Of a stretch of 64,000 nt of DNA, positions 1-64,000 are shown one piece after another. Each line of letters opens with the position of its first letter. The first letter of the stretch is position 1. The notes under the pieces were generated by a model, which made no database searches, was not told the origin of the DNA, and saw only the letters and a program-made list of their open reading frames with translations. The position numbers were made by a program, and so were the translations under genes. The stretch is from Porphyromonas macacae DSM 20710 = JCM 13914 (GTDB lineage Bacteria; Bacteroidota; Bacteroidia; Bacteroidales; Porphyromonadaceae): the NCBI RefSeq assembly GCF_000379945.1, contig NZ_KB904150.1:27213-91212 (forward strand). Reading direction: 5' to 3'.

Positions 1-24
1 GCCAATTACGTAAGGTTGTTCCAT
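1..24 (-). CDS. Start of an unidentified gene running off the left edge
   Basis: Only eight codons lie in the window (MEQPYVIG), so no function can be given. The start is supported by an ATG at 24-22 and by a good Bacteroides-type promoter at 75-104, which would give a leader of about 45 bases. It lies 152 bases downstream of the mesaconase beta gene, in the same direction. A citramalate lyase, the missing last enzyme of the methylaspartate route, could be encoded further on, but nothing in these eight residues shows that. Confidence 0.4.
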
Positions 25-74
25 GATAAGGTCAGTTTATTTCGGGGGTTTATAAAAAAATTAATTAATGAACA

Positions 75-104
75 CAAAGATAACTTTTTTTACAAAATGC
101 CCAA
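75..104 (-). promoter_or_regulatory. Bacteroides-type promoter for the left-edge gene
   Basis: Read on the minus strand, TTGG (104-101) is followed after 18 bases by TATCTTTG (82-75), which matches the -7 consensus TAnnTTTG exactly. It implies that the left-edge gene is transcribed separately from the mesaconase operon. Confidence 0.55.
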
Positions 105-176
105 TTTATTTATAGGGATTTTTACATATTTATTAAAGATGGCCTTAAAAGTTTGCAATTTTTTGTTTGGGGAAAA

Positions 177-737
177 TTAATCTTCGCCATATTTTTCACG
201 GCCTGATTGATAACTGTTGTTACCCTTACAGTCTATTGCCACGATGACCGGGAGTTTGTCTACGGTAAGGCGTCTTACAGCCTCAGTGCCCAAATCGTCA
301 AAAGCAATTACTTCTGCCGTTTTTACGCATTTTGCCATCAACGCTGCCGCTCCGCCGATAGCTGCGAAGTATACGCCTCTATGCTTGATGATAGCATCGA
401 CCACCTCCTTGTTCCTCAATCCTTTGCCGATCATCACTTTTAATCCTTTTTCCATTAAAACCGGAGAGTAGAGATCCATACGATAGGCTGTAGTGGGGCC
501 GACAGAACCTATCGGTTTTCCCGGCTTGGCCGGGCAGGGGCCGGCATAGTAAATTACGGCTCCCCGGAAATCGAAAGGCATGGATTCGCCTTTTTCCAAC
601 ATTTCGCACATACGTTTATGTGCAGCATCACGTGCTGTGTAGATTGTTCCTGAAATATATACCATATCACCTGCATGCAGGTTGCTTATCATCTCGTCGG
701 TAAAAGGTGTGACAAGCTCTTTTCTTTGTTCGCTCAT
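177..737 (-). CDS. Mesaconase (class I fumarase family), beta subunit
   Basis: 186 residues, the C-terminal half of a two-subunit iron-sulfur hydro-lyase of the class I fumarase / tartrate dehydratase family. The family signature GPTT..RMD is present at about residues 80-88, preceded by a Pro/Gly-rich loop (GPCPAKPGKP), and MIGKG follows at about 102-106. In a glutamate mutase operon the likely substrate is mesaconate, hydrated to (S)-citramalate. Fumarate hydration is also possible because the family is promiscuous. It lies 21 bases after the alpha subunit gene and is the last gene of the operon. Confidence 0.9.
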   Translation of the reverse strand: MSEQRKELVTPFTDEMISNLHAGDMVYISGTIYTARDAAHKRMCEMLEKGESMPFDFRGAVIYYAGPCPAKPGKPIGSVGPTTAYRMDLYSPVLMEKGLKVMIGKGLRNKEVVDAIIKHRGVYFAAIGGAAALMAKCVKTAEVIAFDDLGTEAVRRLTVDKLPVIVAIDCKGNNSYQSGREKYGED

Positions 738-758
738 AGTCGTGATTGTGATGTAAAG

Positions 759-1601
759 TTATAATTCAGCCTCTGCATGGCGTGTGGCATGACAACCGAT
801 ATTAACGGCAACGGGCAGGCCTGCGATGTGGGTTGCACCGGTGAGGATATTAACGGCCATTGCGGTTGTTGTTCCACCGAATCCCGCAGGACCGATACCG
901 AGCTTATTGATTTTTTCCAACAGTTCTTTTTCAATTTCTGCCAGTTGAGCATTTTCATTTAATTTATCCACGGGGTGTAAAAGGGCTTTTTTACTCAGAA
1001 AGGCAGCTCTTTCCATTGTACCGCCGATACCCACTCCGACGATAATCGGAGGACATGGATTGGCTCCTGCAACAGACACCGTTTCAATAACGAAATCTTT
1101 TATTCCTTGCAGCCCCTGGCTTGGTTTAAGCATAATGAGCCGGCTCATGTTTTCACTCCCGAATCCTTTAGGAGCAACGGTTATGTGGAATTCTTCGCCC
1201 GGAACCATTTCGTAGTGAATGATTGCAGGGGTATTATCACCGGTGTTGATACGATTGATCGGATCTTTTACGACACTTTTTCTCAAGTATCCCTGTGTAT
1301 AACCTTGGCGTACCCCTTCATTGATGGCCTCTTCGATAAATCCGCCGTTGATATGGGTGTCTTGTCCCATTCTGACGAATACGACTGTCATACCTGTATC
1401 TTGACAGATAGGGCTTTTTTCGTTGTATGCTATATCGGCATTTTCTTCAAGTGTAGCCAATATATCGCGTCCGAGAGGAGAGCGTTCTGTTTTGCGACTG
1501 CATGCAAAACAGGTTTTAATGTCTTGCGTAAGTTCGGTGTTTGCTTTGATGCAGAGATCGCGAACGACATCGACGATCTTTGTAAATTCAATTTGGCGCA
1601 T
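759..1601 (-). CDS. Mesaconase (class I fumarase family), alpha subunit
   Basis: 280 residues from the ATG at 1601 (MRQIEFTKIV). A longer frame to 1658 would overlap the upstream gene and adds no family sequence. The protein is the [4Fe-4S] catalytic half of a class I fumarase-type hydratase. The three cluster cysteines are visible in the contexts ICQDTGM, NPCPP and IGCHATRHAE. The operon context assigns it to mesaconate to citramalate, the step after methylaspartate ammonia-lyase. Fumarase activity cannot be excluded from sequence. It follows the P-loop/AlaX-like gene by 10 bases. Confidence 0.9.
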   Translation of the reverse strand: MRQIEFTKIVDVVRDLCIKANTELTQDIKTCFACSRKTERSPLGRDILATLEENADIAYNEKSPICQDTGMTVVFVRMGQDTHINGGFIEEAINEGVRQGYTQGYLRKSVVKDPINRINTGDNTPAIIHYEMVPGEEFHITVAPKGFGSENMSRLIMLKPSQGLQGIKDFVIETVSVAGANPCPPIIVGVGIGGTMERAAFLSKKALLHPVDKLNENAQLAEIEKELLEKINKLGIGPAGFGGTTTAMAVNILTGATHIAGLPVAVNIGCHATRHAEAEL

Positions 1602-1611
1602 ATTAAGTGAT

Positions 1612-2562
1612 TTATATGTCAGACCGGTGTAAGAAGTAGGTTGTATTACGATCTTCAATATTGTCGTAATTTCCTCCTATCAATCCTACCAAGCAGTAGG
1701 TTTTTGTTTTTTTGTCATGTACCAGATACGGAACGATGTGGAAATCTTCTATCTTGGATGTATTCGAAACGTGAATACGCGGCCCATCGCATGGAATGAT
1801 TCGATCTCCGATTCTTATGTGTTTGTCATCCTTATAACAAACATCGAGTTTTTCATCGATCATTTTCTGAACGCGTTTTGTAATCGCGTCAAAATCGATC
1901 TCCGGTTTTTCGTAGAAACGCAATACAAAACCATTTCGGATATCGGAGCTGTAGAATGAATTTTCATTAAGATTCTCTACCTCTTCCAATAGAGATATTA
2001 CGGTCAGCTCTTCTGCTGTATGAGCCATTCGCCTGAATATCAGGGAGAAGTGAACCATGTCATAAATACCTTGGGGAGTCGGACCGAAAATAGATGGCCG
2101 GGATACAATAATTTCCTCCCCGATACCGACAATTAAATCGGCATTTATTTTAAGGGCCGGGTAGAGGAGATTGAAGTGCTCGACAACAACCCGTCGATTG
2201 TTTTTTAGTATTTCCTTGACATAATCCACAATATCGGACATCTGCATGAAAGCCATTAAAAAACGCATATCCATGTGATAGGTGGAAGCGTCAGGCAAGC
2301 CTTCGTGCAAAGCATCTCGAACCAGCATAATTTTACGCGGGTTCATTATGTCGTCATCATTGGCTAATTCCAGTCCGGGAAACATCCCTTTAATCAGGGA
2401 GGATTTTCCCGAACCGGCATCGCCAATAATACCTATTAATCGGTCATTGTAGTTCAAATGACGATGCGCAATGACTTCCCCCAAAAAAATGATCCGTTCT
2501 TTGCCGCGCGGAGCAAAATATTGGGCTGATACAAAGTATTCTTGAAGCAGATTGTGTGTCAT
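1612..2562 (-). CDS. P-loop protein with degenerate AlaX/tRNA-SAD-like region
   Basis: 316 residues, function unknown. The N-terminal half is a P-loop NTPase with Walker A GDAGSGKS at residues 47-54, preceded by a hydrophobic strand; LIVGIGEE at about 143-150 looks like a core strand. Residues about 165-275 resemble the second additional domain of alanyl-tRNA synthetase and AlaX editing proteins. HTAEEL at 181-186 stands where those have HTATHL, GFVLRF at 211-216 precedes a long helix, and CDGPRIHVSNT at 258-268 matches their C.G.HV.NT end. Only some zinc ligands survive, so tRNA editing is doubtful. It lies between DUF4387 and mesaconase genes of the glutamate fermentation operon. Confidence 0.7.
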   Translation of the reverse strand: MTHNLLQEYFVSAQYFAPRGKERIIFLGEVIAHRHLNYNDRLIGIIGDAGSGKSSLIKGMFPGLELANDDDIMNPRKIMLVRDALHEGLPDASTYHMDMRFLMAFMQMSDIVDYVKEILKNNRRVVVEHFNLLYPALKINADLIVGIGEEIIVSRPSIFGPTPQGIYDMVHFSLIFRRMAHTAEELTVISLLEEVENLNENSFYSSDIRNGFVLRFYEKPEIDFDAITKRVQKMIDEKLDVCYKDDKHIRIGDRIIPCDGPRIHVSNTSKIEDFHIVPYLVHDKKTKTYCLVGLIGGNYDNIEDRNTTYFLHRSDI

Positions 2563-2579
2563 CGAACTTATTTTTTAGT

Positions 2580-2897
2580 TTAGAAATCAATCACCATTCC
2601 CATCAGAGGACCATGCTGTTGGGCGCCGTAAACATCTGTTTCGCCTAAAGAACCGGATGGAATGGGGCGGACGATTGTTATTTTGACTGCTTTCGCCGGA
2701 TCAAAATATACAAGATTGATGATATCTGATTCGGGTATACCGTATAGAGCACAGAAATTCTTTTCGTTAATAGCTCTTGCAGCCTTTACTTTATTGAATG
2801 TTTCAAAATCCTTGAAAATGACATCGAAAGTCAATTCGTAAGGACCGGAATTCTTACTGCGAATAACGGAAGCAAGGTCAATCAATTTATGTTGCAT
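2580..2897 (-). CDS. DUF4387 family protein
   Basis: 105 residues, recognised as a DUF4387-type protein from its overall sequence (start MQHKLIDLASVIRSKN, then GPYELTFDVIF, later IVRPIPSGSLGETDVYGAQQ). DUF4387 proteins are usually encoded beside, or fused to, AtuA-type proteins, and here the gene follows the AtuA-like gene by 19 bases. No catalytic motif is known to me. The pairing suggests that the two proteins form one complex, but their reaction is unknown. Confidence 0.8.
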   Translation of the reverse strand: MQHKLIDLASVIRSKNSGPYELTFDVIFKDFETFNKVKAARAINEKNFCALYGIPESDIINLVYFDPAKAVKITIVRPIPSGSLGETDVYGAQQHGPLMGMVIDF

Positions 2898-2916
2898 TGC
2901 ATTATCTGTTTATCGG

Positions 2917-4275
2917 TTAAAATTGAATGTATTTGATCGGGAATAGACTGATCGGGTCTTCCACTTTCATTAAGTGGTAAACGTTGAATTCGTAAACTTC
3001 GCCGACGTGGCAGTCTGAGGGAGAGAAAGGGAAAGCAAGGTTTCCCGCCGTAGAAATACGTCCTTCATAACCATAGTGCAGCATTGTGCTCCGTGCAAAA
3101 CTGCAGATCGTATCTGCTTGAGCCTGCGTGGGAGCTACCGCCTCGATGATAATGAGAAGTTCGTCCGAGTTGGATTCCGGAGTGTTCGGGAACATGTGCA
3201 TGACTCCTTTTTTACCATATATTTTGAAATCCAGAAAGAAGTTGCCGAAACCGGAATTCTTGAAGTTGTCTTTTACACGTGCTTTAACGTTTTCAACGAC
3301 ATCATCGATTTTGCTGATCATGACAGGGTCATGAGTTGCGGCGGGAGAAATAGTACGGTAACCGACTTTACGGACACCTTCCAATTTTACGAAGTAATCG
3401 TCGGTCGGCACGAATTTGCTACCACGAACTTCGACTTTATTGTCGTCGATTTGGGTAAATGTAGATTCGTGCAGGTCGATTGCACCGCCGGGACCCGGTA
3501 AAAACAGAGGATTGCTTTTTTCGTATAAAGTATGTGCCGCAACCGAAAGAGTGGTACATTTTCTGACCGGAGATAACGGCTCTAACACGAAACTGTCATG
3601 ACGCAGATAGCCGAACATGCAGTCGCTACCGCTGCCCGGCAAACAGGTAATGGCTGCACACTCCAATATTTTGCCCATGTGGATGGCAAGCCCTTTGGGA
3701 AAACCTTCTTTAATAGCAAGAGCAGAGAAGACGCTCGGATCGTATGAACGGCCGGCCAGAATTACCTGGGCACCCTCTTCCAAAGCCTTGATGTAAAGCT
3801 CTTCGCCAATTTGGGCTACGATATGGACGGCTTCATCGATATCCTTTGCAGTAATGGGGCCGGCCGGTTTCAACGGCTCTACCTCGCCTTTAGCCAGTTT
3901 TGCCTTGACCGTCTCCTTATCCAATTCGGATTCGATAACGGCCATTTTGAATTTTAACTGTTGCTCCTGAGCTATTTCTTTGATGATTTCAACAGTTAAT
4001 TCAACATGTGGGTGTGCTCCGCTACCGCCGGCCGTACCGATAATTACCGGTATATTGTTTTTTAAGGCCGCAGGGATCATGATCGACAAGTCTCTTTTAA
4101 CGGCATTTCTATCCGTAAAAGAAATACCGGCACCTAAATAATATGGTCCCGGGTCTGTGGAACCTGCATCGACTGCAATAACGTGAGGTTTGCGTTTCAT
4201 TCCTTCCTGGAATGATTCTTCGGGAAATCCGTATCCCAAAATTGCCGTGGGGGATAAAACTCTTATTTCTTCCAT
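2917..4275 (-). CDS. AtuA-like (DUF1446 family) protein
   Basis: 452 residues, similar to the acyclic terpene utilisation protein AtuA (DUF1446). Visible features are an acidic loop VDAGSTDPGPYYLG (about 35-48), a glycine-rich IIGTAGGSGAHPH (about 78-90), ILAGRSYDPSVF (about 172-183), and a C-terminal HVGEVYEFN. AtuA was named from geranyl-CoA breakdown, but no terpene genes are present here. The gene sits directly after methylaspartate ammonia-lyase and before DUF4387, within the glutamate mutase operon. A role in the methylaspartate route (handling of a branched C5 acid, or enzyme maintenance) is inference; the biochemical function is not known. Confidence 0.8.
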   Translation of the reverse strand: MEEIRVLSPTAILGYGFPEESFQEGMKRKPHVIAVDAGSTDPGPYYLGAGISFTDRNAVKRDLSIMIPAALKNNIPVIIGTAGGSGAHPHVELTVEIIKEIAQEQQLKFKMAVIESELDKETVKAKLAKGEVEPLKPAGPITAKDIDEAVHIVAQIGEELYIKALEEGAQVILAGRSYDPSVFSALAIKEGFPKGLAIHMGKILECAAITCLPGSGSDCMFGYLRHDSFVLEPLSPVRKCTTLSVAAHTLYEKSNPLFLPGPGGAIDLHESTFTQIDDNKVEVRGSKFVPTDDYFVKLEGVRKVGYRTISPAATHDPVMISKIDDVVENVKARVKDNFKNSGFGNFFLDFKIYGKKGVMHMFPNTPESNSDELLIIIEAVAPTQAQADTICSFARSTMLHYGYEGRISTAGNLAFPFSPSDCHVGEVYEFNVYHLMKVEDPISLFPIKYIQF

Positions 4276-4308
4276 TTCGAATTCGATTAAAAAAACTGAA
4301 ATTAATTA

Positions 4309-5553
4309 TTAGAGAACATCCTTGAGTGCCAATATCCGGCTCATCTCGTTAAATACAATCATATAGCCTTCGTCTACACCCATACCCGGTTTCGCGAGAT
4401 ATTGAACGGGTTGCGTGGCCATTGCGATGTGCGCACAGACCTCTGCCGAACGGTTTGTTTCATTACATGTGCCACCCAAATATGCACCCATATTGTTTTT
4501 CTTGCAGAAAAGCACAGCTTCGATAGAGTTATTGATACCTCCCAGGTCCGGAGTTTTGATCTGAGCCATGTGCCCGGCTTTCTTGGCCGTGAAATCGCGA
4601 ATATCTTCTAAGGTGTTGCACCATTCGTCCGCTACGATTTCGGCTTCTGTGTTCAATTCCTCCATATAACGGCGGATAGAGGCCAAAGCATCGATTTGGG
4701 CTTCTTTCTCACCCATATCTACAGGGCCTTCTACGCGAAGGTGGAATGGCGCTGCAATTTTAGACAGGTTGGCAATGTATTCGGCTATTTTCTTGAAATC
4801 ATTATTGAATACCAATCCCAAAGTACCGTACACGTCGATATGGATGGTCGGGTTGTAAGCGTCGAAAGGTTTATGTTCGATGATACGGTTACGCAGCCAT
4901 TCTACATATGCTTCGATCTTTTCACCTTTCAATCCTACTTTGTCTTCCACATGGTTAAATAAGGCATGAGGCAGTACGGCAGCTGCTTTCATGATCATTT
5001 TGTCTGCATTCATGTAGCGGTCATCACCTGACTGCGTAAAGATGGGAACCATGCTGTCTGCAATGCGAACATTATATTCTGCTGCGATAACTTGTGCCAT
5101 CAGTTTATTTTGACTTTTGGCAACAGCATCCAAACAGGCCTGAGTGACACCATAACGGATGGCCGTATGGTAAGGTTTACCTGTTTTCGGGCATACATAT
5201 TTATCTACGATGTCTGCCATTTCGCGGAAAGATGTAATCTCTTTTCCTTCATACATGGGGGCAATTTCTTTCTCAATGATGGGAATGAAGTTTTCTGCCA
5301 AAAATAAAGGATCGCGTCCTCCTGCCCCTGAATATTGAACGGCTGCACAATCTCCCACTGCAATGGCTCCGTTTTCCAGAATAAACATTACAGATATGGA
5401 TTCTCCCATTTGTCTTACGGAAGTAAAACCCGGGGTCAGAACATCACCGACATAAAAAGCTCCGTCATTTTTTGCACCGGCTTTAATTGCCTTTTGGTCG
5501 TCGAAGTAAAATCCGGTTTTTCCCGGAGAACAAATTACCTTTTTAATCTTCAT
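4309..5553 (-). CDS. mal: Methylaspartate ammonia-lyase
   Basis: 414 residues, the length of the clostridial enzymes (about 413). It eliminates ammonia from L-threo-3-methylaspartate to give mesaconate, using Mg2+ and an enolase-superfamily TIM barrel. The catalytic lysine lies in MAQIKTPDLGGINN near the C-terminus, and the general-base histidine is in FNHVEDKVG at about residue 194-200. The enzyme takes the product of glutamate mutase, which is encoded immediately upstream. An 87-base gap containing a strong hairpin separates it from glmE, so its expression relative to the mutase may be set after transcription. Confidence 0.96.
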   Translation of the reverse strand: MKIKKVICSPGKTGFYFDDQKAIKAGAKNDGAFYVGDVLTPGFTSVRQMGESISVMFILENGAIAVGDCAAVQYSGAGGRDPLFLAENFIPIIEKEIAPMYEGKEITSFREMADIVDKYVCPKTGKPYHTAIRYGVTQACLDAVAKSQNKLMAQVIAAEYNVRIADSMVPIFTQSGDDRYMNADKMIMKAAAVLPHALFNHVEDKVGLKGEKIEAYVEWLRNRIIEHKPFDAYNPTIHIDVYGTLGLVFNNDFKKIAEYIANLSKIAAPFHLRVEGPVDMGEKEAQIDALASIRRYMEELNTEAEIVADEWCNTLEDIRDFTAKKAGHMAQIKTPDLGGINNSIEAVLFCKKNNMGAYLGGTCNETNRSAEVCAHIAMATQPVQYLAKPGMGVDEGYMIVFNEMSRILALKDVL

Positions 5554-5609
5554 GCTTGTTGTTGTTTATGAGATTTATATGAATGTTTTGTTTTTATTAT
5601 AAAGAAGAA

Positions 5610-5632
5610 TGCACAGTGTTTGACACTGTGCA
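5610..5632 (-). promoter_or_regulatory. Intercistronic hairpin between glmE and mal
   Basis: TGCACAGTG (5610-5618) and CACTGTGCA (5624-5632) form a perfect 9-bp stem with a 5-base loop, in the gap between glmE and mal. On the minus strand it is followed by TTCTTCTTTATAAT, which is U-rich but not a clean U-run. It could be a partial terminator or an mRNA processing and stability element; the sequence does not decide. Confidence 0.6.
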
Positions 5633-5640
5633 CCCGTTTT

Positions 5641-7092
5641 TTAGTTTTTACGTCCTACGAGGAAGCCTTTTCCAATAGCGTAGACATCGTCGATAACCAT
5701 TTGGAAACTAACATCGCGGTGTTCAAATTTTCCCCGTTCTTCCAGTTTCATTCTGTGGAAATCTTTCAAATCCCGGCTCAAGGGCAGGTTACCCATCTCC
5801 AAAATTCTGACTGCTCCGTAGTTATCCCGTGCCGGCATCACTTTTCCGGCATTGAAGCGGCTGGGAGCAAATGGTATATCTAAAACTCCGGCTTCAAAAG
5901 CAGCAATAGAACCGATGGCAATATCTCCTTTACCGAGTTCTTCTATTTTATCCAGTATGCAATTGACTTCCCGGTTGATGATTTCACTTTCTTTTACGAC
6001 TTCGGGTATTTCTCGCAGATCCTGATCACGAAGCATCGAAATAACCTGTTTTGTAGCTCTCAAGCCTGCTGCGTTGGCCTCCATCGTGGGAACCCCCATA
6101 GCTTCGTGTGGAGTTTTGACGATAACTTTCGTTGCTTTGCTTAAGGCCGCAGCTGCTGCACCCCATGAGATCACACCGAATGCCTTCGATTCGTCTTGTG
6201 GGAATCCACCCATCCATTGGTGGAATACGGTGGTGACACGTACATCATTGAACCCGTATTTGTGAAGATATTCTTCGGTCATGTTTTTCAAAGACCTGAC
6301 AGCCGCAATGTCTTGAATCAGGTTTCCGCACTGACCGTAGCCGACAGTAATATCTTTTACCCCCTGAGTGGCGGCAAGCAACGCTTCGATAATAGCAACG
6401 GAATTGGAAATACAGGGGGGAATCAATGTTCCGGTCAGAGGTCCGAACGGTTCGCGGTTAATAGAGACACCCGCTTCTTCATACATACCCACCAAACGGT
6501 CTGTATACTGCCAGTAGCGAATGGTTTTTTCCAAAGAGTGATTTTTAGAATACGGGATATTGTATGAAATACCTCCACCTTCGTAAGAGGTGAAACCTCC
6601 GGCAATGGAGATTTCAGTCAATAAACGAGCATCGGGGGTACCGTGGCGCACCTGAACCGGATTTTCCAATGCAGAAGTAACAGCACGGCAGATGTCCACC
6701 CCATAATTGACGATAGGGAACCCGTTTAGCATCGATCTGCCACTTTCTTTACTTTTTTCAATACCGACTTCAGCTTCATGATATCTGTTCAAGCGGGTGT
6801 AACTGTCTACGGTAGAAGGGAGCAAATCTGCTTCTCCTTCATTTTCGAGATACTGCAACAGTTTTATATGCTGCGTATAAAGAGCAACACCGGCACGTGG
6901 CTGAATCAGTGTCACACCATCTTTTACTGCTTGAGCTAATTTGTTGCCAAACCGTCTGTTGTGGGCAATAGATTGTTGATATTTAACCGCCTCATCGAAG
7001 TTTACACCTTTTCCGGTCGGCCATTGTTGAAGTACTTCTTCGCGTTCGGCAAAGAATACGTCGTCAGAAAGTTTTTTGTTTGTTACTTCCAT
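5641..7092 (-). CDS. glmE: Glutamate mutase, catalytic E (epsilon) subunit
   Basis: 483 residues, the same length as Clostridium cochlearium GlmE. With GlmS it forms the adenosylcobalamin-dependent mutase that rearranges L-glutamate to (2S,3S)-3-methylaspartate by a radical mechanism. The family pattern is clear: [15 protein letters not shown] near residue 60-75, [23 protein letters not shown], and [12 protein letters not shown]. The gene lies 14 bases after glmL. The ATG at 7092 has no competing start close by. Confidence 0.97.
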
Positions 7093-7106
7093 AATTATGG
7101 GTGTGA

Positions 7107-8492
7107 TTAGATTTGTTTGATTTCTTTGTTCAGAATGGTCAATGCCAAATCAGGGTTTATTGAGCTAAGCAAACCCATAGCTGCAAAAATGTAACGTGCG
7201 TCGATAAAATAACGTGGATTTTTGGGTTTTGCAGATTCGGCATGATTTAAGTCATATTTTGCACCGGACAATATTTTATCCGGATTGTTGCTATTGATGA
7301 TAACACCTCCGATACCAATGACAAAAGGCGTATTCATTAGGTCTTTGCCGGTAAGAGAGTAAAACTGCCCCATGGGAGAGTAAACCGAGCTGATAGTGCC
7401 GCAGTGCCGTTGTACGGCAAGTGAAACCGTGGCCTTGCCTAAGCCTTCCTCTATAAGTTCGTTTTCGCTGCCTTTATCGGCTATCGTTTCAGGGTTTGCG
7501 GTGCAATGTTCCACCCAGGAGCGGATTTTATCCTCGGATACACCCGTTTCCTTTTCAACTTGTGTAATATCGATTGCATCCAATACATGACGGAGGCTGT
7601 ATCTCATGCCCAAATCTCCTTCTACCGTTCTTTTGCTGTAAGGCTCGGGCAGACCTTTAACCATAGTTGCTTCCATGGTCGGCTCTCCAGTAGCCATCGA
7701 GTAGACATCCGTAGTGGCTCCGCCTATATCTATGGCCATCAAGTCTCCATGCCCGGGTATATTCTTCGTTCCCTTGCTGTATAATTCACATCCGTTCATG
7801 ACAGCCAAAGGCGTGGGGATGATTTTGTATTTGGTCATCTTTTGTGCTGTAGTCAGCCCTTTGGCTTCGATGATTTTACGAATGAACAGATCTTTGATCT
7901 GTTCTTTTGCCGGACCGATGTTTAACTCGTTAAAGTTCGGCATCACATTGTCTGTGATTACATAATCCTTATCCGAGTTCTTGAACAGTTCATCGATCTC
8001 GTCGGCTGCATTTTTATTCCCGGCTACGATTACTGCAAAATTTCGGTCGATGGTGCAAAGTTTTTTTGCATTTGCAACGATAACTTCTTTATTTCCTCCA
8101 TCCGTCCCCCCGCACAACAAAACCAAATCCGGACAAATGTCATAAATCTCTTGCTGCTCCTTGTTTGAAATCTCAAATGCATACGTTTTTACGACTTTTG
8201 CACCGGCACTCGAGGCAGCCATGCGAGCTGCTTTTGAAGTGAGTTCTGGTACCAGACCCAAAGCCACCATTTTAAGCCCTCCGGCGGCACTGCTACAACA
8301 AAGCATTTCATCATAATCGAATTTCCCTCCCACAGCTTTGTTCAGTTTATCCATAGCCGCGTTGAAACCGTCCAAAACATTTGTTTCTATGGTGGTAAAG
8401 GATGATGAGGTAGCTATTACTTCTTTTAATTCAGAATCAATAGCCGTTAGTTTCGTGTATGTACTGCCAAAGTCTACCGTTAAGTATTTCAT
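7107..8492 (-). CDS. glmL: GlmL/MutL, glutamate mutase reactivating ATPase
   Basis: 461 residues of the ASKHA (actin/Hsp70-like) fold. The phosphate-1 loop is [10 protein letters not shown] at residues 7-16, a second phosphate loop is [14 protein letters not shown] in the middle, and an adenosine-type motif GIGGVIINS lies near the C-terminus. Proteins of this family are encoded beside glutamate mutase and are thought to exchange damaged cobalamin on the mutase using ATP. The gene lies between glmS and glmE, the usual S-L-E order of clostridial operons, and follows the glmS stop by about 80 bases with a strong hairpin at the junction. Confidence 0.94.
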
Positions 8493-8559
8493 GGAGTTTT
8501 TGGGAGATGTTAACCCGGAATTTGGTGTAATGTAAAAATTGTCCGTTTTATGGAATGTG

Positions 8560-8588
8560 CCTGAAAATCGTTTTAATCGATTTTCAGG
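8560..8588 (-). promoter_or_regulatory. Perfect 11-bp hairpin across the glmS stop codon
   Basis: CCTGAAAATCG (8560-8570) and CGATTTTCAGG (8578-8588) pair perfectly around a 7-base loop. On the mRNA the 5' arm is the last coding part of glmS, the stop codon falls in the loop, and the 3' arm is in the glmS-glmL gap. The sequence after it has no U-run, so it is unlikely to be an intrinsic terminator. A 3'-end stabiliser for an abundant glmS mRNA, or a processing site, fits better. Confidence 0.7.
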
Positions 8589-8986
8589 ATTTTTTTCAGG
8601 TCGGCAATGGTTTCTTCAATGGGAGTTCCCGGAGGATATACTTTATTAAATCCCATTGCTTCGAAACGTTTTGCAACGTCTTCAAAGTTCTGTTTACCTA
8701 CGACAAGATTGCCGCCGGCTAAAATAGGAATGTTTTTCAGCCCGGCTTCATCGCATTTTTCTCGTAATCCCTGGCAGTCGATTTCTCCATGCCCGTAAAG
8801 CGATGATACCAGAATCGCATCTGCATTTGTTTCGATTGCAGCTTCGATGTACTCTTCCTGAGAGACCATTACTCCCAAGTTAATAACCTTAAAACCTGCC
8901 TGTTCCAGAGCAAATGCAATGATTTTGTTCCCTACGGCATGAGCATCGGCACCGATAACGCCGGTTACTACAGTTTTTTCGTTCAT
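8573..8986 (-). CDS. glmS: Glutamate mutase, cobalamin-binding S (sigma) subunit
   Basis: 137 residues from the ATG at 8986 ([10 protein letters not shown]), exactly the length of Clostridium cochlearium GlmS; the frame stays open to 9262, but that extension crosses the promoter. It binds adenosylcobalamin in the base-off/His-on mode. The motif DAHAVG at 14-19 is the DxHxxG box whose histidine ligates cobalt, followed by SSLYGHGE and GGNLVVG of the cobalamin fold. It is the first gene of the methylaspartate operon. The symbol glmS is used here for the mutase subunit and not for glucosamine-6-phosphate synthase. Confidence 0.97.
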
Positions 8987-9062
8987 AAGTATTAAATTTC
9001 TTTGGATCATATCCGCAGGGCAAATATTTTTATATTCTTTTATCCCTGTCGGATTTGTCTTG

Positions 9063-9096
9063 CAAAAGTAACTATAAAAGTCTAATTGCCCCCAAA
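9063..9096 (-). promoter_or_regulatory. Promoter of the glutamate mutase operon
   Basis: On the minus strand TACTTTTG (9070-9063) matches TAnnTTTG, with TTTG (9096-9093) 22 bases upstream as the -33 element. Transcription would begin near 9056, giving a leader of about 70 bases before glmS. That is too short for a cobalamin riboswitch, and no B12 box was seen. Confidence 0.6.
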
Positions 9097-9371
9097 TATC
9101 CGACCATAAACTTGTCAATTTATTTTTTTTGAGGCCATAAAAATGACATGTTGCAGAAAAAGCATGGAAAATCCGGCTCTCTTTCGGCAATATGTAAGTT
9201 CGATTTTTTGTAATTAAGCGGGTATAAATCGAAAAGTGTATCAAAAAATCAAGAGAAAGCAATAGGTGATTTTTCTGAAGGAGGCTATCGATGTTGTTTG
9301 TTTTGATGTTTTTGTATGTGCCTTTACATCGAATTATGCGAAGGATTATTTTCTTTATATCATGACGGGAA
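9097..9371. other. Intergenic DNA with no recognised gene
   Basis: This is part of a 677-base gap between glmS (start 8986) and the V-ATPase K gene (end 9664). The gap holds the glmS promoter on the left and a dispersed repeat and the V-ATPase terminator on the right. This middle stretch shows neither a coding signal nor a strong hairpin that I can support. Confidence 0.5.
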
Positions 9372-9482
9372 TATTCTGCTTGATGGTTGAAGATTCTTCA
9401 GGCAAAGGATTTTCAACGAAGTTAACTTGGATAAAAATCCATCAGGCAAAGAATTTTGAACCCTCAGGCAATGGTTTTTATC
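9372..9482. repeat. Dispersed modular palindromic repeat, copy A
   Basis: Bases 9378-9410 match 30 of 33 positions of a segment that is identical in copies B (31863-31895) and C (61620-61652). A palindrome AAGTTAACTT lies at 9419-9428, and the word ATCAGGCAAAGAATTTT follows at 9441-9457. A third module, CCTCAGGCAATGG, is at 9462-9474. The copy is wholly intergenic and lies upstream of the glmS promoter and beyond the V-ATPase terminator. Confidence 0.8.
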
Positions 9483-9603
9483 TCTGATAGCGCGATGAAA
9501 GAATCCTTTTGGCGTATCATGATATTATACGCTTTCGGAATTTGAAGAATGATCTGTTCTTAAGAAAGAGATGGAATGGAGGAGAGCCTTAGGAAGTAAA
9601 ATG

Positions 9604-9642
9604 AAGAGGGTGCTGCAAAACAGAAAATTGCAGCACCCTCTT
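9604..9642 (-). terminator. Terminator of the V-type ATPase operon
   Basis: A 15-bp perfect stem: AAGAGGGTGCTGCAA (9604-9618) pairs with TTGCAGCACCCTCTT (9628-9642) around a 9-base loop, 22 bases beyond the K subunit stop. The minus-strand 3' side reads TCATTTTAC, so the U-run is weak but the stem is very strong. Confidence 0.75.
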
Positions 9643-9663
9643 TCAGGAAGACGATATTTTTGA

Positions 9664-10143
9664 TTACATGCCTACCATTGCCGGCACAGAGTTGAAAATC
9701 AAAATCGATACAAGTAAGGCCAAAATAGCATACAACTCAGGGAACACCGCCATTACCATGGTTGCACCGAATACATTGTGACCGGAACCGATGGCTTGAA
9801 TACCATTGGCACAAACTTTAGCTTGACGCAGAGCAGAGTAAAGACCTACAACACCCAAAGCCAATCCTGCAAAAAAGATAGCCCAGGCTGCCAAGATATT
9901 AAGTTTGCCTGCAGCCACCAGGTTTTGGATAAGACTTGAAGCCATAAAGAAGCCGACGAATCCGTAAAGACCCTGTGAGCTGGGTAGTGCACTTAAACCG
10001 ATATACTGACCCAAAGCATCCGGGTTTTTCTTCATTGAGCCTACTACCGCATTACCGGCTATGGTTACTCCAATACTGCTACCGATACCTGTTAGTCCGA
10101 CCATTAGAGCCACACCAAAATAAGCCAACATCATTTCATTCAT
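9664..10143 (-). CDS. ntpK: V-type ATPase subunit K (proteolipid rotor ring)
   Basis: 159 residues with four membrane helices in two hairpins, the duplicated V-type c-subunit form. The first hairpin ends in LPSSQGLYGF (Gln57). The second carries the ion-binding carboxylate Glu136 in VFPELYAI, with Gln107 in LRQAKV. These positions match the Leu/Thr/Gln/Gln/Glu ligand set of the Enterococcus hirae Na+-ATPase, with Ser for Thr, so Na+ transport is likely but unproven. It is the last gene of the operon and is followed by a strong terminator. Confidence 0.95.
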   Translation of the reverse strand: MNEMMLAYFGVALMVGLTGIGSSIGVTIAGNAVVGSMKKNPDALGQYIGLSALPSSQGLYGFVGFFMASSLIQNLVAAGKLNILAAWAIFFAGLALGVVGLYSALRQAKVCANGIQAIGSGHNVFGATMVMAVFPELYAILALLVSILIFNSVPAMVGM

Positions 10144-10180
10144 AATTCTGTTCTTTGTTTTATTGATTATACTTTATTGA

Positions 10181-12001
10181 TTATTTCTTGATTCGGAAAG
10201 GAGAGTAAGGTTTTCCTCCTCCTTCAAACTCATTGTTTTTGTAAAACTCCACAAAAGTGAGACGTAACGGGTGAACTAATGAACTGATTATAGCCAAGCC
10301 CATATTCAGTCCATGTCCGATAAGTAGAATCAGGAGCATCAAAGGAAATCTGATATACCACGGTGCCGTAGCTGTAGTATCGATGGCCAAAGAGTTAAAA
10401 ACGCTTCCTAAAATACCGCTTGTCAAACCGATAGCAAACAGCCGGATGTATGAGAGTGTATCTCCCAAGAGTCCGGAAGCCATATTATATGTATTCCACA
10501 AACCTGCTCCTACGTTGATCAGAGGGTTTTTACCGGGTGAATTATAAAAGAATGCAACCAAAAGACCTGCTATCGCAACTCCCCAGCATACATAGATGAC
10601 AGTGGGAGATATTCCGGCAATTAAGACCGGTAAAATCAAAGCCGCTCCGGCTGCAATCAATACCAATACCCATGCAAAGCGGGAAAGGCTGTATTTTAAT
10701 CCTTGCTGTTTTTTTACTTTAAGAGCTGCGATGAACTTACCGAACAGTATTTGGATAAGACCGATGATAATCGATAAGGTCATCAGATTGTCCTGGTTCA
10801 AAATAAAAGATTCTTTTCTTGCATAGGGTAGAGTAACTCCAAATACAGTGCCCACCATAAGCCCGATAACCAAGGCTCCTCCTCCGAGATATTGAAGAAG
10901 GGTGCAAACATTTTTAACTCCTTTGCTGTCACTCTTGATTTTACCGATGGTAGCAGCTATCAGCAGCAACAAGCCATAGCCGGCATCTCCGAAACAGAGA
11001 CCGAAAAACAGCAAAAAGAATGGAGCGAAAAGCGGGGTAGGGTCTATTTCTGTATAGTTGGGTAAGGAAAACATCTCGGTAATAGGCTCAAAAAAACGTG
11101 CAAAAGCATTATTCTTAAGTTTTACCGGAATTTTGTCCCCTTCTTCGATTTCCATTTTTTTGAAGAAATAACCTCCTGCTTCCAATGTCTGCTCAAGAGT
11201 CTCGACACTCTCTTCCGGTACCCAACCCTGTAATACTTTAACCGTTTCGCTTGCCTGAGATTCGGCTTGAATTAAAGCATTGGAGAAGTCGAAGCTGCTT
11301 TCGAGCTGTTTGTCGTACTCTTCCAACTCCCATAAACGGTTGTTGGCAAAATGACGCAGACCTTTTATGTTTTCTACCTGCAGATTTTCGATACTGTTCA
11401 ATTCTGCTTCAAATTCGGAGAGACTCTTATTCGGCATCCGAATTAAGTCTGCTTCCGGTTTCAGATAATCTTCTCCCTGTTTATTAATTGTAATGAAATA
11501 GACGTTTGAGCGTACATTATTAATTACAACAGCATTGTATTTATCTTCCCAGTCTTCTTTGAAGTTAGATTTGGTAGTGGAGAAGAAATCTATGATATAG
11601 CCATTATCCCGAAGTTTTTGAATGGTGGACATGTCGAAATCTCCCCAATTGCTCATATCATTTACTTCACGCTGTTTAGCTGCAAATTCTTGCTCTAACT
11701 CATTTCGTCTCTGAAGTAAATACTGTGCTTCTTTTAGAGATTCAAGCCCCTCTTCCATGGAACGCTCGGTCTTTGCAACAGGCGATTCTGTTATGTTTTC
11801 CATATCTTGAAAAGACTTAACCGCCCGCATTGTGGCTTTTAGATCTTTTCGCGCTTCGATTGTTTCCTGAAGCGTAGCCACATCTTTCGGATTCTGTGTC
11901 TCCCCGATATGTACAACACCTAATGAGCGTAGTTTATAGAGAAATTCTTTATACTCCTGATGGAAGATCAGGAATATGTATTTTTCCATTTTTACGATCA
12001 T
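10181..12001 (-). CDS. ntpI: V-type ATPase subunit I (a subunit)
   Basis: 606 residues. The N-terminal half is soluble, with coiled-coil stretches rich in Glu, Lys and Gln (about residues 40-130 and 180-270). The C-terminal half has several membrane helices starting near FFLLFFGLCFGDAGYG and containing YIRLFAIGLTSG, the region that carries the arginine of the ion half-channel. It forms the stator and ion path against the K ring. Its start overlaps the D subunit stop (ATGA), with a strong ribosome binding site (AGGAGG). Confidence 0.95.
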   Translation of the reverse strand: MIVKMEKYIFLIFHQEYKEFLYKLRSLGVVHIGETQNPKDVATLQETIEARKDLKATMRAVKSFQDMENITESPVAKTERSMEEGLESLKEAQYLLQRRNELEQEFAAKQREVNDMSNWGDFDMSTIQKLRDNGYIIDFFSTTKSNFKEDWEDKYNAVVINNVRSNVYFITINKQGEDYLKPEADLIRMPNKSLSEFEAELNSIENLQVENIKGLRHFANNRLWELEEYDKQLESSFDFSNALIQAESQASETVKVLQGWVPEESVETLEQTLEAGGYFFKKMEIEEGDKIPVKLKNNAFARFFEPITEMFSLPNYTEIDPTPLFAPFFLLFFGLCFGDAGYGLLLLIAATIGKIKSDSKGVKNVCTLLQYLGGGALVIGLMVGTVFGVTLPYARKESFILNQDNLMTLSIIIGLIQILFGKFIAALKVKKQQGLKYSLSRFAWVLVLIAAGAALILPVLIAGISPTVIYVCWGVAIAGLLVAFFYNSPGKNPLINVGAGLWNTYNMASGLLGDTLSYIRLFAIGLTSGILGSVFNSLAIDTTATAPWYIRFPLMLLILLIGHGLNMGLAIISSLVHPLRLTFVEFYKNNEFEGGGKPYSPFRIKK

Positions 12002-12618
12002 ACTGCCTCCTCCTTCCTGTTGTTATTGTTTCGCTTTTCTAAATTGGCACGCATAATCTTTTGCGACGATTTAGAGAGGCTTTCTTCATCCTCCAGATAA
12101 CGCTTGATTTTACGAATAGCATCTTGATAGCCCGGAATCTGCACTTTTTCAAACAAGTTGACTTTTTGGGTCGTTTTCTTTCGTGCATATTCCAGAAAAT
12201 CCAATTTCAATTTCAAAAACTCTGCCTGTATACCGGTGGTGGCCAAACGCTCGAGCAGTTCGATTCCTTCTGCATACCAGGATGGGGAGTTGAATAGACT
12301 GAAGGGCTTGATCTCGTAGTGGATATCTTCTAATACGGGTATAACCACGCCTGCCACTTTCTTTGTAGAAAGATCTACACGGTTTACGGATATCAGGTTC
12401 GGATTAAATTCATCCCACATACTAACCATACTTTGATAGCCCTGGATTTCCTGTTCAAGTTGCTGTTCCAATTTTACCACTTCTCGCTTGGTTTGTTTGA
12501 CCTGAATACGCAGTGCACTTTCCTTACTCTTGATTGTCGGAAGAGTGCGCAAACGCATTTTCAGGTTCTTTTCCTGCTGCTGAAGGGATGTTTTATTGTA
12601 TTGAAACTTAATAGCCAT
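11998..12618 (-). CDS. ntpD: V-type ATPase subunit D (central stalk)
   Basis: 206 residues, helical and coiled-coil in character throughout, as expected for the rotor shaft that turns inside the A3B3 head. The start MAIKFQYNKTSLQQQEKNLKMRL matches the family's N-terminal helix, and the C-terminal helix includes VNLFEKVQIPGYQ, a conserved V-type D pattern. It overlaps ntpI by four bases and follows ntpB by 10 bases. Confidence 0.92.
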   Translation of the reverse strand: MAIKFQYNKTSLQQQEKNLKMRLRTLPTIKSKESALRIQVKQTKREVVKLEQQLEQEIQGYQSMVSMWDEFNPNLISVNRVDLSTKKVAGVVIPVLEDIHYEIKPFSLFNSPSWYAEGIELLERLATTGIQAEFLKLKLDFLEYARKKTTQKVNLFEKVQIPGYQDAIRKIKRYLEDEESLSKSSQKIMRANLEKRNNNNRKEEAV

Positions 12619-12628
12619 ATCTATCGAT

Positions 12629-13972
12629 CTATTTTCCGTGCTTTACCCGGGTATTTTCAGGCCAATATTCATCAATAAGAGCTTGCTTGATGTTAACTTC
12701 TGCAGGAGTGAAATATTTTGAGAAAAGCCCCCATGTCTTATCCAACATTTCTGTGGTGTCGAGATTAACATCGATTGCTAATAATTGAGAAGAATAGTCT
12801 TCGGCGAACCTTAATGCACGATTGTCGTAATCCGTGAGGTCGAAACCGTTTTCCATTTTCGTTTGAGCATTTGCGGCATCAGAGTAAAGCCGTACGGCGG
12901 CATTCATTACCTGTGGGTGATCCTGACGGGTTTTCTTGCCGATTACCAATTGCTTCAGACGGGAAAGAGAACGGAACGGGTCTACGATAACCTTTCCGAC
13001 GTTTGCATCTTTACGTAAATAAAGCTGACCTTCCGTAATATAACCCGTATTGTCGGGTACGGCATGTGTGATATCGCCACCGGACAGTGTCGTTACTGCA
13101 ATGATTGTGATAGAGCCGCCATCGGGGAATTGTACTGCTTTTTCATAAATCTTAGCCAAATCCGAATAAATAGAACCCGGCATGGAGTCTTTCGACGGAA
13201 TCTGGTCCATACGGTTAGATACGATAGCCAAAGCGTCGGCATAGTTAGTCATGTCTGTTAGCAAGACCAGTACCTTCTCATGTTTTTCTACAGCAAAATA
13301 TTCTGCCGCAGTTAATGCCATATCCGGAATTAACAAACGTTCTACAGAGGGTTCTTGAGTGGTATTGATAAAACTGATGATACGGTCTAAAGCCCCTGCG
13401 TTGCTAAAAGTATTTTTGAAGTACAGGTAGTCGTCATTGGTAAGTCCCATACCTCCCAAGATAATTTTATCGCTTTGTGCGCGGAGGGCTACCATCGCCA
13501 TAACTTCATTGAAGGGTTGGTCCGGATCTGCGAAAAATGGAATTTTTTGTCCGGTTACCAAAGTGTTATTCAAATCGATACCGGCGATACCGGTGGATAT
13601 TAGTTCCGAGGGTTGATCCCGACGTACGGGGTTTACGGAAGGTCCTCCGATTTCTACCTCTTTTCCCTCAGGCATAGGACCGCCATCTATCGGTTCACCG
13701 TATGCGTTGAAGAAACGTCCGGCTAATTGATCTCCCACCTTTAATGTCGGGGCTTTGCCGGTGAAAATGACTTCGGCGTTTGTCGGTATGCCTTCTGTGC
13801 CTCCGTATACCTGAAGCGTAACTTCATCCCCGATAATACGCACAACCTGTGCCAAACGTCCGTCTATGGTTGCAAGCTCGTCGTTACCGATACCTGTAGC
13901 GTGAAGCATACAAGTGGCTTTGGTAATATTAGATATCTTGGTGTATATTTTTTGAAATGCTTTCGTTGCCAT
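12629..13972 (-). CDS. ntpB: V-type ATPase subunit B (regulatory)
   Basis: 447 residues, the non-catalytic head subunit. It has the beta-barrel, nucleotide-fold and helical domains of the family but lacks a Walker A loop: the position reads GQKIPFFADPDQPFNE. LLTDMTNYADAL and SNRMDQIPSKDSMPGS are typical of V-type B subunits. It alternates with subunit A in the hexamer. It lies 15 bases after ntpA. Confidence 0.96.
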   Translation of the reverse strand: MATKAFQKIYTKISNITKATCMLHATGIGNDELATIDGRLAQVVRIIGDEVTLQVYGGTEGIPTNAEVIFTGKAPTLKVGDQLAGRFFNAYGEPIDGGPMPEGKEVEIGGPSVNPVRRDQPSELISTGIAGIDLNNTLVTGQKIPFFADPDQPFNEVMAMVALRAQSDKIILGGMGLTNDDYLYFKNTFSNAGALDRIISFINTTQEPSVERLLIPDMALTAAEYFAVEKHEKVLVLLTDMTNYADALAIVSNRMDQIPSKDSMPGSIYSDLAKIYEKAVQFPDGGSITIIAVTTLSGGDITHAVPDNTGYITEGQLYLRKDANVGKVIVDPFRSLSRLKQLVIGKKTRQDHPQVMNAAVRLYSDAANAQTKMENGFDLTDYDNRALRFAEDYSSQLLAIDVNLDTTEMLDKTWGLFSKYFTPAEVNIKQALIDEYWPENTRVKHGK

Positions 13973-13987
13973 ATTTCGTAGTATATC

Positions 13988-15739
13988 TTATTTATCTTCA
14001 ACCATTGCTTTTAATTCAGCCTCATATTTCTGGAAGTTATTGCTGTTATACTCTGAGTAGTTCATCTGTTTGCAGATGTTAATTAACTTTTTAAAGTATT
14101 CAGATACTTCTACGAAGCCTTCAAACTCAAACTCTTTTCGGCAAATATCGGAAACGAGGTTCATCATATACTCTTGTCTTTCCAGCGGAGTATTGCAGTC
14201 GATATCGTCAAAAGCGTCTTGCTGCAGGATAACGAAGTCGATTAATTCTGCTTTCCAGAATGTAACGTGATAATCTACGGGAACACCGTCATCTCCAAGA
14301 ATATTGATTTGTTCCGCAATATCGCGTCCCTGATGCAGTCTCATTTTCAGGTCGTTGATTTTATTGACCCAGTTTGCACCGATACGGTTGCTGATATACT
14401 CTTTAAATTCCGGGTATTCCAAGTATTTGGAGTAACTGTCTATGGGGTTTACAGCCGGATAGCGTTTGCTGTCTGCACGCTCTTGTTGCAAAGCATAGAA
14501 ACACCGGGCTACCTTCTTTGTATTTTCGGTAACAGGCTCTTTAAGGTTACCGCCGGCAGGGGATACGGTACCGATAAAAGTTACAGAACCGGTTTCCCCG
14601 TTATTTAGATTGACGTATCCTGCACGTGCATAGAAGTTTGCTATGATAGCGGAAATATCCATCGGGAAAGCATCCGGGCCGGGTAGCTCCTCAAGGCGGT
14701 TACTCATCTCACGCAGAGCTTGTGCCCAACGTGACGTGGAGTCGGCCATTAAAAGAACTTTCAATCCCATGGTTCTATAATACTCAGCAATAGTCATTGC
14801 CGTATAAACAGAAGCTTCACGAGCGGCAACAGGCATGTTTGAAGTGTTTGCAATAATAATGGTACGTTCCATCAACTTCCGGCCTGTATGAGGGTCTTCC
14901 AAGTGCGGGAATTCGGCAAAAATTTCTACAACTTCGTTCGCGCGCTCTCCGCAAGCTGCAATAATTACGATATTGGCATCCGCCTGTTTTGAAATAGCGT
15001 GCTGGAGAACTGTTTTCCCCGTACCGAACGGACCGGGGATAAATCCGGTACCTCCTTCGACAATGGGGTTGATCGTATCGATGGTTCTAACGCCTGTTTC
15101 CAATAATTTGAAGGGTCTGGGTTTATCGCGGTAGCAGGTGATCGGTACTTTAACAGGCCATTTCTGAACCATAGTTATTTCATGGTCTTTTCCTTCACCG
15201 TCCGTGACCACTGCAATCACGTCGTTAATACGGTAAGAACCTTCCTTTTCTACACTTTTAACTTTATATTTTCCTTCAAAGACAAAAGGTACCATGATTT
15301 TATGAGGCTGGAAATTTTCATCTACCTCCCCTAACCATGAACCGGCCTGAACGATGTCTCCTTCTTTGGCGAGAGGTTTGAACTCCCATACCTTGTCTGC
15401 ATCTAAAGCTTCGGTATAGTCGCCTCGTTTCAGGAATACACCTTCCATCTTGTCCAGGTCATTTTGCAGTCCGTCATAATTCTTAGACAGAAGTCCCGGT
15501 CCCAATGTGACCTCGAGCATGTGTCCGGCAAACTCTGCTTCATCGCCGATACGCATGCCACGGGTGCTTTCAAAAACCTGTACATAGGCTTTTACGCCAT
15601 CTATTACCTTGATGACCTCGCTCATCAACTTTACGCCACCTACGGTAATGTAGCAAATCTCATTCTGAGATACAGGTCCGTCAACCTCTAAAGTTACCAG
15701 GTTGGAAACGATACCTTTGACAACTCCTTTTGTAGCCAT
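13988..15739 (-). CDS. ntpA: V-type ATPase subunit A (catalytic)
   Basis: 583 residues. The catalytic P-loop GPFGTGKT lies in the segment FIPGPFGTGKTVLQ, the catalytic glutamate is in AACGERANEVVE, and MADSTSRWAQALRE follows. The segment before the P-loop is the V/A-type insertion absent from F-type beta subunits. In anaerobes such enzymes mostly hydrolyse ATP to pump Na+ or H+, but synthesis is possible. It lies 8 bases after the DUF2764 gene. Confidence 0.97.
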   Translation of the reverse strand: MATKGVVKGIVSNLVTLEVDGPVSQNEICYITVGGVKLMSEVIKVIDGVKAYVQVFESTRGMRIGDEAEFAGHMLEVTLGPGLLSKNYDGLQNDLDKMEGVFLKRGDYTEALDADKVWEFKPLAKEGDIVQAGSWLGEVDENFQPHKIMVPFVFEGKYKVKSVEKEGSYRINDVIAVVTDGEGKDHEITMVQKWPVKVPITCYRDKPRPFKLLETGVRTIDTINPIVEGGTGFIPGPFGTGKTVLQHAISKQADANIVIIAACGERANEVVEIFAEFPHLEDPHTGRKLMERTIIIANTSNMPVAAREASVYTAMTIAEYYRTMGLKVLLMADSTSRWAQALREMSNRLEELPGPDAFPMDISAIIANFYARAGYVNLNNGETGSVTFIGTVSPAGGNLKEPVTENTKKVARCFYALQQERADSKRYPAVNPIDSYSKYLEYPEFKEYISNRIGANWVNKINDLKMRLHQGRDIAEQINILGDDGVPVDYHVTFWKAELIDFVILQQDAFDDIDCNTPLERQEYMMNLVSDICRKEFEFEGFVEVSEYFKKLINICKQMNYSEYNSNNFQKYEAELKAMVEDK

Positions 15740-15747
15740 TATTTATT

Positions 15748-16761
15748 TTATTTCTGTTGTTTCTTTTTGAATTCATCCAATGATTTTCGACTCTCCGATT
15801 TAAGTGAGTACACAATATTGCGGAATGTTTTTTCTCCTGTTACTTCATTGAGGTTTACCCAGCGTTCGATGATTCCTAACTGTATGTAGTAACTTAATAC
15901 TCTTTCTATGCTGAAAACCTTGGTAAAACATTCATCTTCCAGCCATCTCCAGCGAAATAAGTCTAAATCACGTTCACGTTTGCTGATATCCTGTTCTTCG
16001 GCGATTGCAATCATTTGCGGTAAATAGGGCAGTTCGTCTCCTAACCCAAAATCTTTGGCCGTTGAAGTCCGCATTTGATTTTCAACATATGAATCTCCAA
16101 CGATAAGATTTTTAGTCTCCCATCCCAACTTTTTCGTTGTATATACCGCTAATACATTTTTAAGGTTAAGATTGAGTTTGAACCAGTCTTCCATGAAGTC
16201 GTTCGATTGCTTCATGGCATATTCATAATATAGAGCCGATAGCCTGTCTTCTTTGGACGGTTTATAATCAATAATATCGCTATCCCGGTCTTTACTTTCT
16301 TCTAATGCCTTTTTTTCGTCTTCATCTATGGGCGTGTATCTTTCCAATAGATATTTGTATATGTATTCCGGGATGTGTTTGAATTTCTCAGGCTGTTTTT
16401 TGCGAGCTATGGAAAAAACGATCTTTTTGATTTCAACTTCCGTAAAAGCTTGAAACTTTTCAGCGTTTTCTTCTTTTCGATCGAACTCGTTTATTCCGGG
16501 CTTATTATCTGCTTCATCTAAGAATTCATCGGATGAAGATTTGGTTGCGGATTCTTCTTTTTTTTCTTCGTCTAATTTTTCTAATAATACGAGAAGTCTT
16601 CTATTCTCATTTTCATAGCGAAGAATATTGAGCAATTTCAGGTCTCCGGGTGTTAGCTCTTTTTCTAAAATTTCCGCAAATCCGTTCTGTGTCATAGGCA
16701 ACTTGCGTTGCTCCACAGAAATATTGGGCAGTCCGGAAACTAATGCGTAATAATTAGCCAT
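15748..16761 (-). CDS. DUF2764 protein, probable C-like stalk subunit of the V-ATPase
   Basis: 337 residues, starting MANYYALVSGLPNIS, the typical DUF2764 beginning. The sequence is mostly helical and charged, with an acidic middle (about residues 65-105). Its constant place between subunits E and A in Bacteroidota V-ATPase operons, and the absence of an ordinary subunit C gene, suggest that it fills the role of subunit C (d), the socket between rotor and membrane ring. That role is inferred from context and weak overall resemblance. Confidence 0.85.
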   Translation of the reverse strand: MANYYALVSGLPNISVEQRKLPMTQNGFAEILEKELTPGDLKLLNILRYENENRRLLVLLEKLDEEKKEESATKSSSDEFLDEADNKPGINEFDRKEENAEKFQAFTEVEIKKIVFSIARKKQPEKFKHIPEYIYKYLLERYTPIDEDEKKALEESKDRDSDIIDYKPSKEDRLSALYYEYAMKQSNDFMEDWFKLNLNLKNVLAVYTTKKLGWETKNLIVGDSYVENQMRTSTAKDFGLGDELPYLPQMIAIAEEQDISKRERDLDLFRWRWLEDECFTKVFSIERVLSYYIQLGIIERWVNLNEVTGEKTFRNIVYSLKSESRKSLDEFKKKQQK

Positions 16762-16770
16762 GGCTATTGA

Positions 16771-17361
16771 TTAGAAAAGCATTTTGGCTAATTGAGGTCT
16801 CAGGAAGCTTTTAAACAGCTCAATAAATTCAGCTTCTCCAAAAATCATTTTGTATGATCCGTCCTTTGGCCCGATTTGGAAAGAAGTAGGAATACCGCTA
16901 ACGCTATTTATGGATACGCCTTTATCCAGTAATTCCTTGGCATTTGATACAAAATAGGCATTTAGCTTTTCTGCTTCGGAGGTTTTGATTTCCAAACCAT
17001 TGTCAGGATTCCAGCTACGAACCATTTCTAAAATAATCTGCTGCATGAAGGCCGGATCTGCCATTGCCGCCTTTACATTGTTGCTTACAATGTCACCGGT
17101 TAATTTATCTGTTACGGCACTTTTTAACGATTCGATCATTTGATCAGCATACAGCTTTAGTTCGGATTGCGTATTTTGCTGAAGTACGGTTGCCTTTTTT
17201 TCGGCTTCCTTAATAATACTTTCAGCCTGCGCTTTGGCTTCTTGCATTATCGTATCACGTTTTGCCGTGGCTTCTGCAATGATTCTTTCTGCTTCTGCGT
17301 TACCTTTTTGGACGCCTTCGTTAAAAATTTTTTGAGTGAGTTCCTGGATCTTTGAGTCCAT
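16771..17361 (-). CDS. ntpE: V-type ATPase subunit E (peripheral stalk)
   Basis: 196 residues. Residues about 15-75 are an Ala/Glu/Lys-rich coiled coil (KGNAEAERIIAEATAKRD), which forms the peripheral stalk; the C-terminal half is the globular domain that binds the head. It is the first gene of the operon, with a -7 element about 50 bases upstream. No subunit G/H partner gene, the usual coiled-coil mate of E, is found in the operon. Confidence 0.93.
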   Translation of the reverse strand: MDSKIQELTQKIFNEGVQKGNAEAERIIAEATAKRDTIMQEAKAQAESIIKEAEKKATVLQQNTQSELKLYADQMIESLKSAVTDKLTGDIVSNNVKAAMADPAFMQQIILEMVRSWNPDNGLEIKTSEAEKLNAYFVSNAKELLDKGVSINSVSGIPTSFQIGPKDGSYKMIFGEAEFIELFKSFLRPQLAKMLF

Positions 17362-17410
17362 ATCTATATTGTTTAGTATTTGATTCGTGGTCTTTAGGAT
17401 AATTCCATTA

Positions 17411-17418
17411 CAAATATA
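17411..17418 (-). promoter_or_regulatory. Promoter -7 element of the V-ATPase operon
   Basis: TATATTTG on the minus strand matches TAnnTTTG and lies 50 bases upstream of the ntpE start. No convincing -33 TTTG was found at the right spacing in this very AT-rich stretch. Confidence 0.45.
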
Positions 17419-17603
17419 AATAATACAAAATAATATATACTATTAAAAAGGAATATATCAATGTTCTTTTATCCGATAAAGAAAAAAACAAGAAAAATTT
17501 GGAGCGGTTTATAAATTGTAAAAAGAATTTTTTTGTGGTGTTTTCTTTTTTGGGATATGGATTTTATGCTCTTTATAAATATTATAATAGCAATAAATAC
17601 AGT

Positions 17604-19061
17604 TTATTTTCGCCAGAAAGTGGGTGTCAGTATCGTTATAACGGTAAAAACTTCCAAACGACCGGCTAACATTAGAAAGCACATGATGATTTTGGTGAAA
17701 AAGCCGGCATGTTCGAAATTGTTTACAAAAGAGCCCAAAGCAGGCCCCGAGTTACTGATTGCTGAGGTCGCTACGCTAATCCCTTCTATGAAAGAATGAT
17801 CGTTCATCAGCATCAGAAGCATTGCTCCGGTCAGTATTAGAAAAAAGTACAAAAAAGTAAAAGCTAAAACCTGATGCACGGTACTTACTGCAAGAGTATG
17901 TCCGTTTACTTTTACGGGAACGACTTGATTCGGACTTACGCGTTTGTGAAATTCGTTGTTCAGATTTTTAAGCAGTATCAGGAAACGTCCCATTTTTAAT
18001 CCCCCACTCGTAGAGCCTGCACATCCGTTTACCGCCATCATGGAAACAGCTAAAATACCGAAAAAAGCTCCCCAACTACCGATGTCTGCCGTTAAATAGC
18101 CGGTACTGCTGAATAAAGACGTTACTTGGAATAAAGCATGCCTGAAGTTGCTTTCAATAGATGGATATTCGTTATGATAGATAAGCCAGCTCATTGTTAT
18201 GATTACACAGACCCCCATGATGCCTGCGTACCACCTTGATTCTTCATCTCGCAAAAGTTTTTGGGGCTGTTTCCTTAAAATTGCAAAATAAAGTAATGCC
18301 AAGCTTAAACTGCCAATAAACATGAATATCGAAACAATATATTCCAGATAGGGAGAGTTATAACTGCCGATACTGTTGTTTTTAGTAGAAAAACCTCCTG
18401 TAGATATACACGTTAGAGAATGGCATATTGCATCGTATAGCTCCATTGGGCCAATTAATAATAAGATAAAGAGCAGAAAGGTCAGGAATAAATAAATGGT
18501 AAAAATTCTTTTGGCCACTTGAGTTATTCTTGGCAGAAAACGATCATGTGTAATACCTGTTGTTTCAGCATTAAAAAGAGAACTGGCTCCACCTCCTATA
18601 AGAGGAATGAGTGCAATGGAAAAAACTACGATACCGACACCTCCCTGCCATTGTGTGATACTTCGCCAAAGTAAAATTCCTTTGGGCAGGTTTTCTACTT
18701 CGGTGAATATGGTTGCGCCCGTAGTGGTGAAACCTGACATGGTTTCAAAAAAAGCATCGATAAAGTTATTTGTGCTCTGAGATAATAAAAAGGGCAGGGT
18801 GCCGATTAAGGAAAGTATTAGCCAGGTCAAAGTAACGGTAAGCATACCCTCCCGGCTTCCGATTTTTTTCTCTCTGTAATTTTTAGAAGGAAGAAAAAAA
18901 GCAAATCCGATTGTGGCAAAAGCGAGAGAAGAGATAAGAATGGGGAAAATATTTTCTCGATATATCAGGGAGACAAGTAAACAGAACAGCAGTACGACTC
19001 CTTCTATGATACACATCATTCCTACGATTCGAGAGATGAATTTACAGTTAATTCTTGACAT
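17604..19061 (-). CDS. trkH: TrkH-type potassium uptake channel subunit
   Basis: 485 residues with many membrane helices arranged as four M1-P-M2 repeats. The four pore loops are visible: TTTGA, STGGF, SSTGY and NSGPA, each with the selectivity-filter glycine. It forms the K+ pathway of the Trk system and works with the TrkA protein encoded upstream. The gene starts 26 bases after trkA. Confidence 0.95.
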   Translation of the reverse strand: MSRINCKFISRIVGMMCIIEGVVLLFCLLVSLIYRENIFPILISSLAFATIGFAFFLPSKNYREKKIGSREGMLTVTLTWLILSLIGTLPFLLSQSTNNFIDAFFETMSGFTTTGATIFTEVENLPKGILLWRSITQWQGGVGIVVFSIALIPLIGGGASSLFNAETTGITHDRFLPRITQVAKRIFTIYLFLTFLLFILLLIGPMELYDAICHSLTCISTGGFSTKNNSIGSYNSPYLEYIVSIFMFIGSLSLALLYFAILRKQPQKLLRDEESRWYAGIMGVCVIITMSWLIYHNEYPSIESNFRHALFQVTSLFSSTGYLTADIGSWGAFFGILAVSMMAVNGCAGSTSGGLKMGRFLILLKNLNNEFHKRVSPNQVVPVKVNGHTLAVSTVHQVLAFTFLYFFLILTGAMLLMLMNDHSFIEGISVATSAISNSGPALGSFVNNFEHAGFFTKIIMCFLMLAGRLEVFTVITILTPTFWRK

Positions 19062-19087
19062 CGGTTATGAATGCTCTTTCTTGATGG

Positions 19088-20428
19088 CTAATTAAACAGG
19101 TCTTTCAGTTGATTCATAGAGATATCATGGCAGAAAACAGCTACGTGATCGTACGGTTCCAAAACCGTATCGCCGTCAATCATCATGGGCACTCCATTGC
19201 GCACCATACCGCCGAAAGTGATGTTGTTTCCTAAATTAAGTTCTTTGATAGGCTTTGCGATTACTTTCGAATCTCTTTTGGCAATCAACTCGGCTACGTC
19301 GGCATTGGCCACAGATAAGCATTTTACCGTACTGCTGTCAGCTCCCAGAAGCATTCTGAATATATGTCCTGCCGTGATTAGTTTTTTGTTGATTAGTGTG
19401 CCTATGTCCAAGCCGTAAGCTAAGTGTATATAGTCAATGTTTTCTTCTTTAGCGACGGTTTTGAATACGCCGTAACGTTTTGCGGACAGGCATGCCATCA
19501 CATTGGTTTCTGAGTTTTCTGTAAGTGCGATAAAAACGTCTGTTTCGTTAAGGCCTATCTCCTTTAATAGGTCGGGATCTCTGCCATCCCCATGATAGAG
19601 TTTGACTTCCGAAGGGAGAACAGAGCTGAGCTTTATACATTTTTCTTTATTTCGTTCGATCAGACAAACATTGATGTTTTTAGGGATGCGTGCTATTGCT
19701 CTTAGGGCTGTTCTGCTTGCTCCCATGATAACAACTTTGTGAACTGTGGGATTTCTCTTTCCTGCTATACTTCTTACGGTGGATATTTGATCCGGTGCAC
19801 AAGTGAAGAAAACCACATCTCCATGCTCTACCCTGGTATTTCCCGAAGGAATAATAGTCTCCAAATCCCGTTTAATTGCCACTATGTGAAAAACTTTATT
19901 GTTGTCTTTCCCAAGTTCATGTAAATATTTACCGACCAATTCCGCTCCATTCCGAACTTTTACTCCCACCAGAATTAAAGATCCGTTGAACAGTTCGATA
20001 AATTGTCGTGCCCATGGATAACGTATTGCCGCATAAATTTCATCTGCAGCTAATTCTTCCGGATAAATCATGGAGTTAATCCCCAGATTCTCGAAGAAAG
20101 TCATGTTATCCGGGGTTAAATACTCATGATTGTTTATCCGTGCCAATGTCCTTTTGGCTCCCAGCCTTGATGCAAGAATCGATGCGGTAAGGTTGGTGGA
20201 TTCTTCCGGAGTTACACTGATGAAAAGATCTGTGTTACTTACTCCCGCTTCCTGAAGATCTTTGAGTGATGTGGGGTTTGCCTGTATTGCCAGCAACTCT
20301 AAACGATGGCTTGCCTGTTCGAGTCTGGCCGGATCCGGGTCTATGAGGGTTATATCGAAATCCTCATTAGAAAGCAATTTGGCTAAATGTGTTCCAACCT
20401 CCCCTGCACCGGCAATCAAGATTCTCAT
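19088..20428 (-). CDS. trkA: TrkA, NAD-binding regulator of Trk potassium uptake
   Basis: 446 residues, a tandem RCK protein. The first Rossmann domain begins MRILIAGAGEVGTHLAKLL, and the second begins KVVIMGASRTALRA near residue 230. Each is followed by a TrkA-C domain (the first around GAELVGKYLHEL, the last around AKPIKELNLG). It gates TrkH in the membrane in response to nucleotide. It sits between dxs (24 bases upstream) and trkH. Confidence 0.95.
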   Translation of the reverse strand: MRILIAGAGEVGTHLAKLLSNEDFDITLIDPDPARLEQASHRLELLAIQANPTSLKDLQEAGVSNTDLFISVTPEESTNLTASILASRLGAKRTLARINNHEYLTPDNMTFFENLGINSMIYPEELAADEIYAAIRYPWARQFIELFNGSLILVGVKVRNGAELVGKYLHELGKDNNKVFHIVAIKRDLETIIPSGNTRVEHGDVVFFTCAPDQISTVRSIAGKRNPTVHKVVIMGASRTALRAIARIPKNINVCLIERNKEKCIKLSSVLPSEVKLYHGDGRDPDLLKEIGLNETDVFIALTENSETNVMACLSAKRYGVFKTVAKEENIDYIHLAYGLDIGTLINKKLITAGHIFRMLLGADSSTVKCLSVANADVAELIAKRDSKVIAKPIKELNLGNNITFGGMVRNGVPMMIDGDTVLEPYDHVAVFCHDISMNQLKDLFN

Positions 20429-20452
20429 TGTAAATCGATCTATAAACTTTTG

Positions 20453-22366
20453 TTATGATTTCAGCATGTCTACAGCTGTTTCATAAATGGTTTGATTATC
20501 CAAACCGCAGTCCTGATACTGTTCAGAAGGTGTTCCGTGAGGGATAAAACGGTCTGGAATACCTAATCTCTTAACTTTGTTTCCGTAACCGTTATCCATT
20601 AAGAACTCTATTACAGCGGTTCCCATACCTCCCGTTATGCAGCCGTCTTCAACTGTGATAATATGTTTGTATCGTTTGGCTACATGATGCAATAAGTCTT
20701 CATCCAATGGTTTTATGAAGACCATATCGTAATGTCCTGTGGAGTATCCTTTCGTTTTTAACTCTTTTACAATGGATGCAACTCTTGCTCCCACAGGTCC
20801 GATCGTAAGAAAAGCTAAATCTTCTCCTTCCTGGAGTGTCCTGCCTTTCCCTATTTCTACTAATTGAGGAGGAGTTTGCCAATCGACTACGGAACCGGTA
20901 CCACGCGGATATCGGATCGCAATCGGTCCGTTTTGTCCTTTGTATGCAGTGTACATCAGATTCCTTAACTCGATTTCGTCGTAAGGCGAGCAGACGGTCA
21001 TATTGGGTATAATGCGCAGGTATGCCAAATCAAATGCCCCTTGATGCGTAGCTCCGTCTTCACCAACCAATCCGGCTCTGTCCAGACAGAGAATAACATG
21101 CTCTTTCAGCAGTGCTACGTCATGAATGATTTGATCGTAAGCACGTTGCGTGAAAGAAGAATAAATATTGCAAAACGGTATCAACCCTTCTCTTGAGAGT
21201 CCGGCCGAGAATGTAACGGCATGCCCTTCTGCAATACCTACATCGAAAGTTCTTTTAGGGAAGGCTTTCATCATAAAAGTCATGGAACAGCCCGTTGGCA
21301 TGGCCGGAGTTACTCCTACAATACGTTCATCTCTTTCTGCAAATTCAACCAATGTTTTACCGAATACATCCTGGAATTTGGGTGGTTGAGGTACGTCCGT
21401 CTTTTGATTTATTCTTTGTCCTGTATTTACATCAAAAACACCCGGGGCATGCCAAATGGTTGCCTGTTTTTCCGCCGGCAGATAACCTTTCCCTTTGATT
21501 GTTTTGATATGCAGGATACGAGGTCCTTTCATATCTTTAATATCCCCGAGAACGGTAACCAGACGGTTGATGTTATTCCCGTCAATGGGGCCGAAGTATC
21601 TTATGCTAAAGCCGTCAAAGAATAAGTTTTGTCTGGATACGAGCGCTTTAAGACTATTATTCAAACGTTGTACATTTTTTCTTTTAACGTCGTCAATCAG
21701 TTTGAGTTTCTTTAGTCCTCGATAGGCATCGTACCTTAATGTGTTATATGCTTTACTTGTCAATAAATCAACCATGTAATGGTTTAGCCCTCCCACATTG
21801 TTGTCTATGGACATGTTATTGTCATTTAGGACAATGAGCAGGTTATTCGGGAAAGATGAAGTGTTGTTTAAGCCTTCGAAAGCCAAACCGCCGGTCATCG
21901 AACCATCTCCAATAACGGCAATAACCAGCTTGTCTTCATTTTTCTGTGCTACGGCTACGGCCATTCCTAAGGCTGCGGATATGGAATTTGAAGCATGGCC
22001 TGCAGCAAATGTATCATATTCGCTTTCTTCCGGAGTCGGAAAACCGGCAATACCTCCCCATTGTCTTAATGTTTTGAATTCATCTCGTCTTCCGGTCAAT
22101 ATTTTGTGACTGTAAGCTTGATGTCCCACATCCCATACAATAAGGTCCTTAGGAGTGTTAAAAACATAATGTAGTGCAACGGTCAGTTCTACTGCACCCA
22201 AACTGGAACCAAGATGTCCCGGTCGTTGCGATACGACATCAAGAATATATTTTCTAAGTTCGGCACATAGCCTCGGTAAAGATTTAACCGGAAGCTTACG
22301 CATGTCTGCCGGACTGTTTATCTTAGTCAAAAGCTTGTATTCCTGAATATCTTTAACGTTTACCAT
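20453..22366 (-). CDS. dxs: 1-deoxy-D-xylulose-5-phosphate synthase
   Basis: 637 residues, a thiamine-diphosphate enzyme. It condenses pyruvate and glyceraldehyde 3-phosphate at the first step of the MEP isoprenoid pathway. The TPP-binding GDGSMTGG motif is near residue 155, histidine-rich [10 protein letters not shown]-type sequence (here [10 protein letters not shown]) lies near the N-terminus, and the catalytic glutamate is in [13 protein letters not shown]. The C-terminal transketolase domain ends [14 protein letters not shown]. It lies 36 bases after hisS. Confidence 0.97.
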
Positions 22367-22402
22367 GTCGATATCTTTTTCAAAAAGATCCTGAGTTATT
22401 AA

Positions 22403-23764
22403 CTATATTCCGATTAATGTGATAACCTCCTCAACAGAGAGCAAGTTTTGCTCCCCGGTTTTCATGTTTTTTATGTTAATTTTTTTGTGCTCTAATTCCT
22501 GACTTCCCATTAAAGCCACAAATGGAATATTCAGACTGTCGGCATGAGCCATCTGCTTCTTCATTTTTGCAGGTTCCGGATACAATTCTGTTCTTATCCC
22601 GGCTTTTCTTATTTGTGCAATGACGGGTAGCAAAAACTTTGTTTCATCTTCACCGAAATTGACAAACATCAATTGGGTATTTTTAAGCTGTTCTTCAGGA
22701 AACAGATTCAATTCCTGCATCACGTCGTAGATACGATCCGCACCGAATGATATTCCCACACCGGAAAGACCCTGCATGCCGAAAATACCGGTAAGATTAT
22801 CGTATCTTCCTCCGCCCGTAATGCTTCCCATGGCCACATCCTTCGCTTTTACTTCCAGAATAGCTCCCGTGTAGTATGATAGCCCTCTGGCCAAACTAAG
22901 ATCCACCAGAATCTCGTTTTTTATATTTACAACATTCAAACGGTCTAATATATACCGTGTTTCTTCAATACCTTTCTGCCCGATTTCCGAGTTTTGCAGC
23001 AACGTGCCCAATCGGTCTAATTTTTCGTTGTTGTTACCGTCCAGTGTGATTAAAGGTTCCAATGTTTGTATCGTATTCTCGCTGAAGCCTTTTTCCCGGA
23101 GTTCTTTTTTGACATTCTCCAAACCGATTTTTTCCAATTTATCGATAGCAACAGTAATGTCCACGATCCGATCCTGTTCTCCCGCTACCTCTGCCATCCC
23201 GGCTAAGATTTTTCGATTGTTGAGGTGTATTTTCACGTTGATTCCCAATCTGCAAAACACATCATCGATAATCTGAATCAATTCTACTTCGTTAATGAGG
23301 GAATCTGAACCGATGATATCGGCATCGCACTGATAGAATTCTCTGTATCTTCCTTTTTGGGGTCTGTCGGCACGCCATACCGGTTGAATCTGATAGCGTC
23401 GAAAAGGCATACTGAGCTCGTTAAAGTGATTGACTACATATCTGGCGAAGGGGACGGTCAGATCATAACGCAATCCTTTTTCGCAGGCTTTATTTGAAAA
23501 AAGTACGGTGTTCCGTCCGATAAGTTCTTCATCGGAAACACCTTTGAAAAAATCTCCGGAATTCAAGACTCTAAAAAGAAGACGGTCGCCTTCTTCTCCG
23601 TATTTACCCATCAAAGTGTTCATGTTTTCCATCGTAGGCGTCTCTATCTGGCTAAATCCGTAGATGGCATAAACGTCTTTAATCGTATTGAATATATAGT
23701 TTCTTCGAGCCATTTCAATAGGCCCGAAGTCTCTCATTCCTTTAGGTATGGTCGGTTTTTGCAT
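22403..23764 (-). CDS. hisS: Histidyl-tRNA synthetase
   Basis: 453 residues, a class II synthetase. Motif 1 is near PKGMRDFGP; motif 2 is [14 protein letters not shown]; the histidine-binding boxes are [15 protein letters not shown] and [10 protein letters not shown]; the arginine-containing motif 3 region is [11 protein letters not shown]. The C-terminal anticodon-binding domain begins near residue 355. It lies 12 bases after folA. Confidence 0.97.
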
Positions 23765-23776
23765 AGATGTCAGTTC

Positions 23777-24277
23777 TTATATCTTTTTACGTCTTAATTC
23801 ATAAAACGTAGAGTCATATTCATTTTGTTCATTTGCCTGGCAATGTTTTATTTTTAACACATCCCAGTTTCTTGGGTCCCAGTCCGGGAAAAAAGTATCG
23901 GCATCCGGGAAAGAGTGGTGAACAACCGTAAGATAGAGTTTGTCTGCTTCATCTAAAGTTGAACCGTATAATTTCCCTCCGCCGATAATAAACAGTTCAT
24001 CTTCCCCTTGAGCTTCAATGTAATGCGATGCTTTTTCAAAAGTATCGAAACAGATAATTCCTTCTTTTTCTTTTATGGTAGATGAAATTACAACATTTAC
24101 TCTGTTGGGTAAGGGGCCGTTCGGTAAAGAATTGAAAGTATTCCTTCCCATCACTATGGTATGGCCTGTTGTCAATTCCTTAAATCTTTTCAGGTCATCC
24201 CGTAAATGCCACATAAGCGTATTATTACGTCCTATGGCTCCATGTTCATCTGTCGCTACGATGATCGATTTTAACAT
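23777..24277 (-). CDS. folA: Dihydrofolate reductase
   Basis: 166 residues. It reduces dihydrofolate to tetrahydrofolate with NADPH. The pattern AIGRNNTLMWHLRDDLKRFKELT holds the substrate-binding acid (WHLRDDL), and the NADPH loop is VMGRNTFNSLP. The gene lies 11 bases after thyA, a common and functionally sensible pair, because thymidylate synthase produces the dihydrofolate that this enzyme recycles. Confidence 0.96.
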   Translation of the reverse strand: MLKSIIVATDEHGAIGRNNTLMWHLRDDLKRFKELTTGHTIVMGRNTFNSLPNGPLPNRVNVVISSTIKEKEGIICFDTFEKASHYIEAQGEDELFIIGGGKLYGSTLDEADKLYLTVVHHSFPDADTFFPDWDPRNWDVLKIKHCQANEQNEYDSTFYELRRKKI

Positions 24278-24288
24278 AATTGCAGTAT

Positions 24289-25083
24289 TTATACTGAAAC
24301 CACTCCCGGGATATGCGGGTGGGGGGTATAGTTTATCAATTCAAAATCTTTATATGTAAACTCAAAAATATTCTTAATATTTTCGTTTAGCTTCATTTGG
24401 GGTAACTTCCCGGGGCATCTGCTTAGCTGCAGTCGCACCTGTTCCATATGATTTTTGTAGATATGTGCATCTCCCAAAGTGTGAATGAAGTCTCCGGGTT
24501 GCAAATTACAAACCTGTGCCATCATCATTAGCAGCAAAGCGTAGGAGGCTATGTTAAAAGGTACCCCGAGAAATATATCGGCGCTCCGCTGATAAAGTTG
24601 CAGACTCAGTTTTCCGTTGGCAACATAAAACTGCATAAAACAATGGCATGGAGCCAGATGCATTTCCGGTAGTTGCGCAACGTTCCATGCACTGACAATT
24701 ATACGTCTGCTGTCGGGGTTGTTTTTTATTTCTTCGACAGTTTCGCTGATCTGGTCTATATAGTTACCGTTATAATCCGGCCATGAACGCCATTGATAAC
24801 CATAGATAGGCCCCAATTCTCCATTTTCGTCTGCCCACTCATTCCATATCCTTACACCGTTTTCTTTGAGATAAGCTATGTTGGTGTCTCCTTTTAGAAA
24901 CCATAGCAATTCATGGATAACACTTTTTAGATGGATTTTTTTTGTAGTCATAAGGGGAAATCCATCCGATAAATCAAATCGCATTTGGTAACCAAAAATA
25001 CTTTTTGTGCCTGTTCCGGTACGGTCTTCTTTTTCCTGGCCATTCACAAGCACATGTTGTATAAGGTCTAAGTACTGCTTCAT
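24289..25083 (-). CDS. thyA: Thymidylate synthase (ThyA type)
   Basis: 264 residues, the E. coli ThyA length. It methylates dUMP to dTMP with methylenetetrahydrofolate. The catalytic cysteine is in [12 protein letters not shown], the phosphate-binding arginines are in [12 protein letters not shown], and [17 protein letters not shown] is the dUMP-binding segment. It begins a run of same-strand genes continuing into folA, hisS, dxs, trkA and trkH. Confidence 0.97.
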
Positions 25084-25141
25084 TTTTGTGAAAATAATAT
25101 AATTATGAAGGTACTAATTAATGTTGATATTAGTGTAAAAG

Positions 25142-25177
25142 AAAAACGGCTATACTGTCATTGATACAGAATAGCCG
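25142..25177 (-). terminator. Terminator of the ferredoxin gene
   Basis: CGGCTAT (25147-25153) pairs with ATAGCCG (25171-25177), and after a T-T mismatch four more pairs close the stem. On the minus strand it is followed by TTTTTC (25146-25141). This separates ferredoxin from thyA. Confidence 0.75.
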
Positions 25178-25230
25178 TATGCTAAAATGTTGCGCTTTAT
25201 TGTAAGGTCTGGTTCTTTTCTAAGAAAAAA

Positions 25231-25401
25231 TTAGTGACCGCCCTCAATTGCGCTCGAAGGACAAGCTGCTGCACAAGCGCCGCAATCGATGCAGGTGTCC
25301 GGGTCAATTTTATAGATATCGCCCTCAGAGATAGCTCCAACAGGACATTCGTCAATGCAAGAACCACATGCTACGCAATTGTCTGTAATTAAATGTGCCA
25401 T
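25231..25401 (-). CDS. Small 2[4Fe-4S] ferredoxin
   Basis: 56 residues, MAHLITDNCVACG at the start. Two CxxCxxCxxxCP motifs are complete: CVACGSCIDECP (about residues 9-20) and CIDCGACAAACP (about 37-48), so it carries two [4Fe-4S] clusters of the clostridial type. It is a soluble one-electron carrier for anaerobic metabolism, for example between pyruvate:ferredoxin oxidoreductase and hydrogenase or Rnf. It has its own promoter (25445-25474) and terminator and is therefore a single-gene unit. Confidence 0.95.
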   Translation of the reverse strand: MAHLITDNCVACGSCIDECPVGAISEGDIYKIDPDTCIDCGACAAACPSSAIEGGH

Positions 25402-25444
25402 TATTTTAATTGTTTAAGTGAAATATTGAATTTCTTTTCCGATG

Positions 25445-25474
25445 CAAAGATAACATACTTTTTTAATATACCAA
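25445..25474 (-). promoter_or_regulatory. Promoter of the ferredoxin gene
   Basis: Minus strand: TTGG (25474-25471), 18 bases, then TATCTTTG (25452-25445), an exact TAnnTTTG. The arrangement is the same as for the promoter at 75-104. The leader would be about 37 bases. Confidence 0.6.
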
Positions 25475-25524
25475 TAAATAGGTATGAAATTGTGTTTGTC
25501 TAATTAACCTTAATGACTTTCTCT

Positions 25525-25565
25525 AAACAGAAAAGACGAGGAAAATTTCCTCGTCTTTTCTGTTT
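25525..25565 (-). terminator. Terminator of the rpsB-tsf region
   Basis: A 20-bp perfect inverted repeat (25525-25544 with 25546-25565) with one central base, containing AGACGAGGAAA and its complement. It lies 32 bases after the tsf stop. Its near-perfect symmetry would let it stop transcription from either side. Confidence 0.8.
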
Positions 25566-25597
25566 AATAATGACTTGTAATATAAAATACCGGAGGG

Positions 25598-26422
25598 TTA
25601 TTCGGCATTTAATGTTACGCGTTTGAATGCACTTACAGACAGAGATTTGCTGTTTTCTTTCAAGTAGTCGGCAACAGACTGTTTGTTGTTTTTGATATTT
25701 TCCTGTTGCAACAATGTATTCTCTTTATAGAATTTTTGCAGACCGCCTTCGGCTATACGTTCGATTAAATTTTCCGGTTTGCCTGATTCGCGAGCTTTTT
25801 CGCGAGCCAGTTCCAGTTCTCTTTCTTTAATCTCCTGAGGTACATCTTCTTCGCTGATCGCAATAGGATTCATTGCGGCTACTTGCATGGCAATGTTGTG
25901 TGCGACTTCATAATCTGCTTTTTCATTAAATGCTACGATTGTAGCCAACTTGTTCCCCGGGTGGATATATGCTGTGGTTGTGGGGCCATTTACAAACTCG
26001 TAGTATCCCAACTCCATCTTTTCACCGGTAATACCCACCTGATCTGTAATATGATCTTGTACCGTACGGTTTTCTGCCAGAATCATATTTTTCAAATCCT
26101 CTTTATTTTGCGGCTTGTTAGTCAAAGCCAAATTCAAAATATTTCTGGTCAGGTCGATGAATCCTTGGTTTTTGGCAACGAAATCGGTTTCGCATTGCAG
26201 AGCGACTGCAGCAGCAAAATCATCTTTTGCAGCGGCCAGCACACAGCCTTCCGTAGCTTCTCGGTCTGAACGCTTCGCTGCAACAGCCTGTCCTTTTTTT
26301 CTGATGATTTCCATTGCTTTTTCAAAGTCGTTGTTGGCTTCCTCTAAAGCTTGTTTGCAGTCCATCATACCTGCACCACTCATTTTACGCAATTTTGCGA
26401 TGTCTTGAATTGTAACAGCCAT
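25598..26422 (-). CDS. tsf: Translation elongation factor Ts
   Basis: 274 residues. It exchanges GDP for GTP on EF-Tu. The N-terminal UBA-like domain begins with AKLRKMSGAGMMDCKQALEEA, and the core has LQCETDFVAKN and YIHPGNKLATIV. It lies downstream of rpsB as in most bacteria, with a 123-base gap that contains a hairpin. Confidence 0.97.
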   Translation of the reverse strand: MAVTIQDIAKLRKMSGAGMMDCKQALEEANNDFEKAMEIIRKKGQAVAAKRSDREATEGCVLAAAKDDFAAAVALQCETDFVAKNQGFIDLTRNILNLALTNKPQNKEDLKNMILAENRTVQDHITDQVGITGEKMELGYYEFVNGPTTTAYIHPGNKLATIVAFNEKADYEVAHNIAMQVAAMNPIAISEEDVPQEIKERELELAREKARESGKPENLIERIAEGGLQKFYKENTLLQQENIKNNKQSVADYLKENSKSLSVSAFKRVTLNAE

Positions 26423-26456
26423 AAGATTATGTCTATGTTAAGAATTTTAATTTGAA

Positions 26457-26496
26457 AAGCTCCCGGAGATAATATTGCCTTGTCTGCCGGGAGCTT
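26457..26496 (-). terminator. Hairpin between rpsB and tsf (attenuator or weak terminator)
   Basis: AAGCTCCCGG (26457-26466) and CCGGGAGCTT (26487-26496) form a perfect 10-bp stem with a 20-base loop. On the minus strand a TTTT run follows, then A/T-rich sequence. It probably reduces read-through from rpsB to tsf. Confidence 0.55.
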
Positions 26497-26545
26497 GATT
26501 GTTATGATTTGAAAATAATGTTTGAAAGGTAAGTGAAGCGATGAT

Positions 26546-27400
26546 TTACTCTTCTACCGCTTCTTCAGTTCCTTCTTCTTCAGCATTTTCTTCATTTACC
26601 TCCTCAGCGTTGTTTTTGTTTATACGCTGACGGCGAGCACCGCTTTTACGGGCACCGCCAATCTTTTGCGGCTCTTCTTCGTCTCCACTGGGATGATCGC
26701 TTTTTGCTTCGGCTTTGCGTTCGTTGAGTCCTTCTGCAATAGCTTGACAAATAGCACTTAATATCAGTTCCACCGCTTCCGTAGAGTCGTCATTGCAAGG
26801 AATAACGTAATCCAGGTTTTTAGGGTCGCTGTTTGTGTCGATGATGCCAAACACAGGTATTCCCAAACGATTGGCTTCACGAATGGCAATGTGCTCTTTC
26901 ATTACATCCACTACAAACAAAGCGGAGGGGAGGCGTTTCATTTCTGCGATAGAACCCAGGTTCTTTTGCAATTTCTCGCTTTGACGGGTAATTTGCAGTT
27001 TTTCGCGTTTTGAAAGGTTATCAAATGTACCGTCGGACTTCATTTTTTCGATAGAGTCCATCTTCTTCACAGCCTTACGGATTGTGGGGAAGTTTGTAAG
27101 CATACCACCCGGCCAACGCTCGGTGACGAATGGCATATTTACAGATGCAGCCATCTCAGCTACGGGAGCTTTGATTTGTTTTTTCGTACCAACGAACAGG
27201 ATTTTTTTGCCGTTACGAGCCATGTTCTTTGCTACTTCTGCTGCTTCGTCTACTTTAGCAACTGTTTTGTGCAGGTCGATAATATGTATATCGTTGCGCT
27301 CCATGAAAATATAAGGAGCCATAGCCGGGTTCCATTTTTTTGTTAAGTGCCCGAAGTGTGCGCCGGCTTCTAATAATTGGTCAAAAGTTAGTCTTGACAT
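26546..27400 (-). CDS. rpsB: 30S ribosomal protein S2
   Basis: 284 residues. The core begins MSRLTFDQLLEAGAHFGHLTKKWNP and contains FVTERWPGGMLTNF and the usual FGIIDTNSDP. The C-terminal 60 residues are a charged tail rich in Glu, Asn and Arg (SGARRQRINKNNAEEVNEEN and onward), longer than in E. coli S2 and common in Bacteroidota. It follows rpsI by 130 bases. Confidence 0.97.
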   Translation of the reverse strand: MSRLTFDQLLEAGAHFGHLTKKWNPAMAPYIFMERNDIHIIDLHKTVAKVDEAAEVAKNMARNGKKILFVGTKKQIKAPVAEMAASVNMPFVTERWPGGMLTNFPTIRKAVKKMDSIEKMKSDGTFDNLSKREKLQITRQSEKLQKNLGSIAEMKRLPSALFVVDVMKEHIAIREANRLGIPVFGIIDTNSDPKNLDYVIPCNDDSTEAVELILSAICQAIAEGLNERKAEAKSDHPSGDEEEPQKIGGARKSGARRQRINKNNAEEVNEENAEEEGTEEAVEE

Positions 27401-27530
27401 AATAATTTCGTTTACGTTCTATAATGTAAAACATTTGTTACTTGCAATCTGTGTGGTAGATCAAGCGCTTAACCGAAATCCAACAGATTTAGATACTAAA
27501 CGCGAATAATTCAGAGAGACTCTCAATAAA

Positions 27531-27917
27531 TTAACGCTTGCTGAACTGGAATCTTTTACGTGCTTTGGGACGCCCCGGTTTCTTACGCTCAACACTGCGA
27601 GAGTCGCGTGTGATAAAGCCTTCTGCACGCAGAGCGGCCTTGTCTTCCGGATTGATTTTTACAAGAGCACGGGCAATGGCAAGACGAGCAGCTTCGCTTT
27701 GTCCTTTGAAACCACCACCGTAAAGATTGATTTTGATGTCATACTTTTCTTCAATATCGAGTTTTGCCAAAGGCTGGCGAACGATGTATTGAAGAATAGA
27801 AGATGGGAAATATTGTTTCAGATCACGCTTGTTGATCATGATCTTCCCGGTGCCTTCTGATACATACACACGGGCAACAGCTGCCTTACGACGACCGATA
27901 GCGTTTACTACTTCCAT
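27531..27917 (-). CDS. rpsI: 30S ribosomal protein S9
   Basis: 128 residues, ending in the conserved tail KKPGRPKARKRFQFSKR that reaches toward the P-site tRNA. IGRRKAAVARVY is the family start, and YGGGFKGQSEAARLAIARAL is typical. It follows rplM by 9 bases, the usual L13-S9 pair. Confidence 0.97.
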   Translation of the reverse strand: MEVVNAIGRRKAAVARVYVSEGTGKIMINKRDLKQYFPSSILQYIVRQPLAKLDIEEKYDIKINLYGGGFKGQSEAARLAIARALVKINPEDKAALRAEGFITRDSRSVERKKPGRPKARKRFQFSKR

Positions 27918-27926
27918 GAGTGTACT

Positions 27927-28382
27927 TTATTTTAGTGTGTTAATATCAATAAGCTTGGGCTGCTGAGCTTCATGCTTGTGCTCGGCACCGCCGTAAATAT
28001 AAAGGTTGTTGATGATGCTGTCTCCTAATTTGTTTTTAGGAAGCATACCGCGTACCACCTTGCGCACCAAACGGTCTGAACCTTTTGCGTAAAGCTCACG
28101 AGGGCTGATGATACGTTGACCACCGGGATAGCCGGTATAACGTTTGTATTCTCTGTCGTCCCATTTCTTACCCGTTAGAACGACTTTATCTGCGTTAATA
28201 ACAATAACATTGTCGCCACAGTCTACGTGTGGTGTAAAGTTGGGTTTGTATTTCCCACGCAGCAGCTTTGCCACTTTGGATCCCAGACGGCCGAGGCTCA
28301 ACCCCGTAGCATCTACTACAACCCATTCTTTATTAACAGTTGCTTTGTTTGCAGAAACGGTCTTAAAACTTAAAGTATCCAC
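27927..28382 (-). CDS. rplM: 50S ribosomal protein L13
   Basis: 151 residues from a GTG start at 28382 (MDTLSFKTVSANKATV, the usual Bacteroidota N-terminus). Core motifs are WVVVDATGLSLGRLGSKVAKLLRGK and HVDCGDNVIVINADKV. It is the first gene of the rplM-rpsI-rpsB-tsf cluster. The likely promoter is about 200 bases upstream, leaving a long leader. Confidence 0.97.
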   Translation of the reverse strand: MDTLSFKTVSANKATVNKEWVVVDATGLSLGRLGSKVAKLLRGKYKPNFTPHVDCGDNVIVINADKVVLTGKKWDDREYKRYTGYPGGQRIISPRELYAKGSDRLVRKVVRGMLPKNKLGDSIINNLYIYGGAEHKHEAQQPKLIDINTLK

Positions 28383-28575
28383 TTCTTTAATTGTTAATTG
28401 GTTAATTGATAGACGAATTAATTGAGCAATCTATCCTCGCGGACGTGCTGTTCCCTTGCAAATTCATAAATATTTATCTCGGGCTTGTTGTAAATTATTT
28501 ATGCTTTTGTTTCGGCAAAATTGCATGGAAACATGCTGATTCCCAATCCTTTCGGTACTATTTGATAAAATTAGC
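28383..28575 (-). promoter_or_regulatory. Long leader of rplM
   Basis: About 190 untranslated bases lie between the predicted start site and the rplM GTG. Read as mRNA, GCATG-TTTC-CATGC forms a short perfect hairpin (near 28524-28537), and GATAGA...TCTATC forms a 6-bp stem around a 16-base loop close to the start codon. Ribosomal protein leaders that bind their own product are known for other L13 operons. Whether this is one cannot be told from a single sequence. Confidence 0.4.
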
Positions 28576-28579
28576 GCTG

Positions 28580-28610
28580 CAAAGATACGAAAAGAACCAT
28601 AGAAAAACAA
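28580..28610 (-). promoter_or_regulatory. Promoter of the rplM-rpsI-rpsB-tsf cluster
   Basis: TATCTTTG (28587-28580, minus strand) is an exact TAnnTTTG. A TTGTTTTT stretch about 18 bases upstream stands in the -33 position. Together with the plus-strand promoter at 28722, these account for the 369-base gap between rplM and the next gene; no further gene is seen there. Confidence 0.55.
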
Positions 28611-28721
28611 TACATCCCGATTGGTCTTGTATCGTGCAGGCGAGGCGGAATGTGAATTTATTAAGAGAAAAGAAATACGGTCTGCCGACGTTAATTCTGA
28701 CGGTAAAGATACTAAAAAGGT

Positions 28722-28729
28722 TAAATTTG
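28722..28729 (+). promoter_or_regulatory. Promoter -7 element upstream of the tadA pair
   Basis: TAAATTTG matches TAnnTTTG and lies 23 bases before the ATG at 28752. The -33 region is not a clear TTTG. Confidence 0.4.
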
Positions 28730-28751
28730 TATAACTGAGTGTTATTTATGA

Positions 28752-29036
28752 ATGGACGCTGTGTCATATAATTTTGATGCCCCTTTTGAATATTTTATGA
28801 TCAAAAAGAAAAGAGAAACCTCTAAGGTTGGCTGTTGCAGTCCTCGATTGAGCTATGAGATTCATTTTCGCCTGAATAAATCCGAGTACAAAGCTCTGGA
28901 GCAATATTGCAAAAAGTTTCGTATTCGCAATCGTTCCAAATGGATTCGTGAAACGTTGATGACGCATATATTCGAAGAGTATTACTCGCAAATGCCCTGT
29001 CTTTTTGACATTAAAGAGATGCAGAACCATGAATGA
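28752..29036 (+). CDS. Small putative DNA-binding protein (ribbon-helix-helix or mobilisation-protein-like)
   Basis: 94 residues, function unknown. The middle YEIHFRLNKSEYKALEQYCKKFRIRNRSKWIRETLM has the shape of a ribbon-helix-helix protein: an arginine-containing strand, a helix with KALEQYC, then a helix ending in WIRETLM. Plasmid mobilisation accessory proteins of Bacteroidota look similar. The true start may be the ATG at 28797 (MIKKKRET). Its stop overlaps the tadA start by 8 bases, so translation is probably coupled. Confidence 0.6.
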   Translation: MDAVSYNFDAPFEYFMIKKKRETSKVGCCSPRLSYEIHFRLNKSEYKALEQYCKKFRIRNRSKWIRETLMTHIFEEYYSQMPCLFDIKEMQNHE

Positions 29037-29526
29037 TGATTGTAGGGATTGCCGGGAGCAGGTTTCGGCAGAACACGCCAAATGGATGTCTGTGGCCTTT
29101 GAGGAAGCAGTGCAGGCTTATGAGGAGGGCGAGATACCCATCGGAGCAGCCATTGTTTACCGGCCGGAGGGAGAAGCCGCGGGCAGATTGATAGCCAGAG
29201 CGCACAATCGTGTCGAGGCTTTGTCTGATCCGACGGCTCACGCGGAAATGTTGGCTATTACGATGGCAACGGATACATTAGGCGGTAAATATCTCTCCGA
29301 TTGTATATTATATGTGACCATAGAACCGTGCACCATGTGTGCCGGGGCAATGAGATGGGCGCAAGTGAAAACGGTTGTTTTTGGAGCCGGAGAGCCAAAG
29401 GTCGGATACCGTGTTTTGTGCTCGAATGCGCTACATCCCCGCTGTATCGTTATTGGCGGAGTAATGGAGGACGAATGCAAACAATTGATGCAGAATTTCT
29501 TTAAGAGTAAACGGTTGGCAAAATGA
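29029..29526 (+). CDS. tadA: Nucleoside deaminase of the tRNA-adenosine deaminase family
   Basis: 165 residues from the ATG at 29029. The zinc deaminase signature is complete: HAEM (catalytic glutamate) and PCTMCAGAMRWAQV (two zinc cysteines). The closest known role is A34-to-I34 editing of tRNA-Arg(ACG), though guanine deaminases share the fold and signature. The N-terminus has an extra CRDCRE segment. It overlaps the upstream small gene by 8 bases, an unusual partner for tadA. Confidence 0.9.
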   Translation: MNDDCRDCREQVSAEHAKWMSVAFEEAVQAYEEGEIPIGAAIVYRPEGEAAGRLIARAHNRVEALSDPTAHAEMLAITMATDTLGGKYLSDCILYVTIEPCTMCAGAMRWAQVKTVVFGAGEPKVGYRVLCSNALHPRCIVIGGVMEDECKQLMQNFFKSKRLAK

Positions 29527-29562
29527 ATCTGTTTCGATTCCGGTTTTACTTTTCTCTGACTT

Positions 29563-29596
29563 TTTGACAATAAATGATCGAATGGTCTTACTTTTG
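29563..29596 (+). promoter_or_regulatory. Promoter of the 716-residue TPR protein gene
   Basis: TTTG (29563-29566), 22 bases, then TACTTTTG (29589-29596), matching TTTG and TAnnTTTG. The spacing is the same as at the glmS promoter. The leader to the ATG at 29633 would be about 30 bases. Confidence 0.55.
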
Positions 29597-29632
29597 TTAT
29601 TAAGCAACTAAATAAATGAATATCTCTGACAG

Positions 29633-31783
29633 ATGAAAAAGAAACTGAATGATATATATTCCCTCATAAAATCCCGTCGTCTCTCCGAAGCTTTCGGTAA
29701 AACCAGAGCTTTGATCAACTCCGATCAGGTGATGAAGTATACGGCAAAAATCGATGAACTGGAGTCTGTTTATCATGATTTATTAAGTTATTACATCAGA
29801 GGCATAGAAGATGTCAAGCGGGAAGACATTTTATTATATGTGGGGCACAATCTGGCGGAAGTTGCCGATTTGATCGTATATAAAACGGAGAAGAGAAACA
29901 GCTCCGCTGAATTTTACAATCGTCTGCGGTTTTGCAGTGGCATTGATGAATTGGGTATTATAAAATTGATAGAAGAGGCTTTGGTCGTTTCCGATAGACG
30001 CGCTTATGATCGTTATGTGCAGGATTTATTTTATGCTATATGGGTCACCAGATCATTGAGTGAGGAACAGGTTCAGGCAATTTTCGATACACGTTTGGAT
30101 GATTACCTTTTATGCGTAGTCGCATCGGCCCTCATGATGAGCCTGGAAGAGTGGTGGGATCTGAAAAAAATAGAACTTATTCTTGGTTTGCTTACCCGCC
30201 GGGGGATTTCTCCACATTTGCGGGCACGTTTATGGACGGCGGTTGCTTTTACCGTTCGACGTTATCCCTTGCAAATAGAACTGCATGGCAAAACACTTAG
30301 CCCTATACTGCAAACCGTAATCGATGAACATCCGCATGCTGCTTTTGAACTGCGTTTTGTTATAAAACGACTGTATGCAGCATTAGAGACGGAGGACGTA
30401 AACCGTAAGGTTCAAAAGGAAGTTATCGATGGTCTGAGGCATATCTCGCCGGATGTGTCTCATAAATTGGATCTCTTTGGAGATCAGTCTGCCGAAAACG
30501 GAGCTAACCCCGACTGGTTCAAAGCCATTGAAGGTACCGGGTTGGATGATACTCTGCGCGAGCTCTCCGAGATGCAAGATCGCGGTGCCGATGTGATGTA
30601 CAGCAGTTTTAAGGGAATGAAAAGAAACTTGTTCTTTTCCGAAATGCCTAATTGGTTTATTCCTTTCGATATGCACCACAGTCATATTGCTCACGTGGTT
30701 TCTGACGACGGATTCCGCGATGTGGCACGTATGATGAGTACCCAGCTTTGTGATACGGATATGTATGGACTTTTGGCTACATTAGCCCTTATGCCGGAAC
30801 ATCTGCGCATGCAGACGCTCACCCAGATGAGCGGTGCAAATATCAGTGAAATGAAAGAGCAGTTGGAATTGCGTGAGATTTCCGATGATACCGATTTATA
30901 TAAAAGGGAAGTGAAACGTTATCTGGAAGACCTTTATCGTTTTTACAAAGATTTTAAGATACATAGAGAGTTTGATGACAGGTTCGACGAACCTTACCCA
31001 TTGGATGTGGCATTTTTACATGATCTTTTGAATGATATTTCTTTTGAACGGGAGATTGTCGATATTCTTTTAGGACAGAAGCGATATCGGGAAGCGGCCG
31101 GGATGTTGACCGTTTTGTGTGAAAAAGCACCCGACGATGCATTGCTGAATGAGAAAAGAGGGTGGGCTCTTCAACTGGCCGGTGACTACGCAAAAGCACT
31201 GGAAGCTTATGCACATGCCGATTTGATTGGAGGTGAGACTTATTGGGTAACCCGTCAACGGGCTGAGTGCAATCACCGGTTAGGGAACTATGAAGTTGCA
31301 TTGGCCGATTACGAACGTTGTTTTTCATTAAAGCCTGAGAATAAATCTTTGCTGTTAAGGGCTGCTTCCTGTTTGATGGCTTTGAAGAAGTGGGAAGAGG
31401 CTCTTTCCTTTTATTACAAATATGAGTTTACGGCGAGTGAAAGTTTGCAGACAAAAAGACCGATTGCCTGGTGTCTGTTAATGTCCGGAGCCTATGAGCG
31501 TGCTTTCGAAGTGTATAAGAATATTATAGAAACTTTCGTTAACGATTTGCGCGCCCCTGATTTTTTGAATGCCGGTCACGCAGCTTTAATGGTGGGTAAA
31601 CGTGAGGAGTCGGTCGATTTTTATTTGAAATCCAAAAACCGGTACATGGAAGCCGACAGCGAACACGGCGAACGTGAATTCTATCGGAGTATAGCCGAAG
31701 ATTTTCATACGTTGCTGCTTTTAGGTGCTTCTTACGAGCAGTTAAGACTGCTTACCGAGTGGATTCGTTTTTCATCCAGATAA
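29633..31783 (+). CDS. Large TPR-repeat protein, function unknown
   Basis: 716 residues with no signal peptide or membrane helix, so probably cytoplasmic. The first 480 residues are helical and not clearly assigned. Residues about 480-680 contain several tetratricopeptide repeats, e.g. KRGWALQLAGDYAKALEAYAHAD, then NHRLGNYEVALADYERCFSLKPEN and AASCLMALKKWEEALSFYYKYE. Such arrays bind other proteins. It has its own promoter, and a palindromic repeat that probably acts as terminator follows the gene. No enzymatic motif was seen. Confidence 0.85.
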   Translation: MKKKLNDIYSLIKSRRLSEAFGKTRALINSDQVMKYTAKIDELESVYHDLLSYYIRGIEDVKREDILLYVGHNLAEVADLIVYKTEKRNSSAEFYNRLRFCSGIDELGIIKLIEEALVVSDRRAYDRYVQDLFYAIWVTRSLSEEQVQAIFDTRLDDYLLCVVASALMMSLEEWWDLKKIELILGLLTRRGISPHLRARLWTAVAFTVRRYPLQIELHGKTLSPILQTVIDEHPHAAFELRFVIKRLYAALETEDVNRKVQKEVIDGLRHISPDVSHKLDLFGDQSAENGANPDWFKAIEGTGLDDTLRELSEMQDRGADVMYSSFKGMKRNLFFSEMPNWFIPFDMHHSHIAHVVSDDGFRDVARMMSTQLCDTDMYGLLATLALMPEHLRMQTLTQMSGANISEMKEQLELREISDDTDLYKREVKRYLEDLYRFYKDFKIHREFDDRFDEPYPLDVAFLHDLLNDISFEREIVDILLGQKRYREAAGMLTVLCEKAPDDALLNEKRGWALQLAGDYAKALEAYAHADLIGGETYWVTRQRAECNHRLGNYEVALADYERCFSLKPENKSLLLRAASCLMALKKWEEALSFYYKYEFTASESLQTKRPIAWCLLMSGAYERAFEVYKNIIETFVNDLRAPDFLNAGHAALMVGKREESVDFYLKSKNRYMEADSEHGEREFYRSIAEDFHTLLLLGASYEQLRLLTEWIRFSSR

Positions 31784-31802
31784 AAAACTTTTTCTTGTCG
31801 GA

Positions 31803-31904
31803 GCGATAAAAATTCTCTGCCTGATGGATTTTTATCGAAGTTAACTTGGATTTTTTTTCTTTGCCTGATGGTTGAAAATTCTTCAGGCAAAGAATTTTTG
31901 AGCG
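31803..31904. repeat. Dispersed modular palindromic repeat, copy B
   Basis: Bases 31863-31895 are identical over 33 positions to 61620-61652 (copy C) and match copy A at 30 of 33. The left half carries CTGCCTGATGGATTTTTATC and AAGTTAACTTGGA, an inverted version of copy A's right half. It fills the gap between two convergent genes. Confidence 0.85.
31857..31900. terminator. Hairpin of repeat copy B, probable two-way terminator
   Basis: TTCTTTGCCTGA (31857-31868) pairs with TCAGGCAAAGAA (31883-31894) in a 12-bp stem, preceded by a run of T and followed by TTTTTG. It lies between the convergent TPR gene and the macrodomain-like gene, where a bidirectional terminator is expected. Confidence 0.6.
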
Positions 31905-31928
31905 TCACAGTCTAATGACCGGGCACTG

Positions 31929-32345
31929 TTATTCGCACTCCAGGAAAGTTACGAACTCATGAGGCAGACAGATATTTTCTACTTCCTGTGCAGCTTTGAA
32001 AAGCGGGGCTATTTCTTCTATACTGAAGCCTGCAATGCCACAACCTATTTTGGTGACATAGAAAAAGAGTTCGGGATGTTCCTGCGCAAAAGCAATGAAT
32101 TCATCGACATAAGGTCGAATGGTTTCTACTCCTCCCTGCATGGTGGGGATGGCAAAGCTTTGTCCCTGTAAGCCTGTGCCTTGTCCCCATACAGCTCCAA
32201 AACGCTCTGCAGCCACACGTGCCGCTCCTCCTGCATGATGACCGGATAAATTGCTCCCGAAAACAAATACTTCGTTCTGTTCCAGATGTTCGATCTTTTC
32301 AGGTGTATACAACACCTTGCCACTTCGTAGCCTGTAATTTCCCAT
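31929..32345 (-). CDS. Macrodomain-like protein of the A1S_2505 phage-protein family
   Basis: 138 residues. The motif VFVFGSNLSGHHAGGAARVAAERFGAVWGQG (residues about 26-56), followed by SFAIPTMQGG and YVTKIGCGIAGF, is typical of a family annotated as A1S_2505-type phage non-structural protein. It resembles macrodomains that bind ADP-ribose-type ligands. Its cellular role is not established. It lies just downstream of the cobalamin genes in the same direction, with an 81-base gap. Confidence 0.8.
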   Translation of the reverse strand: MGNYRLRSGKVLYTPEKIEHLEQNEVFVFGSNLSGHHAGGAARVAAERFGAVWGQGTGLQGQSFAIPTMQGGVETIRPYVDEFIAFAQEHPELFFYVTKIGCGIAGFSIEEIAPLFKAAQEVENICLPHEFVTFLECE

Positions 32346-32426
32346 AAGATTCTTTTGATGAGGTGAGTGCTTAAAAATACAAAAGAACGGGAGATATATA
32401 CCAATTTCCCTTCTGCTTCTTTTGCC

Positions 32427-32963
32427 TTAAAGAGACAGTTTGACGATACTGCCGTAGGGGAAGGTGTGTTCAAAACATTCTTTCAGAGGGTATAAACCTG
32501 CATATACGCCCGCTAAAGTTTGAATACCTCCATGAGTGAAAATCAAAACGGGAGAGGAAGAGATGGGGTAGAGTTGTTTCAAATCATCGAAAAACTCTTT
32601 CATGCGTTCGTATTGCTGTATCAGACTCTCACCTTTTGGTGGAGCCTGTTCTACCCAATTGGCATACCACATTTCAGCCTCACGGCCTTTGATGTCGTCC
32701 CACGCTGTCATTTCCCAATCTCCGAAGTTTTTTTCCATTAGTCGCCTGTCTAATTTAGGGTTGACATAACCGCAATAACCGGCGAGTTTGACGCATCTTT
32801 TAAGCGGACTGCTATAGACCTCGGAGAATGTAAAACCTCTTAGCTGTTCTTTTACGATCCATGCTTCGGTTTCAAATGTATCGGTAACGTCCAGATCGGT
32901 TTGTCCGTAGCAAATACCTTGGGGAACAAGCGGGGTCGTATGCCTGACCAGAAATACTTCCAT
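32427..32963 (-). CDS. cobC: Alpha-ribazole phosphatase (histidine phosphatase family)
   Basis: 178 residues from the ATG at 32963; a longer open frame to 33158 lies inside cobS and is not used. The phosphate pocket has LVRHTTP (catalytic His), SSPLKRCVKLA (Arg) and VLIFTHGGI (second His). In the cob cluster it would remove the 5'-phosphate in late cobalamin synthesis. The start shares one base with the cobS stop (TAATG), so translation is coupled. Confidence 0.88.
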   Translation of the reverse strand: MEVFLVRHTTPLVPQGICYGQTDLDVTDTFETEAWIVKEQLRGFTFSEVYSSPLKRCVKLAGYCGYVNPKLDRRLMEKNFGDWEMTAWDDIKGREAEMWYANWVEQAPPKGESLIQQYERMKEFFDDLKQLYPISSSPVLIFTHGGIQTLAGVYAGLYPLKECFEHTFPYGSIVKLSL

Positions 32964-33721
32964 TATAGAACAGGATAGATTAACAATATCCCCCAATAGA
33001 GAGACAGCTCGCACATTAAAAAAGAAGCTCCGCAGCAATCGCCCGTGTATCCGTTGATTTTCTTTTTCATTAAGATAATCAGGCCGATCATCAATAGCAA
33101 CGGGAGAATCAGTGCCAATAAAATTTTTGCTCCCGCAAAGTTTACGAGAACTCCGCATGAGAGTAATGCAGGGATAAGAGCTATAAAAAATCTGAATCCG
33201 GACGGAGGTGTATAAACGGCTTTTAATTTAGCATTTTCGACATTACGTGCATAGGGGAGCAGTTTGATCTGACTGAGTGCAAATGTTTTGGATAATGGGT
33301 CCAATGACCAGATCACGACCGGAGATATTCCGGCAAGGGAACCGAGAGACAGATAAAAAGAGAGGAAGTAAATAATCAGGGCAATAACGCCGTAGGTGCC
33401 TGTATGGGAGTCTTTCATTATTTCCAGAATACGCTCCCTGTTGTAACCGCCGCCCATGCCGTCGAAGAAATCCGCAAGCCCGTCTTCGTGGAATGCGCCT
33501 GTAACCAAAAGACGAACAATAATGGCGAAGAGAGCAGCAAACGAAAAACTGCCGGATAATTTATATCCGCACCAATATCCGGAAGCGAGGAAAGCACCTG
33601 TTAATATGCCTGTCCAACTCCAATAGTCCGTCGCCCTGCTGAAACTTTCCATGGGAAGTTTTTTTATTCTTCCGAATGGGAGCCGGGTGTATAATATCAA
33701 TGCTGCTAATAAGTCATTCAT
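32963..33721 (-). CDS. cobS: Adenosylcobinamide-GDP ribazoletransferase
   Basis: 252 residues from the ATG at 33721, which has GAGG just upstream; an in-frame TTG at 33730 is less likely. A polytopic membrane protein that joins adenosylcobinamide-GDP to alpha-ribazole. The N-terminus LLAALILYTRLPFGR and the acidic GAFHEDGLADFFDGMGGGYNRERILEIMKDS motif (about residues 75-105) are diagnostic. It follows cobT by 10 bases and overlaps cobC by one base. Confidence 0.94.
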   Translation of the reverse strand: MNDLLAALILYTRLPFGRIKKLPMESFSRATDYWSWTGILTGAFLASGYWCGYKLSGSFSFAALFAIIVRLLVTGAFHEDGLADFFDGMGGGYNRERILEIMKDSHTGTYGVIALIIYFLSFYLSLGSLAGISPVVIWSLDPLSKTFALSQIKLLPYARNVENAKLKAVYTPPSGFRFFIALIPALLSCGVLVNFAGAKILLALILPLLLMIGLIILMKKKINGYTGDCCGASFLMCELSLYWGILLIYPVL

Positions 33722-33731
33722 CTGCCTCAAA

Positions 33732-34772
33732 TTATTCGAAGTATTTAGTCATATCCGCACCATGGAAAGTTTTCATTTCGCAAAACATTCGTGCTGCACT
33801 GTCTATAATTGGAAAAGCACATACAGCACCGCTGCCTTCCCCGAGATGCATACCAAGCTGCAATACCGGTTTGGCATCCAGATAGGCCAGCATTTGCCTG
33901 TGTCCTGTTTCTTCGCCCGAATGTCCGAATATAGCATAGTGCAGGATGTCAGGATATATTTTCGATGCCGCCAGCATGCAGGCAGTCATGATGAATCCAT
34001 CCACGAGAACCACCATTTTCAGTTCTGCGGCCTGCATCATACCCCCCACGGCAGCCACCATTTCAAATCCGCCAAAATATCGAATGATATCCCATGCACT
34101 GCAGTCGCCCGGATAAGATTCCATGGCTCTTTTCAGAACTTGATATTTGTGTCTGATTCCTTTTTCGTCCAGACCGCTGCCGGCTCCCACACATTCTTTG
34201 AGGTCTATACCGGTGAAAAAACTCATCCAGATGGCCGATGCCGAAGTGTTGGTAATGCCCATTTCCCCGAAGCTGACAATATTACAGCCTTTCTTAAAAG
34301 CCGTTTTCACTCTTTCGGCACCGATTTCGAGAGCTTTCTCCAATTCGTTTTCCGACATCGCTGCTTCCCGGCAATAGTTTTTCGTACCGTATGCAATTTT
34401 TCTGTGTATGATAGGCATCTTGGCTTCGAAATCGTGATCGACCCCGACGTCCACTATATCCAGAACGAAGCCGTGCTGTCTGCAAAGGAAATTAATACCT
34501 TGCCCCCCCTCAATAAAGTTGTAAAGAACTTGCCATGTAATTTCTTTGGGGCTTTTGCTGATATTTTCTTCGGCTGCACCATGATCTCCGGCAAATAAAA
34601 TATTATGAGGATTTTTCAGTCGGGGAGTGAGGGTTTGCTGTATCATTCCCAATTGTATGGCAATATCTTCAAGTCTGCCTAATGCTCCTTTGGGTTTGGT
34701 CAGATCATTGTTTTTGAATTCCAACCGTTGCCGTATGGCTTCGTCGGGGTGGACGATATTAAATGTTTTCAT
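33732..34772 (-). CDS. cobT: Nicotinate-nucleotide-dimethylbenzimidazole phosphoribosyltransferase
   Basis: 346 residues. It makes alpha-ribazole phosphate, the lower nucleotide of cobalamin. Family motifs: [16 protein letters not shown] near residue 30, [27 protein letters not shown], and the C-terminal [17 protein letters not shown] containing the catalytic glutamate region. Its start overlaps the cobU end by 14 bases. No dedicated benzimidazole synthesis gene (bluB, bza) is in the window. Confidence 0.95.
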
Positions 34773-35292
34773 TTTTTCCAGATTGTTTGATTGTCACAGG
34801 AATACCGGAAACCATGAATATGACATCGTCGGCTTTCGATGCGATATACTGGTTGAGCCAGCCTAAGAGGTCGGTGTATTTTCGTTGAATATCATTTTCG
34901 GAAACGCCTCCCAACCCGATTTCATTGGTTACGAAGATATAGTTTGCCGGTGTAGCCGTAAAGGTGTCGAACTCTTTTTTTAGAGCTTTCAGAGAGAGCT
35001 CTATATTGCTTTCGTTATCGAAAAAGAAATTCGTGCTCCACAGCGTTACGCAATCGATAAGCATAGTCCTATCCGGATAGATATGCCTGCTTAAGAATTT
35101 TTCTTCTTCTATGTTTGTCCATTCGAGACCGCGTCTTTCCTGATGTTTCTTTACCCGTAGGGCAAACTCATCATCCCATATTCTGGCTGTAGCTATATAA
35201 ATGGGATTTTCAGACAGACTCAAAGCCAGTTGTTCTGCATACGAGCTTTTACCAGATCTCTGTCCGCCTGTTATAAGAATTATCCTGCTCAT
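34759..35292 (-). CDS. cobU: Adenosylcobinamide kinase / guanylyltransferase
   Basis: 177 residues. The P-loop [15 protein letters not shown] is at residues 8-22, [23 protein letters not shown] holds the guanylylated histidine, and [14 protein letters not shown] is characteristic. It phosphorylates adenosylcobinamide and transfers GMP to it. First gene of cobU-cobT-cobS-cobC, a late assembly and salvage set; no corrin ring genes are present in the window. Confidence 0.95.
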
Positions 35293-35320
35293 TGGTCGTA
35301 TCGCTTTATTTAAGCCGTTA

Positions 35321-35328
35321 CAAAATTA
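35321..35328 (-). promoter_or_regulatory. Promoter -7 element of cobUTSC
   Basis: TAATTTTG on the minus strand (TAnnTTTG), 29 bases before the cobU start. It faces away from the element at 35336-35343 with only 7 bases between them. The leader is too short for a cobalamin riboswitch. Confidence 0.5.
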
Positions 35329-35335
35329 AAGATTA

Positions 35336-35343
35336 TATCTTTG
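35336..35343 (+). promoter_or_regulatory. Promoter -7 element of the HAD phosphatase gene
   Basis: TATCTTTG, an exact match to TAnnTTTG, ends only 7 bases before the ATG at 35351. If used, the mRNA would have almost no leader, or translation would begin at a later ATG such as the one in EYDVMYAYF. Confidence 0.5.
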
Positions 35344-35350
35344 TTATCCG

Positions 35351-36211
35351 ATGAATAGGAAGTATTGCGAGTATATAATTGTTTTCGGGCATACGGAATA
35401 CGATGTGATGTATGCCTATTTCAAAGACCTGTTTAACAGTGCAGGTGTTTTGGAGGATGCCGTGAGTGAAGAAAGAAGCAGTCGTACGGGGCGGCTTGTT
35501 TTTAGGATTTCCGGCAAATCCAAATCCGGACTGCGTGCTCTGATATTGCCTATACTTATGGAACATTCGCAGGAAGGTTACGCTTTTGTACTCTGTCCGG
35601 CCATTTCACCGGGGCTGTTTTCTTTTGCTTTTTTCGATCTCGACAATACATTGATTTCTGCAGAGATGATGGTTTTGCTTTTTGGTAAAATCAGTTCAGG
35701 AAACAGTATGCAGGAACTTACCCGCTTGACTATGAGCGGCATTCTTCCTTTTGCTTCAAGTTTTATACACCGTGTTCACATGTTGGAGGGTCTGACAACA
35801 GACACTCTGCAAGCCGTTGCAGATGAAATGCCTGTTATTCCCGATTTGAAAGATGTTTTATCTGTTTTGAATTGTCCCGCTTATATTGTTACCGGAGGTT
35901 TCGGTTGTTTTGCGCGGAAATTGATGTCCGATTATTCGTTTGCCGGCTATCTCTGTTCCGAACCTCGAATGGAAGATGGAAAATTAAAAGGTTTGAAAGA
36001 AGAGACGATTATTCTGCCTGAAGATAAGGCAGCATATATCCTTAAAATTGCAGGTTCTGAACAACGTTTGTCGCATTGTGTGGCCGTCGGCGATGGAGCT
36101 AATGATATGGAAATGCTGAGTGTTGCAGGCTCTGCTGTTGTGTACAATGCGACAGCTCAGCAGCGCAGTAAACAACCGATTCGCTTATCTGCAATACTGA
36201 AAACTCTTTAA
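35351..36211 (+). CDS. HAD-family phosphatase, SerB-like
   Basis: 286 residues. The C-terminal 190 residues are a HAD phosphatase: motif I FFDLDNTL (about 97-104) with both aspartates, motif II threonine in YIVTGGFG, and motif IV VGDGANDMEMLS. The closest known type is phosphoserine phosphatase SerB, so serine synthesis is plausible. The N-terminal 95 residues have no clear family and may be a worn ACT-like domain (EYIIVFGHTEYDV). Divergent from cobU; its stop overlaps the convergent nuclease gene by 4 bases. Confidence 0.8.
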   Translation: MNRKYCEYIIVFGHTEYDVMYAYFKDLFNSAGVLEDAVSEERSSRTGRLVFRISGKSKSGLRALILPILMEHSQEGYAFVLCPAISPGLFSFAFFDLDNTLISAEMMVLLFGKISSGNSMQELTRLTMSGILPFASSFIHRVHMLEGLTTDTLQAVADEMPVIPDLKDVLSVLNCPAYIVTGGFGCFARKLMSDYSFAGYLCSEPRMEDGKLKGLKEETIILPEDKAAYILKIAGSEQRLSHCVAVGDGANDMEMLSVAGSAVVYNATAQQRSKQPIRLSAILKTL

Positions 36212-39129
36212 GACAGGCGCCCGCAGGATATGGCAAAAGGGCAATAACCGCACACATGCCGGTGTGCATCATTGGCTTGTGCGAAGGGTATATTTATATC
36301 GATCATTTCGGACAGGATACCCCTTAGTCTTTCGAGATAGAATGCACGCAACTCTTCTGTGTATTGCTCATAGACCCGGTCCTGAATACTGTATTTTATG
36401 TGTGAACTGTAATCGGGAACAGTTTGCATAAGTCTCACTGCGTACAGATGTGGTTCGATATTGCAGCATCCAAGTCCCAGTTCTCTTTCATTCTGCTTTA
36501 CCAGCTCTTGATAGAAGAGTAATTGTGCCTGTGGTTTATACTCTCCTTTTTTATCGTGATTGTACAGATCTTCGATGTTCTTTTCTCTGGTGGATTCGAT
36601 GCGTCCTGATTTATAATCGATGATTCTGATTGTATCTCCCCGTTTGTCTATGCGATCTATGTAGCCTTTTATTTTAATGGTGTTCTGTTCGTCCAAAACA
36701 ATTTCTCCTTTGAGTTTCTTTTCCCCCTGGATATAGACAAATTCCGTTTCCCGTTCGAATTGCAATATACAACGTACCTGCTTTTCTATCATCAATAGAT
36801 ACAGTTTATCCAGTTCGCCGAACCGGAATGTTTTTTTTGCCTCATCTTTTATTTTCAGATATGCCGTGAGGTAAGCCTCTTTTATTGTTTGGCGGAGCAG
36901 TATGTCATGAGCTAATATTCGATCGATGAAATCGGAGGTTATGATTTCGTTGCTATGATTTTCAAACAGCATTTCGAGTGTCAGGTGTACCACATTGCCA
37001 AAATCCGCTTCATTCATTAAGATTTCGGGAACCTCCTCTTCATCTGCCTGTTCTACATATTCATAATAAAACTTCAGGGGACAGTCTATATATTTATGCA
37101 GGGCGCTTGCCGATAATTCCTTTTCTTTTAGTTTGTCTATGATTTCCTGTGTTTTCGGAACGGTAAGTACCGGTTCGTCTGTTGCAGATGCCTCAAAGTC
37201 GATGGCTCTTTGGCGAATGTCGTAACCGTAAAGATATTTGAGTTGCAGAATATACCTGCTGACAGCTCCTCCTTTACTGCCTGCCGAATTGTACAGAAAT
37301 GTTATTCTGTCGGCTCCGCCGATCAATCGAAAGAAGTTATATGCAGTGATGGCTTCCTGCACTTCTCCGACGGGTAATCCGTAACCGGCCCGTAGAGTAT
37401 AGGGAATCAATGTGGATATCAGCTTATTACCCGGAAGAGTGCTGTCTTCTGCAGAGAGGAAAATCAATTCGGAGAAATTCAATACCCTGGTTTCTAACAT
37501 GCCCATTATTTGCAACCCCTTCAACGGCTCCCCTTCGAATGGAATCTTAAAACCTCTGGCTAACTCCTCTAACATGGTTATGCCGGATTTTATATCCGGC
37601 TGAATGTTAAACGCTTTGATTTGATTGAGCAACCCCTGTGCTAAGGTTAGATAATGGTATATAAACTCGGTATCGAACGGTGACAGGAATCCGTCCGGTT
37701 CGGCATGAGTTTCTTCTTGTTCTGCTTCCTCCGTATTTTCAAAATCCGACACCAAATAACGGAGAATAAACAGGAGATTTCGGAAAAAAGAGTCGATGTC
37801 CCATGTTACTTTCAGAAGATTGCTTAGAAGTTCGTCGCCTTCTATCAACGGTTCCAGTTCCGAAGCCTTGAGATAAAAAAACTTTTGTTTCCTTATATGG
37901 TCGATTACGCCGGCAACTTTCGGTGAGCTCCTGGTGATCAGTTTATGAGAGAGCATATTGATGACCTGTTCCGTTGTAATCGAATAGTCTTCATTATCAC
38001 CGGATTTCCTTCTCATCAGCAGTAATTTATACCATTGATTTAACAGCATGGCAATACCGGTTCGGTGTAAAGGATAGCCGATTGTAATATTAATATCTTC
38101 TTCTTGCGGTATGGCGGCAACAACAGCCATTTGCAGGGCCTGATCGGGCAGCACAACGGCTTGGCTGATATTTGTCTCCCCACTTCTTTGCTTCATCTCC
38201 TCAATCAAAGAAGAGAGAAGTTTTGCCTGAATATTCTCTCCGGGGCACTTTATGACCTCGATTACAGGTTGTGGAAAAGTCGAATCTGTTTGGCAAACGG
38301 TTTCTTCACCCAAACGTTTTATGTTCTCTGTCAATAGTTTATGGACAATACTCTTCGGGTCCTGTGCCGCAACGGCTCTGTGGTCCCAACAGAAGAAAGC
38401 TTTGTTTCGGTCCTTCAGGCGCGATAATATTTTTAATTCGGCCGGGCTGAGGGCAAACAGACCCACGAAAATCGATTCTTCTTTCAGTTCATCTAAACAA
38501 TCGGTGTTTTCTGCAGCCTTTCGATAAAGCATACCTTCGTAAGCTTTGTTTTCTGCTTCTAATTTTTCCTTGAATATTTCATACGTTTCCTGCAAGGAAT
38601 GCCAGAAACGATTGAACTCTTTGGAAATTTGATTGGAATCGTCTGCGTCTTTTCTTGCATGAATGTGCTCAAAATATCCCCAAAAAGACTTAATCGCTTT
38701 TTTCTGCCCTTCAGTCAGATAGTCGAAAGAGTTGTCGAAATCTTTGTAGTCTTTCAGGTTGGAAAAGAATATGCGGGCATCGATCAGATAGCGATCCAAT
38801 TCATCGAAATCATTTAGGATAAGCCCTCCCCAATACAGAAAATCGTCTATGAGTTTTTCTTCGTTTCCTTTTGTTTTTATGAAAGCCTCGTATAAATGGA
38901 ATAGTAACTCTTGTTTCTGTATGACCTTATATCGGGGGGAAAGATCGATAATAAAATCGTTGATGGTGGTTATACGGGGGGAAAATATCGGCTCTGCTGC
39001 TATTTCGCTCAGATACATGCGAAAGAAAAGTCCGGCACGTCTTGAAGGGAAAACAAATGTTCGCCGGCTGATTTCCTTACCGTACTGCTTGTAAAAATGT
39101 TTTGCTACGGACTTTAGAAAGGGTTCCAT
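36208..39129 (-). CDS. AddB-like PD-(D/E)XK nuclease
   Basis: 973 residues. The N-terminus FVFPSRRAGLFFRMYLSEI and the middle resemble the inactive helicase of AddB. The nuclease domain is at the C-terminus: GEIVLDEQ, then IKGYIDRIDKRGDTIRIIDYKSGR with the catalytic Asp and Lys. An iron-sulfur site is suggested by one cysteine in YIDCPLKFYY and three in CGYCPFAISC. AddB works with AddA on DNA breaks; no addA is adjacent. It lies 12 bases after a TPR gene and converges with the HAD gene. Confidence 0.85.
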   Translation of the reverse strand: MEPFLKSVAKHFYKQYGKEISRRTFVFPSRRAGLFFRMYLSEIAAEPIFSPRITTINDFIIDLSPRYKVIQKQELLFHLYEAFIKTKGNEEKLIDDFLYWGGLILNDFDELDRYLIDARIFFSNLKDYKDFDNSFDYLTEGQKKAIKSFWGYFEHIHARKDADDSNQISKEFNRFWHSLQETYEIFKEKLEAENKAYEGMLYRKAAENTDCLDELKEESIFVGLFALSPAELKILSRLKDRNKAFFCWDHRAVAAQDPKSIVHKLLTENIKRLGEETVCQTDSTFPQPVIEVIKCPGENIQAKLLSSLIEEMKQRSGETNISQAVVLPDQALQMAVVAAIPQEEDINITIGYPLHRTGIAMLLNQWYKLLLMRRKSGDNEDYSITTEQVINMLSHKLITRSSPKVAGVIDHIRKQKFFYLKASELEPLIEGDELLSNLLKVTWDIDSFFRNLLFILRYLVSDFENTEEAEQEETHAEPDGFLSPFDTEFIYHYLTLAQGLLNQIKAFNIQPDIKSGITMLEELARGFKIPFEGEPLKGLQIMGMLETRVLNFSELIFLSAEDSTLPGNKLISTLIPYTLRAGYGLPVGEVQEAITAYNFFRLIGGADRITFLYNSAGSKGGAVSRYILQLKYLYGYDIRQRAIDFEASATDEPVLTVPKTQEIIDKLKEKELSASALHKYIDCPLKFYYEYVEQADEEEVPEILMNEADFGNVVHLTLEMLFENHSNEIITSDFIDRILAHDILLRQTIKEAYLTAYLKIKDEAKKTFRFGELDKLYLLMIEKQVRCILQFERETEFVYIQGEKKLKGEIVLDEQNTIKIKGYIDRIDKRGDTIRIIDYKSGRIESTREKNIEDLYNHDKKGEYKPQAQLLFYQELVKQNERELGLGCCNIEPHLYAVRLMQTVPDYSSHIKYSIQDRVYEQYTEELRAFYLERLRGILSEMIDINIPFAQANDAHRHVCGYCPFAISCGRLS

Positions 39130-39141
39130 ATCGAAGTTATG

Positions 39142-40020
39142 CTAAGGAGTAACGATTTGCGGGTCTAATGATTTTGCTTTGACGAAATCTTCGTGTGCTG
39201 CACGTGTGTCTTTCAGAGCCAAATTGATTTCTCCCCGGATAACGTACATATCTGCTGTAGCTTCTTTGCCGGAAATTTCAAAAGCTCTGGATATATCCCG
39301 CAGGGCGAACCCGTACATTTTTCTGGCCAAAAAGAGTCGTGCTCTGCCTGCCATGGCTTCGGCATTGTTCGGAAGTTTGCCGATGACATAATCGTAAAGC
39401 CTTTCGGCTTCATTAAAGTTGCCGGTCAAAGTTTCCAGGAGAGCATATCCCAATCTGGCTTTCAGTGAGGAATCGTTTAATCTTATGATTTCTTCCAGAT
39501 CGTTACGGGCCAAATCGTATTTTTTATTGGCAAGGTAAATCATAGCCCTTTGGTAGAGATAAATTTCGTTTTTTTGTGCCAGACCGATCAGAATCGAATA
39601 ATCCGTAAGAGCCTGCTTGTCTTTTTTCATTTTGGCAAACAACAGAGCCCGATTATGTCTTATGGTTAAATCGTTGGGCAGTTTTTTGATGGCTGCATCG
39701 TACACCAGTAAGGCCTCTTCATTCTGCCCAAGTAGCTGATAAAGACCGGCTATGTTATTTAATAGAACGGCATTGAGCGGATTTTTTGGCTCTGCATCGA
39801 TGGCTTTCTTCAAAGCCTCGATAGCCTTTTCGTATGAACCCGTTTCTCCCAGTTTATAGCTTTCTTCAATAAAGTTTAAGTAAACATTCTCACTTTTTTT
39901 AATCGGTAAACTGTCGGTTTGAGCTGCCACGGGAAAGACGTATAGCAAGAGGGCCAGAACGGCTAAACATAATGAGATATATTTTCGTTTATTAAATGTA
40001 TATATATGTATAGCCTGCAT
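39142..40020 (-). CDS. Exported TPR-repeat protein
   Basis: 292 residues. Residues 1-34 look like a signal peptide: basic start (NKRKY), hydrophobic LCLAVLALLLYVFPVAAQ, then TDS. The rest is tetratricopeptide repeats (about residues 60-285), for example YEKAIEALKKAIDAEPKNP and YDLARNDLEEIIRLNDSS, ending KDTRAAHEDFVKAKSLDP. It probably acts in the periplasm as a protein-binding scaffold. It is the gene upstream of the AddB-like nuclease, although no functional link is evident. Confidence 0.88.
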   Translation of the reverse strand: MQAIHIYTFNKRKYISLCLAVLALLLYVFPVAAQTDSLPIKKSENVYLNFIEESYKLGETGSYEKAIEALKKAIDAEPKNPLNAVLLNNIAGLYQLLGQNEEALLVYDAAIKKLPNDLTIRHNRALLFAKMKKDKQALTDYSILIGLAQKNEIYLYQRAMIYLANKKYDLARNDLEEIIRLNDSSLKARLGYALLETLTGNFNEAERLYDYVIGKLPNNAEAMAGRARLFLARKMYGFALRDISRAFEISGKEATADMYVIRGEINLALKDTRAAHEDFVKAKSLDPQIVTP

Positions 40021-40026
40021 AATAAT

Positions 40027-40034
40027 TAACTTTG
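40027..40034 (+). promoter_or_regulatory. Promoter -7 element of mscS-uvrB-DPP III
   Basis: TAACTTTG matches TAnnTTTG, 36 bases before the mscS ATG. It lies back to back with the minus-strand element at 40045-40052. Confidence 0.45.
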
Positions 40035-40044
40035 TTTGTTTATT

Positions 40045-40052
40045 TAAAGATA
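40045..40052 (-). promoter_or_regulatory. Probable promoter -7 element of the TPR-nuclease pair
   Basis: TATCTTTA on the minus strand differs from TAnnTTTG only in the last base and lies 25 bases before the TPR gene start. Confidence 0.35.
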
Positions 40053-40069
40053 CTTAATTAATCAATTAA

Positions 40070-40996
40070 ATGAATATGATGTCTGTATTCTTTTCTTCTT
40101 TAACGCCTAAAGTTACAGAGACATTGTCCAAGACCACGGAATCGGTAATTTCTCATTCTATTTGGTCTGATTTTTCAATGAATGCTCTTTTAGATAATTG
40201 GAGTGCCAAAGCTCTTGATTTGGGAATCAAGATCATACTCGCATTCCTGTTCTTTATTATTGGAAAATACTTGATAAAAGTAATCACCAAGTATTTCATG
40301 AAGTTAATAAACAGAACCCGGATAGATCCTAATTTCAAAAGTGTATTAAAAAATGTCATTCGGGTTATTCTCTATGTCGGCCTTCTCGTGGTTATGACAA
40401 ATATCATCGGGATCAAGTCCGTAACTTTTGCAGCGCTTATAGCCTCATTGGGTGTGGGTGTCGGTATGGGGCTTAGCGGACAACTTCAAAATCTGGCCGG
40501 CGGATTTATAATTTTAATAACCAAACCGTTTACAATTGGAGATTTCATCGTTGCACAAAATGTAGAGGGGACGGTTCAGGCACTTTCTTTGTTTCATACC
40601 GTTATAAAATCCGTGGACAATAAGACAATCTATATTCCCAACGGTGCCCTTAGCAGCGGAGTTATTTCGAATCTTTCTCAAGAGGACCTCAGACGTAACG
40701 AGTGGATTATCTCTGTTAACTATGATGAAGATTATGAGAAGGTAAAGCAAATTCTGTCGGGGATTATTGCCAAAGATGAGCGTATTTTAACGACTCCCGA
40801 ACCCTTCATTGCTCTGAAGCAATTAAATGACAGTTCGGTCGATATTGTTGTCAGGGCCTGGTCTAAGACACCGGATTTGTGGAATGTCTATTTTGATGTG
40901 AATAAAACGGTTTATGCCGAATTTAACAGACAGGGTATCGAATTCCCTTTCCCGCAACTGACCGTTCATGCCGTTGATAAAAATAAAGAAGCATAA
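40070..40996 (+). CDS. mscS: Small-conductance mechanosensitive channel (MscS family)
   Basis: 308 residues. Three membrane helices (about residues 45-150) end in the pore-lining helix SLGVGVGMGLSGQLQNLAGGFIILITKPFTIGDFI, with the alternating Gly/Ala pattern and conserved beta-domain start of MscS. It opens under membrane tension to release solutes. It lies 12 bases before uvrB in the same direction. Confidence 0.93.
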   Translation: MNMMSVFFSSLTPKVTETLSKTTESVISHSIWSDFSMNALLDNWSAKALDLGIKIILAFLFFIIGKYLIKVITKYFMKLINRTRIDPNFKSVLKNVIRVILYVGLLVVMTNIIGIKSVTFAALIASLGVGVGMGLSGQLQNLAGGFIILITKPFTIGDFIVAQNVEGTVQALSLFHTVIKSVDNKTIYIPNGALSSGVISNLSQEDLRRNEWIISVNYDEDYEKVKQILSGIIAKDERILTTPEPFIALKQLNDSSVDIVVRAWSKTPDLWNVYFDVNKTVYAEFNRQGIEFPFPQLTVHAVDKNKEA

Positions 40997-41008
40997 CAAA
41001 TTCGATCG

Positions 41009-43039
41009 ATGTCCGAATTTCATTTAACATCCAGATTTAAGCCTACCGGCGATCAGCCGGAAGCAATTAAGGCATTGGTAAAGGGTGTTGAGGCCGGAGA
41101 TGACAGTCAGGTCTTATTAGGCGTAACGGGATCCGGCAAAACATTTACTGTTGCTAATGTTATTGCACAGTTGGGAAGGCCGACTTTAGTGCTCAGCCAC
41201 AACAAAACGCTTGCGGCACAGCTATATGGCGAATTCAAATCTTTTTTTCCCGAAAATGCAGTCGAATATTTCGTGTCTTATTACGATTACTATCAACCCG
41301 AGGCATATTTGGCGACGACGGATACTTATATAGAAAAAGACATGGCCATTAATGCCGAAATAGAGAAGCTTCGTTTGCGAACCACTGCTTCTCTTTTGAG
41401 TGGCAGAAAGGATGTGATTGTCGTTTCCTCCGTTTCCTGCCTGTACGGTATGGCAAATCCGGAAGCCTATGACGAAAAGGTGATACGAATTAAGACCGGA
41501 GAGGTTATGGATAGAGAGGACTTTACCCGGCAGTTGGTTGAAGGTTACTATGTAAATAACAAAGTCGATTTCAATAGCGGGAATTTCAGGGTTAAAGGCG
41601 ACACGGTGGATGTTTTCCCGGCTATTGAAGGATACGATGGCGTTGCATATCGCATCGAGTTTTGGGATAACGAGATAGAGCGTATATCTCGATTCGATCC
41701 GCACTCCGGCAGGGAAAATGCTATTCTGAACAGTCTTCAGATTTATCCTGCGAACTTGTTCGTTACTACAAAAGAGCAGCAGGAATGGGCTGTGAATATG
41801 ATAAAATTGGATCTTGAAAGCCGTGTCAATGAATTGGAGCAACTGGGGAAAACTTTTGAAGCCAAAAGGTTATACGAACGAGTATCCTATGATGTGGAAA
41901 TGATTAAGGAATTGGGGTACTGCTCCGGCATCGAGAACTATTCCCGCTATTTCGACGGGAGAAAAGCCGGAGAGAGACCTTTTTGCCTGTTGGACTATTT
42001 CCCGGATGATTTTCTGTTGGTTGTGGATGAAAGTCATGTAACCATACCTCAAATCAGAGCTATGTATGGAGGCGACCGTTCCCGCAAACAGAGTTTGGTG
42101 GAATACGGGTTCCGTCTTCCTGCCGCTTTGGATAACCGTCCTCTTACATTCCCGGAGTTTGAGTCCATGACGCCTCAATCCATCTACATCAGTGCTACGC
42201 CTGCCGACTACGAATTGGAAAAAAGCGAGGGAGTGGTAGTCGAACAGCTTATTCGGCCTACCGGTTTATTGGACCCTCCGATCGAAGTTCGTCCTACGGT
42301 AAATCAGGTGGACGATTTGGAAGAAGAAATACTGAAGTGTATAGACAAAGGGCAACGCGTGCTGGTTACCACACTTACGAAGCGTATGGCGGAGGAGCTT
42401 TCCAAATATTTGCTCGAGCACAGGTTTAAGTGCAGTTATATCCATAGCGATGTAGACACCATGGAGCGTGTACGTATCATGGAAGATTTGCGTAGAGGAG
42501 CTTATGATATTCTCATCGGTGTCAACTTGTTGCGCGAAGGATTGGATTTGCCCGAGGTTGCGCTGGTGGCGATACTGGACGCCGATAAAGAAGGATTTTT
42601 ACGATCTCACCGTTCTCTTACCCAAACCGCAGGACGTGCAGCCAGGCATGTGGATGGGCGTGTAATTTTCTATGCCGATATGATTACCGACAGTATGAAG
42701 AGAACGATGGACGAAACGGCCAGACGAAGGGAAAAACAAATGGCTTACAACAAACAATACCATATAACTCCTCAGCAAATTATAAAAAACAGCGCAGCAA
42801 TCTTCAAAGGAGATAATGTGGAGATGGAAACTGCCGAGAAGGGGGCGTACATCGAACCGGCCGGTATGCGTGCAGCAGATCCGGTAACAGATTATCTGAC
42901 AACGGATAAAGTAGATGTTTTAATTAAAGAAACACGCAAGAGAATGCTTGCAGCAGCCAAGGAACTCGATTTTATTGAAGCAGCCAGATTGCGTGATGAG
43001 CTGATTGCATTGGAAAAGAAACAGGAAAGTGGAAAATAA
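41009..43039 (+). CDS. uvrB: Excinuclease ABC subunit B
   Basis: 676 residues. It loads onto damaged DNA and recruits UvrC in nucleotide excision repair. Walker A GVTGSGKT is near residue 38, the beta-hairpin YYDYYQPEAY is near residue 93, helicase motifs include VVDESHVTIPQ and GVNLLREGLDLPEV, and a C-terminal UVR domain (ELDFIEAARLRDELIALEKK) binds UvrC. It overlaps nothing; the next gene's correct start is at 43050. Confidence 0.98.
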   Translation: MSEFHLTSRFKPTGDQPEAIKALVKGVEAGDDSQVLLGVTGSGKTFTVANVIAQLGRPTLVLSHNKTLAAQLYGEFKSFFPENAVEYFVSYYDYYQPEAYLATTDTYIEKDMAINAEIEKLRLRTTASLLSGRKDVIVVSSVSCLYGMANPEAYDEKVIRIKTGEVMDREDFTRQLVEGYYVNNKVDFNSGNFRVKGDTVDVFPAIEGYDGVAYRIEFWDNEIERISRFDPHSGRENAILNSLQIYPANLFVTTKEQQEWAVNMIKLDLESRVNELEQLGKTFEAKRLYERVSYDVEMIKELGYCSGIENYSRYFDGRKAGERPFCLLDYFPDDFLLVVDESHVTIPQIRAMYGGDRSRKQSLVEYGFRLPAALDNRPLTFPEFESMTPQSIYISATPADYELEKSEGVVVEQLIRPTGLLDPPIEVRPTVNQVDDLEEEILKCIDKGQRVLVTTLTKRMAEELSKYLLEHRFKCSYIHSDVDTMERVRIMEDLRRGAYDILIGVNLLREGLDLPEVALVAILDADKEGFLRSHRSLTQTAGRAARHVDGRVIFYADMITDSMKRTMDETARRREKQMAYNKQYHITPQQIIKNSAAIFKGDNVEMETAEKGAYIEPAGMRAADPVTDYLTTDKVDVLIKETRKRMLAAAKELDFIEAARLRDELIALEKKQESGK

Positions 43040-43049
43040 GACGATTATA

Positions 43050-45812
43050 ATGACAGGTAAAACAGCAAAAAACGATAAGGCCGGGGAAAGCGTTGCCCGG
43101 TTTGCAGATATAGAAATACTAAGGTATCATGTAGATTGTTTTGATAATCTTCCTCTGAAACAGAAGAAATTCATTTATTACCTCAATGAAGCGGCTTTAT
43201 GCGGCCGTGACATTATTTTCGATCAAAACGGACGTTATAATCTCCGACTTCGTAGACTTTTCGGTACCATTCTAAAGGAATATCCGGGGGATCGGTCGGT
43301 TGAAGAGTTTCTGGCTATTCGGGAATATACGTATGGCTTATGGTTTGCTTCGGGTATTCACCATCATTACAGTTCGGATAAGTTTACTCCCAAATTCTCA
43401 AAGCCTTATTTCAAAAAAGTGGTCGAGAGGATGCGGAATGAGGGATTTCTTTATCTGTTCGGAGAAAAAGAACTTGCTCTTTTGACAAGCATTGTTTTTG
43501 AGCCTGACCTTTTCCCAAAAAAGACCGATCAGAGCGATTCTGTAAATGCCATAGAAAAATCTTCGGTAAATTTTTACGATGAGAAAATCTCTCAGGAAGA
43601 AGTCGAACATTTTTACAACCATCAAAAAACGCTGGCTGCCTCCGAGGATCGTAAATATCCGGTATCCTACGGACTGAACAGTCGCTTGGCTAGAAATAAA
43701 GAGGGGAAGATTTACGAACAGAGATACTCCGTTCAGGGGCTTTATGCACCGGCTATCAGACATATTGTCGATAATCTGACAAAAGCTGCGGAATATGCCG
43801 AGACGAATACGCAAAAGAATGCTTTAGAGGCATTGATTCGTTTTTATAAGACCGGAGATCTGAAAGAATACAATACCTATTGTATAGAGTGGGTTAAGGA
43901 CACGGAAAGCCGTGTCGATTTCATCAACGGTTTTACCGAGACATACAGTGATCCTTTATGCATGAAAGGATCTTGGGAGGGATTAGTACATTTTAAGGAT
44001 ATGGAAAGCTCCGTGCGAACGAAAACACTTAGCAATCATGCTAAATGGTTTGAAGACAATGCCCCCATCGATCCGCTTTTCAAGAAGAAAAACCCTGTGG
44101 GTATATCTGCCAGCGTTGTTACAGTGGCCATGCTTGCCGGAGATTCATATCCGGCAACGCCGATAGGCATCAATCTTCCCAATGCTGACTGGATAAGAGC
44201 TCGATATGGGTCGAAATCCGTTACGATCGAAAATATCCATTATGCATATGACGTGGCCAAACGTGCCAATGGCATGGATCGCTTATTCGTTCCTGATGAA
44301 GAAAGTCGTTTGCTTTTGGAAAAATACGGAGATATCACGGATCGATTGCATACGGACCTGCACGAATGTTTGGGGCATGGATCCGGCCGGTTATTGGAGG
44401 GTACCAATCCTGATGCCTTAGGAGTTTGTGCTTCTACCATAGAGGAGGCGAGGGCGGATTTGTTCGCTCTTTATTTCATGGCGGACAAAAAGATGATACA
44501 GCTGGGTTTATTGCCTGATCAGGAAGCATACAAAGCTTGTTATTACCGTTATTTCTTAAACGGACTCATTACCCAGTTAGTGCGTATAAAACTCGGTGAC
44601 AATCTTGAAGAAGCTCATATGAAAAACAGGGCTTTAATTGCTAATTATGTGCTGGAAAAAGCTGAGAAGAAAAACCTTATGCAACTGAATGGCATCGAGT
44701 TGATAATCAATGATTACGAGAAAATCAGGCCGATAATAGGAGAACTGCTGGCTGAAGTACAACGAATAAAAAGTGAAGGAGATTTACCGGCTGCCATGCA
44801 TTTGGTCGAAAAATACGGTACTAAAATAGATAAGAAAATCCATAAGAAAGTTTTGGATTTATACTGGACTCTTAATATCGCTCCATACAAAGGTTTTGTA
44901 AATCCCCTGTATACCCTTGCCAAAAATCAGGAAGGAGAAATTGCAGATGTTCTTGTTTGCTATGAGGAAAGTTATGAAGAACAGATGCAACGCTATGATG
45001 CCGGTTATGGATTTTTGTCTCTTGATCCGGTTTCAGTCTACGAAATACTACAAGACAGTTTTAACCCTTCTGAAAGTATTATGGCGCAGGCCAATGCTTT
45101 GCGTAAGAAATTGAGATTGGCGATGGATGGAATCGTGTCCACCACTATGCGCAAAAAAGGGTTGGATTATAAGTATAACTTCGGATTGACACGGGAACAT
45201 TTATTGCGACTGGCAAAAGAGACCCCCTCGTCAATTGAATTGGCGCGATATTTATGGAATACGGAAGTTCGCGAGTTACGTATTATCGCTACGATGATTA
45301 TGCCTCCGGAAGAACTCGGATACTCGGAAGCTTTATCCATGGCAATCGCAGCATCTTACCATACGGAGCTAAGGGAACAATTGTGCATGAATTTGCTTTC
45401 CAAATGTTCGGATGCCGCTTATTGGGCTATATCATGGCTGATGGATAAAAAGAATGACGGTCATGAACAGAGCAATCCGAGCGAGCTTAAGCTCACGGCT
45501 TTGATGCTGCTTGCCCGGATTGCTTTTAACGGATCGCTTCATATTTCAAATGAGATATTGCAGAAATTACTGCTGGAAACCAAACAAATTTTGATACCGG
45601 CAGAAAGTAAGGATACGGTCGAACAGGATAATTTGCCTTCATTGCATCAACAAATGGCAGTCGTGCTGCTCAAGCGTATCGGAGAGATGAATCGGGACAA
45701 CTCCAAAAGAGTAAGAATAATCATAGAGAGTTTGAAAGACAGTTCTTCAGATCTCTATAAGGAATTTTATCATGACATCATCTTCCATTTGGATTATGTG
45801 CAAGTCGATTAG
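43050..45812 (+). CDS. Dipeptidyl peptidase III (peptidase family M49) with C-terminal helical extension
   Basis: 920 residues from the ATG at 43050; an earlier in-frame ATG at 43005 lies within uvrB. A zinc peptidase that removes dipeptides from peptide N-termini. The M49 motifs are HECLGHGSG (from about residue 438) and EEARAD (from about 465), giving the two His and one Glu zinc ligands and the catalytic Glu. The last 200 residues (HTELREQLCMNLLSK to the end) are helical, ARM/HEAT-like, as in the longer P. gingivalis enzyme, and absent from shorter DPP III. No signal peptide, so probably cytoplasmic. Confidence 0.9.
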   Translation: MTGKTAKNDKAGESVARFADIEILRYHVDCFDNLPLKQKKFIYYLNEAALCGRDIIFDQNGRYNLRLRRLFGTILKEYPGDRSVEEFLAIREYTYGLWFASGIHHHYSSDKFTPKFSKPYFKKVVERMRNEGFLYLFGEKELALLTSIVFEPDLFPKKTDQSDSVNAIEKSSVNFYDEKISQEEVEHFYNHQKTLAASEDRKYPVSYGLNSRLARNKEGKIYEQRYSVQGLYAPAIRHIVDNLTKAAEYAETNTQKNALEALIRFYKTGDLKEYNTYCIEWVKDTESRVDFINGFTETYSDPLCMKGSWEGLVHFKDMESSVRTKTLSNHAKWFEDNAPIDPLFKKKNPVGISASVVTVAMLAGDSYPATPIGINLPNADWIRARYGSKSVTIENIHYAYDVAKRANGMDRLFVPDEESRLLLEKYGDITDRLHTDLHECLGHGSGRLLEGTNPDALGVCASTIEEARADLFALYFMADKKMIQLGLLPDQEAYKACYYRYFLNGLITQLVRIKLGDNLEEAHMKNRALIANYVLEKAEKKNLMQLNGIELIINDYEKIRPIIGELLAEVQRIKSEGDLPAAMHLVEKYGTKIDKKIHKKVLDLYWTLNIAPYKGFVNPLYTLAKNQEGEIADVLVCYEESYEEQMQRYDAGYGFLSLDPVSVYEILQDSFNPSESIMAQANALRKKLRLAMDGIVSTTMRKKGLDYKYNFGLTREHLLRLAKETPSSIELARYLWNTEVRELRIIATMIMPPEELGYSEALSMAIAASYHTELREQLCMNLLSKCSDAAYWAISWLMDKKNDGHEQSNPSELKLTALMLLARIAFNGSLHISNEILQKLLLETKQILIPAESKDTVEQDNLPSLHQQMAVVLLKRIGEMNRDNSKRVRIIIESLKDSSSDLYKEFYHDIIFHLDYVQVD

Positions 45813-45837
45813 TATAAGTAAAATCAGCGATAAAGTA

Positions 45838-45869
45838 AAAGCCTGTGGAGATGTTTCACAGGCTTTTTT
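45838..45869. terminator. Bidirectional terminator between DPP III and porin genes
   Basis: GCCTGTG (45841-45847) pairs with CACAGGC (45857-45863), flanked by AAAA on the left and TTTTTTT on the right, so it has a U-run in both directions for the convergent genes. Confidence 0.85.
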
Positions 45870-47087
45870 TCAGAACGAGTATTGAAGTCTGATTGTCATC
45901 AGATTGTCATTCAATTTTGAACTGTATCGAGATTGTTTATTCGGAATAAGTTCGTGTCTCATCCATTCGTAATATGCCGTAATTCGCAGAGCATTGTTCA
46001 TTCCTATATAAGTGGCTCCGGCTCCCCACACATGATTGGCGTTTTCGTTATGAGGGCTGAATGTTTTTTCGTTGTTCTTAAAATGTTCTGCAATTTCGTT
46101 TGCCGATAAATCCAAATTGCGGTCATAGTAATAGTATTTACCGATCAATTCTACGGGCATTTTATCAAACCGGTGGGTAAGAACACCCATAGCCCCTAAG
46201 AATTTACGTGAGAAAATAACATAGTTCGGGTTAAAATAATCCGAAGCTTTGATCGCCGGACCTGTTACGGTATTGTTAAAGAACTGTCCCGGCTGCTTCC
46301 CGGTAATACATTCTCCATACAGCGATGTCAAACCCCATGCAGACGCCTTGCCCAACTTGAAGTGCGAACCGATGTATTGCCTGTCCACAGAGCCTATACC
46401 GTCATTCTGTGCAACATCTCCGTAATACCCCGAAAGGCCGATTTCCCATTGATCTTTATTTTCATAAAGATGTCCTGTGGTTAAGCGAAGAAGGATGTCC
46501 GGTTTGTTTTTCCGCATCTTTCCCCCGTTGTTGCCACTCATCAAACCCAACCTGAAACCGGTATTGTTTAAGTGCGATAAGTTCTTGAGTTTATAATTTA
46601 TAGAAACGCAAACATCTATATTTCCGCGAAACAGATCCGTTATATACTGAGAACGTTCGACTCCTAATAAATCTTTTCCGCTTAAAGAGGATTCTAAACC
46701 AAAACCATCTTCTTGCAAGCCGATCCTTATGTCGAATCCTTTCCATTTATCCGGACTCCACTGAAGCATCATCGTATGCGGTGCTACTCTGTTTTCCGTA
46801 ATATTCAATTGGGCAATGATACTCCAGTCTTTTTTTGCAAAAGTCCCTTTTATTCTACCGCGCCTGATGCCGAACCGTGAAAAGGATTTACCGGTTTTAT
46901 TGATTTCATCATGAGTATATAATTCTCCCACGCTGTGGTTGGCATCTTTTTCGCCAAAAAGCGCATCTGTTTGTATATACCCGCTAACCATAAAAAGTTT
47001 ACTGTCCTTTTGCTGAGCATGTGTAACGGAAAAAATGCTCGTACTTAGGGTTAAAATGGCCGTAAGAATAAAAGATCTCTTAAACAT
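45870..47087 (-). CDS. Outer-membrane porin, OprP/OprO-like
   Basis: 405 residues with a signal peptide (SFILTAILTLSTSIFSVTHAQQ). The remainder has alternating beta-strand character with many aromatic girdle residues and ends in NLMTIRLQYSF, a terminal aromatic strand typical of outer-membrane barrels. The layout resembles phosphate-selective porins of the OprO/OprP group, with GIRRGRIKGTFAKKDWSIIAQLNI near residue 75. Transported substrate is unknown. Confidence 0.8.
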   Translation of the reverse strand: MFKRSFILTAILTLSTSIFSVTHAQQKDSKLFMVSGYIQTDALFGEKDANHSVGELYTHDEINKTGKSFSRFGIRRGRIKGTFAKKDWSIIAQLNITENRVAPHTMMLQWSPDKWKGFDIRIGLQEDGFGLESSLSGKDLLGVERSQYITDLFRGNIDVCVSINYKLKNLSHLNNTGFRLGLMSGNNGGKMRKNKPDILLRLTTGHLYENKDQWEIGLSGYYGDVAQNDGIGSVDRQYIGSHFKLGKASAWGLTSLYGECITGKQPGQFFNNTVTGPAIKASDYFNPNYVIFSRKFLGAMGVLTHRFDKMPVELIGKYYYYDRNLDLSANEIAEHFKNNEKTFSPHNENANHVWGAGATYIGMNNALRITAYYEWMRHELIPNKQSRYSSKLNDNLMTIRLQYSF

Positions 47088-47113
47088 CGTCTTTGATTAA
47101 TATTTTATGGTAA

Positions 47114-47121
47114 TAAAGATA
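47114..47121 (-). promoter_or_regulatory. Probable promoter -7 element of the porin gene
   Basis: TATCTTTA on the minus strand, one base off TAnnTTTG, 27 bases before the porin start. Confidence 0.35.
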
Positions 47122-47156
47122 GTTCGGAAAACTGTATCAAAACAGAATCGATTCTG

Positions 47157-47549
47157 TTATTTGAATGATTTTGCTTTTGAGAATATCCATCTCAGCAAAA
47201 TATAGTTAACCGGAACGACTATGATTAACACCAAAATGGGAGCTAATTCGGTTGATATGCCGAGATACAGAAAGAGATTAAATAGCAATATGTGATTGAT
47301 ATAATTGATCAGATGACTTCCGCTAAAACCCAAAGCCTTTTTTATGGAGGGCTTGGTACGAAACGTTAAATAAGATGTTAAAAAGAAGTTGCCGATAAAA
47401 CTGATTATATACCCTATGGTATAAGCAATATTTACATTGATAAATTGCTCAAAAAACAGATAAACGCCATAATGAATAGCTGCAGAGATAGAGCCAACGA
47501 TGCAATAACGTATAAATTCGGCCGATATATTTCTTTTATTCAGAAACAT
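47157..47549 (-). CDS. GtrA-like flippase protein
   Basis: 130 residues from the ATG at 47549 (MFLNKRNISAEFIRYCIVG), which overlaps the upstream gene by 14 bases; an earlier ATG at 47585 would overlap more. Four membrane helices with FIRYCIVGSISAAIHYGVYL and YTIGYIISFIGNFFLTSYLTFR, the classical GtrA pattern. GtrA proteins are thought to flip polyprenyl-phosphate-linked sugars across the membrane. Last gene of a four-gene cluster with a GT2, a GT87-like protein and a deacetylase. Confidence 0.88.
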   Translation of the reverse strand: MFLNKRNISAEFIRYCIVGSISAAIHYGVYLFFEQFINVNIAYTIGYIISFIGNFFLTSYLTFRTKPSIKKALGFSGSHLINYINHILLFNLFLYLGISTELAPILVLIIVVPVNYILLRWIFSKAKSFK

Positions 47550-48720
47550 AACTTTTTCCTTTATAGTCTTTTCTGCACATTTCATAGCACAGTTTGAACC
47601 AGATAATTATGCAAGGAAATGCTTTCAGGGCATAAGGCTGAACAAATTCACGTCTTATATATGCCGGAAAAAGGTCTGACGGTGACATGCTTGTCAGGAT
47701 AAAAGCAAAAACCAGCAAGAAAATATCCCATTTATTCCTTTTCCATGGCGCTGAAATGTACCATAAGGCAATCCCGACAAATGCAATGATATAGGAACTG
47801 GATTCGCTCCCCGAACTGAACAGTACGACAAATAAGAGAACGGAGGAAAGAAACGCGTATCTGAAATTGAGATATTTGTATTGTTGAAAACGTAGATATG
47901 GCAGGGCAAACAGAAGTAATCCTCCGACAATAAGCCAAAGATCGGAATAGGCGATGGAGTGTGAAATCTTTCTGACCATTCCCAGCAGAGAAATATTTTG
48001 ATGCGAAGCAAATAAATTTTCGATACTTTTTTCCGAAAGACTTTCCCACCATCCCGCATATTGAGACAAGATATATTCGGGGCTGCTAATCAGCATGGGG
48101 GCTGCAAACATTAAACCTCCCCAAAAAATTAGCGATAGCAGAAACTTTCCTTGATGTTTTGAAAAAAAGAAGAATGCCAGTCCTACAATCCCGTATAGCT
48201 TTACGAATGTGCCTAACATAATAAGAAAAACAGCCCAAAAATCTTTTTCCTTTTCTATGCAGTAAAAAGCCCCTATGATAATAGCCGCAATGGCAATATT
48301 GAATTGAGACATAAAAAGGGCGGTTAGAAGTTCGTGTGCACAGAACCAATAAATAAAAATCCGCTGCCTGTTTGCCAAAGGGAGTTTACGGATGGCTATG
48401 TAGAGAGCTACAGAAAGAGCAATCAGCCAAAAGAGCAGTCCCCACCAAGTGGGCAATAGGGCGAAGGGTGCAATCACGAGACTGAAGAACGGCCCATAGT
48501 GATTACAATCATGATATTGCTCCGGATATAATGAATAAAGAGGAAGCTGCTCAATAGTGTGCCAATACACATACTTAAAGATCAGGAAGTTATTGTGCTT
48601 CGACATTTTTGTTAAAGCCGCTACGACCGGCAAAAGAAGCCATAAACCGAGTAATGTGCGTGGATCGCTAAAGAAAGGATGCTTGAAGAATGCAACCGTA
48701 CGCTTTGTCAGATTTATCAT
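47536..48720 (-). CDS. Integral-membrane glycosyltransferase, GT87-like (DUF2029)
   Basis: 394 residues with about ten hydrophobic helices. The periplasmic loop near the N-terminus, LPLYSLYPEQYHDCNHYGPFFSLVIAPFALLP, contains acidic residues where GT-C enzymes place their catalytic Asp. GT87 enzymes use polyprenyl-phosphate sugars as donors outside the membrane. Between a DPM1-like GT2 and GtrA, it fits a third component that transfers the flipped sugar to a glycan. The acceptor is unknown. Confidence 0.75.
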   Translation of the reverse strand: MINLTKRTVAFFKHPFFSDPRTLLGLWLLLPVVAALTKMSKHNNFLIFKYVYWHTIEQLPLYSLYPEQYHDCNHYGPFFSLVIAPFALLPTWWGLLFWLIALSVALYIAIRKLPLANRQRIFIYWFCAHELLTALFMSQFNIAIAAIIIGAFYCIEKEKDFWAVFLIMLGTFVKLYGIVGLAFFFFSKHQGKFLLSLIFWGGLMFAAPMLISSPEYILSQYAGWWESLSEKSIENLFASHQNISLLGMVRKISHSIAYSDLWLIVGGLLLFALPYLRFQQYKYLNFRYAFLSSVLLFVVLFSSGSESSSYIIAFVGIALWYISAPWKRNKWDIFLLVFAFILTSMSPSDLFPAYIRREFVQPYALKAFPCIIIWFKLCYEMCRKDYKGKSYVSE

Positions 48721-48808
48721 AGTCGAATGGATTTGTGCAGATTTTTCGGATTTGCTTTATTTGCCTTTAGAGAGAACTCGAACATTCGTATTATAACACA
48801 CACGGAGG

Positions 48809-49762
48809 TTATTTGTCCTTTTTCCAAAGTATGGATTCGATTGTGTATAAAGGACGATTCTTTATTTCTGTATAAATCTTCCCGATATACTCCCCGAGAA
48901 CACCCAAAGACATGAGGAGTATACTGCCGATGAACCATACGGAAAGCATCAGAGAGGTCCATCCCGGAACGGTTTTATGCTCCCAGTAGGATACCAGTAC
49001 ATAGACGGCTATAATGATACTGACAATTAGAAAGAGAACCCCGATGCCGAAAATGAGTGAGATCGGTTTTGTGGAAAAAGAGGTGATCCCGTCTAAAGCC
49101 AGTGTCAACATTTTCTTGAATGTATATTTCGATTTTCCTGCAGCTCGTTCGCTGATAACATCATCTACCGTTGCAGATTTGAAGCCGATAAGGGGAACGA
49201 GACCGCGCAGATAAAGATTGCGCTCCTCGTAACGCGATAAAGCCTCTAATGCTCTCCGGCTCATCAGACGGAAATCTGCGTGATTATAAACAGCCTTGAT
49301 ACCCATGCTTTCTTGTAATTTGTAAAAAGCCAGAGCTGTATTTCGTTTTACAAAAGAATCTCCCGTGCGCGATACTTTCACGCCATAGACAATGTCATAA
49401 CCTTCTGCCTGACGGTCGACCATGGATTCAATGGCATTGATGTCGTCCTGCAGATCTACATCAATGGTGATAACGGCATCGCATTGGTTTTTCGCGGTCA
49501 TCATTCCGGCCATGATAGCATTCTGATGCCCCACATTTCTTGCCAGATTGATGCCGTACACATATTCATTTTCTTGATGTAGACGAGAGATGATATCCCA
49601 TGTGTTATCCATACTCCCATCATTTACAAGCAGAATAAAGCTATCCGGTGTTATTTTGTTTTTTGCGACAAGCTCATTCAGAAGAAACGTAAGTTTCTCA
49701 ATGGAATGAGGTAATACTTCGTGTTCATTGTAACACGGAGAAATAATACCGAGTTTGATCAT
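48809..49762 (-). CDS. GT2 glycosyltransferase, GtrB/DPM1-like polyprenyl-phosphate sugar synthase
   Basis: 317 residues from the ATG at 49762, preceded by GGAGGT and overlapping the deacetylase stop as ATGA. The N-terminal GT-A domain has SPCYNEHEVLP, LLVNDGSMDNTWD and ITIDVDLQDD (the metal-binding Asp residues). QAEGYDIVYGVKVSRTGDSFVKR follows. The C-terminus has two membrane helices (LIFGIGVLFLIVSIIIAVYVLV and WFIGSILLMSLGVLGEYIG). This is the GtrB architecture: it links a sugar to polyprenyl phosphate on the cytoplasmic face. Confidence 0.92.
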   Translation of the reverse strand: MIKLGIISPCYNEHEVLPHSIEKLTFLLNELVAKNKITPDSFILLVNDGSMDNTWDIISRLHQENEYVYGINLARNVGHQNAIMAGMMTAKNQCDAVITIDVDLQDDINAIESMVDRQAEGYDIVYGVKVSRTGDSFVKRNTALAFYKLQESMGIKAVYNHADFRLMSRRALEALSRYEERNLYLRGLVPLIGFKSATVDDVISERAAGKSKYTFKKMLTLALDGITSFSTKPISLIFGIGVLFLIVSIIIAVYVLVSYWEHKTVPGWTSLMLSVWFIGSILLMSLGVLGEYIGKIYTEIKNRPLYTIESILWKKDK

Positions 49763-50559
49763 TTTGTACCTCCTTGTTGGCATTGTAGCCATTTTTCGGC
49801 AAATTCGGAGAAAGTCATAAACTGTTCTCCCCGTTTTATAAAATAGTCTGTGAGTCTGTTGAGACGATCGATCATTCCTTGTCCGGACCGGTTACGAATA
49901 ATAAAAGGCAACTTGAATTCCGGGTGTTTTTGGAGAGGATAAAACTCCCAAGGGTGAAAATAGATGGCTAAGGAACCATCGTGCTTGAGTGTTCTTGCAC
50001 AGAGCCGGCGATAAAGTCCGAATGGCAGATTATGACAGGAGAGCCAAAAAAGAGGAAATCGTATCCAGGGAGTAACCGAAGCCGGTATTTGCAATACATT
50101 TCCTTTCATAAACGGTGTGCGTGATGCATTCAGATGCATATATCTGCCCGGAATAAATGTGGGATTCAGTGACGAGTTGTATTTATAACCGGCTTTGAAT
50201 ATTTCATCCTCTGATACAGGCATCATTCGGGCTTGCCTGTATCCTGTTATTTGCCTACCGGATAGAGCTTCTAATGCTTCTTTGGATTTTTTCAGATCCG
50301 GTATTTCAAATGTCGTGTGGTAATAACCATGCGAGGCAAGCTCATGTCCTTCCTCTAAAATACGTTCAATAATATGTTTGGCATGATTCGCAAAATTGGC
50401 CGTACAAAAAAAGGTGGCTTTGATTTTCTTTTCTCTCAAACAATCGAGTATCGCTTCGGTACCTTGAACCGATATCCTGATTTGCTGCTCCATTGTGATA
50501 TCGACATCATGCTCAAGAGGAACATCGAATTCCTCAATGTCAAAACTGAGTAAAATCAT
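49759..50559 (-). CDS. Polysaccharide deacetylase family protein
   Basis: 266 residues from the ATG at 50559 (MILLSFDIEEFDVP); an earlier in-frame ATG at 50601 would place the promoter inside the gene. The NodB-type motifs are present: SFDIEEFD with the catalytic and metal aspartates, and ELASHGYYHTTFE with the two metal histidines. It probably removes acyl groups from a sugar on an envelope glycan or lipid. First gene of the GtrA/GT2/GT87 cluster. Confidence 0.88.
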   Translation of the reverse strand: MILLSFDIEEFDVPLEHDVDITMEQQIRISVQGTEAILDCLREKKIKATFFCTANFANHAKHIIERILEEGHELASHGYYHTTFEIPDLKKSKEALEALSGRQITGYRQARMMPVSEDEIFKAGYKYNSSLNPTFIPGRYMHLNASRTPFMKGNVLQIPASVTPWIRFPLFWLSCHNLPFGLYRRLCARTLKHDGSLAIYFHPWEFYPLQKHPEFKLPFIIRNRSGQGMIDRLNRLTDYFIKRGEQFMTFSEFAEKWLQCQQGGTK

Positions 50560-50579
50560 ATCAGCGAATATATTATTTG

Positions 50580-50587
50580 CAAAAATA
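50580..50587 (-). promoter_or_regulatory. Promoter -7 element of the deacetylase-GtrA cluster
   Basis: TATTTTTG on the minus strand matches TAnnTTTG and lies 21 bases before the chosen deacetylase start at 50559. Confidence 0.45.
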
Positions 50588-50669
50588 GCAATAAAAAGCA
50601 CTTCGTTTTCGGTCGAGAACCTGCGATTCTTTATATCTTAGCTCAAAATTGGTAGTAATAGAATGAAAT

Positions 50670-51791
50670 ATGAGAATTGGGTTTGACGCCAAAAGAGCGG
50701 CACAAAATCGTACGGGGTTGGGCAATTACAGCAGATTGATATTAAGGCTGCTCTCTTCTTATAATTCCGGTGATGAGTATTTTTATTATACTCCTAAAGA
50801 ACCCGGTAATATGCTTTCCGAAACAGAATATAAGGGTAAAATATGTACACCTAAGAGTCGTTTTTGGAAAAAATGCCGTTCTCTGTGGCGTATTTGGGGA
50901 GTTACCGACGATATTATACGAGACGGGGTGACGCTTTTCCATGGTCTTAGCAATGAACTTCCTTTGAATATCAAGAGAGCCGGGAACACGAAAACCATCG
51001 TAACTGTTCATGACCTGATCTTTTTAATTTTTCCTCATTATTATCCGTACATAGATCGGCATATCTATGCTTATAAGTTCCGTAAAGCATGCCGGAATGC
51101 AGATCGGATTATAGCTGTAAGCGAGTGTACCAAAAGAGATATTGTAAGATTTTTCCATATTTGTGAAAACAAAATAGATGTTGTTTACCAGGGCTGCGAT
51201 AGTGAATTTAAGCAACAGGCAACCGATTTTGAGAAAAAGCAGTTGATTGCAAAGTATCATTTACCCGAGAGTTTTATTCTTTATGTTGGCAGTATTGAGG
51301 AACGAAAGAATCTTTTACTCGTAGTCAAGGCATTGACTTTGATGAAAAATCCCATACCTTTAATCGCTATCGGTAAGAGAACGGCATATACGGAAAAAGT
51401 AGAAGCTTATGTAAAAGCACAAGGATTGACGCATCTTGTGAAACTGCTTCATAATGTGCCGACTCAAGAACTTCCTGCTTTTTATCAGTTGTCTGCAACA
51501 TTTGTTTATCCGTCTTTTTATGAAGGATTCGGTATTCCCGTATTGGAGGCTTTACAGAGTGGAGTACCTGTTGTGGCGGCAACGGGTTCCTGTTTGGAAG
51601 AGGCCGGAGGCCCCTGTTCTCTTTATGTAAATCCGAATGATCCGGAAGCTTTGGCTGTTGCTATCGGGCAAACTTTGACAGATGAGACATTAAGGCAACA
51701 GATGATTATGGAAGGCAAAAAATATGCTTCAAAATTTGACGATGAGTTTATCACACGGGATTTATTGAACGTATATAGAAAGACGATATAA
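50670..51791 (+). CDS. Glycosyltransferase family 4 (GT-B)
   Basis: 373 residues. The N-terminus MRIGFDAKRAAQNRTGLGNYSR is the glycine-rich acceptor-side loop of GT4 enzymes; VGSIEERKNLLLVVKAL is the start of the donor domain, and FVYPSFYEGFGIPVLEALQSGVPVVA is the E-x7-E nucleotide-sugar motif. It is retaining and cytoplasmic. Followed 27 bases later by a GT90-type gene; both are divergent from the deacetylase cluster. Confidence 0.93.
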   Translation: MRIGFDAKRAAQNRTGLGNYSRLILRLLSSYNSGDEYFYYTPKEPGNMLSETEYKGKICTPKSRFWKKCRSLWRIWGVTDDIIRDGVTLFHGLSNELPLNIKRAGNTKTIVTVHDLIFLIFPHYYPYIDRHIYAYKFRKACRNADRIIAVSECTKRDIVRFFHICENKIDVVYQGCDSEFKQQATDFEKKQLIAKYHLPESFILYVGSIEERKNLLLVVKALTLMKNPIPLIAIGKRTAYTEKVEAYVKAQGLTHLVKLLHNVPTQELPAFYQLSATFVYPSFYEGFGIPVLEALQSGVPVVAATGSCLEEAGGPCSLYVNPNDPEALAVAIGQTLTDETLRQQMIMEGKKYASKFDDEFITRDLLNVYRKTI

Positions 51792-51818
51792 GTCCTTTTA
51801 TAAAAACTCCTGGAGATT

Positions 51819-52775
51819 ATGTGTGCTATATCTTTTTTGAAGAAAACGGGTAAGAATTCCAAATTTCTATATTATACCAAGAGTACATTTCGCTATATTG
51901 TTCCTAAATTCTTTTTTCAATACAGGTTGAAAGCGGTATTGAGAGGTGTCGAACGGAGGAGTGACTATTCCTGTATTATTGAGAGGGTCAATTATTACAA
52001 TAAGCTGAATACTTTGGTAAAATTGCCTCAGGAAACCAAAAGTGCAGGGGAGCATTCTATGAAGAATATGGGCAGTGTGTATTTTTTCGATTCGTATGAG
52101 TTTGTTCGATGGTTCCCATCTCATCTTCGTTGGATTGTGACACCGGGAGATACCAATTATCATGTGCCGGTTCCTTCTATTGTCAAAGCAAGACCTCTAA
52201 GCGGAGATAATAAAAACTCTGTTTTGCTCAATATGGATAAAGTCAGGCACTTTATCTTCCTGAAAGATAAAAAGGTTTTTACGGAAAAGCAGGATAAAGT
52301 CATTTTTCGGGGAGATACGAAAAACAAGAAAAACAGGCAGATTTTCTTGGAAATGTTTCATGATCATCCGCTGTTTGATGTAGGCGATACATCCCCTGAT
52401 CCACAGTCTAACAGTGCCGGTAAATTGACTCTTTACGAGCACCTCGACTATAAATTTATTGTCAGTTTGGAAGGAAACGATGTAGCCAGCAATTTGAAAT
52501 GGGTTATGTCTTCAAACTCGATTGCCGTGATGCCCAAACCGACTTGCGAAACGTGGTTTATGGAAGGATGTCTTATTCCTGATTATCATTATATAGAAGT
52601 AAAGTCCGATTATTCGGATTTTGTGGAACGCATTCAATATTATATAGAACATCCGGACGAGGCACAGCAGATTATCGATCACGCACATGAGTATATTGCT
52701 CAGTTTCAGGATAAAAAACGTGAGCGATTGATCTCTCTTCTTGTGCTTAAGAAATATTTTGATTTCACAGAATGA
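51819..52775 (+). CDS. Glycosyltransferase family 90 (LpsA/CAP10-like)
   Basis: 318 residues. The GT90 patterns are clear: KVIFRGDTKNKKNRQIFLEMF (about residues 165-185), YKFIVSLEGNDVASNLKWVMSSNSIAVMP (about 220-250) and TWFMEGCLIPDYHYIEVKSDYSD. Family members transfer xylose or other sugars in fungal capsules and in some bacterial lipopolysaccharides. The sugar and acceptor are unknown here. It probably forms an operon with the GT4 gene. Confidence 0.88.
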   Translation: MCAISFLKKTGKNSKFLYYTKSTFRYIVPKFFFQYRLKAVLRGVERRSDYSCIIERVNYYNKLNTLVKLPQETKSAGEHSMKNMGSVYFFDSYEFVRWFPSHLRWIVTPGDTNYHVPVPSIVKARPLSGDNKNSVLLNMDKVRHFIFLKDKKVFTEKQDKVIFRGDTKNKKNRQIFLEMFHDHPLFDVGDTSPDPQSNSAGKLTLYEHLDYKFIVSLEGNDVASNLKWVMSSNSIAVMPKPTCETWFMEGCLIPDYHYIEVKSDYSDFVERIQYYIEHPDEAQQIIDHAHEYIAQFQDKKRERLISLLVLKKYFDFTE

Positions 52776-52874
52776 GTGTGCACAGTCGTTTTTTGAATGG
52801 ATCGATTTCGTTTGAAAAATGAGTCGGGAAGAAATAATCCATCTATTGGGGTATCCTGCTTTTTATATTAAATC

Positions 52875-53813
52875 CTATAGTCGGCTTGTTAGTTTTTTCT
52901 GTTCTTCTTCGGAGAAACGGGCTTGAAACCCTTCACGTGTCCTTTTCCAACGATTGTGAGACCAAAGCCAGAAAGAGGGCTCTCGTACAATTGTTTTTTC
53001 AAGCATACGGAAATATGTTTCCGTTATCGAAAACTTGGGAGTCTCTTTAATGCTTTCGGTCATTCTTATAAACCGGCATTTGTAATATCCTCGTTTGGTT
53101 CGTTCGATTTCCGTGTAAAACGGCACGGCATTTACCAAACGCGATATACGTTCCGGACCGGTAAACACGGGAGTATCTTCATGATTCAGAAAATTTGTCC
53201 AGTAGTGCATGGCATTATAGCTTGGCACCTGATCGGAGATATAGCCGACAATGCTTAAATCTCCCTGTCTTTGCCAGGTGATGATGGTACGAAAAGTGTC
53301 TTCCATGGCTATGGAATGCGCTCCAAACCGTCCCCGGATTTTTAGAAATAACCTGTCGAAGGCCGGATTCTCTAAAGCATGATAGATTTGTCCGCATTTA
53401 CATTCTTTACCGATATGCATGGGCAGAGAGCTTATCCATTCCCAATTACAGTAATGCCCCAAGTAAAGCGAGCAGGATTGCCCGGAAGCGAAAACCTCTT
53501 CGATCTCCTGAATGTTTTCAAATTTCATCCTTCTCATCATTGCTTTCCTGCTTATAGAGAAGAGCTTTATTGTTTCGATAATATAATCGCAAAAAAAGGC
53601 ATAGAACTTTTTTTCTATGCGGATAATATCCCGTAATGTTTTTTCAGGAAATGATGCTACGAGGTTTTTACGAACAATTTTCCGCCGATACCGGATGCAG
53701 TAATACAGAGGGAAGTAAAGTAAATCGGAAAACAGATAAAGAACTCTCAGGGGAATTAAGGAAAATAAGTACCCGAAAGAATATAATGTCTTGTAAAAGA
53801 GTTTGGAGACCAT
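52875..53813 (-). CDS. LpxL/HtrB-type lipid A acyltransferase
   Basis: 312 residues. An N-terminal membrane anchor (SFGYLFSLIPLRVLYLFSDLLYFPLYYCI) precedes the catalytic domain with SLYLGHYCNWEWISSLP, the H-x4-E/D-type acyltransferase motif (here HYCNWE). FTGPERISRLVNAVPFYTEIERT follows. It would add a secondary acyl chain to lipid A at the inner membrane. Third gene after DUF4254 and GT9. Confidence 0.9.
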   Translation of the reverse strand: MVSKLFYKTLYSFGYLFSLIPLRVLYLFSDLLYFPLYYCIRYRRKIVRKNLVASFPEKTLRDIIRIEKKFYAFFCDYIIETIKLFSISRKAMMRRMKFENIQEIEEVFASGQSCSLYLGHYCNWEWISSLPMHIGKECKCGQIYHALENPAFDRLFLKIRGRFGAHSIAMEDTFRTIITWQRQGDLSIVGYISDQVPSYNAMHYWTNFLNHEDTPVFTGPERISRLVNAVPFYTEIERTKRGYYKCRFIRMTESIKETPKFSITETYFRMLEKTIVREPSFWLWSHNRWKRTREGFQARFSEEEQKKLTSRL

Positions 53814-53835
53814 ACTTGACTTGGAGAAAAGAGGA

Positions 53836-54870
53836 TTATTTAAGCGCTTCTTCTACTTTCTCTATAATTTGTTTGGGCGAAATGTTGTAGAGACAGGCAT
53901 AATCTTTGCGGTGGCAAGGTTTTTTGCCATAAACCGAGCAGGGACGACAAGACATATCTATTTGAACGGCATCGGACTCTTTTTGATGCCAGCCCATAAA
54001 GCCGGCATAAGGGTGGGTGGCTCCCCATACCGATACAACGCGGGTGTTTACCAGTGAGGCCAGATGCATATTGGCGGAGTCCATGGACAGCATAACATCG
54101 AGATGACTGATCAGGTTCAGCTCCTTTTGCATATCGAGTTTCCCGATCATGGAAGAGACTGTCGGGTATTTAGCTGTCCAGGAATCGAATATTTCCTGCT
54201 CCTTTTTCCCTCCACCGAAGAGAAACACTTTGACATCTTTCCGGGCGGCAAAATATGCTACTACCTGCTCTTGACGTTCTATGGGGTAAATTTTGCCGGC
54301 ATGTTTTGCAAACGGTGCAATACCAAGCCACTTTGCCCCGTTTTTTTCTCCTGTTATCGATACGATTTCATTTATATCTCCTTTCTCTTCATCATAAATA
54401 GAGGTAAAATCCAGCTCTACCGGGTATCCCAATTTGGCCAGTACATCTGCATACCGTTCGAAAGAACTCTTTTGAGGCTTGAATTTCTTGTGTTTTTTAC
54501 GTACAAGTTTTCTCTTTCCGCTTCTGCCTTTGTCGATTGTGGAGACAGCGATTCCGGCCATACGAAAGCGGATGGAAAGATAGACAGACCTCAGTGTGCC
54601 GTGGAAGTCTGCAATGGCATCGATGTCCATTGCTTTGAGTTGTTTATATAAGGCTTGAAGCCCTTTGAATGTTTTGTGTTTGCCGGATAAGTCGGCACCT
54701 GTTACGGACACATTCCCGGGTAACCCCGAACTGAAGAGAGGTTCCCAGGATTTACGTGTCAAAACCGTTATTTTGAGCTCCGGATACTGTACGGCCAAAG
54801 AACGTACTGCCGGAATGGTCATGGCTACGTCACCGAGTGCTGAGAAGCGAATAATCAGGAGGTGTGCCAC
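53836..54870 (-). CDS. Glycosyltransferase family 9 (heptosyltransferase-like)
   Basis: 344 residues from a GTG start at 54870 (MAHLLIIRFSALGDVAMTIPAVR), the classic GT9 N-terminus. The donor site FLFGGGKKEQEIFDSW and MLSMDSANMHLASLVNTRVVSVWGATHP are typical. PCHRKDYACLYNISPKQI near the C-terminus contributes family cysteines. It probably adds a core sugar to LPS. It begins 3 bases after the DUF4254 stop and is followed by the acyltransferase gene. Confidence 0.93.
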   Translation of the reverse strand: MAHLLIIRFSALGDVAMTIPAVRSLAVQYPELKITVLTRKSWEPLFSSGLPGNVSVTGADLSGKHKTFKGLQALYKQLKAMDIDAIADFHGTLRSVYLSIRFRMAGIAVSTIDKGRSGKRKLVRKKHKKFKPQKSSFERYADVLAKLGYPVELDFTSIYDEEKGDINEIVSITGEKNGAKWLGIAPFAKHAGKIYPIERQEQVVAYFAARKDVKVFLFGGGKKEQEIFDSWTAKYPTVSSMIGKLDMQKELNLISHLDVMLSMDSANMHLASLVNTRVVSVWGATHPYAGFMGWHQKESDAVQIDMSCRPCSVYGKKPCHRKDYACLYNISPKQIIEKVEEALK

Positions 54871-54873
54871 AGA

Positions 54874-55479
54874 TTATTTTTTACCGTAGAGAACGGGGTT
54901 TAATGCCGGGTCATTGTACATTTTCATCTGCTTGTAGACTTTCATGTATTTTTTCCCGGCCTCGATATCTGCCAACAGCTGGTCTATTGCAGACGAAAGG
55001 TCTTTTTGTTGTTCCAGCAAAATATTTAATTTTTGCCGGCATTGCCGATGATGCTCCTCCGTGGTATCTTTTCTATTGACCTCTTCCTGCATGTGATAGA
55101 TTTTTAACATGAGGATCGACAAACGGTCTATGGCCCATGCGGGGCTTTCCGTATTAATCGTAGCATCCGGAGCGGGAGAAATATTTTTATACTTGTCCAG
55201 GAAATAGCTGTCGATAAGTTCTACCAGATCGGTACGGTCTTGATTGGATTTGTCGATTCTCCGTTTTAATTTAAGCGCTTCGACCGGATCGATGTTCGGG
55301 TCGCGAATAATGTCTTCGAAATGCCATTGAACGGCATCGATCCAGTTTTTCAGATAGAGGTAGTATTCGATTGACTTAAATTCGAAAGGATTGTTGATTT
55401 CCTGATCTACACTGTCGATTACATGGTATTCAGCGGTAGCTTTACCAAAAATCTCGTTGCATTGCTTACTGAAAGTCAT
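54874..55479 (-). CDS. DUF4254 family protein
   Basis: 201 residues, helical and charged, with no signal peptide or membrane helix. It is recognised as DUF4254 by its length, pattern (WHFEDIIRDPNIDP, KRRIDKSNQDRTDLVELID, INTESPAWAIDRLSILMLKIYHM) and place directly before a GT9 gene, the usual context in Bacteroidota. A role in LPS core assembly is inferred from this linkage; activity is unknown. Confidence 0.85.
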   Translation of the reverse strand: MTFSKQCNEIFGKATAEYHVIDSVDQEINNPFEFKSIEYYLYLKNWIDAVQWHFEDIIRDPNIDPVEALKLKRRIDKSNQDRTDLVELIDSYFLDKYKNISPAPDATINTESPAWAIDRLSILMLKIYHMQEEVNRKDTTEEHHRQCRQKLNILLEQQKDLSSAIDQLLADIEAGKKYMKVYKQMKMYNDPALNPVLYGKK

Positions 55480-55596
55480 AATAGGAACGAACTAAATTAG
55501 ATATAATGAATAAAACTATGTATTTTTTCCCGTATTGCCAACTAATATTACTGTTTAAGTGATTTTCGGTTTGATGGAGATATAACAAACCGGCAT

Positions 55597-56808
55597 TTAT
55601 TCGACTCTTAAGACTAAACCTTTCAGATATTCACCTTCGGGGTGATATATGTTTATGGGGTGATCTTCCGGTTGAGTGAGTTGGTGCAGGATACGTACAC
55701 GCCTTCCGGTGGAAGCTGCTGCACTGAATACGGACAGCCTGAACTCCTCCCGACTGACAGCCTGTGAGCAGCTGAAAGTAAACAATATGCCGCCGGGGGC
55801 TATTTTCTTAAAAGCTTGTGCGTTGATGCGGCGATAGCCTTGCAGAGCATTGCGCAGCACTTTTCTGTGCTTTGCAAATGCAGGAGGGTCTAATACGATG
55901 AGATCATAGTATCCCTGGGGCATCTCTTCCAGATATTTGAAAGCATCGGTTGTGATGCTTTTATGTCGTAGAAAAGCTTCTTCCGGCTTGATATTGAGAC
56001 CTACATTTTTATCGGTCAAACTCATTGCTTTTGCCGAACTGTCCACAGAGTGAACTTCTTGGGCTCCACCTCTGAGGGCGTATAACGAAAAGCCGCCGGT
56101 ATAGCAGAAAGTATTAAGTACTTTTTTGTTGAGAGCATAATGTTCGAGAAGAGCCCTGTTATTGCGTTGATCGATAAAGAAGCCTGTTTTTTGTCCTCGC
56201 GACCAGTCGGGATAGAACAGGATACCGTTTTCTTGTACAGGCTCTTCTTCGGCTCTGCCTGTGAGAAAACCGTCGTGTGCATCGAGGTTGGCTTTGAAGG
56301 GCAGGGTGTTTTCGGATTTGTAATAAACGGCATCTATGATATTCCCCAAAATATTCTTCAGAGCGTTGGCTATCGAGATGCGTGCATAATGCATGCCTGC
56401 ACTGTGCGCCTGCAAGACGGCCGTTCGTCCATAAATATCTATAATGAGCCCGGGCATACCGTCACCTTCACCGTGAACAAGTCTCATGACGTTGTTGTCC
56501 TTACGTATCAGATTGCAGTCTTGCCGAAGCCGCAGAGCTGCCGCTAATTTTCTGCTCCAGAAATCCTCGTTCACTTCCTCATCGGCATCGAAAGATAAAA
56601 TTCTTACCGTAATGCTCTCCGGTGCATAATGGCCGATAGCCAATGGTTCTTCGTCGTGAGAGACGACTTTGACCAAATCGCCTTCCTGCGGTTCCCCTTG
56701 AATAGCACGGATAGCACCGGAAAAAACCCAGGGATGGAAACGTTTTATGGATTCATCTCTTTTGGGTAAAAGTTTTATGATGGCCGAAGGTTTAGCTACC
56801 TCTGTCAT
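55597..56808 (-). CDS. RlmI-type 23S rRNA cytosine methyltransferase
   Basis: 403 residues? The coding frame from the ATG at 56808 gives about 403 codons; a longer frame to 57027 lies within the upstream gene. An N-terminal PUA domain (RFHPWVFSGAIRAIQGEPQEGDLVKV) is followed by an EEHEE-like segment and a Rossmann methyltransferase domain: FIDQRNNRALLEHY, NTFCYTGGFSLYALRGGAQEVHSVDSS (SAM binding) and LIVLDPPAFAKH. It methylates 23S rRNA, by analogy m5C1962. Its ATG overlaps the exonuclease stop (ATGA). Confidence 0.92.
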   Translation of the reverse strand: MTEVAKPSAIIKLLPKRDESIKRFHPWVFSGAIRAIQGEPQEGDLVKVVSHDEEPLAIGHYAPESITVRILSFDADEEVNEDFWSRKLAAALRLRQDCNLIRKDNNVMRLVHGEGDGMPGLIIDIYGRTAVLQAHSAGMHYARISIANALKNILGNIIDAVYYKSENTLPFKANLDAHDGFLTGRAEEEPVQENGILFYPDWSRGQKTGFFIDQRNNRALLEHYALNKKVLNTFCYTGGFSLYALRGGAQEVHSVDSSAKAMSLTDKNVGLNIKPEEAFLRHKSITTDAFKYLEEMPQGYYDLIVLDPPAFAKHRKVLRNALQGYRRINAQAFKKIAPGGILFTFSCSQAVSREEFRLSVFSAAASTGRRVRILHQLTQPEDHPINIYHPEGEYLKGLVLRVE

Positions 56809-57440
56809 ATAAGTGCGAATTGGATGGGTGAAGGAGCCGGCAACTCCATTAATTTGTTGAATATCCTCAATGATGCCCATGCATCCAAAGCGGCATATTC
56901 TTGTTGAGAAACGGTAAGGTCTTGAGCTTCCCAGTTCGTTAGCCGTTGACTTTTGCTTATTTTTTCCTGATAAATGATGGCATATATTTTCTGCAGGCTT
57001 GCATCTTTTATTCCGTAAGCCGGACACAAACGTTGCAGTTCGATAAAACTTTCGGCATTGAATTTTGCTCTTTTGCGTAGAGCTCTGATATCGTCCAGTA
57101 CGCTTAGCCCCACTTTTAAGATGGATTTGTTTTCCAGAATTCCGACCAAAGAAGAGGGTAGTCCTATCTTGTTCATGCGGAACAGATAGCAGTCGTTTTC
57201 GGTTGATAGTTGAAGTAATGCCACATCGTGCTGCTCTCCTTTTCTGAAACTCGGCCGTGTTTCCGTATCGAACCCGATAGCCCGATAGCCCGAAAGCTCG
57301 TCGACAGCCTGTGCCAGAAGTTCGTTATTGTCTATCAAGTGTAAGTTTCCTCGAAATTCGGCTTTTGGGAAACTGTCTATTGTTTCCTTGCTGACGGAAG
57401 GCTGAAATGCGAGCAGATTTATATTTCTTACCGGTTCCAT
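56805..57440 (-). CDS. RNase D-like 3'-5' exonuclease
   Basis: 211 residues, a single DEDDy exonuclease domain without HRDC domains. Motifs: GFDTETRPSF (first Asp and Glu), KVGLSVLDDIRAL (second Asp), and QEYAALDAWASLRIF (Tyr and Asp). It cleaves RNA or DNA from the 3' end; the substrate is unknown. It overlaps the methyltransferase gene by four bases and follows DUF5063 by 13 bases. Confidence 0.92.
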   Translation of the reverse strand: MEPVRNINLLAFQPSVSKETIDSFPKAEFRGNLHLIDNNELLAQAVDELSGYRAIGFDTETRPSFRKGEQHDVALLQLSTENDCYLFRMNKIGLPSSLVGILENKSILKVGLSVLDDIRALRKRAKFNAESFIELQRLCPAYGIKDASLQKIYAIIYQEKISKSQRLTNWEAQDLTVSQQEYAALDAWASLRIFNKLMELPAPSPIQFALI

Positions 57441-57453
57441 GGATGAAAACTCC

Positions 57454-58035
57454 TTAAATTAAAGACTCCGGGATAACGTTATTTTGCTCATTATCCAGAT
57501 GCTCCATAGCCTCCGAAGAATATTCGATACGGTGTAGAGCGGTTAATGCAGCCAACAGATGTTCGCCCCAATACTCTGCAAAATAATGTCTGCATCGACC
57601 GATTGCAGAAAGTAAAGCCATTTCATTTTCTTCGCGAATTATACCCAAAAGGTTGACAACATTTTGATATACGTCTGCTAAATATTCCGCTATGTTCGCC
57701 GCGATCGGAGCATCGCTGTATTGCATGTCGTTGTGTGTGGCTGTAAGGAATGTGTTGTAGTTTCCGAGCAAGCTGCTTACTTTTCCCATAAGCAGGTTGT
57801 AGGTGTCTTCATCCACATAATCTTCCACATAGTTTTCCGGATCATATTCGTATGCCGGCAGAAGAGCTGTTTTTACGTATAACAGCCCCAAAATTCGTGT
57901 CAGACGACTTACAAATTCTGAGGGTGTAAAGTCTGAAGCCTGCTCCATCATAGCTGCAAAATTCACCCCAACAGTGGCAAACTCTATGATTTCTTTGCCC
58001 ATAAAACCGGCGGAAGAGTTCTCTTTTCGTTTCAT
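57454..58035 (-). CDS. DUF5063 family protein
   Basis: 193 residues from the first ATG. If the promoter at 58040 is used, transcription would begin near 58033 and the start must be the ATG at 58002 (MGKEIIEFATVGVNF, 182 residues). The sequence is acidic and helical (AYEYDPENYVEDYVDEDTYNLLMGKVSSLLG; HYFAEYWGEHLLAALTAL), with no known active site. Its placement with the exonuclease and RlmI-type genes is common in Bacteroidota; function unknown. Confidence 0.8.
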   Translation of the reverse strand: MKRKENSSAGFMGKEIIEFATVGVNFAAMMEQASDFTPSEFVSRLTRILGLLYVKTALLPAYEYDPENYVEDYVDEDTYNLLMGKVSSLLGNYNTFLTATHNDMQYSDAPIAANIAEYLADVYQNVVNLLGIIREENEMALLSAIGRCRHYFAEYWGEHLLAALTALHRIEYSSEAMEHLDNEQNNVIPESLI

Positions 58036-58039
58036 ATAA

Positions 58040-58047
58040 CAAAGTTA
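58040..58047 (-). promoter_or_regulatory. Promoter -7 element of the DUF5063 operon
   Basis: TAACTTTG on the minus strand, an exact TAnnTTTG. Confidence 0.45.
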
Positions 58048-58052
58048 TAGCT

Positions 58053-58075
58053 TTTGTTCCATTTTATGGAACAAA
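58053..58075. promoter_or_regulatory. Palindrome overlapping the DUF5063 promoter, possible operator
   Basis: TTTGTTCCA (58053-58061) and TGGAACAAA (58067-58075) are perfect inverted repeats with a 5-base spacer. They sit just upstream of the -7 element, between it and the -33 region of the minus-strand promoter. That is the place for a repressor site. Confidence 0.4.
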
Positions 58076-58230
58076 TACGAAATCTGCATTGTATAAAAGC
58101 CAAAAATCAAGGAGCTATTCGAGGAAGGGATATTACGGAGTAGCTGGAAGGTAAATAAAAATAAATGAGAATGGGGAACAATATGTCGAAAGGTTGAAGA
58201 AGTAGAGCAAAGGCTGTGTGTTTCGCATTT

Positions 58231-58590
58231 TCAATTCGTCAATAATTTTATTGCCTCTGATCGAGAGTTGACAAAATTTATTTGTTTGCCTTTGTTACTT
58301 TCAAAAATAAAATCGTTTAAACTCTTGTTCTGAAACTTAGAAAAATCTCCAACAATTATCAATGGCATTCGATATTGAGCAAATTTTTGGAGTATATCTC
58401 CTGCTATTTTAGTTTTTAGGTCGAAAAAAGCAGGTATAATATTCTTTTCGTAGACAATGATTTTATCAAATCCCTGATAATATAAATTCCCCAATAAGTC
58501 TAATCCGTCTTCGATAGATCTTAAAATTATTTTGTCTGTTATGATTTCAGCCACCTTTATGTTGCCGATATTGTGTGTTTCGATTTTCAT
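58231..58590 (-). CDS. DUF4180 family protein
   Basis: 119 residues, no signal peptide. It matches the DUF4180 pattern: VAEIITDKIILRSIEDGLDLLGNLYYQGFDKIIVYEKNIIPAFFDLKTKIAGDILQKF, then MPLIIVGDFSKFQNKSLNDFIFESNKG. No catalytic residues are known to me. The gene stands alone at the left end of an AT-rich block and is bounded by a 195-base gap on its downstream side that holds nothing else recognisable. Confidence 0.75.
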   Translation of the reverse strand: MKIETHNIGNIKVAEIITDKIILRSIEDGLDLLGNLYYQGFDKIIVYEKNIIPAFFDLKTKIAGDILQKFAQYRMPLIIVGDFSKFQNKSLNDFIFESNKGKQINFVNSRSEAIKLLTN

Positions 58591-58678
58591 ACTACGAAGA
58601 GAAGATACGGATTAAGATTTGCCTATGAAAAGAAAAAGTGTAGCGTATCTATTGATACTTTACAGATAAGACGACACA

Positions 58679-58716
58679 AAAAGAACTTGCTCCGTCTTTG
58701 TGGAGTAAGTTCTTTT
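58679..58716 (-). terminator. Terminator of the secreted esterase gene
   Basis: A 15-bp stem with one wobble: AAAAGAACTTGCTCC (58679-58693) with GGAGTAAGTTCTTTT (58702-58716). The minus-strand 3' side reads TTTTTGTG, so it stops transcription from the esterase gene. Confidence 0.75.
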
Positions 58717-58815
58717 CTCTTATTTACTTTGATATATCACCTTGCTCAATATCTAAATATATCTAATTTTTGAGTTTGTGATAATATAAAACTCTACAAC
58801 TCTATCGGATAAACT

Positions 58816-60501
58816 TTATTGTATGTTGACTTGATTTATCCAAACTTGAATTCTGTCTTGGTTTATATTGAAATTCTGCAACATAAAATTCGTGTTATAT
58901 CCAATCCTCTTATTAAAGCACAATTTTCCGTTTAGATATATCCGTACTTTCTTTCCCGTATCTATCATTTCTGGAGATATATTCACCGAGAAAGATTTTA
59001 CACAAGAGGTTTCAATTCGAAAGATGTTATTTTCATACTTTGCTATTATCTTACCCGATTTACGAGGAAAGTCGAAAGCCATTCGATCCACTTCCATAAC
59101 TACAAGGCTATCTTTTTCGTCGTATTTCAGCCAACGATTGATTTTGAAGTTCTTTACTTTGTGCCAGTCTTTTCTCACAGCCAACGTATCGAGTTTAATA
59201 TTGGAAAGCCAATCAATATCTCCATAGCATTCATCGTCAAACTCCCAAGATATTTCTTTTGGAAAAGGATTTCTTTGTCGCTTAAGAAGGTCTGCAAATA
59301 AAATTCCATAGGCTGGCTCTGATTCATCGAACTGAGGAAACGAGTGCGGAAACCCATTGTACCGATACTCTTTGTAATCGGCATTGATACTATTCATCAG
59401 CTGGGTGAAATCGTCGTTTGCATTGGGTGGATAGTAGTAATCCTCATCTGTTGAGAAGTTGATAAATGAGCGGTTTTTGATATTCTCTACAAAAGTGCCT
59501 CCTGTAAAGACTTTTGGATAAGTATTGAAACCATAGAAACCTGCAAATAAAGTTGGCTGTTTCATCAGATACGAGAAAGATCCTGTCGCCCCATTGGAGT
59601 GTCCTGAAATAAACACTTTATCATCATCCACATTGAGTGCCTTTTTGACAAGCGCAACTATCTTAGGAATCATAAAGAAGCCGTCATCGGAAGTCATCCA
59701 ATTGAACTTTCCGCTACCTTTCGGAAAAACCAATATCACATCATTCTGTTCAGCGTACTTCGTGTAATATCTATTCCAATCATAGAGTACCCAAGAGGCA
59801 AGCTGATAATCAGATAGCTGATTATATCTGACAGCCCCATGCAAAAAGAATAGCAGTGGATAGCTCTTGTTAGGGCTGTAATTTTTAGGAATATGTACAA
59901 AAAACGAGGTTTTAACCGAATCATTTATTGCAAACGAAATAGAGTAATTCTGTCTTTTCTTGGATAAATATCCATTCTTCTTTCGGATTTCCTTATATAG
60001 AGTCTTGCCGTCTTTTACTTTGTATAGTGGAACTTTATTGGAAGCATAAAATTCTTTTTCATTTACGTTCAATTCTTCGTAAAAAGTTAGCTTCGCTTTC
60101 AGAGCTTTTTGTTTCAATTCGTTCCACCTTACATCTGAGAGCAAATTCTTATACTCATTTTCAGACTCATCTCCAAGGATATAACTCCAATTTGGTTCCC
60201 AAGGGAGGTTCGGCTTTAGTTCAAATAAAAGAGTAAGATATTTGAAAGCCTTGTCATTCTCTTTTAGGTCAGATGCAAGAACAGAAGCTTTGTACAATCC
60301 AGTCTCATCGATGCTATCAGGAAAAAGAGAGAAAGCACGTTCGTACATATCAAAAGACTTTCTGTAACCTACAGTATCTTTCGCTTCCCACATAGTCTCT
60401 AAAGCCTCTTTCGTTAGTTTAGAATAATTCTCTTGCCCATGCAGAGGGATACATGCAAACACATAAAAAAGAATGATACACTTTGTTATTCGTTGGTTCA
60501 T
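58816..60501 (-). CDS. Secreted alpha/beta-hydrolase (esterase, PHB-depolymerase-like)
   Basis: 561 residues from the ATG at 60501, giving a signal peptide (MNQRITKCIILFYVFACIPLHGQ); an earlier start at 60543 spoils it. Residues about 20-170 are helical and TPR-like (AFSLFPDSIDETGLYKA). The hydrolase domain has HGAV (oxyanion side, about residue 225), the nucleophile serine in ISGHSNGATGSFSYL, and a likely catalytic histidine in GFPHSFPQF. The last 130 residues look like a separate beta-rich domain. Substrate unknown. The codon use looks AT-richer than that of neighbouring genes. Confidence 0.85.
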   Translation of the reverse strand: MNQRITKCIILFYVFACIPLHGQENYSKLTKEALETMWEAKDTVGYRKSFDMYERAFSLFPDSIDETGLYKASVLASDLKENDKAFKYLTLLFELKPNLPWEPNWSYILGDESENEYKNLLSDVRWNELKQKALKAKLTFYEELNVNEKEFYASNKVPLYKVKDGKTLYKEIRKKNGYLSKKRQNYSISFAINDSVKTSFFVHIPKNYSPNKSYPLLFFLHGAVRYNQLSDYQLASWVLYDWNRYYTKYAEQNDVILVFPKGSGKFNWMTSDDGFFMIPKIVALVKKALNVDDDKVFISGHSNGATGSFSYLMKQPTLFAGFYGFNTYPKVFTGGTFVENIKNRSFINFSTDEDYYYPPNANDDFTQLMNSINADYKEYRYNGFPHSFPQFDESEPAYGILFADLLKRQRNPFPKEISWEFDDECYGDIDWLSNIKLDTLAVRKDWHKVKNFKINRWLKYDEKDSLVVMEVDRMAFDFPRKSGKIIAKYENNIFRIETSCVKSFSVNISPEMIDTGKKVRIYLNGKLCFNKRIGYNTNFMLQNFNINQDRIQVWINQVNIQ

Positions 60502-60585
60502 CTTGAGTGCTTTAATCACAAACTTAACCTCCCTGACTGTCAACTTTTTCAGGACATTTCAACTCAAAAACATACAGATAGAAAT

Positions 60586-60780
60586 TTACTTAATTTTAAA
60601 ATCCTTTTGTTTTTTTAATTTAACAAGCAAGAAGAGAAAGGTAATTAAGAATAACCAACCTGCAAGGATGGCTCCATAAATAAAGTTAATTTTAATATCA
60701 TAGAGAAAACTCATAATAAACATTCCGACTATAGCCGTTACGACTGCATATACCAATGTGAATAGCGTATTTTTATACAT
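60586..60780 (-). CDS. Small membrane protein, function unknown
   Basis: 64 residues with two hydrophobic helices (LFTLVYAVVTAIVGMFIMSFLY and FIYGAILAGWLFLITFLFLLV) joined by a short loop, and a lysine-rich C-terminus (KLKKQKDFKIK) that should lie in the cytoplasm. It lies 84 bases before the esterase start and may be co-transcribed. No family recognised. Confidence 0.65.
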   Translation of the reverse strand: MYKNTLFTLVYAVVTAIVGMFIMSFLYDIKINFIYGAILAGWLFLITFLFLLVKLKKQKDFKIK

Positions 60781-61191
60781 TTGCCTTTTAAAAAGGAATG
60801 GGATTGCCTCTCCTTTATATTTCCATTCTTTAATTTGTTCATTTTTTGATTATTATTCATTTTAATGGCAAAAAACGTTTTAATATCTTCTATAGACATA
60901 CAAATTCTTGCAAAGTGCCGCAGACTCGAACCGCTCTCTTCAATGCTATAAGTGTCTCCAACCTTACAGGTTAATTTTCCATTTACAGATTCTCATAATA
61001 AAGATAATAATTTGTTTGGAACGTGCAGCGATTTTATCCTCAATTGCAGATTACAGTATCGGATACAACGATGCAACAGAATTAGGGAAAAATCATTCGG
61101 AAATTTAAAGGTTCTTTCTTTTTCTGGTTTTTGTTAATTAATTTCTGAATATATCTAATTTGGGAATCTGAAATATCGCTAAAAAATTGAC
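60781..61191. other. AT-rich gap with no supported gene
   Basis: About 410 bases between the small membrane protein and the IS remnant. One minus-strand frame is open from 60992 to about 60742 and its first part reads like protein (GKLTCKVGDTYSIEESG), but it has no start codon at its head and ends inside the next gene. It may be a decayed gene end; nothing firmer can be said. Confidence 0.4.
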
Positions 61192-61600
61192 GTGTACTGA
61201 AAAAAGTTGACACTCGAGGCGGTCAAAAAAGCAGTAATTATGTCTAAACATTTGACCGACTCCGAGCGTCTGAGAATTTTAGAGGAATATCTCGTGAGCT
61301 CCCAAAGCAAGTATGCCATCGCCAAGAAGTACCGCATTGCTCAGTGTCTTATTAACGATTGGCTTCGTAAATTTGGTCTTGAAGACAAAATTCCTCAAGA
61401 CCCGATGAAAACATCCCCCGTTGCCAAGAGCGATTTAACGCTCAAAGAAAGAGAAGAATCAGAACGTTTACGTTAAGAGAATCGTTTGCTCAAGACCAAG
61501 CTCAAATGCGAAAAAGAGTGTCAACCTGAAATGGTTTTTAGAAAAACAGTATAAATTTAATCACGAACTTAACAGCCCCGAGTGACTTTTTTCAGTACAC
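61192..61600. mobile_element. Decayed, internally deleted IS3-family element
   Basis: The element is bounded by 16-base perfect inverted repeats, GTGTACTGAAAAAAGT (61192-61207) and its complement (61585-61600); similarity continues inward with CACTCG on both sides. The ends fit the TG...CA termini of IS3 family elements. Only about 410 bases remain: a broken orfA and no orfB transposase. No clear target duplication is seen, so the ends or flanks have changed since insertion. Confidence 0.8.
61240..61554 (+). pseudogene. Broken IS3-type transposase orfA
   Basis: The frame MSKHLTDSERLRILEEYL starts at 61240 (an earlier ATG-less part reaches 61207) and has the helix-turn-helix SKYAIAKKYRIAQCLINDWLRKFG. 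A TAA at 61474-61476 stops it, but the same frame goes on as ENRLLKTKLKCEKE, the leucine-zipper stretch that follows ERLRK in intact OrfA proteins. So the stop most likely replaced a lysine codon. The frame ends at 61554, and nothing of orfB remains. Confidence 0.75.
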
Positions 61601-61607
61601 ATCAGGA

Positions 61608-61702
61608 CAAAAATTCTCTGCCTGATGGTTGAAAATTCTTCAGGCAAAGAATAAAAATCCAAGTTAACTTGGTTGAAAATTCTTAGCGCTACGGATTTTT
61701 AT
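61608..61702. repeat. Dispersed modular palindromic repeat, copy C
   Basis: Bases 61620-61652 are identical to 31863-31895. A perfect 14-base palindrome CCAAGTTAACTTGG is at 61659-61672, and TTGAAAATTCTTAGCGC follows. It begins 8 bases after the right end of the IS remnant. Confidence 0.85.
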
Positions 61703-61751
61703 CTCTACGGGATAGAGTAATCAATAGAACATTTGCAGAAGTTATATTTGT

Positions 61752-61788
61752 AAAAAAGGGAGGGCATCACAAAGGAAGTGATGCCCTC
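61752..61788 (-). terminator. Terminator of the ROK regulator gene
   Basis: GAGGGCATCAC (61760-61770) pairs perfectly with GTGATGCCCTC (61778-61788). On the minus strand the stem is followed by CCTTTTTTAC. It lies about 100 bases beyond the ROK stop. Confidence 0.85.
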
Positions 61789-61887
61789 TCCTTCAATATT
61801 TATAGTTTGAAGTTTATCTTTATTCTTCAACGAGAAATACTTTATATAAGGGAGTCCTTTCTCGAAAAGAATGATTTATCCGATATT

Positions 61888-63105
61888 TTACACTTCGGAA
61901 AATCTTCTGGTGCGAGCCATCATACATGCTCCGATTACACCTGCTTTCTCTCCTAAGCAAGCTGTAATGATATCGGTATCTCTATTTACAAGATTTAGAG
62001 AATAAGTCCTGACAACAGTCTGTATGGCTTGTTTCAGATAATCTCCTGTTTGTGACAAAGTGCCGCCGATGATAACCAGCTCCGGATTGAATATATTGAT
62101 TAGCGTTGCTACTTGTCGGCCCAGATTTCGTCCCATTTCTCCGAGGATTTCCAGACAAAGGATATCTTCCTGGTTACATGCTTCTATAATGTCGCTAAAT
62201 GTAATCTCTTCCTCGTTTTCCACTTTTTTGCTCAGAATGGAACTTTCTTTGTTTTGAATATGCTCCAGAAGTATCCTGTGCATGGCCAAACCGCTGACTT
62301 CTGTTTCCAAACAACCCTTTTTGCCGCAATGGCATAAAATCTGATTATCGTAAGAGCTGATATGCCCGAATTCACCGCTGAAACCGGATTTACCCATATA
62401 AATCTTTCCGTCCAGAATGATACCGAGTCCCAATCCCCAGCTAAGGTTTATATACAGTACATGTTTATAGTCTTTACCCAGACAGCATCCCTGTGTATAC
62501 TCTCCGTAGGCCATTCCACGCGTGTCGTTGTCGATGGTTACACGCAGGCCTATCTTTTGGGAAATTATTTCGGAAAGAGGTCTTTCATCTCCGAAATTGA
62601 ACAGAATATGGCTGAAGCCGGTTTTCGGATTGATTCGTCCCGGCAGGTTTATATTGATGTTGAGAATATTTTTCTCTGAAACTTCTCCTTCCTCTATAAA
62701 CTTTTTGATGATGTTGCACAGTTCGTTCAGTCTTTCTGGTGAACTTTCAAGCTTAAAAGGAATGTCATATTCGACGCGCTTCATGTCTCCCACCATATCG
62801 ATGAGGCCGATGTTGATAGAGGTGTATTTGACATCTACTCCTATAAAATAACCGGAATCCGGATCCAGACCGTACAAAATAGGGTAGCGACCTCCGGTTG
62901 TTTCCAACTTTCCATAGTCTTTGATACAACCGAAATCAATCATATCCGTAATGAATTTGGTTACGGTAGGTACGCTCAAATTCAATATCTTGGCCAACTC
63001 GGTAATGGTGGCAGGCCCGTTTTCTATGTGGTGAGCTATGATCTTTCTCTTTATTTCCGAGGCTTTTGATCCTTGCTCTAATTCTGTTAATAATTCTTGG
63101 TTCAT
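61888..63105 (-). CDS. ROK-family transcriptional regulator
   Basis: 405 residues. A winged helix-turn-helix (GPATITELAKILNLSVPTVTKFITDMI, about residues 30-57) is followed by an ASKHA sugar-kinase-like domain with FIGVDVKYTSINIGLIDM and IIGGTLSQTGDY. The ROK zinc motif CHCGKKGCLE is intact near residue 260, and the signature SWGLGLGIILDGK precedes it. Such proteins sense a sugar or amino sugar, like NagC and XylR. No sugar operon is adjacent, so the target is unknown. Confidence 0.92.
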   Translation of the reverse strand: MNQELLTELEQGSKASEIKRKIIAHHIENGPATITELAKILNLSVPTVTKFITDMIDFGCIKDYGKLETTGGRYPILYGLDPDSGYFIGVDVKYTSINIGLIDMVGDMKRVEYDIPFKLESSPERLNELCNIIKKFIEEGEVSEKNILNININLPGRINPKTGFSHILFNFGDERPLSEIISQKIGLRVTIDNDTRGMAYGEYTQGCCLGKDYKHVLYINLSWGLGLGIILDGKIYMGKSGFSGEFGHISSYDNQILCHCGKKGCLETEVSGLAMHRILLEHIQNKESSILSKKVENEEEITFSDIIEACNQEDILCLEILGEMGRNLGRQVATLINIFNPELVIIGGTLSQTGDYLKQAIQTVVRTYSLNLVNRDTDIITACLGEKAGVIGACMMARTRRFSEV

Positions 63106-63125
63106 GATGAGTCTATTTATTCTAA

Positions 63126-63139
63126 ATACGTTTCCGTAT
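63126..63139. promoter_or_regulatory. Inverted repeat upstream of the ROK gene, possible operator
   Basis: ATACG-TTTC-CGTAT lies 20 bases before the ROK start, a place suited to autoregulation. It is short and could be chance. Confidence 0.25.
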
Positions 63140-63210
63140 GGCTTTTTATTGTTTTATATATAATTCTTTTTGATGTTTTGTACATCGAGCAGGCTGAGGA
63201 AAATAGAGAA

Positions 63211-64000
63211 TTATTCTTTTTTCTTTGTTTTCTCCTTTTGTTTATGAATTGTTGTTGTATGTTTTTGCAATCTTTTGTTGGGTCTTTTTCTTCTCTTTTT
63301 TTCCTCTGTTCTTAAATTGGGATTGTAGGGCGGGCAAGGACCAAACTCTTCGTCTATCGGTATTTTGTAAATGCTTTTCCCCAGAAATTTTTCAATTTTG
63401 GAGAAATTATACTGTTCGGCAGGGGAAACGAACGTTATGGCCAATCCTTCTTCGTTGGTTCCTCGTGCTGTCCGGCCTATTCTGTGTACATAATCTTCTG
63501 CGTCATGAGGTATATCTATGTTTATAACAAGTTTTATGTCTTCGATATCGATACCTCGCGCCACAATGTCTGTAGCTACCAAAACATCGATATAGCCATT
63601 TTTGAAATCCCTCATGACCTGCTCTCGCTGTAACTGATCGAGGTCGGAGTGCATATCTGCGGCATTAAAATGCAGTTTCTTCAATTCTCGAGCCAGTTCG
63701 CGAACTTTGAGTTTCGATGATGCGAAAATCAGTGTACGTGTGGGCGGAGATTGTTTGAACAATTTGGTTAGAATCGGTATTTTTTGATGTTCAAAACAGA
63801 TGTATGCAGACTGAATTATGCTCTCCGGCGGTCGAGAAATGGCTATTTCGATAAATTGAGGTTTCTTCAAGATCGTTTCTGCCAACTTTTTGATTTTAGG
63901 CGGCATGGTTGCAGAAAACATTACCGTTTGTACGTTTTGTGGTAACTGTTTGTATATCTGCATAATATCATCGTAAAACCCCATATCCAGCATTCTGTCT
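63211..64000 (-). CDS. DEAD-box RNA helicase, C-terminal part (runs off the right edge)
   Basis: The window holds about 263 codons; the frame stays open past 64000, where upstream codons read DRMLDMGF, the sequence that follows the DEAD box. Motif III SAT (FSATMPP), motif V VATDIVARGIDI and motif VI YVHRIGRTARG are present. A basic tail follows (EEKKRRKRPNKRLQKHTTT). It unwinds RNA, likely in ribosome assembly or RNA decay, like RhlE. The N-terminal P-loop lies outside. Confidence 0.93.
   Translation of the reverse strand, partial: DRMLDMGFYDDIMQIYKQLPQNVQTVMFSATMPPKIKKLAETILKKPQFIEIAISRPPESIIQSAYICFEHQKIPILTKLFKQSPPTRTLIFASSKLKVRELARELKKLHFNAADMHSDLDQLQREQVMRDFKNGYIDVLVATDIVARGIDIEDIKLVINIDIPHDAEDYVHRIGRTARGTNEEGLAITFVSPAEQYNFSKIEKFLGKSIYKIPIDEEFGPCPPYNPNLRTEEKKRRKRPNKRLQKHTTTIHKQKEKTKKKE

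Follow-up and report, generated by a model that had tools for sequence, protein, structure and literature searches.

Analysis of the window, a stretch of 64,000 nucleotides from the genome of Porphyromonas macacae DSM 20710 = JCM 13914, points to a CmlAB-type citramalate lyase and an associated accessory protein encoded in the glutamate mutase operon. Genes of the AtuA-like and DUF4387 proteins almost certainly encode the two lyase subunits, the activity in P. macacae being taken from the molecule name of their PDB matches. The P-loop protein encoded by the adjacent gene very likely plays an accessory part in the methylaspartate pathway and is not a third lyase subunit; the probability that both parts hold together is estimated at about 0.87. 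CmlAB is an already known enzyme, and the interest of the locus is carried by the third protein, which represents a conserved, nameless, pathway-bound family of unusual domain make-up.

Gene order and the probable citramalate lyase pair

The operon is located on the minus strand in the order glmS, glmL, glmE, MAL, AtuA-like gene, DUF4387 gene, P-loop gene, mesaconase alpha and mesaconase beta, as assigned from open reading frames (ORFs), Pfam and NCBIfam (Table 1). The first-pass annotation had placed three genes between those of methylaspartate ammonia-lyase and mesaconase, with gaps of 10–33 bases; the ORF list gives the same positions, and with the starts read, the four intergenic distances between MAL and mesaconase come to 33, 19, 17 and 10 bases. 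For mesaconase alpha the ATG start was preferred to the alternative TTG at 1658, which would create an overlap. Pfam scores are 83.7 bits for AtuA (cut-off 22.8) and 138.2 bits for DUF4387 (cut-off 27), and Pfam also supports MAL, MutE, MutL and both fumarase halves. Putative genes of a V-type ATPase, read by eye from the ORFs, are located directly upstream of glmS (9664–15739, minus strand) and would be in keeping with an anaerobe that ferments and relies on ion-driven energetics.

Table 1. Genes of the glutamate mutase operon in the window
Gene or product	Position	Length	Strand	Basis of assignment
glmS, glutamate mutase subunit S	8573..8986		-	NF002612 from residue 93 of a longer ORF; start is an internal ATG
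glmL, glutamate mutase accessory protein, predicted ASKHA fold	7107..8492		-	NF040745, 632 bits
glmE, glutamate mutase subunit E	5641..7092		-	TIGR01503, 774 bits
MAL, methylaspartate ammonia-lyase	4309..5553		-	TIGR01502, 569 bits
cmlA, probable AtuA-family subunit A of citramalate lyase	2917..4275	452 aa	-	PDB 9erq_A match; Pfam AtuA
cmlB, probable DUF4387 subunit B of citramalate lyase	2580..2897	105 aa	-	PDB 9erq_B match; Pfam DUF4387
Probable pathway-linked accessory P-loop protein	1612..2562	316 aa	-	AF2 model, fold matches, conservation (73 sequences), distribution
Mesaconase/fumarase alpha	759..1601		-	NF004885, 412 bits; start ATG at 1601
Mesaconase/fumarase beta	177..737		-	NF005310, 281 bits

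A phmmer search against the PDB matched the AtuA-like protein to chain 9erq_A (E 9.2e-150, residues 4–443 of 452) and the DUF4387 protein to chain 9erq_B (E 1.1e-27, residues 1–105 of 105). The first chain is named there ‘Acyclic terpene utilization AtuA family protein’ and ‘Citramalate lyase, subunit A (cmlA)’, and the second ‘DUF4387 domain-containing protein’ and ‘Citramalate lyase, subunit B (cmlB)’; the depositors of 9erq and 9evf thus name the chains as subunits A and B of citramalate lyase. The matches to CmlA and CmlB of these entries extend over nearly the full length, but about half of the residues differ. Long invariant stretches were found in 58 CmlA and 61 CmlB sequences. Both homologues are adjacent within a methylaspartate operon, in a genome (2.2 Mb, 31 contigs, completeness 99.68%) where CitF (PF04223) gave no match.

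As the two subunits of a CmlAB-type lyase, these proteins would cleave (S)-citramalate, which the adjacent mesaconase forms, to pyruvate and acetate, and the operon would then cover the route from glutamate to both products. The first-pass annotation had seen no citramalate lyase, which is correct for the CitDEF type genome-wide but not overall, since the AtuA/DUF4387 pair is a citramalate lyase by PDB name; the match thus supplies the enzyme taken as missing. The suggestion made there that citramalate has an alternative fate points to this answer for the pair, and the service of the genes to the methylaspartate route was supported, while the proposal of an undescribed function for AtuA and DUF4387 did not hold against the named CmlA and CmlB. 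In the literature searched, no open paper on CmlAB and no mention of DUF4387 were found.

The operon of E. coli O157:H7 contains the same AtuA-like/DUF4387 pair after MAL, in a shared pathway neighbourhood; there, the annotation labels the AtuA-like gene a second MAL. Identity of this pair to its counterparts in the window is 54% for the AtuA-like protein and 46% for the DUF4387 protein. In the available text of a study published in 2015 on E. coli O157:H7 (PMC4682846), the DUF1446 gene, corresponding to the AtuA-like gene, is of unknown function, and it is left unclear what becomes of citramalate in E. coli, a gap that the CmlAB match fills as far as that text goes. In the 49-kb stretch analysed, the P-loop gene is absent from the E. 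coli O157:H7 operon.

Alternation of lyase types and the wider AtuA/DUF4387 family

The 80 best-scoring of 551 confirmed glmE loci, from named genomes and leaning to Bacteroidota, were surveyed, with CitF sought by E. coli queries. Cml genes only were found in 50 loci, CitF only in 12, both in one and neither in 17, nine of the latter ending no more than 1.8 kb from glmE; accordingly, a single lyase type is present in 62 of the 63 loci with a visible lyase. Since cmlA and/or cmlB occur in 51 of these 80 loci, and 37 of the 51 also contain the P-loop gene, the arrangement of the operon is not a matter of chance. The exchange is also seen within one class sample, where L177–L180 and L186 contain cmlAB and L181–L183 and L185 contain citDEF; MAL and glmE are present throughout, as is the P-loop gene. 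In Clostridia, CitDEF with CitCXG serves the same pathway step in the same kind of locus, but its proteins are unrelated to CmlAB, and its CitF is absent from P. macacae. Given this alternation, one pathway step seems to have been solved twice, by the unrelated CmlAB and CitDEF.

The initial proposal that the substrate of the pair in P. macacae is some other C5 acid or CoA ester, and not citramalate, draws on relatives at 42% and 36% identity, which adjoin genes of the RraA family, tricarboxylate uptake and oxoprolinase. For the pair considered here it is very improbable, given the close match to the named CmlAB, the same operon position as in the enterobacterial pair and the fact that CitF and Cml genes almost never coincide in the 63 loci with a visible lyase. 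For the family as a whole, the substrates probably vary and extend beyond citramalate, because distant pairs adjoin these other genes. Such pairs were found on plasmids of Variovorax (L192) and Cupriavidus (L193), next to genes of an RraA-family protein, tricarboxylate-uptake binding proteins and oxoprolinase, hinting at a broader family of carboxylic-acid enzymes. A plasmid of Klebsiella pneumoniae (NZ_CP138807.1, 7986–16045) contains an AtuA-DUF4387 pair with fumarate hydratase and several dehydrogenases; its AtuA is 58% identical to CmlA of the window, and the cluster may be a mobile pathway of citramalate or mesaconate.

Distribution and domain structure of the P-loop protein

The P-loop gene was found in 61 of the 80 genomes with the best glmE loci of the 551, namely, within the fetched locus in 45 and elsewhere in the genome in 16 of the other 35; it is split into two frames at L061 and cut by the contig end at L047. 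Among 391 genomes of one class (that of the L077 genome), 14 contain the P-loop gene (E <= 1e-10) and 22 contain glmE, with both genes in 12, the P-loop gene only in 2 and glmE only in 10 (Fisher p 2.5e-15, with kinship among genomes ignored). One of the two carriers without glmE (G698) is represented by a contig on which MAL, cmlA, cmlB and the P-loop gene follow in this order, MAL being cut off by the contig end; the other (G943) is represented by a stretch of 107 residues only. In 395 genomes of the phylum of P. macacae, strong matches to glmE or the P-loop gene were found only in its own genome, weak matches being left out (17 of 18 for glmE, one of them just above the family cut-off, and 4 of 5 for the P-loop gene). 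Among 198 genomes of the order of the L020 genome, two, including that of L020, contain the P-loop gene, the other one also with glmE (9 of 11 P-loop matches, being weak, left out). The MAL family is above the cut-off in all 17 P-loop carriers tested, with weak matches in G943 that are probably other enolase-type proteins; DUF4387 was found in 10 of the 17.

At 72 places, with one genome taken twice (L087 and L138), cmlB stands immediately upstream of the P-loop gene in 46 cases, citC in 5, MAL in 2 and glmE in 1, with an unlabelled neighbour in the other 18; immediately downstream stands mesA in 34 cases (with a 4-base overlap in 9), citG in 4 and mesB in 1, with an unlabelled neighbour in the other 33. 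In Peptoclostridium acidaminophilum the gene is located between citC and citX and annotated as ‘hypothetical protein’, the label of both plasmid-collection records with the gene (this species and Prevotella nigrescens). The genome of L060 (Desulfovibrionaceae) contains two MAL matches about 0.5 kb apart on contig C68 and a partial third elsewhere, with glmS-glmL-glmE-P-loop on a separate contig; DUF4387 was not found.

The three genes therefore do not form one unit, as had been supposed: the P-loop gene stays where CitDEF replaces CmlAB, and its retention with either lyase type argues against a lyase subunit. A complex of all three proteins is ruled out by its persistence with CitDEF and without DUF4387. 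The first-pass annotation had named an occurrence of the trio mostly away from methylaspartate genes as a refuting case; this is not so for the P-loop gene, with glmE in 12 of its 14 carriers among the 391 genomes, but distant AtuA/DUF4387 pairs do lie away from them.

No Pfam or NCBIfam family is above the cut-off for the P-loop protein of the window. Its AF2 model (pLDDT 84.8) and fold matches predict a TsaE-like P-loop domain at about 1–160 and an AlaX/ThrRS editing-like domain at about 170–300. The scores for the Pfam families TsaE (PF02367, 15 bits, cut-off 26.6) and tRNA_SAD (18.9 bits, cut-off 24) are below the cut-offs, and profile comparison with TsaE, ThrRS and AlaRS of E. coli supported the assignment weakly. 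The first domain has, by model and sequence, the TsaE fold with Walker A and an HxDxxR-type motif, but the SPT of TsaE/YjeE, involved in t6A synthesis, is replaced by NDDD. A role as the t6A TsaE of the organism is ruled out by a full, normal TsaE elsewhere in the genome; kinship with ABC ATPases was likewise rejected, since the matching sequence is concentrated around Walker A and TsaE-like folds outrank other P-loop folds.

The second domain has a predicted editing-domain fold of the AlaX/tRNA_SAD kind. The classical metal site of these proteins consists of HxxxH and CxxxH, seen in E. coli AlaRS/ThrRS as HSATH, CGGTH and CRGPH, whereas the P-loop family has HxxE[D/E] and CxxxR, so that two of the four metal-site residues are replaced in the P-loop protein. 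In 73 aligned proteins, gathered with the family's own profile, H181 and C258 are invariant, as is the arginine R262, and D, E or Q occupies position 185; in an alignment of the family, C258 is the only invariant cysteine. The short ORF of G943 (L176, about 8001–8318), in a genome without a glmE match, corresponds only to the last 107 positions of the editing-like half and may be a free-standing relative of it or a chance remnant.

Possible roles of the P-loop protein

The domain make-up tentatively suggests quality control tied to 3-methylaspartate, for example the clearing of mischarged tRNA, a role that is possible at somewhat less than even odds. The protein would combine two tRNA-related domains: the editing-like domain, with the invariant arginine in place of a classical metal-binding histidine, would remove or sense 3-methylaspartyl, or a similar acidic aminoacyl group, that had been misplaced, probably onto tRNA, and the TsaE-like ATPase domain would drive the cycle or release. 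The narrower form of this reading, a dedicated ATP-driven proofreading factor keeping 3-methylaspartate, the unusual amino acid formed by glutamate mutase, out of proteins, is rather unlikely. To our knowledge, neither a fusion of TsaE-like and editing domains nor editing directed at an acidic amino acid that is foreign to proteins and arises within a fermentation pathway has a precedent, and among the literature matches listed there was no paper on methylaspartate mischarging or a TsaE/AlaX fusion. Similar to the protein proposed here, the canavanyl-tRNA deacylase CtdA is a standalone editing protein tied to a non-protein amino acid, but its editing domain is of the B3/4 type and its abstract does not mention an ATPase domain (PMC10018355).

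The main rival reading, unlikely but close behind, makes the P-loop protein a partner of GlmL in the reactivation of glutamate mutase. By analogy with TsaE, which resets the ASKHA-fold TsaD with ATP, it would drive GlmL in exchanging a damaged B12 cofactor, and the editing-like domain would serve for docking or ligand sensing. The GlmL model (pLDDT 88.6) matches the folds of FtsA and the diol dehydratase-reactivating factor, with no close solved relative found by sequence. However, GlmL accompanies glmE also in genomes without the P-loop gene and is thus independent of it; the P-loop gene usually adjoins lyase or mesaconase genes and not glmL, and the editing fold is left unexplained. That an adenosyltransferase takes the place of the P-loop protein is not supported, both being present in P. 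acidaminophilum.

Less likely still is that the P-loop protein helps to mature or protect the iron-sulfur mesaconase or the adjacent lyase; such a role would agree with mesA so often directly downstream and with the location between citC and citG/citX in L181–L183, L185 and the Peptoclostridium locus L189. In six loci a single long chain is the sole mesaconase-like ORF, and five of these lack the P-loop gene, but so do 8 of the 46 loci with two-subunit mesaconase, some of these genomes carrying it elsewhere. Moreover, it is present with both unrelated lyase types and at L060, where no lyase or mesaconase genes were found, and C258 is its sole invariant cysteine. In L013, L021, L031 and L041, glmE loci without the P-loop gene, a single-chain fumarase of 539–564 residues is located beside the operon; similar to E. 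coli O157:H7, it replaces two-subunit mesaconase where the operon has no P-loop gene, and this tie may be phylogenetic.

With CmlAB recognized, the operons of Porphyromonas, Prevotella, Dysgonomonas and their relatives can now be annotated with their lyase. The tie of the P-loop family to one pathway makes a further question testable, namely, whether fermenters must guard translation, or a B12 enzyme, from the methylaspartate route.
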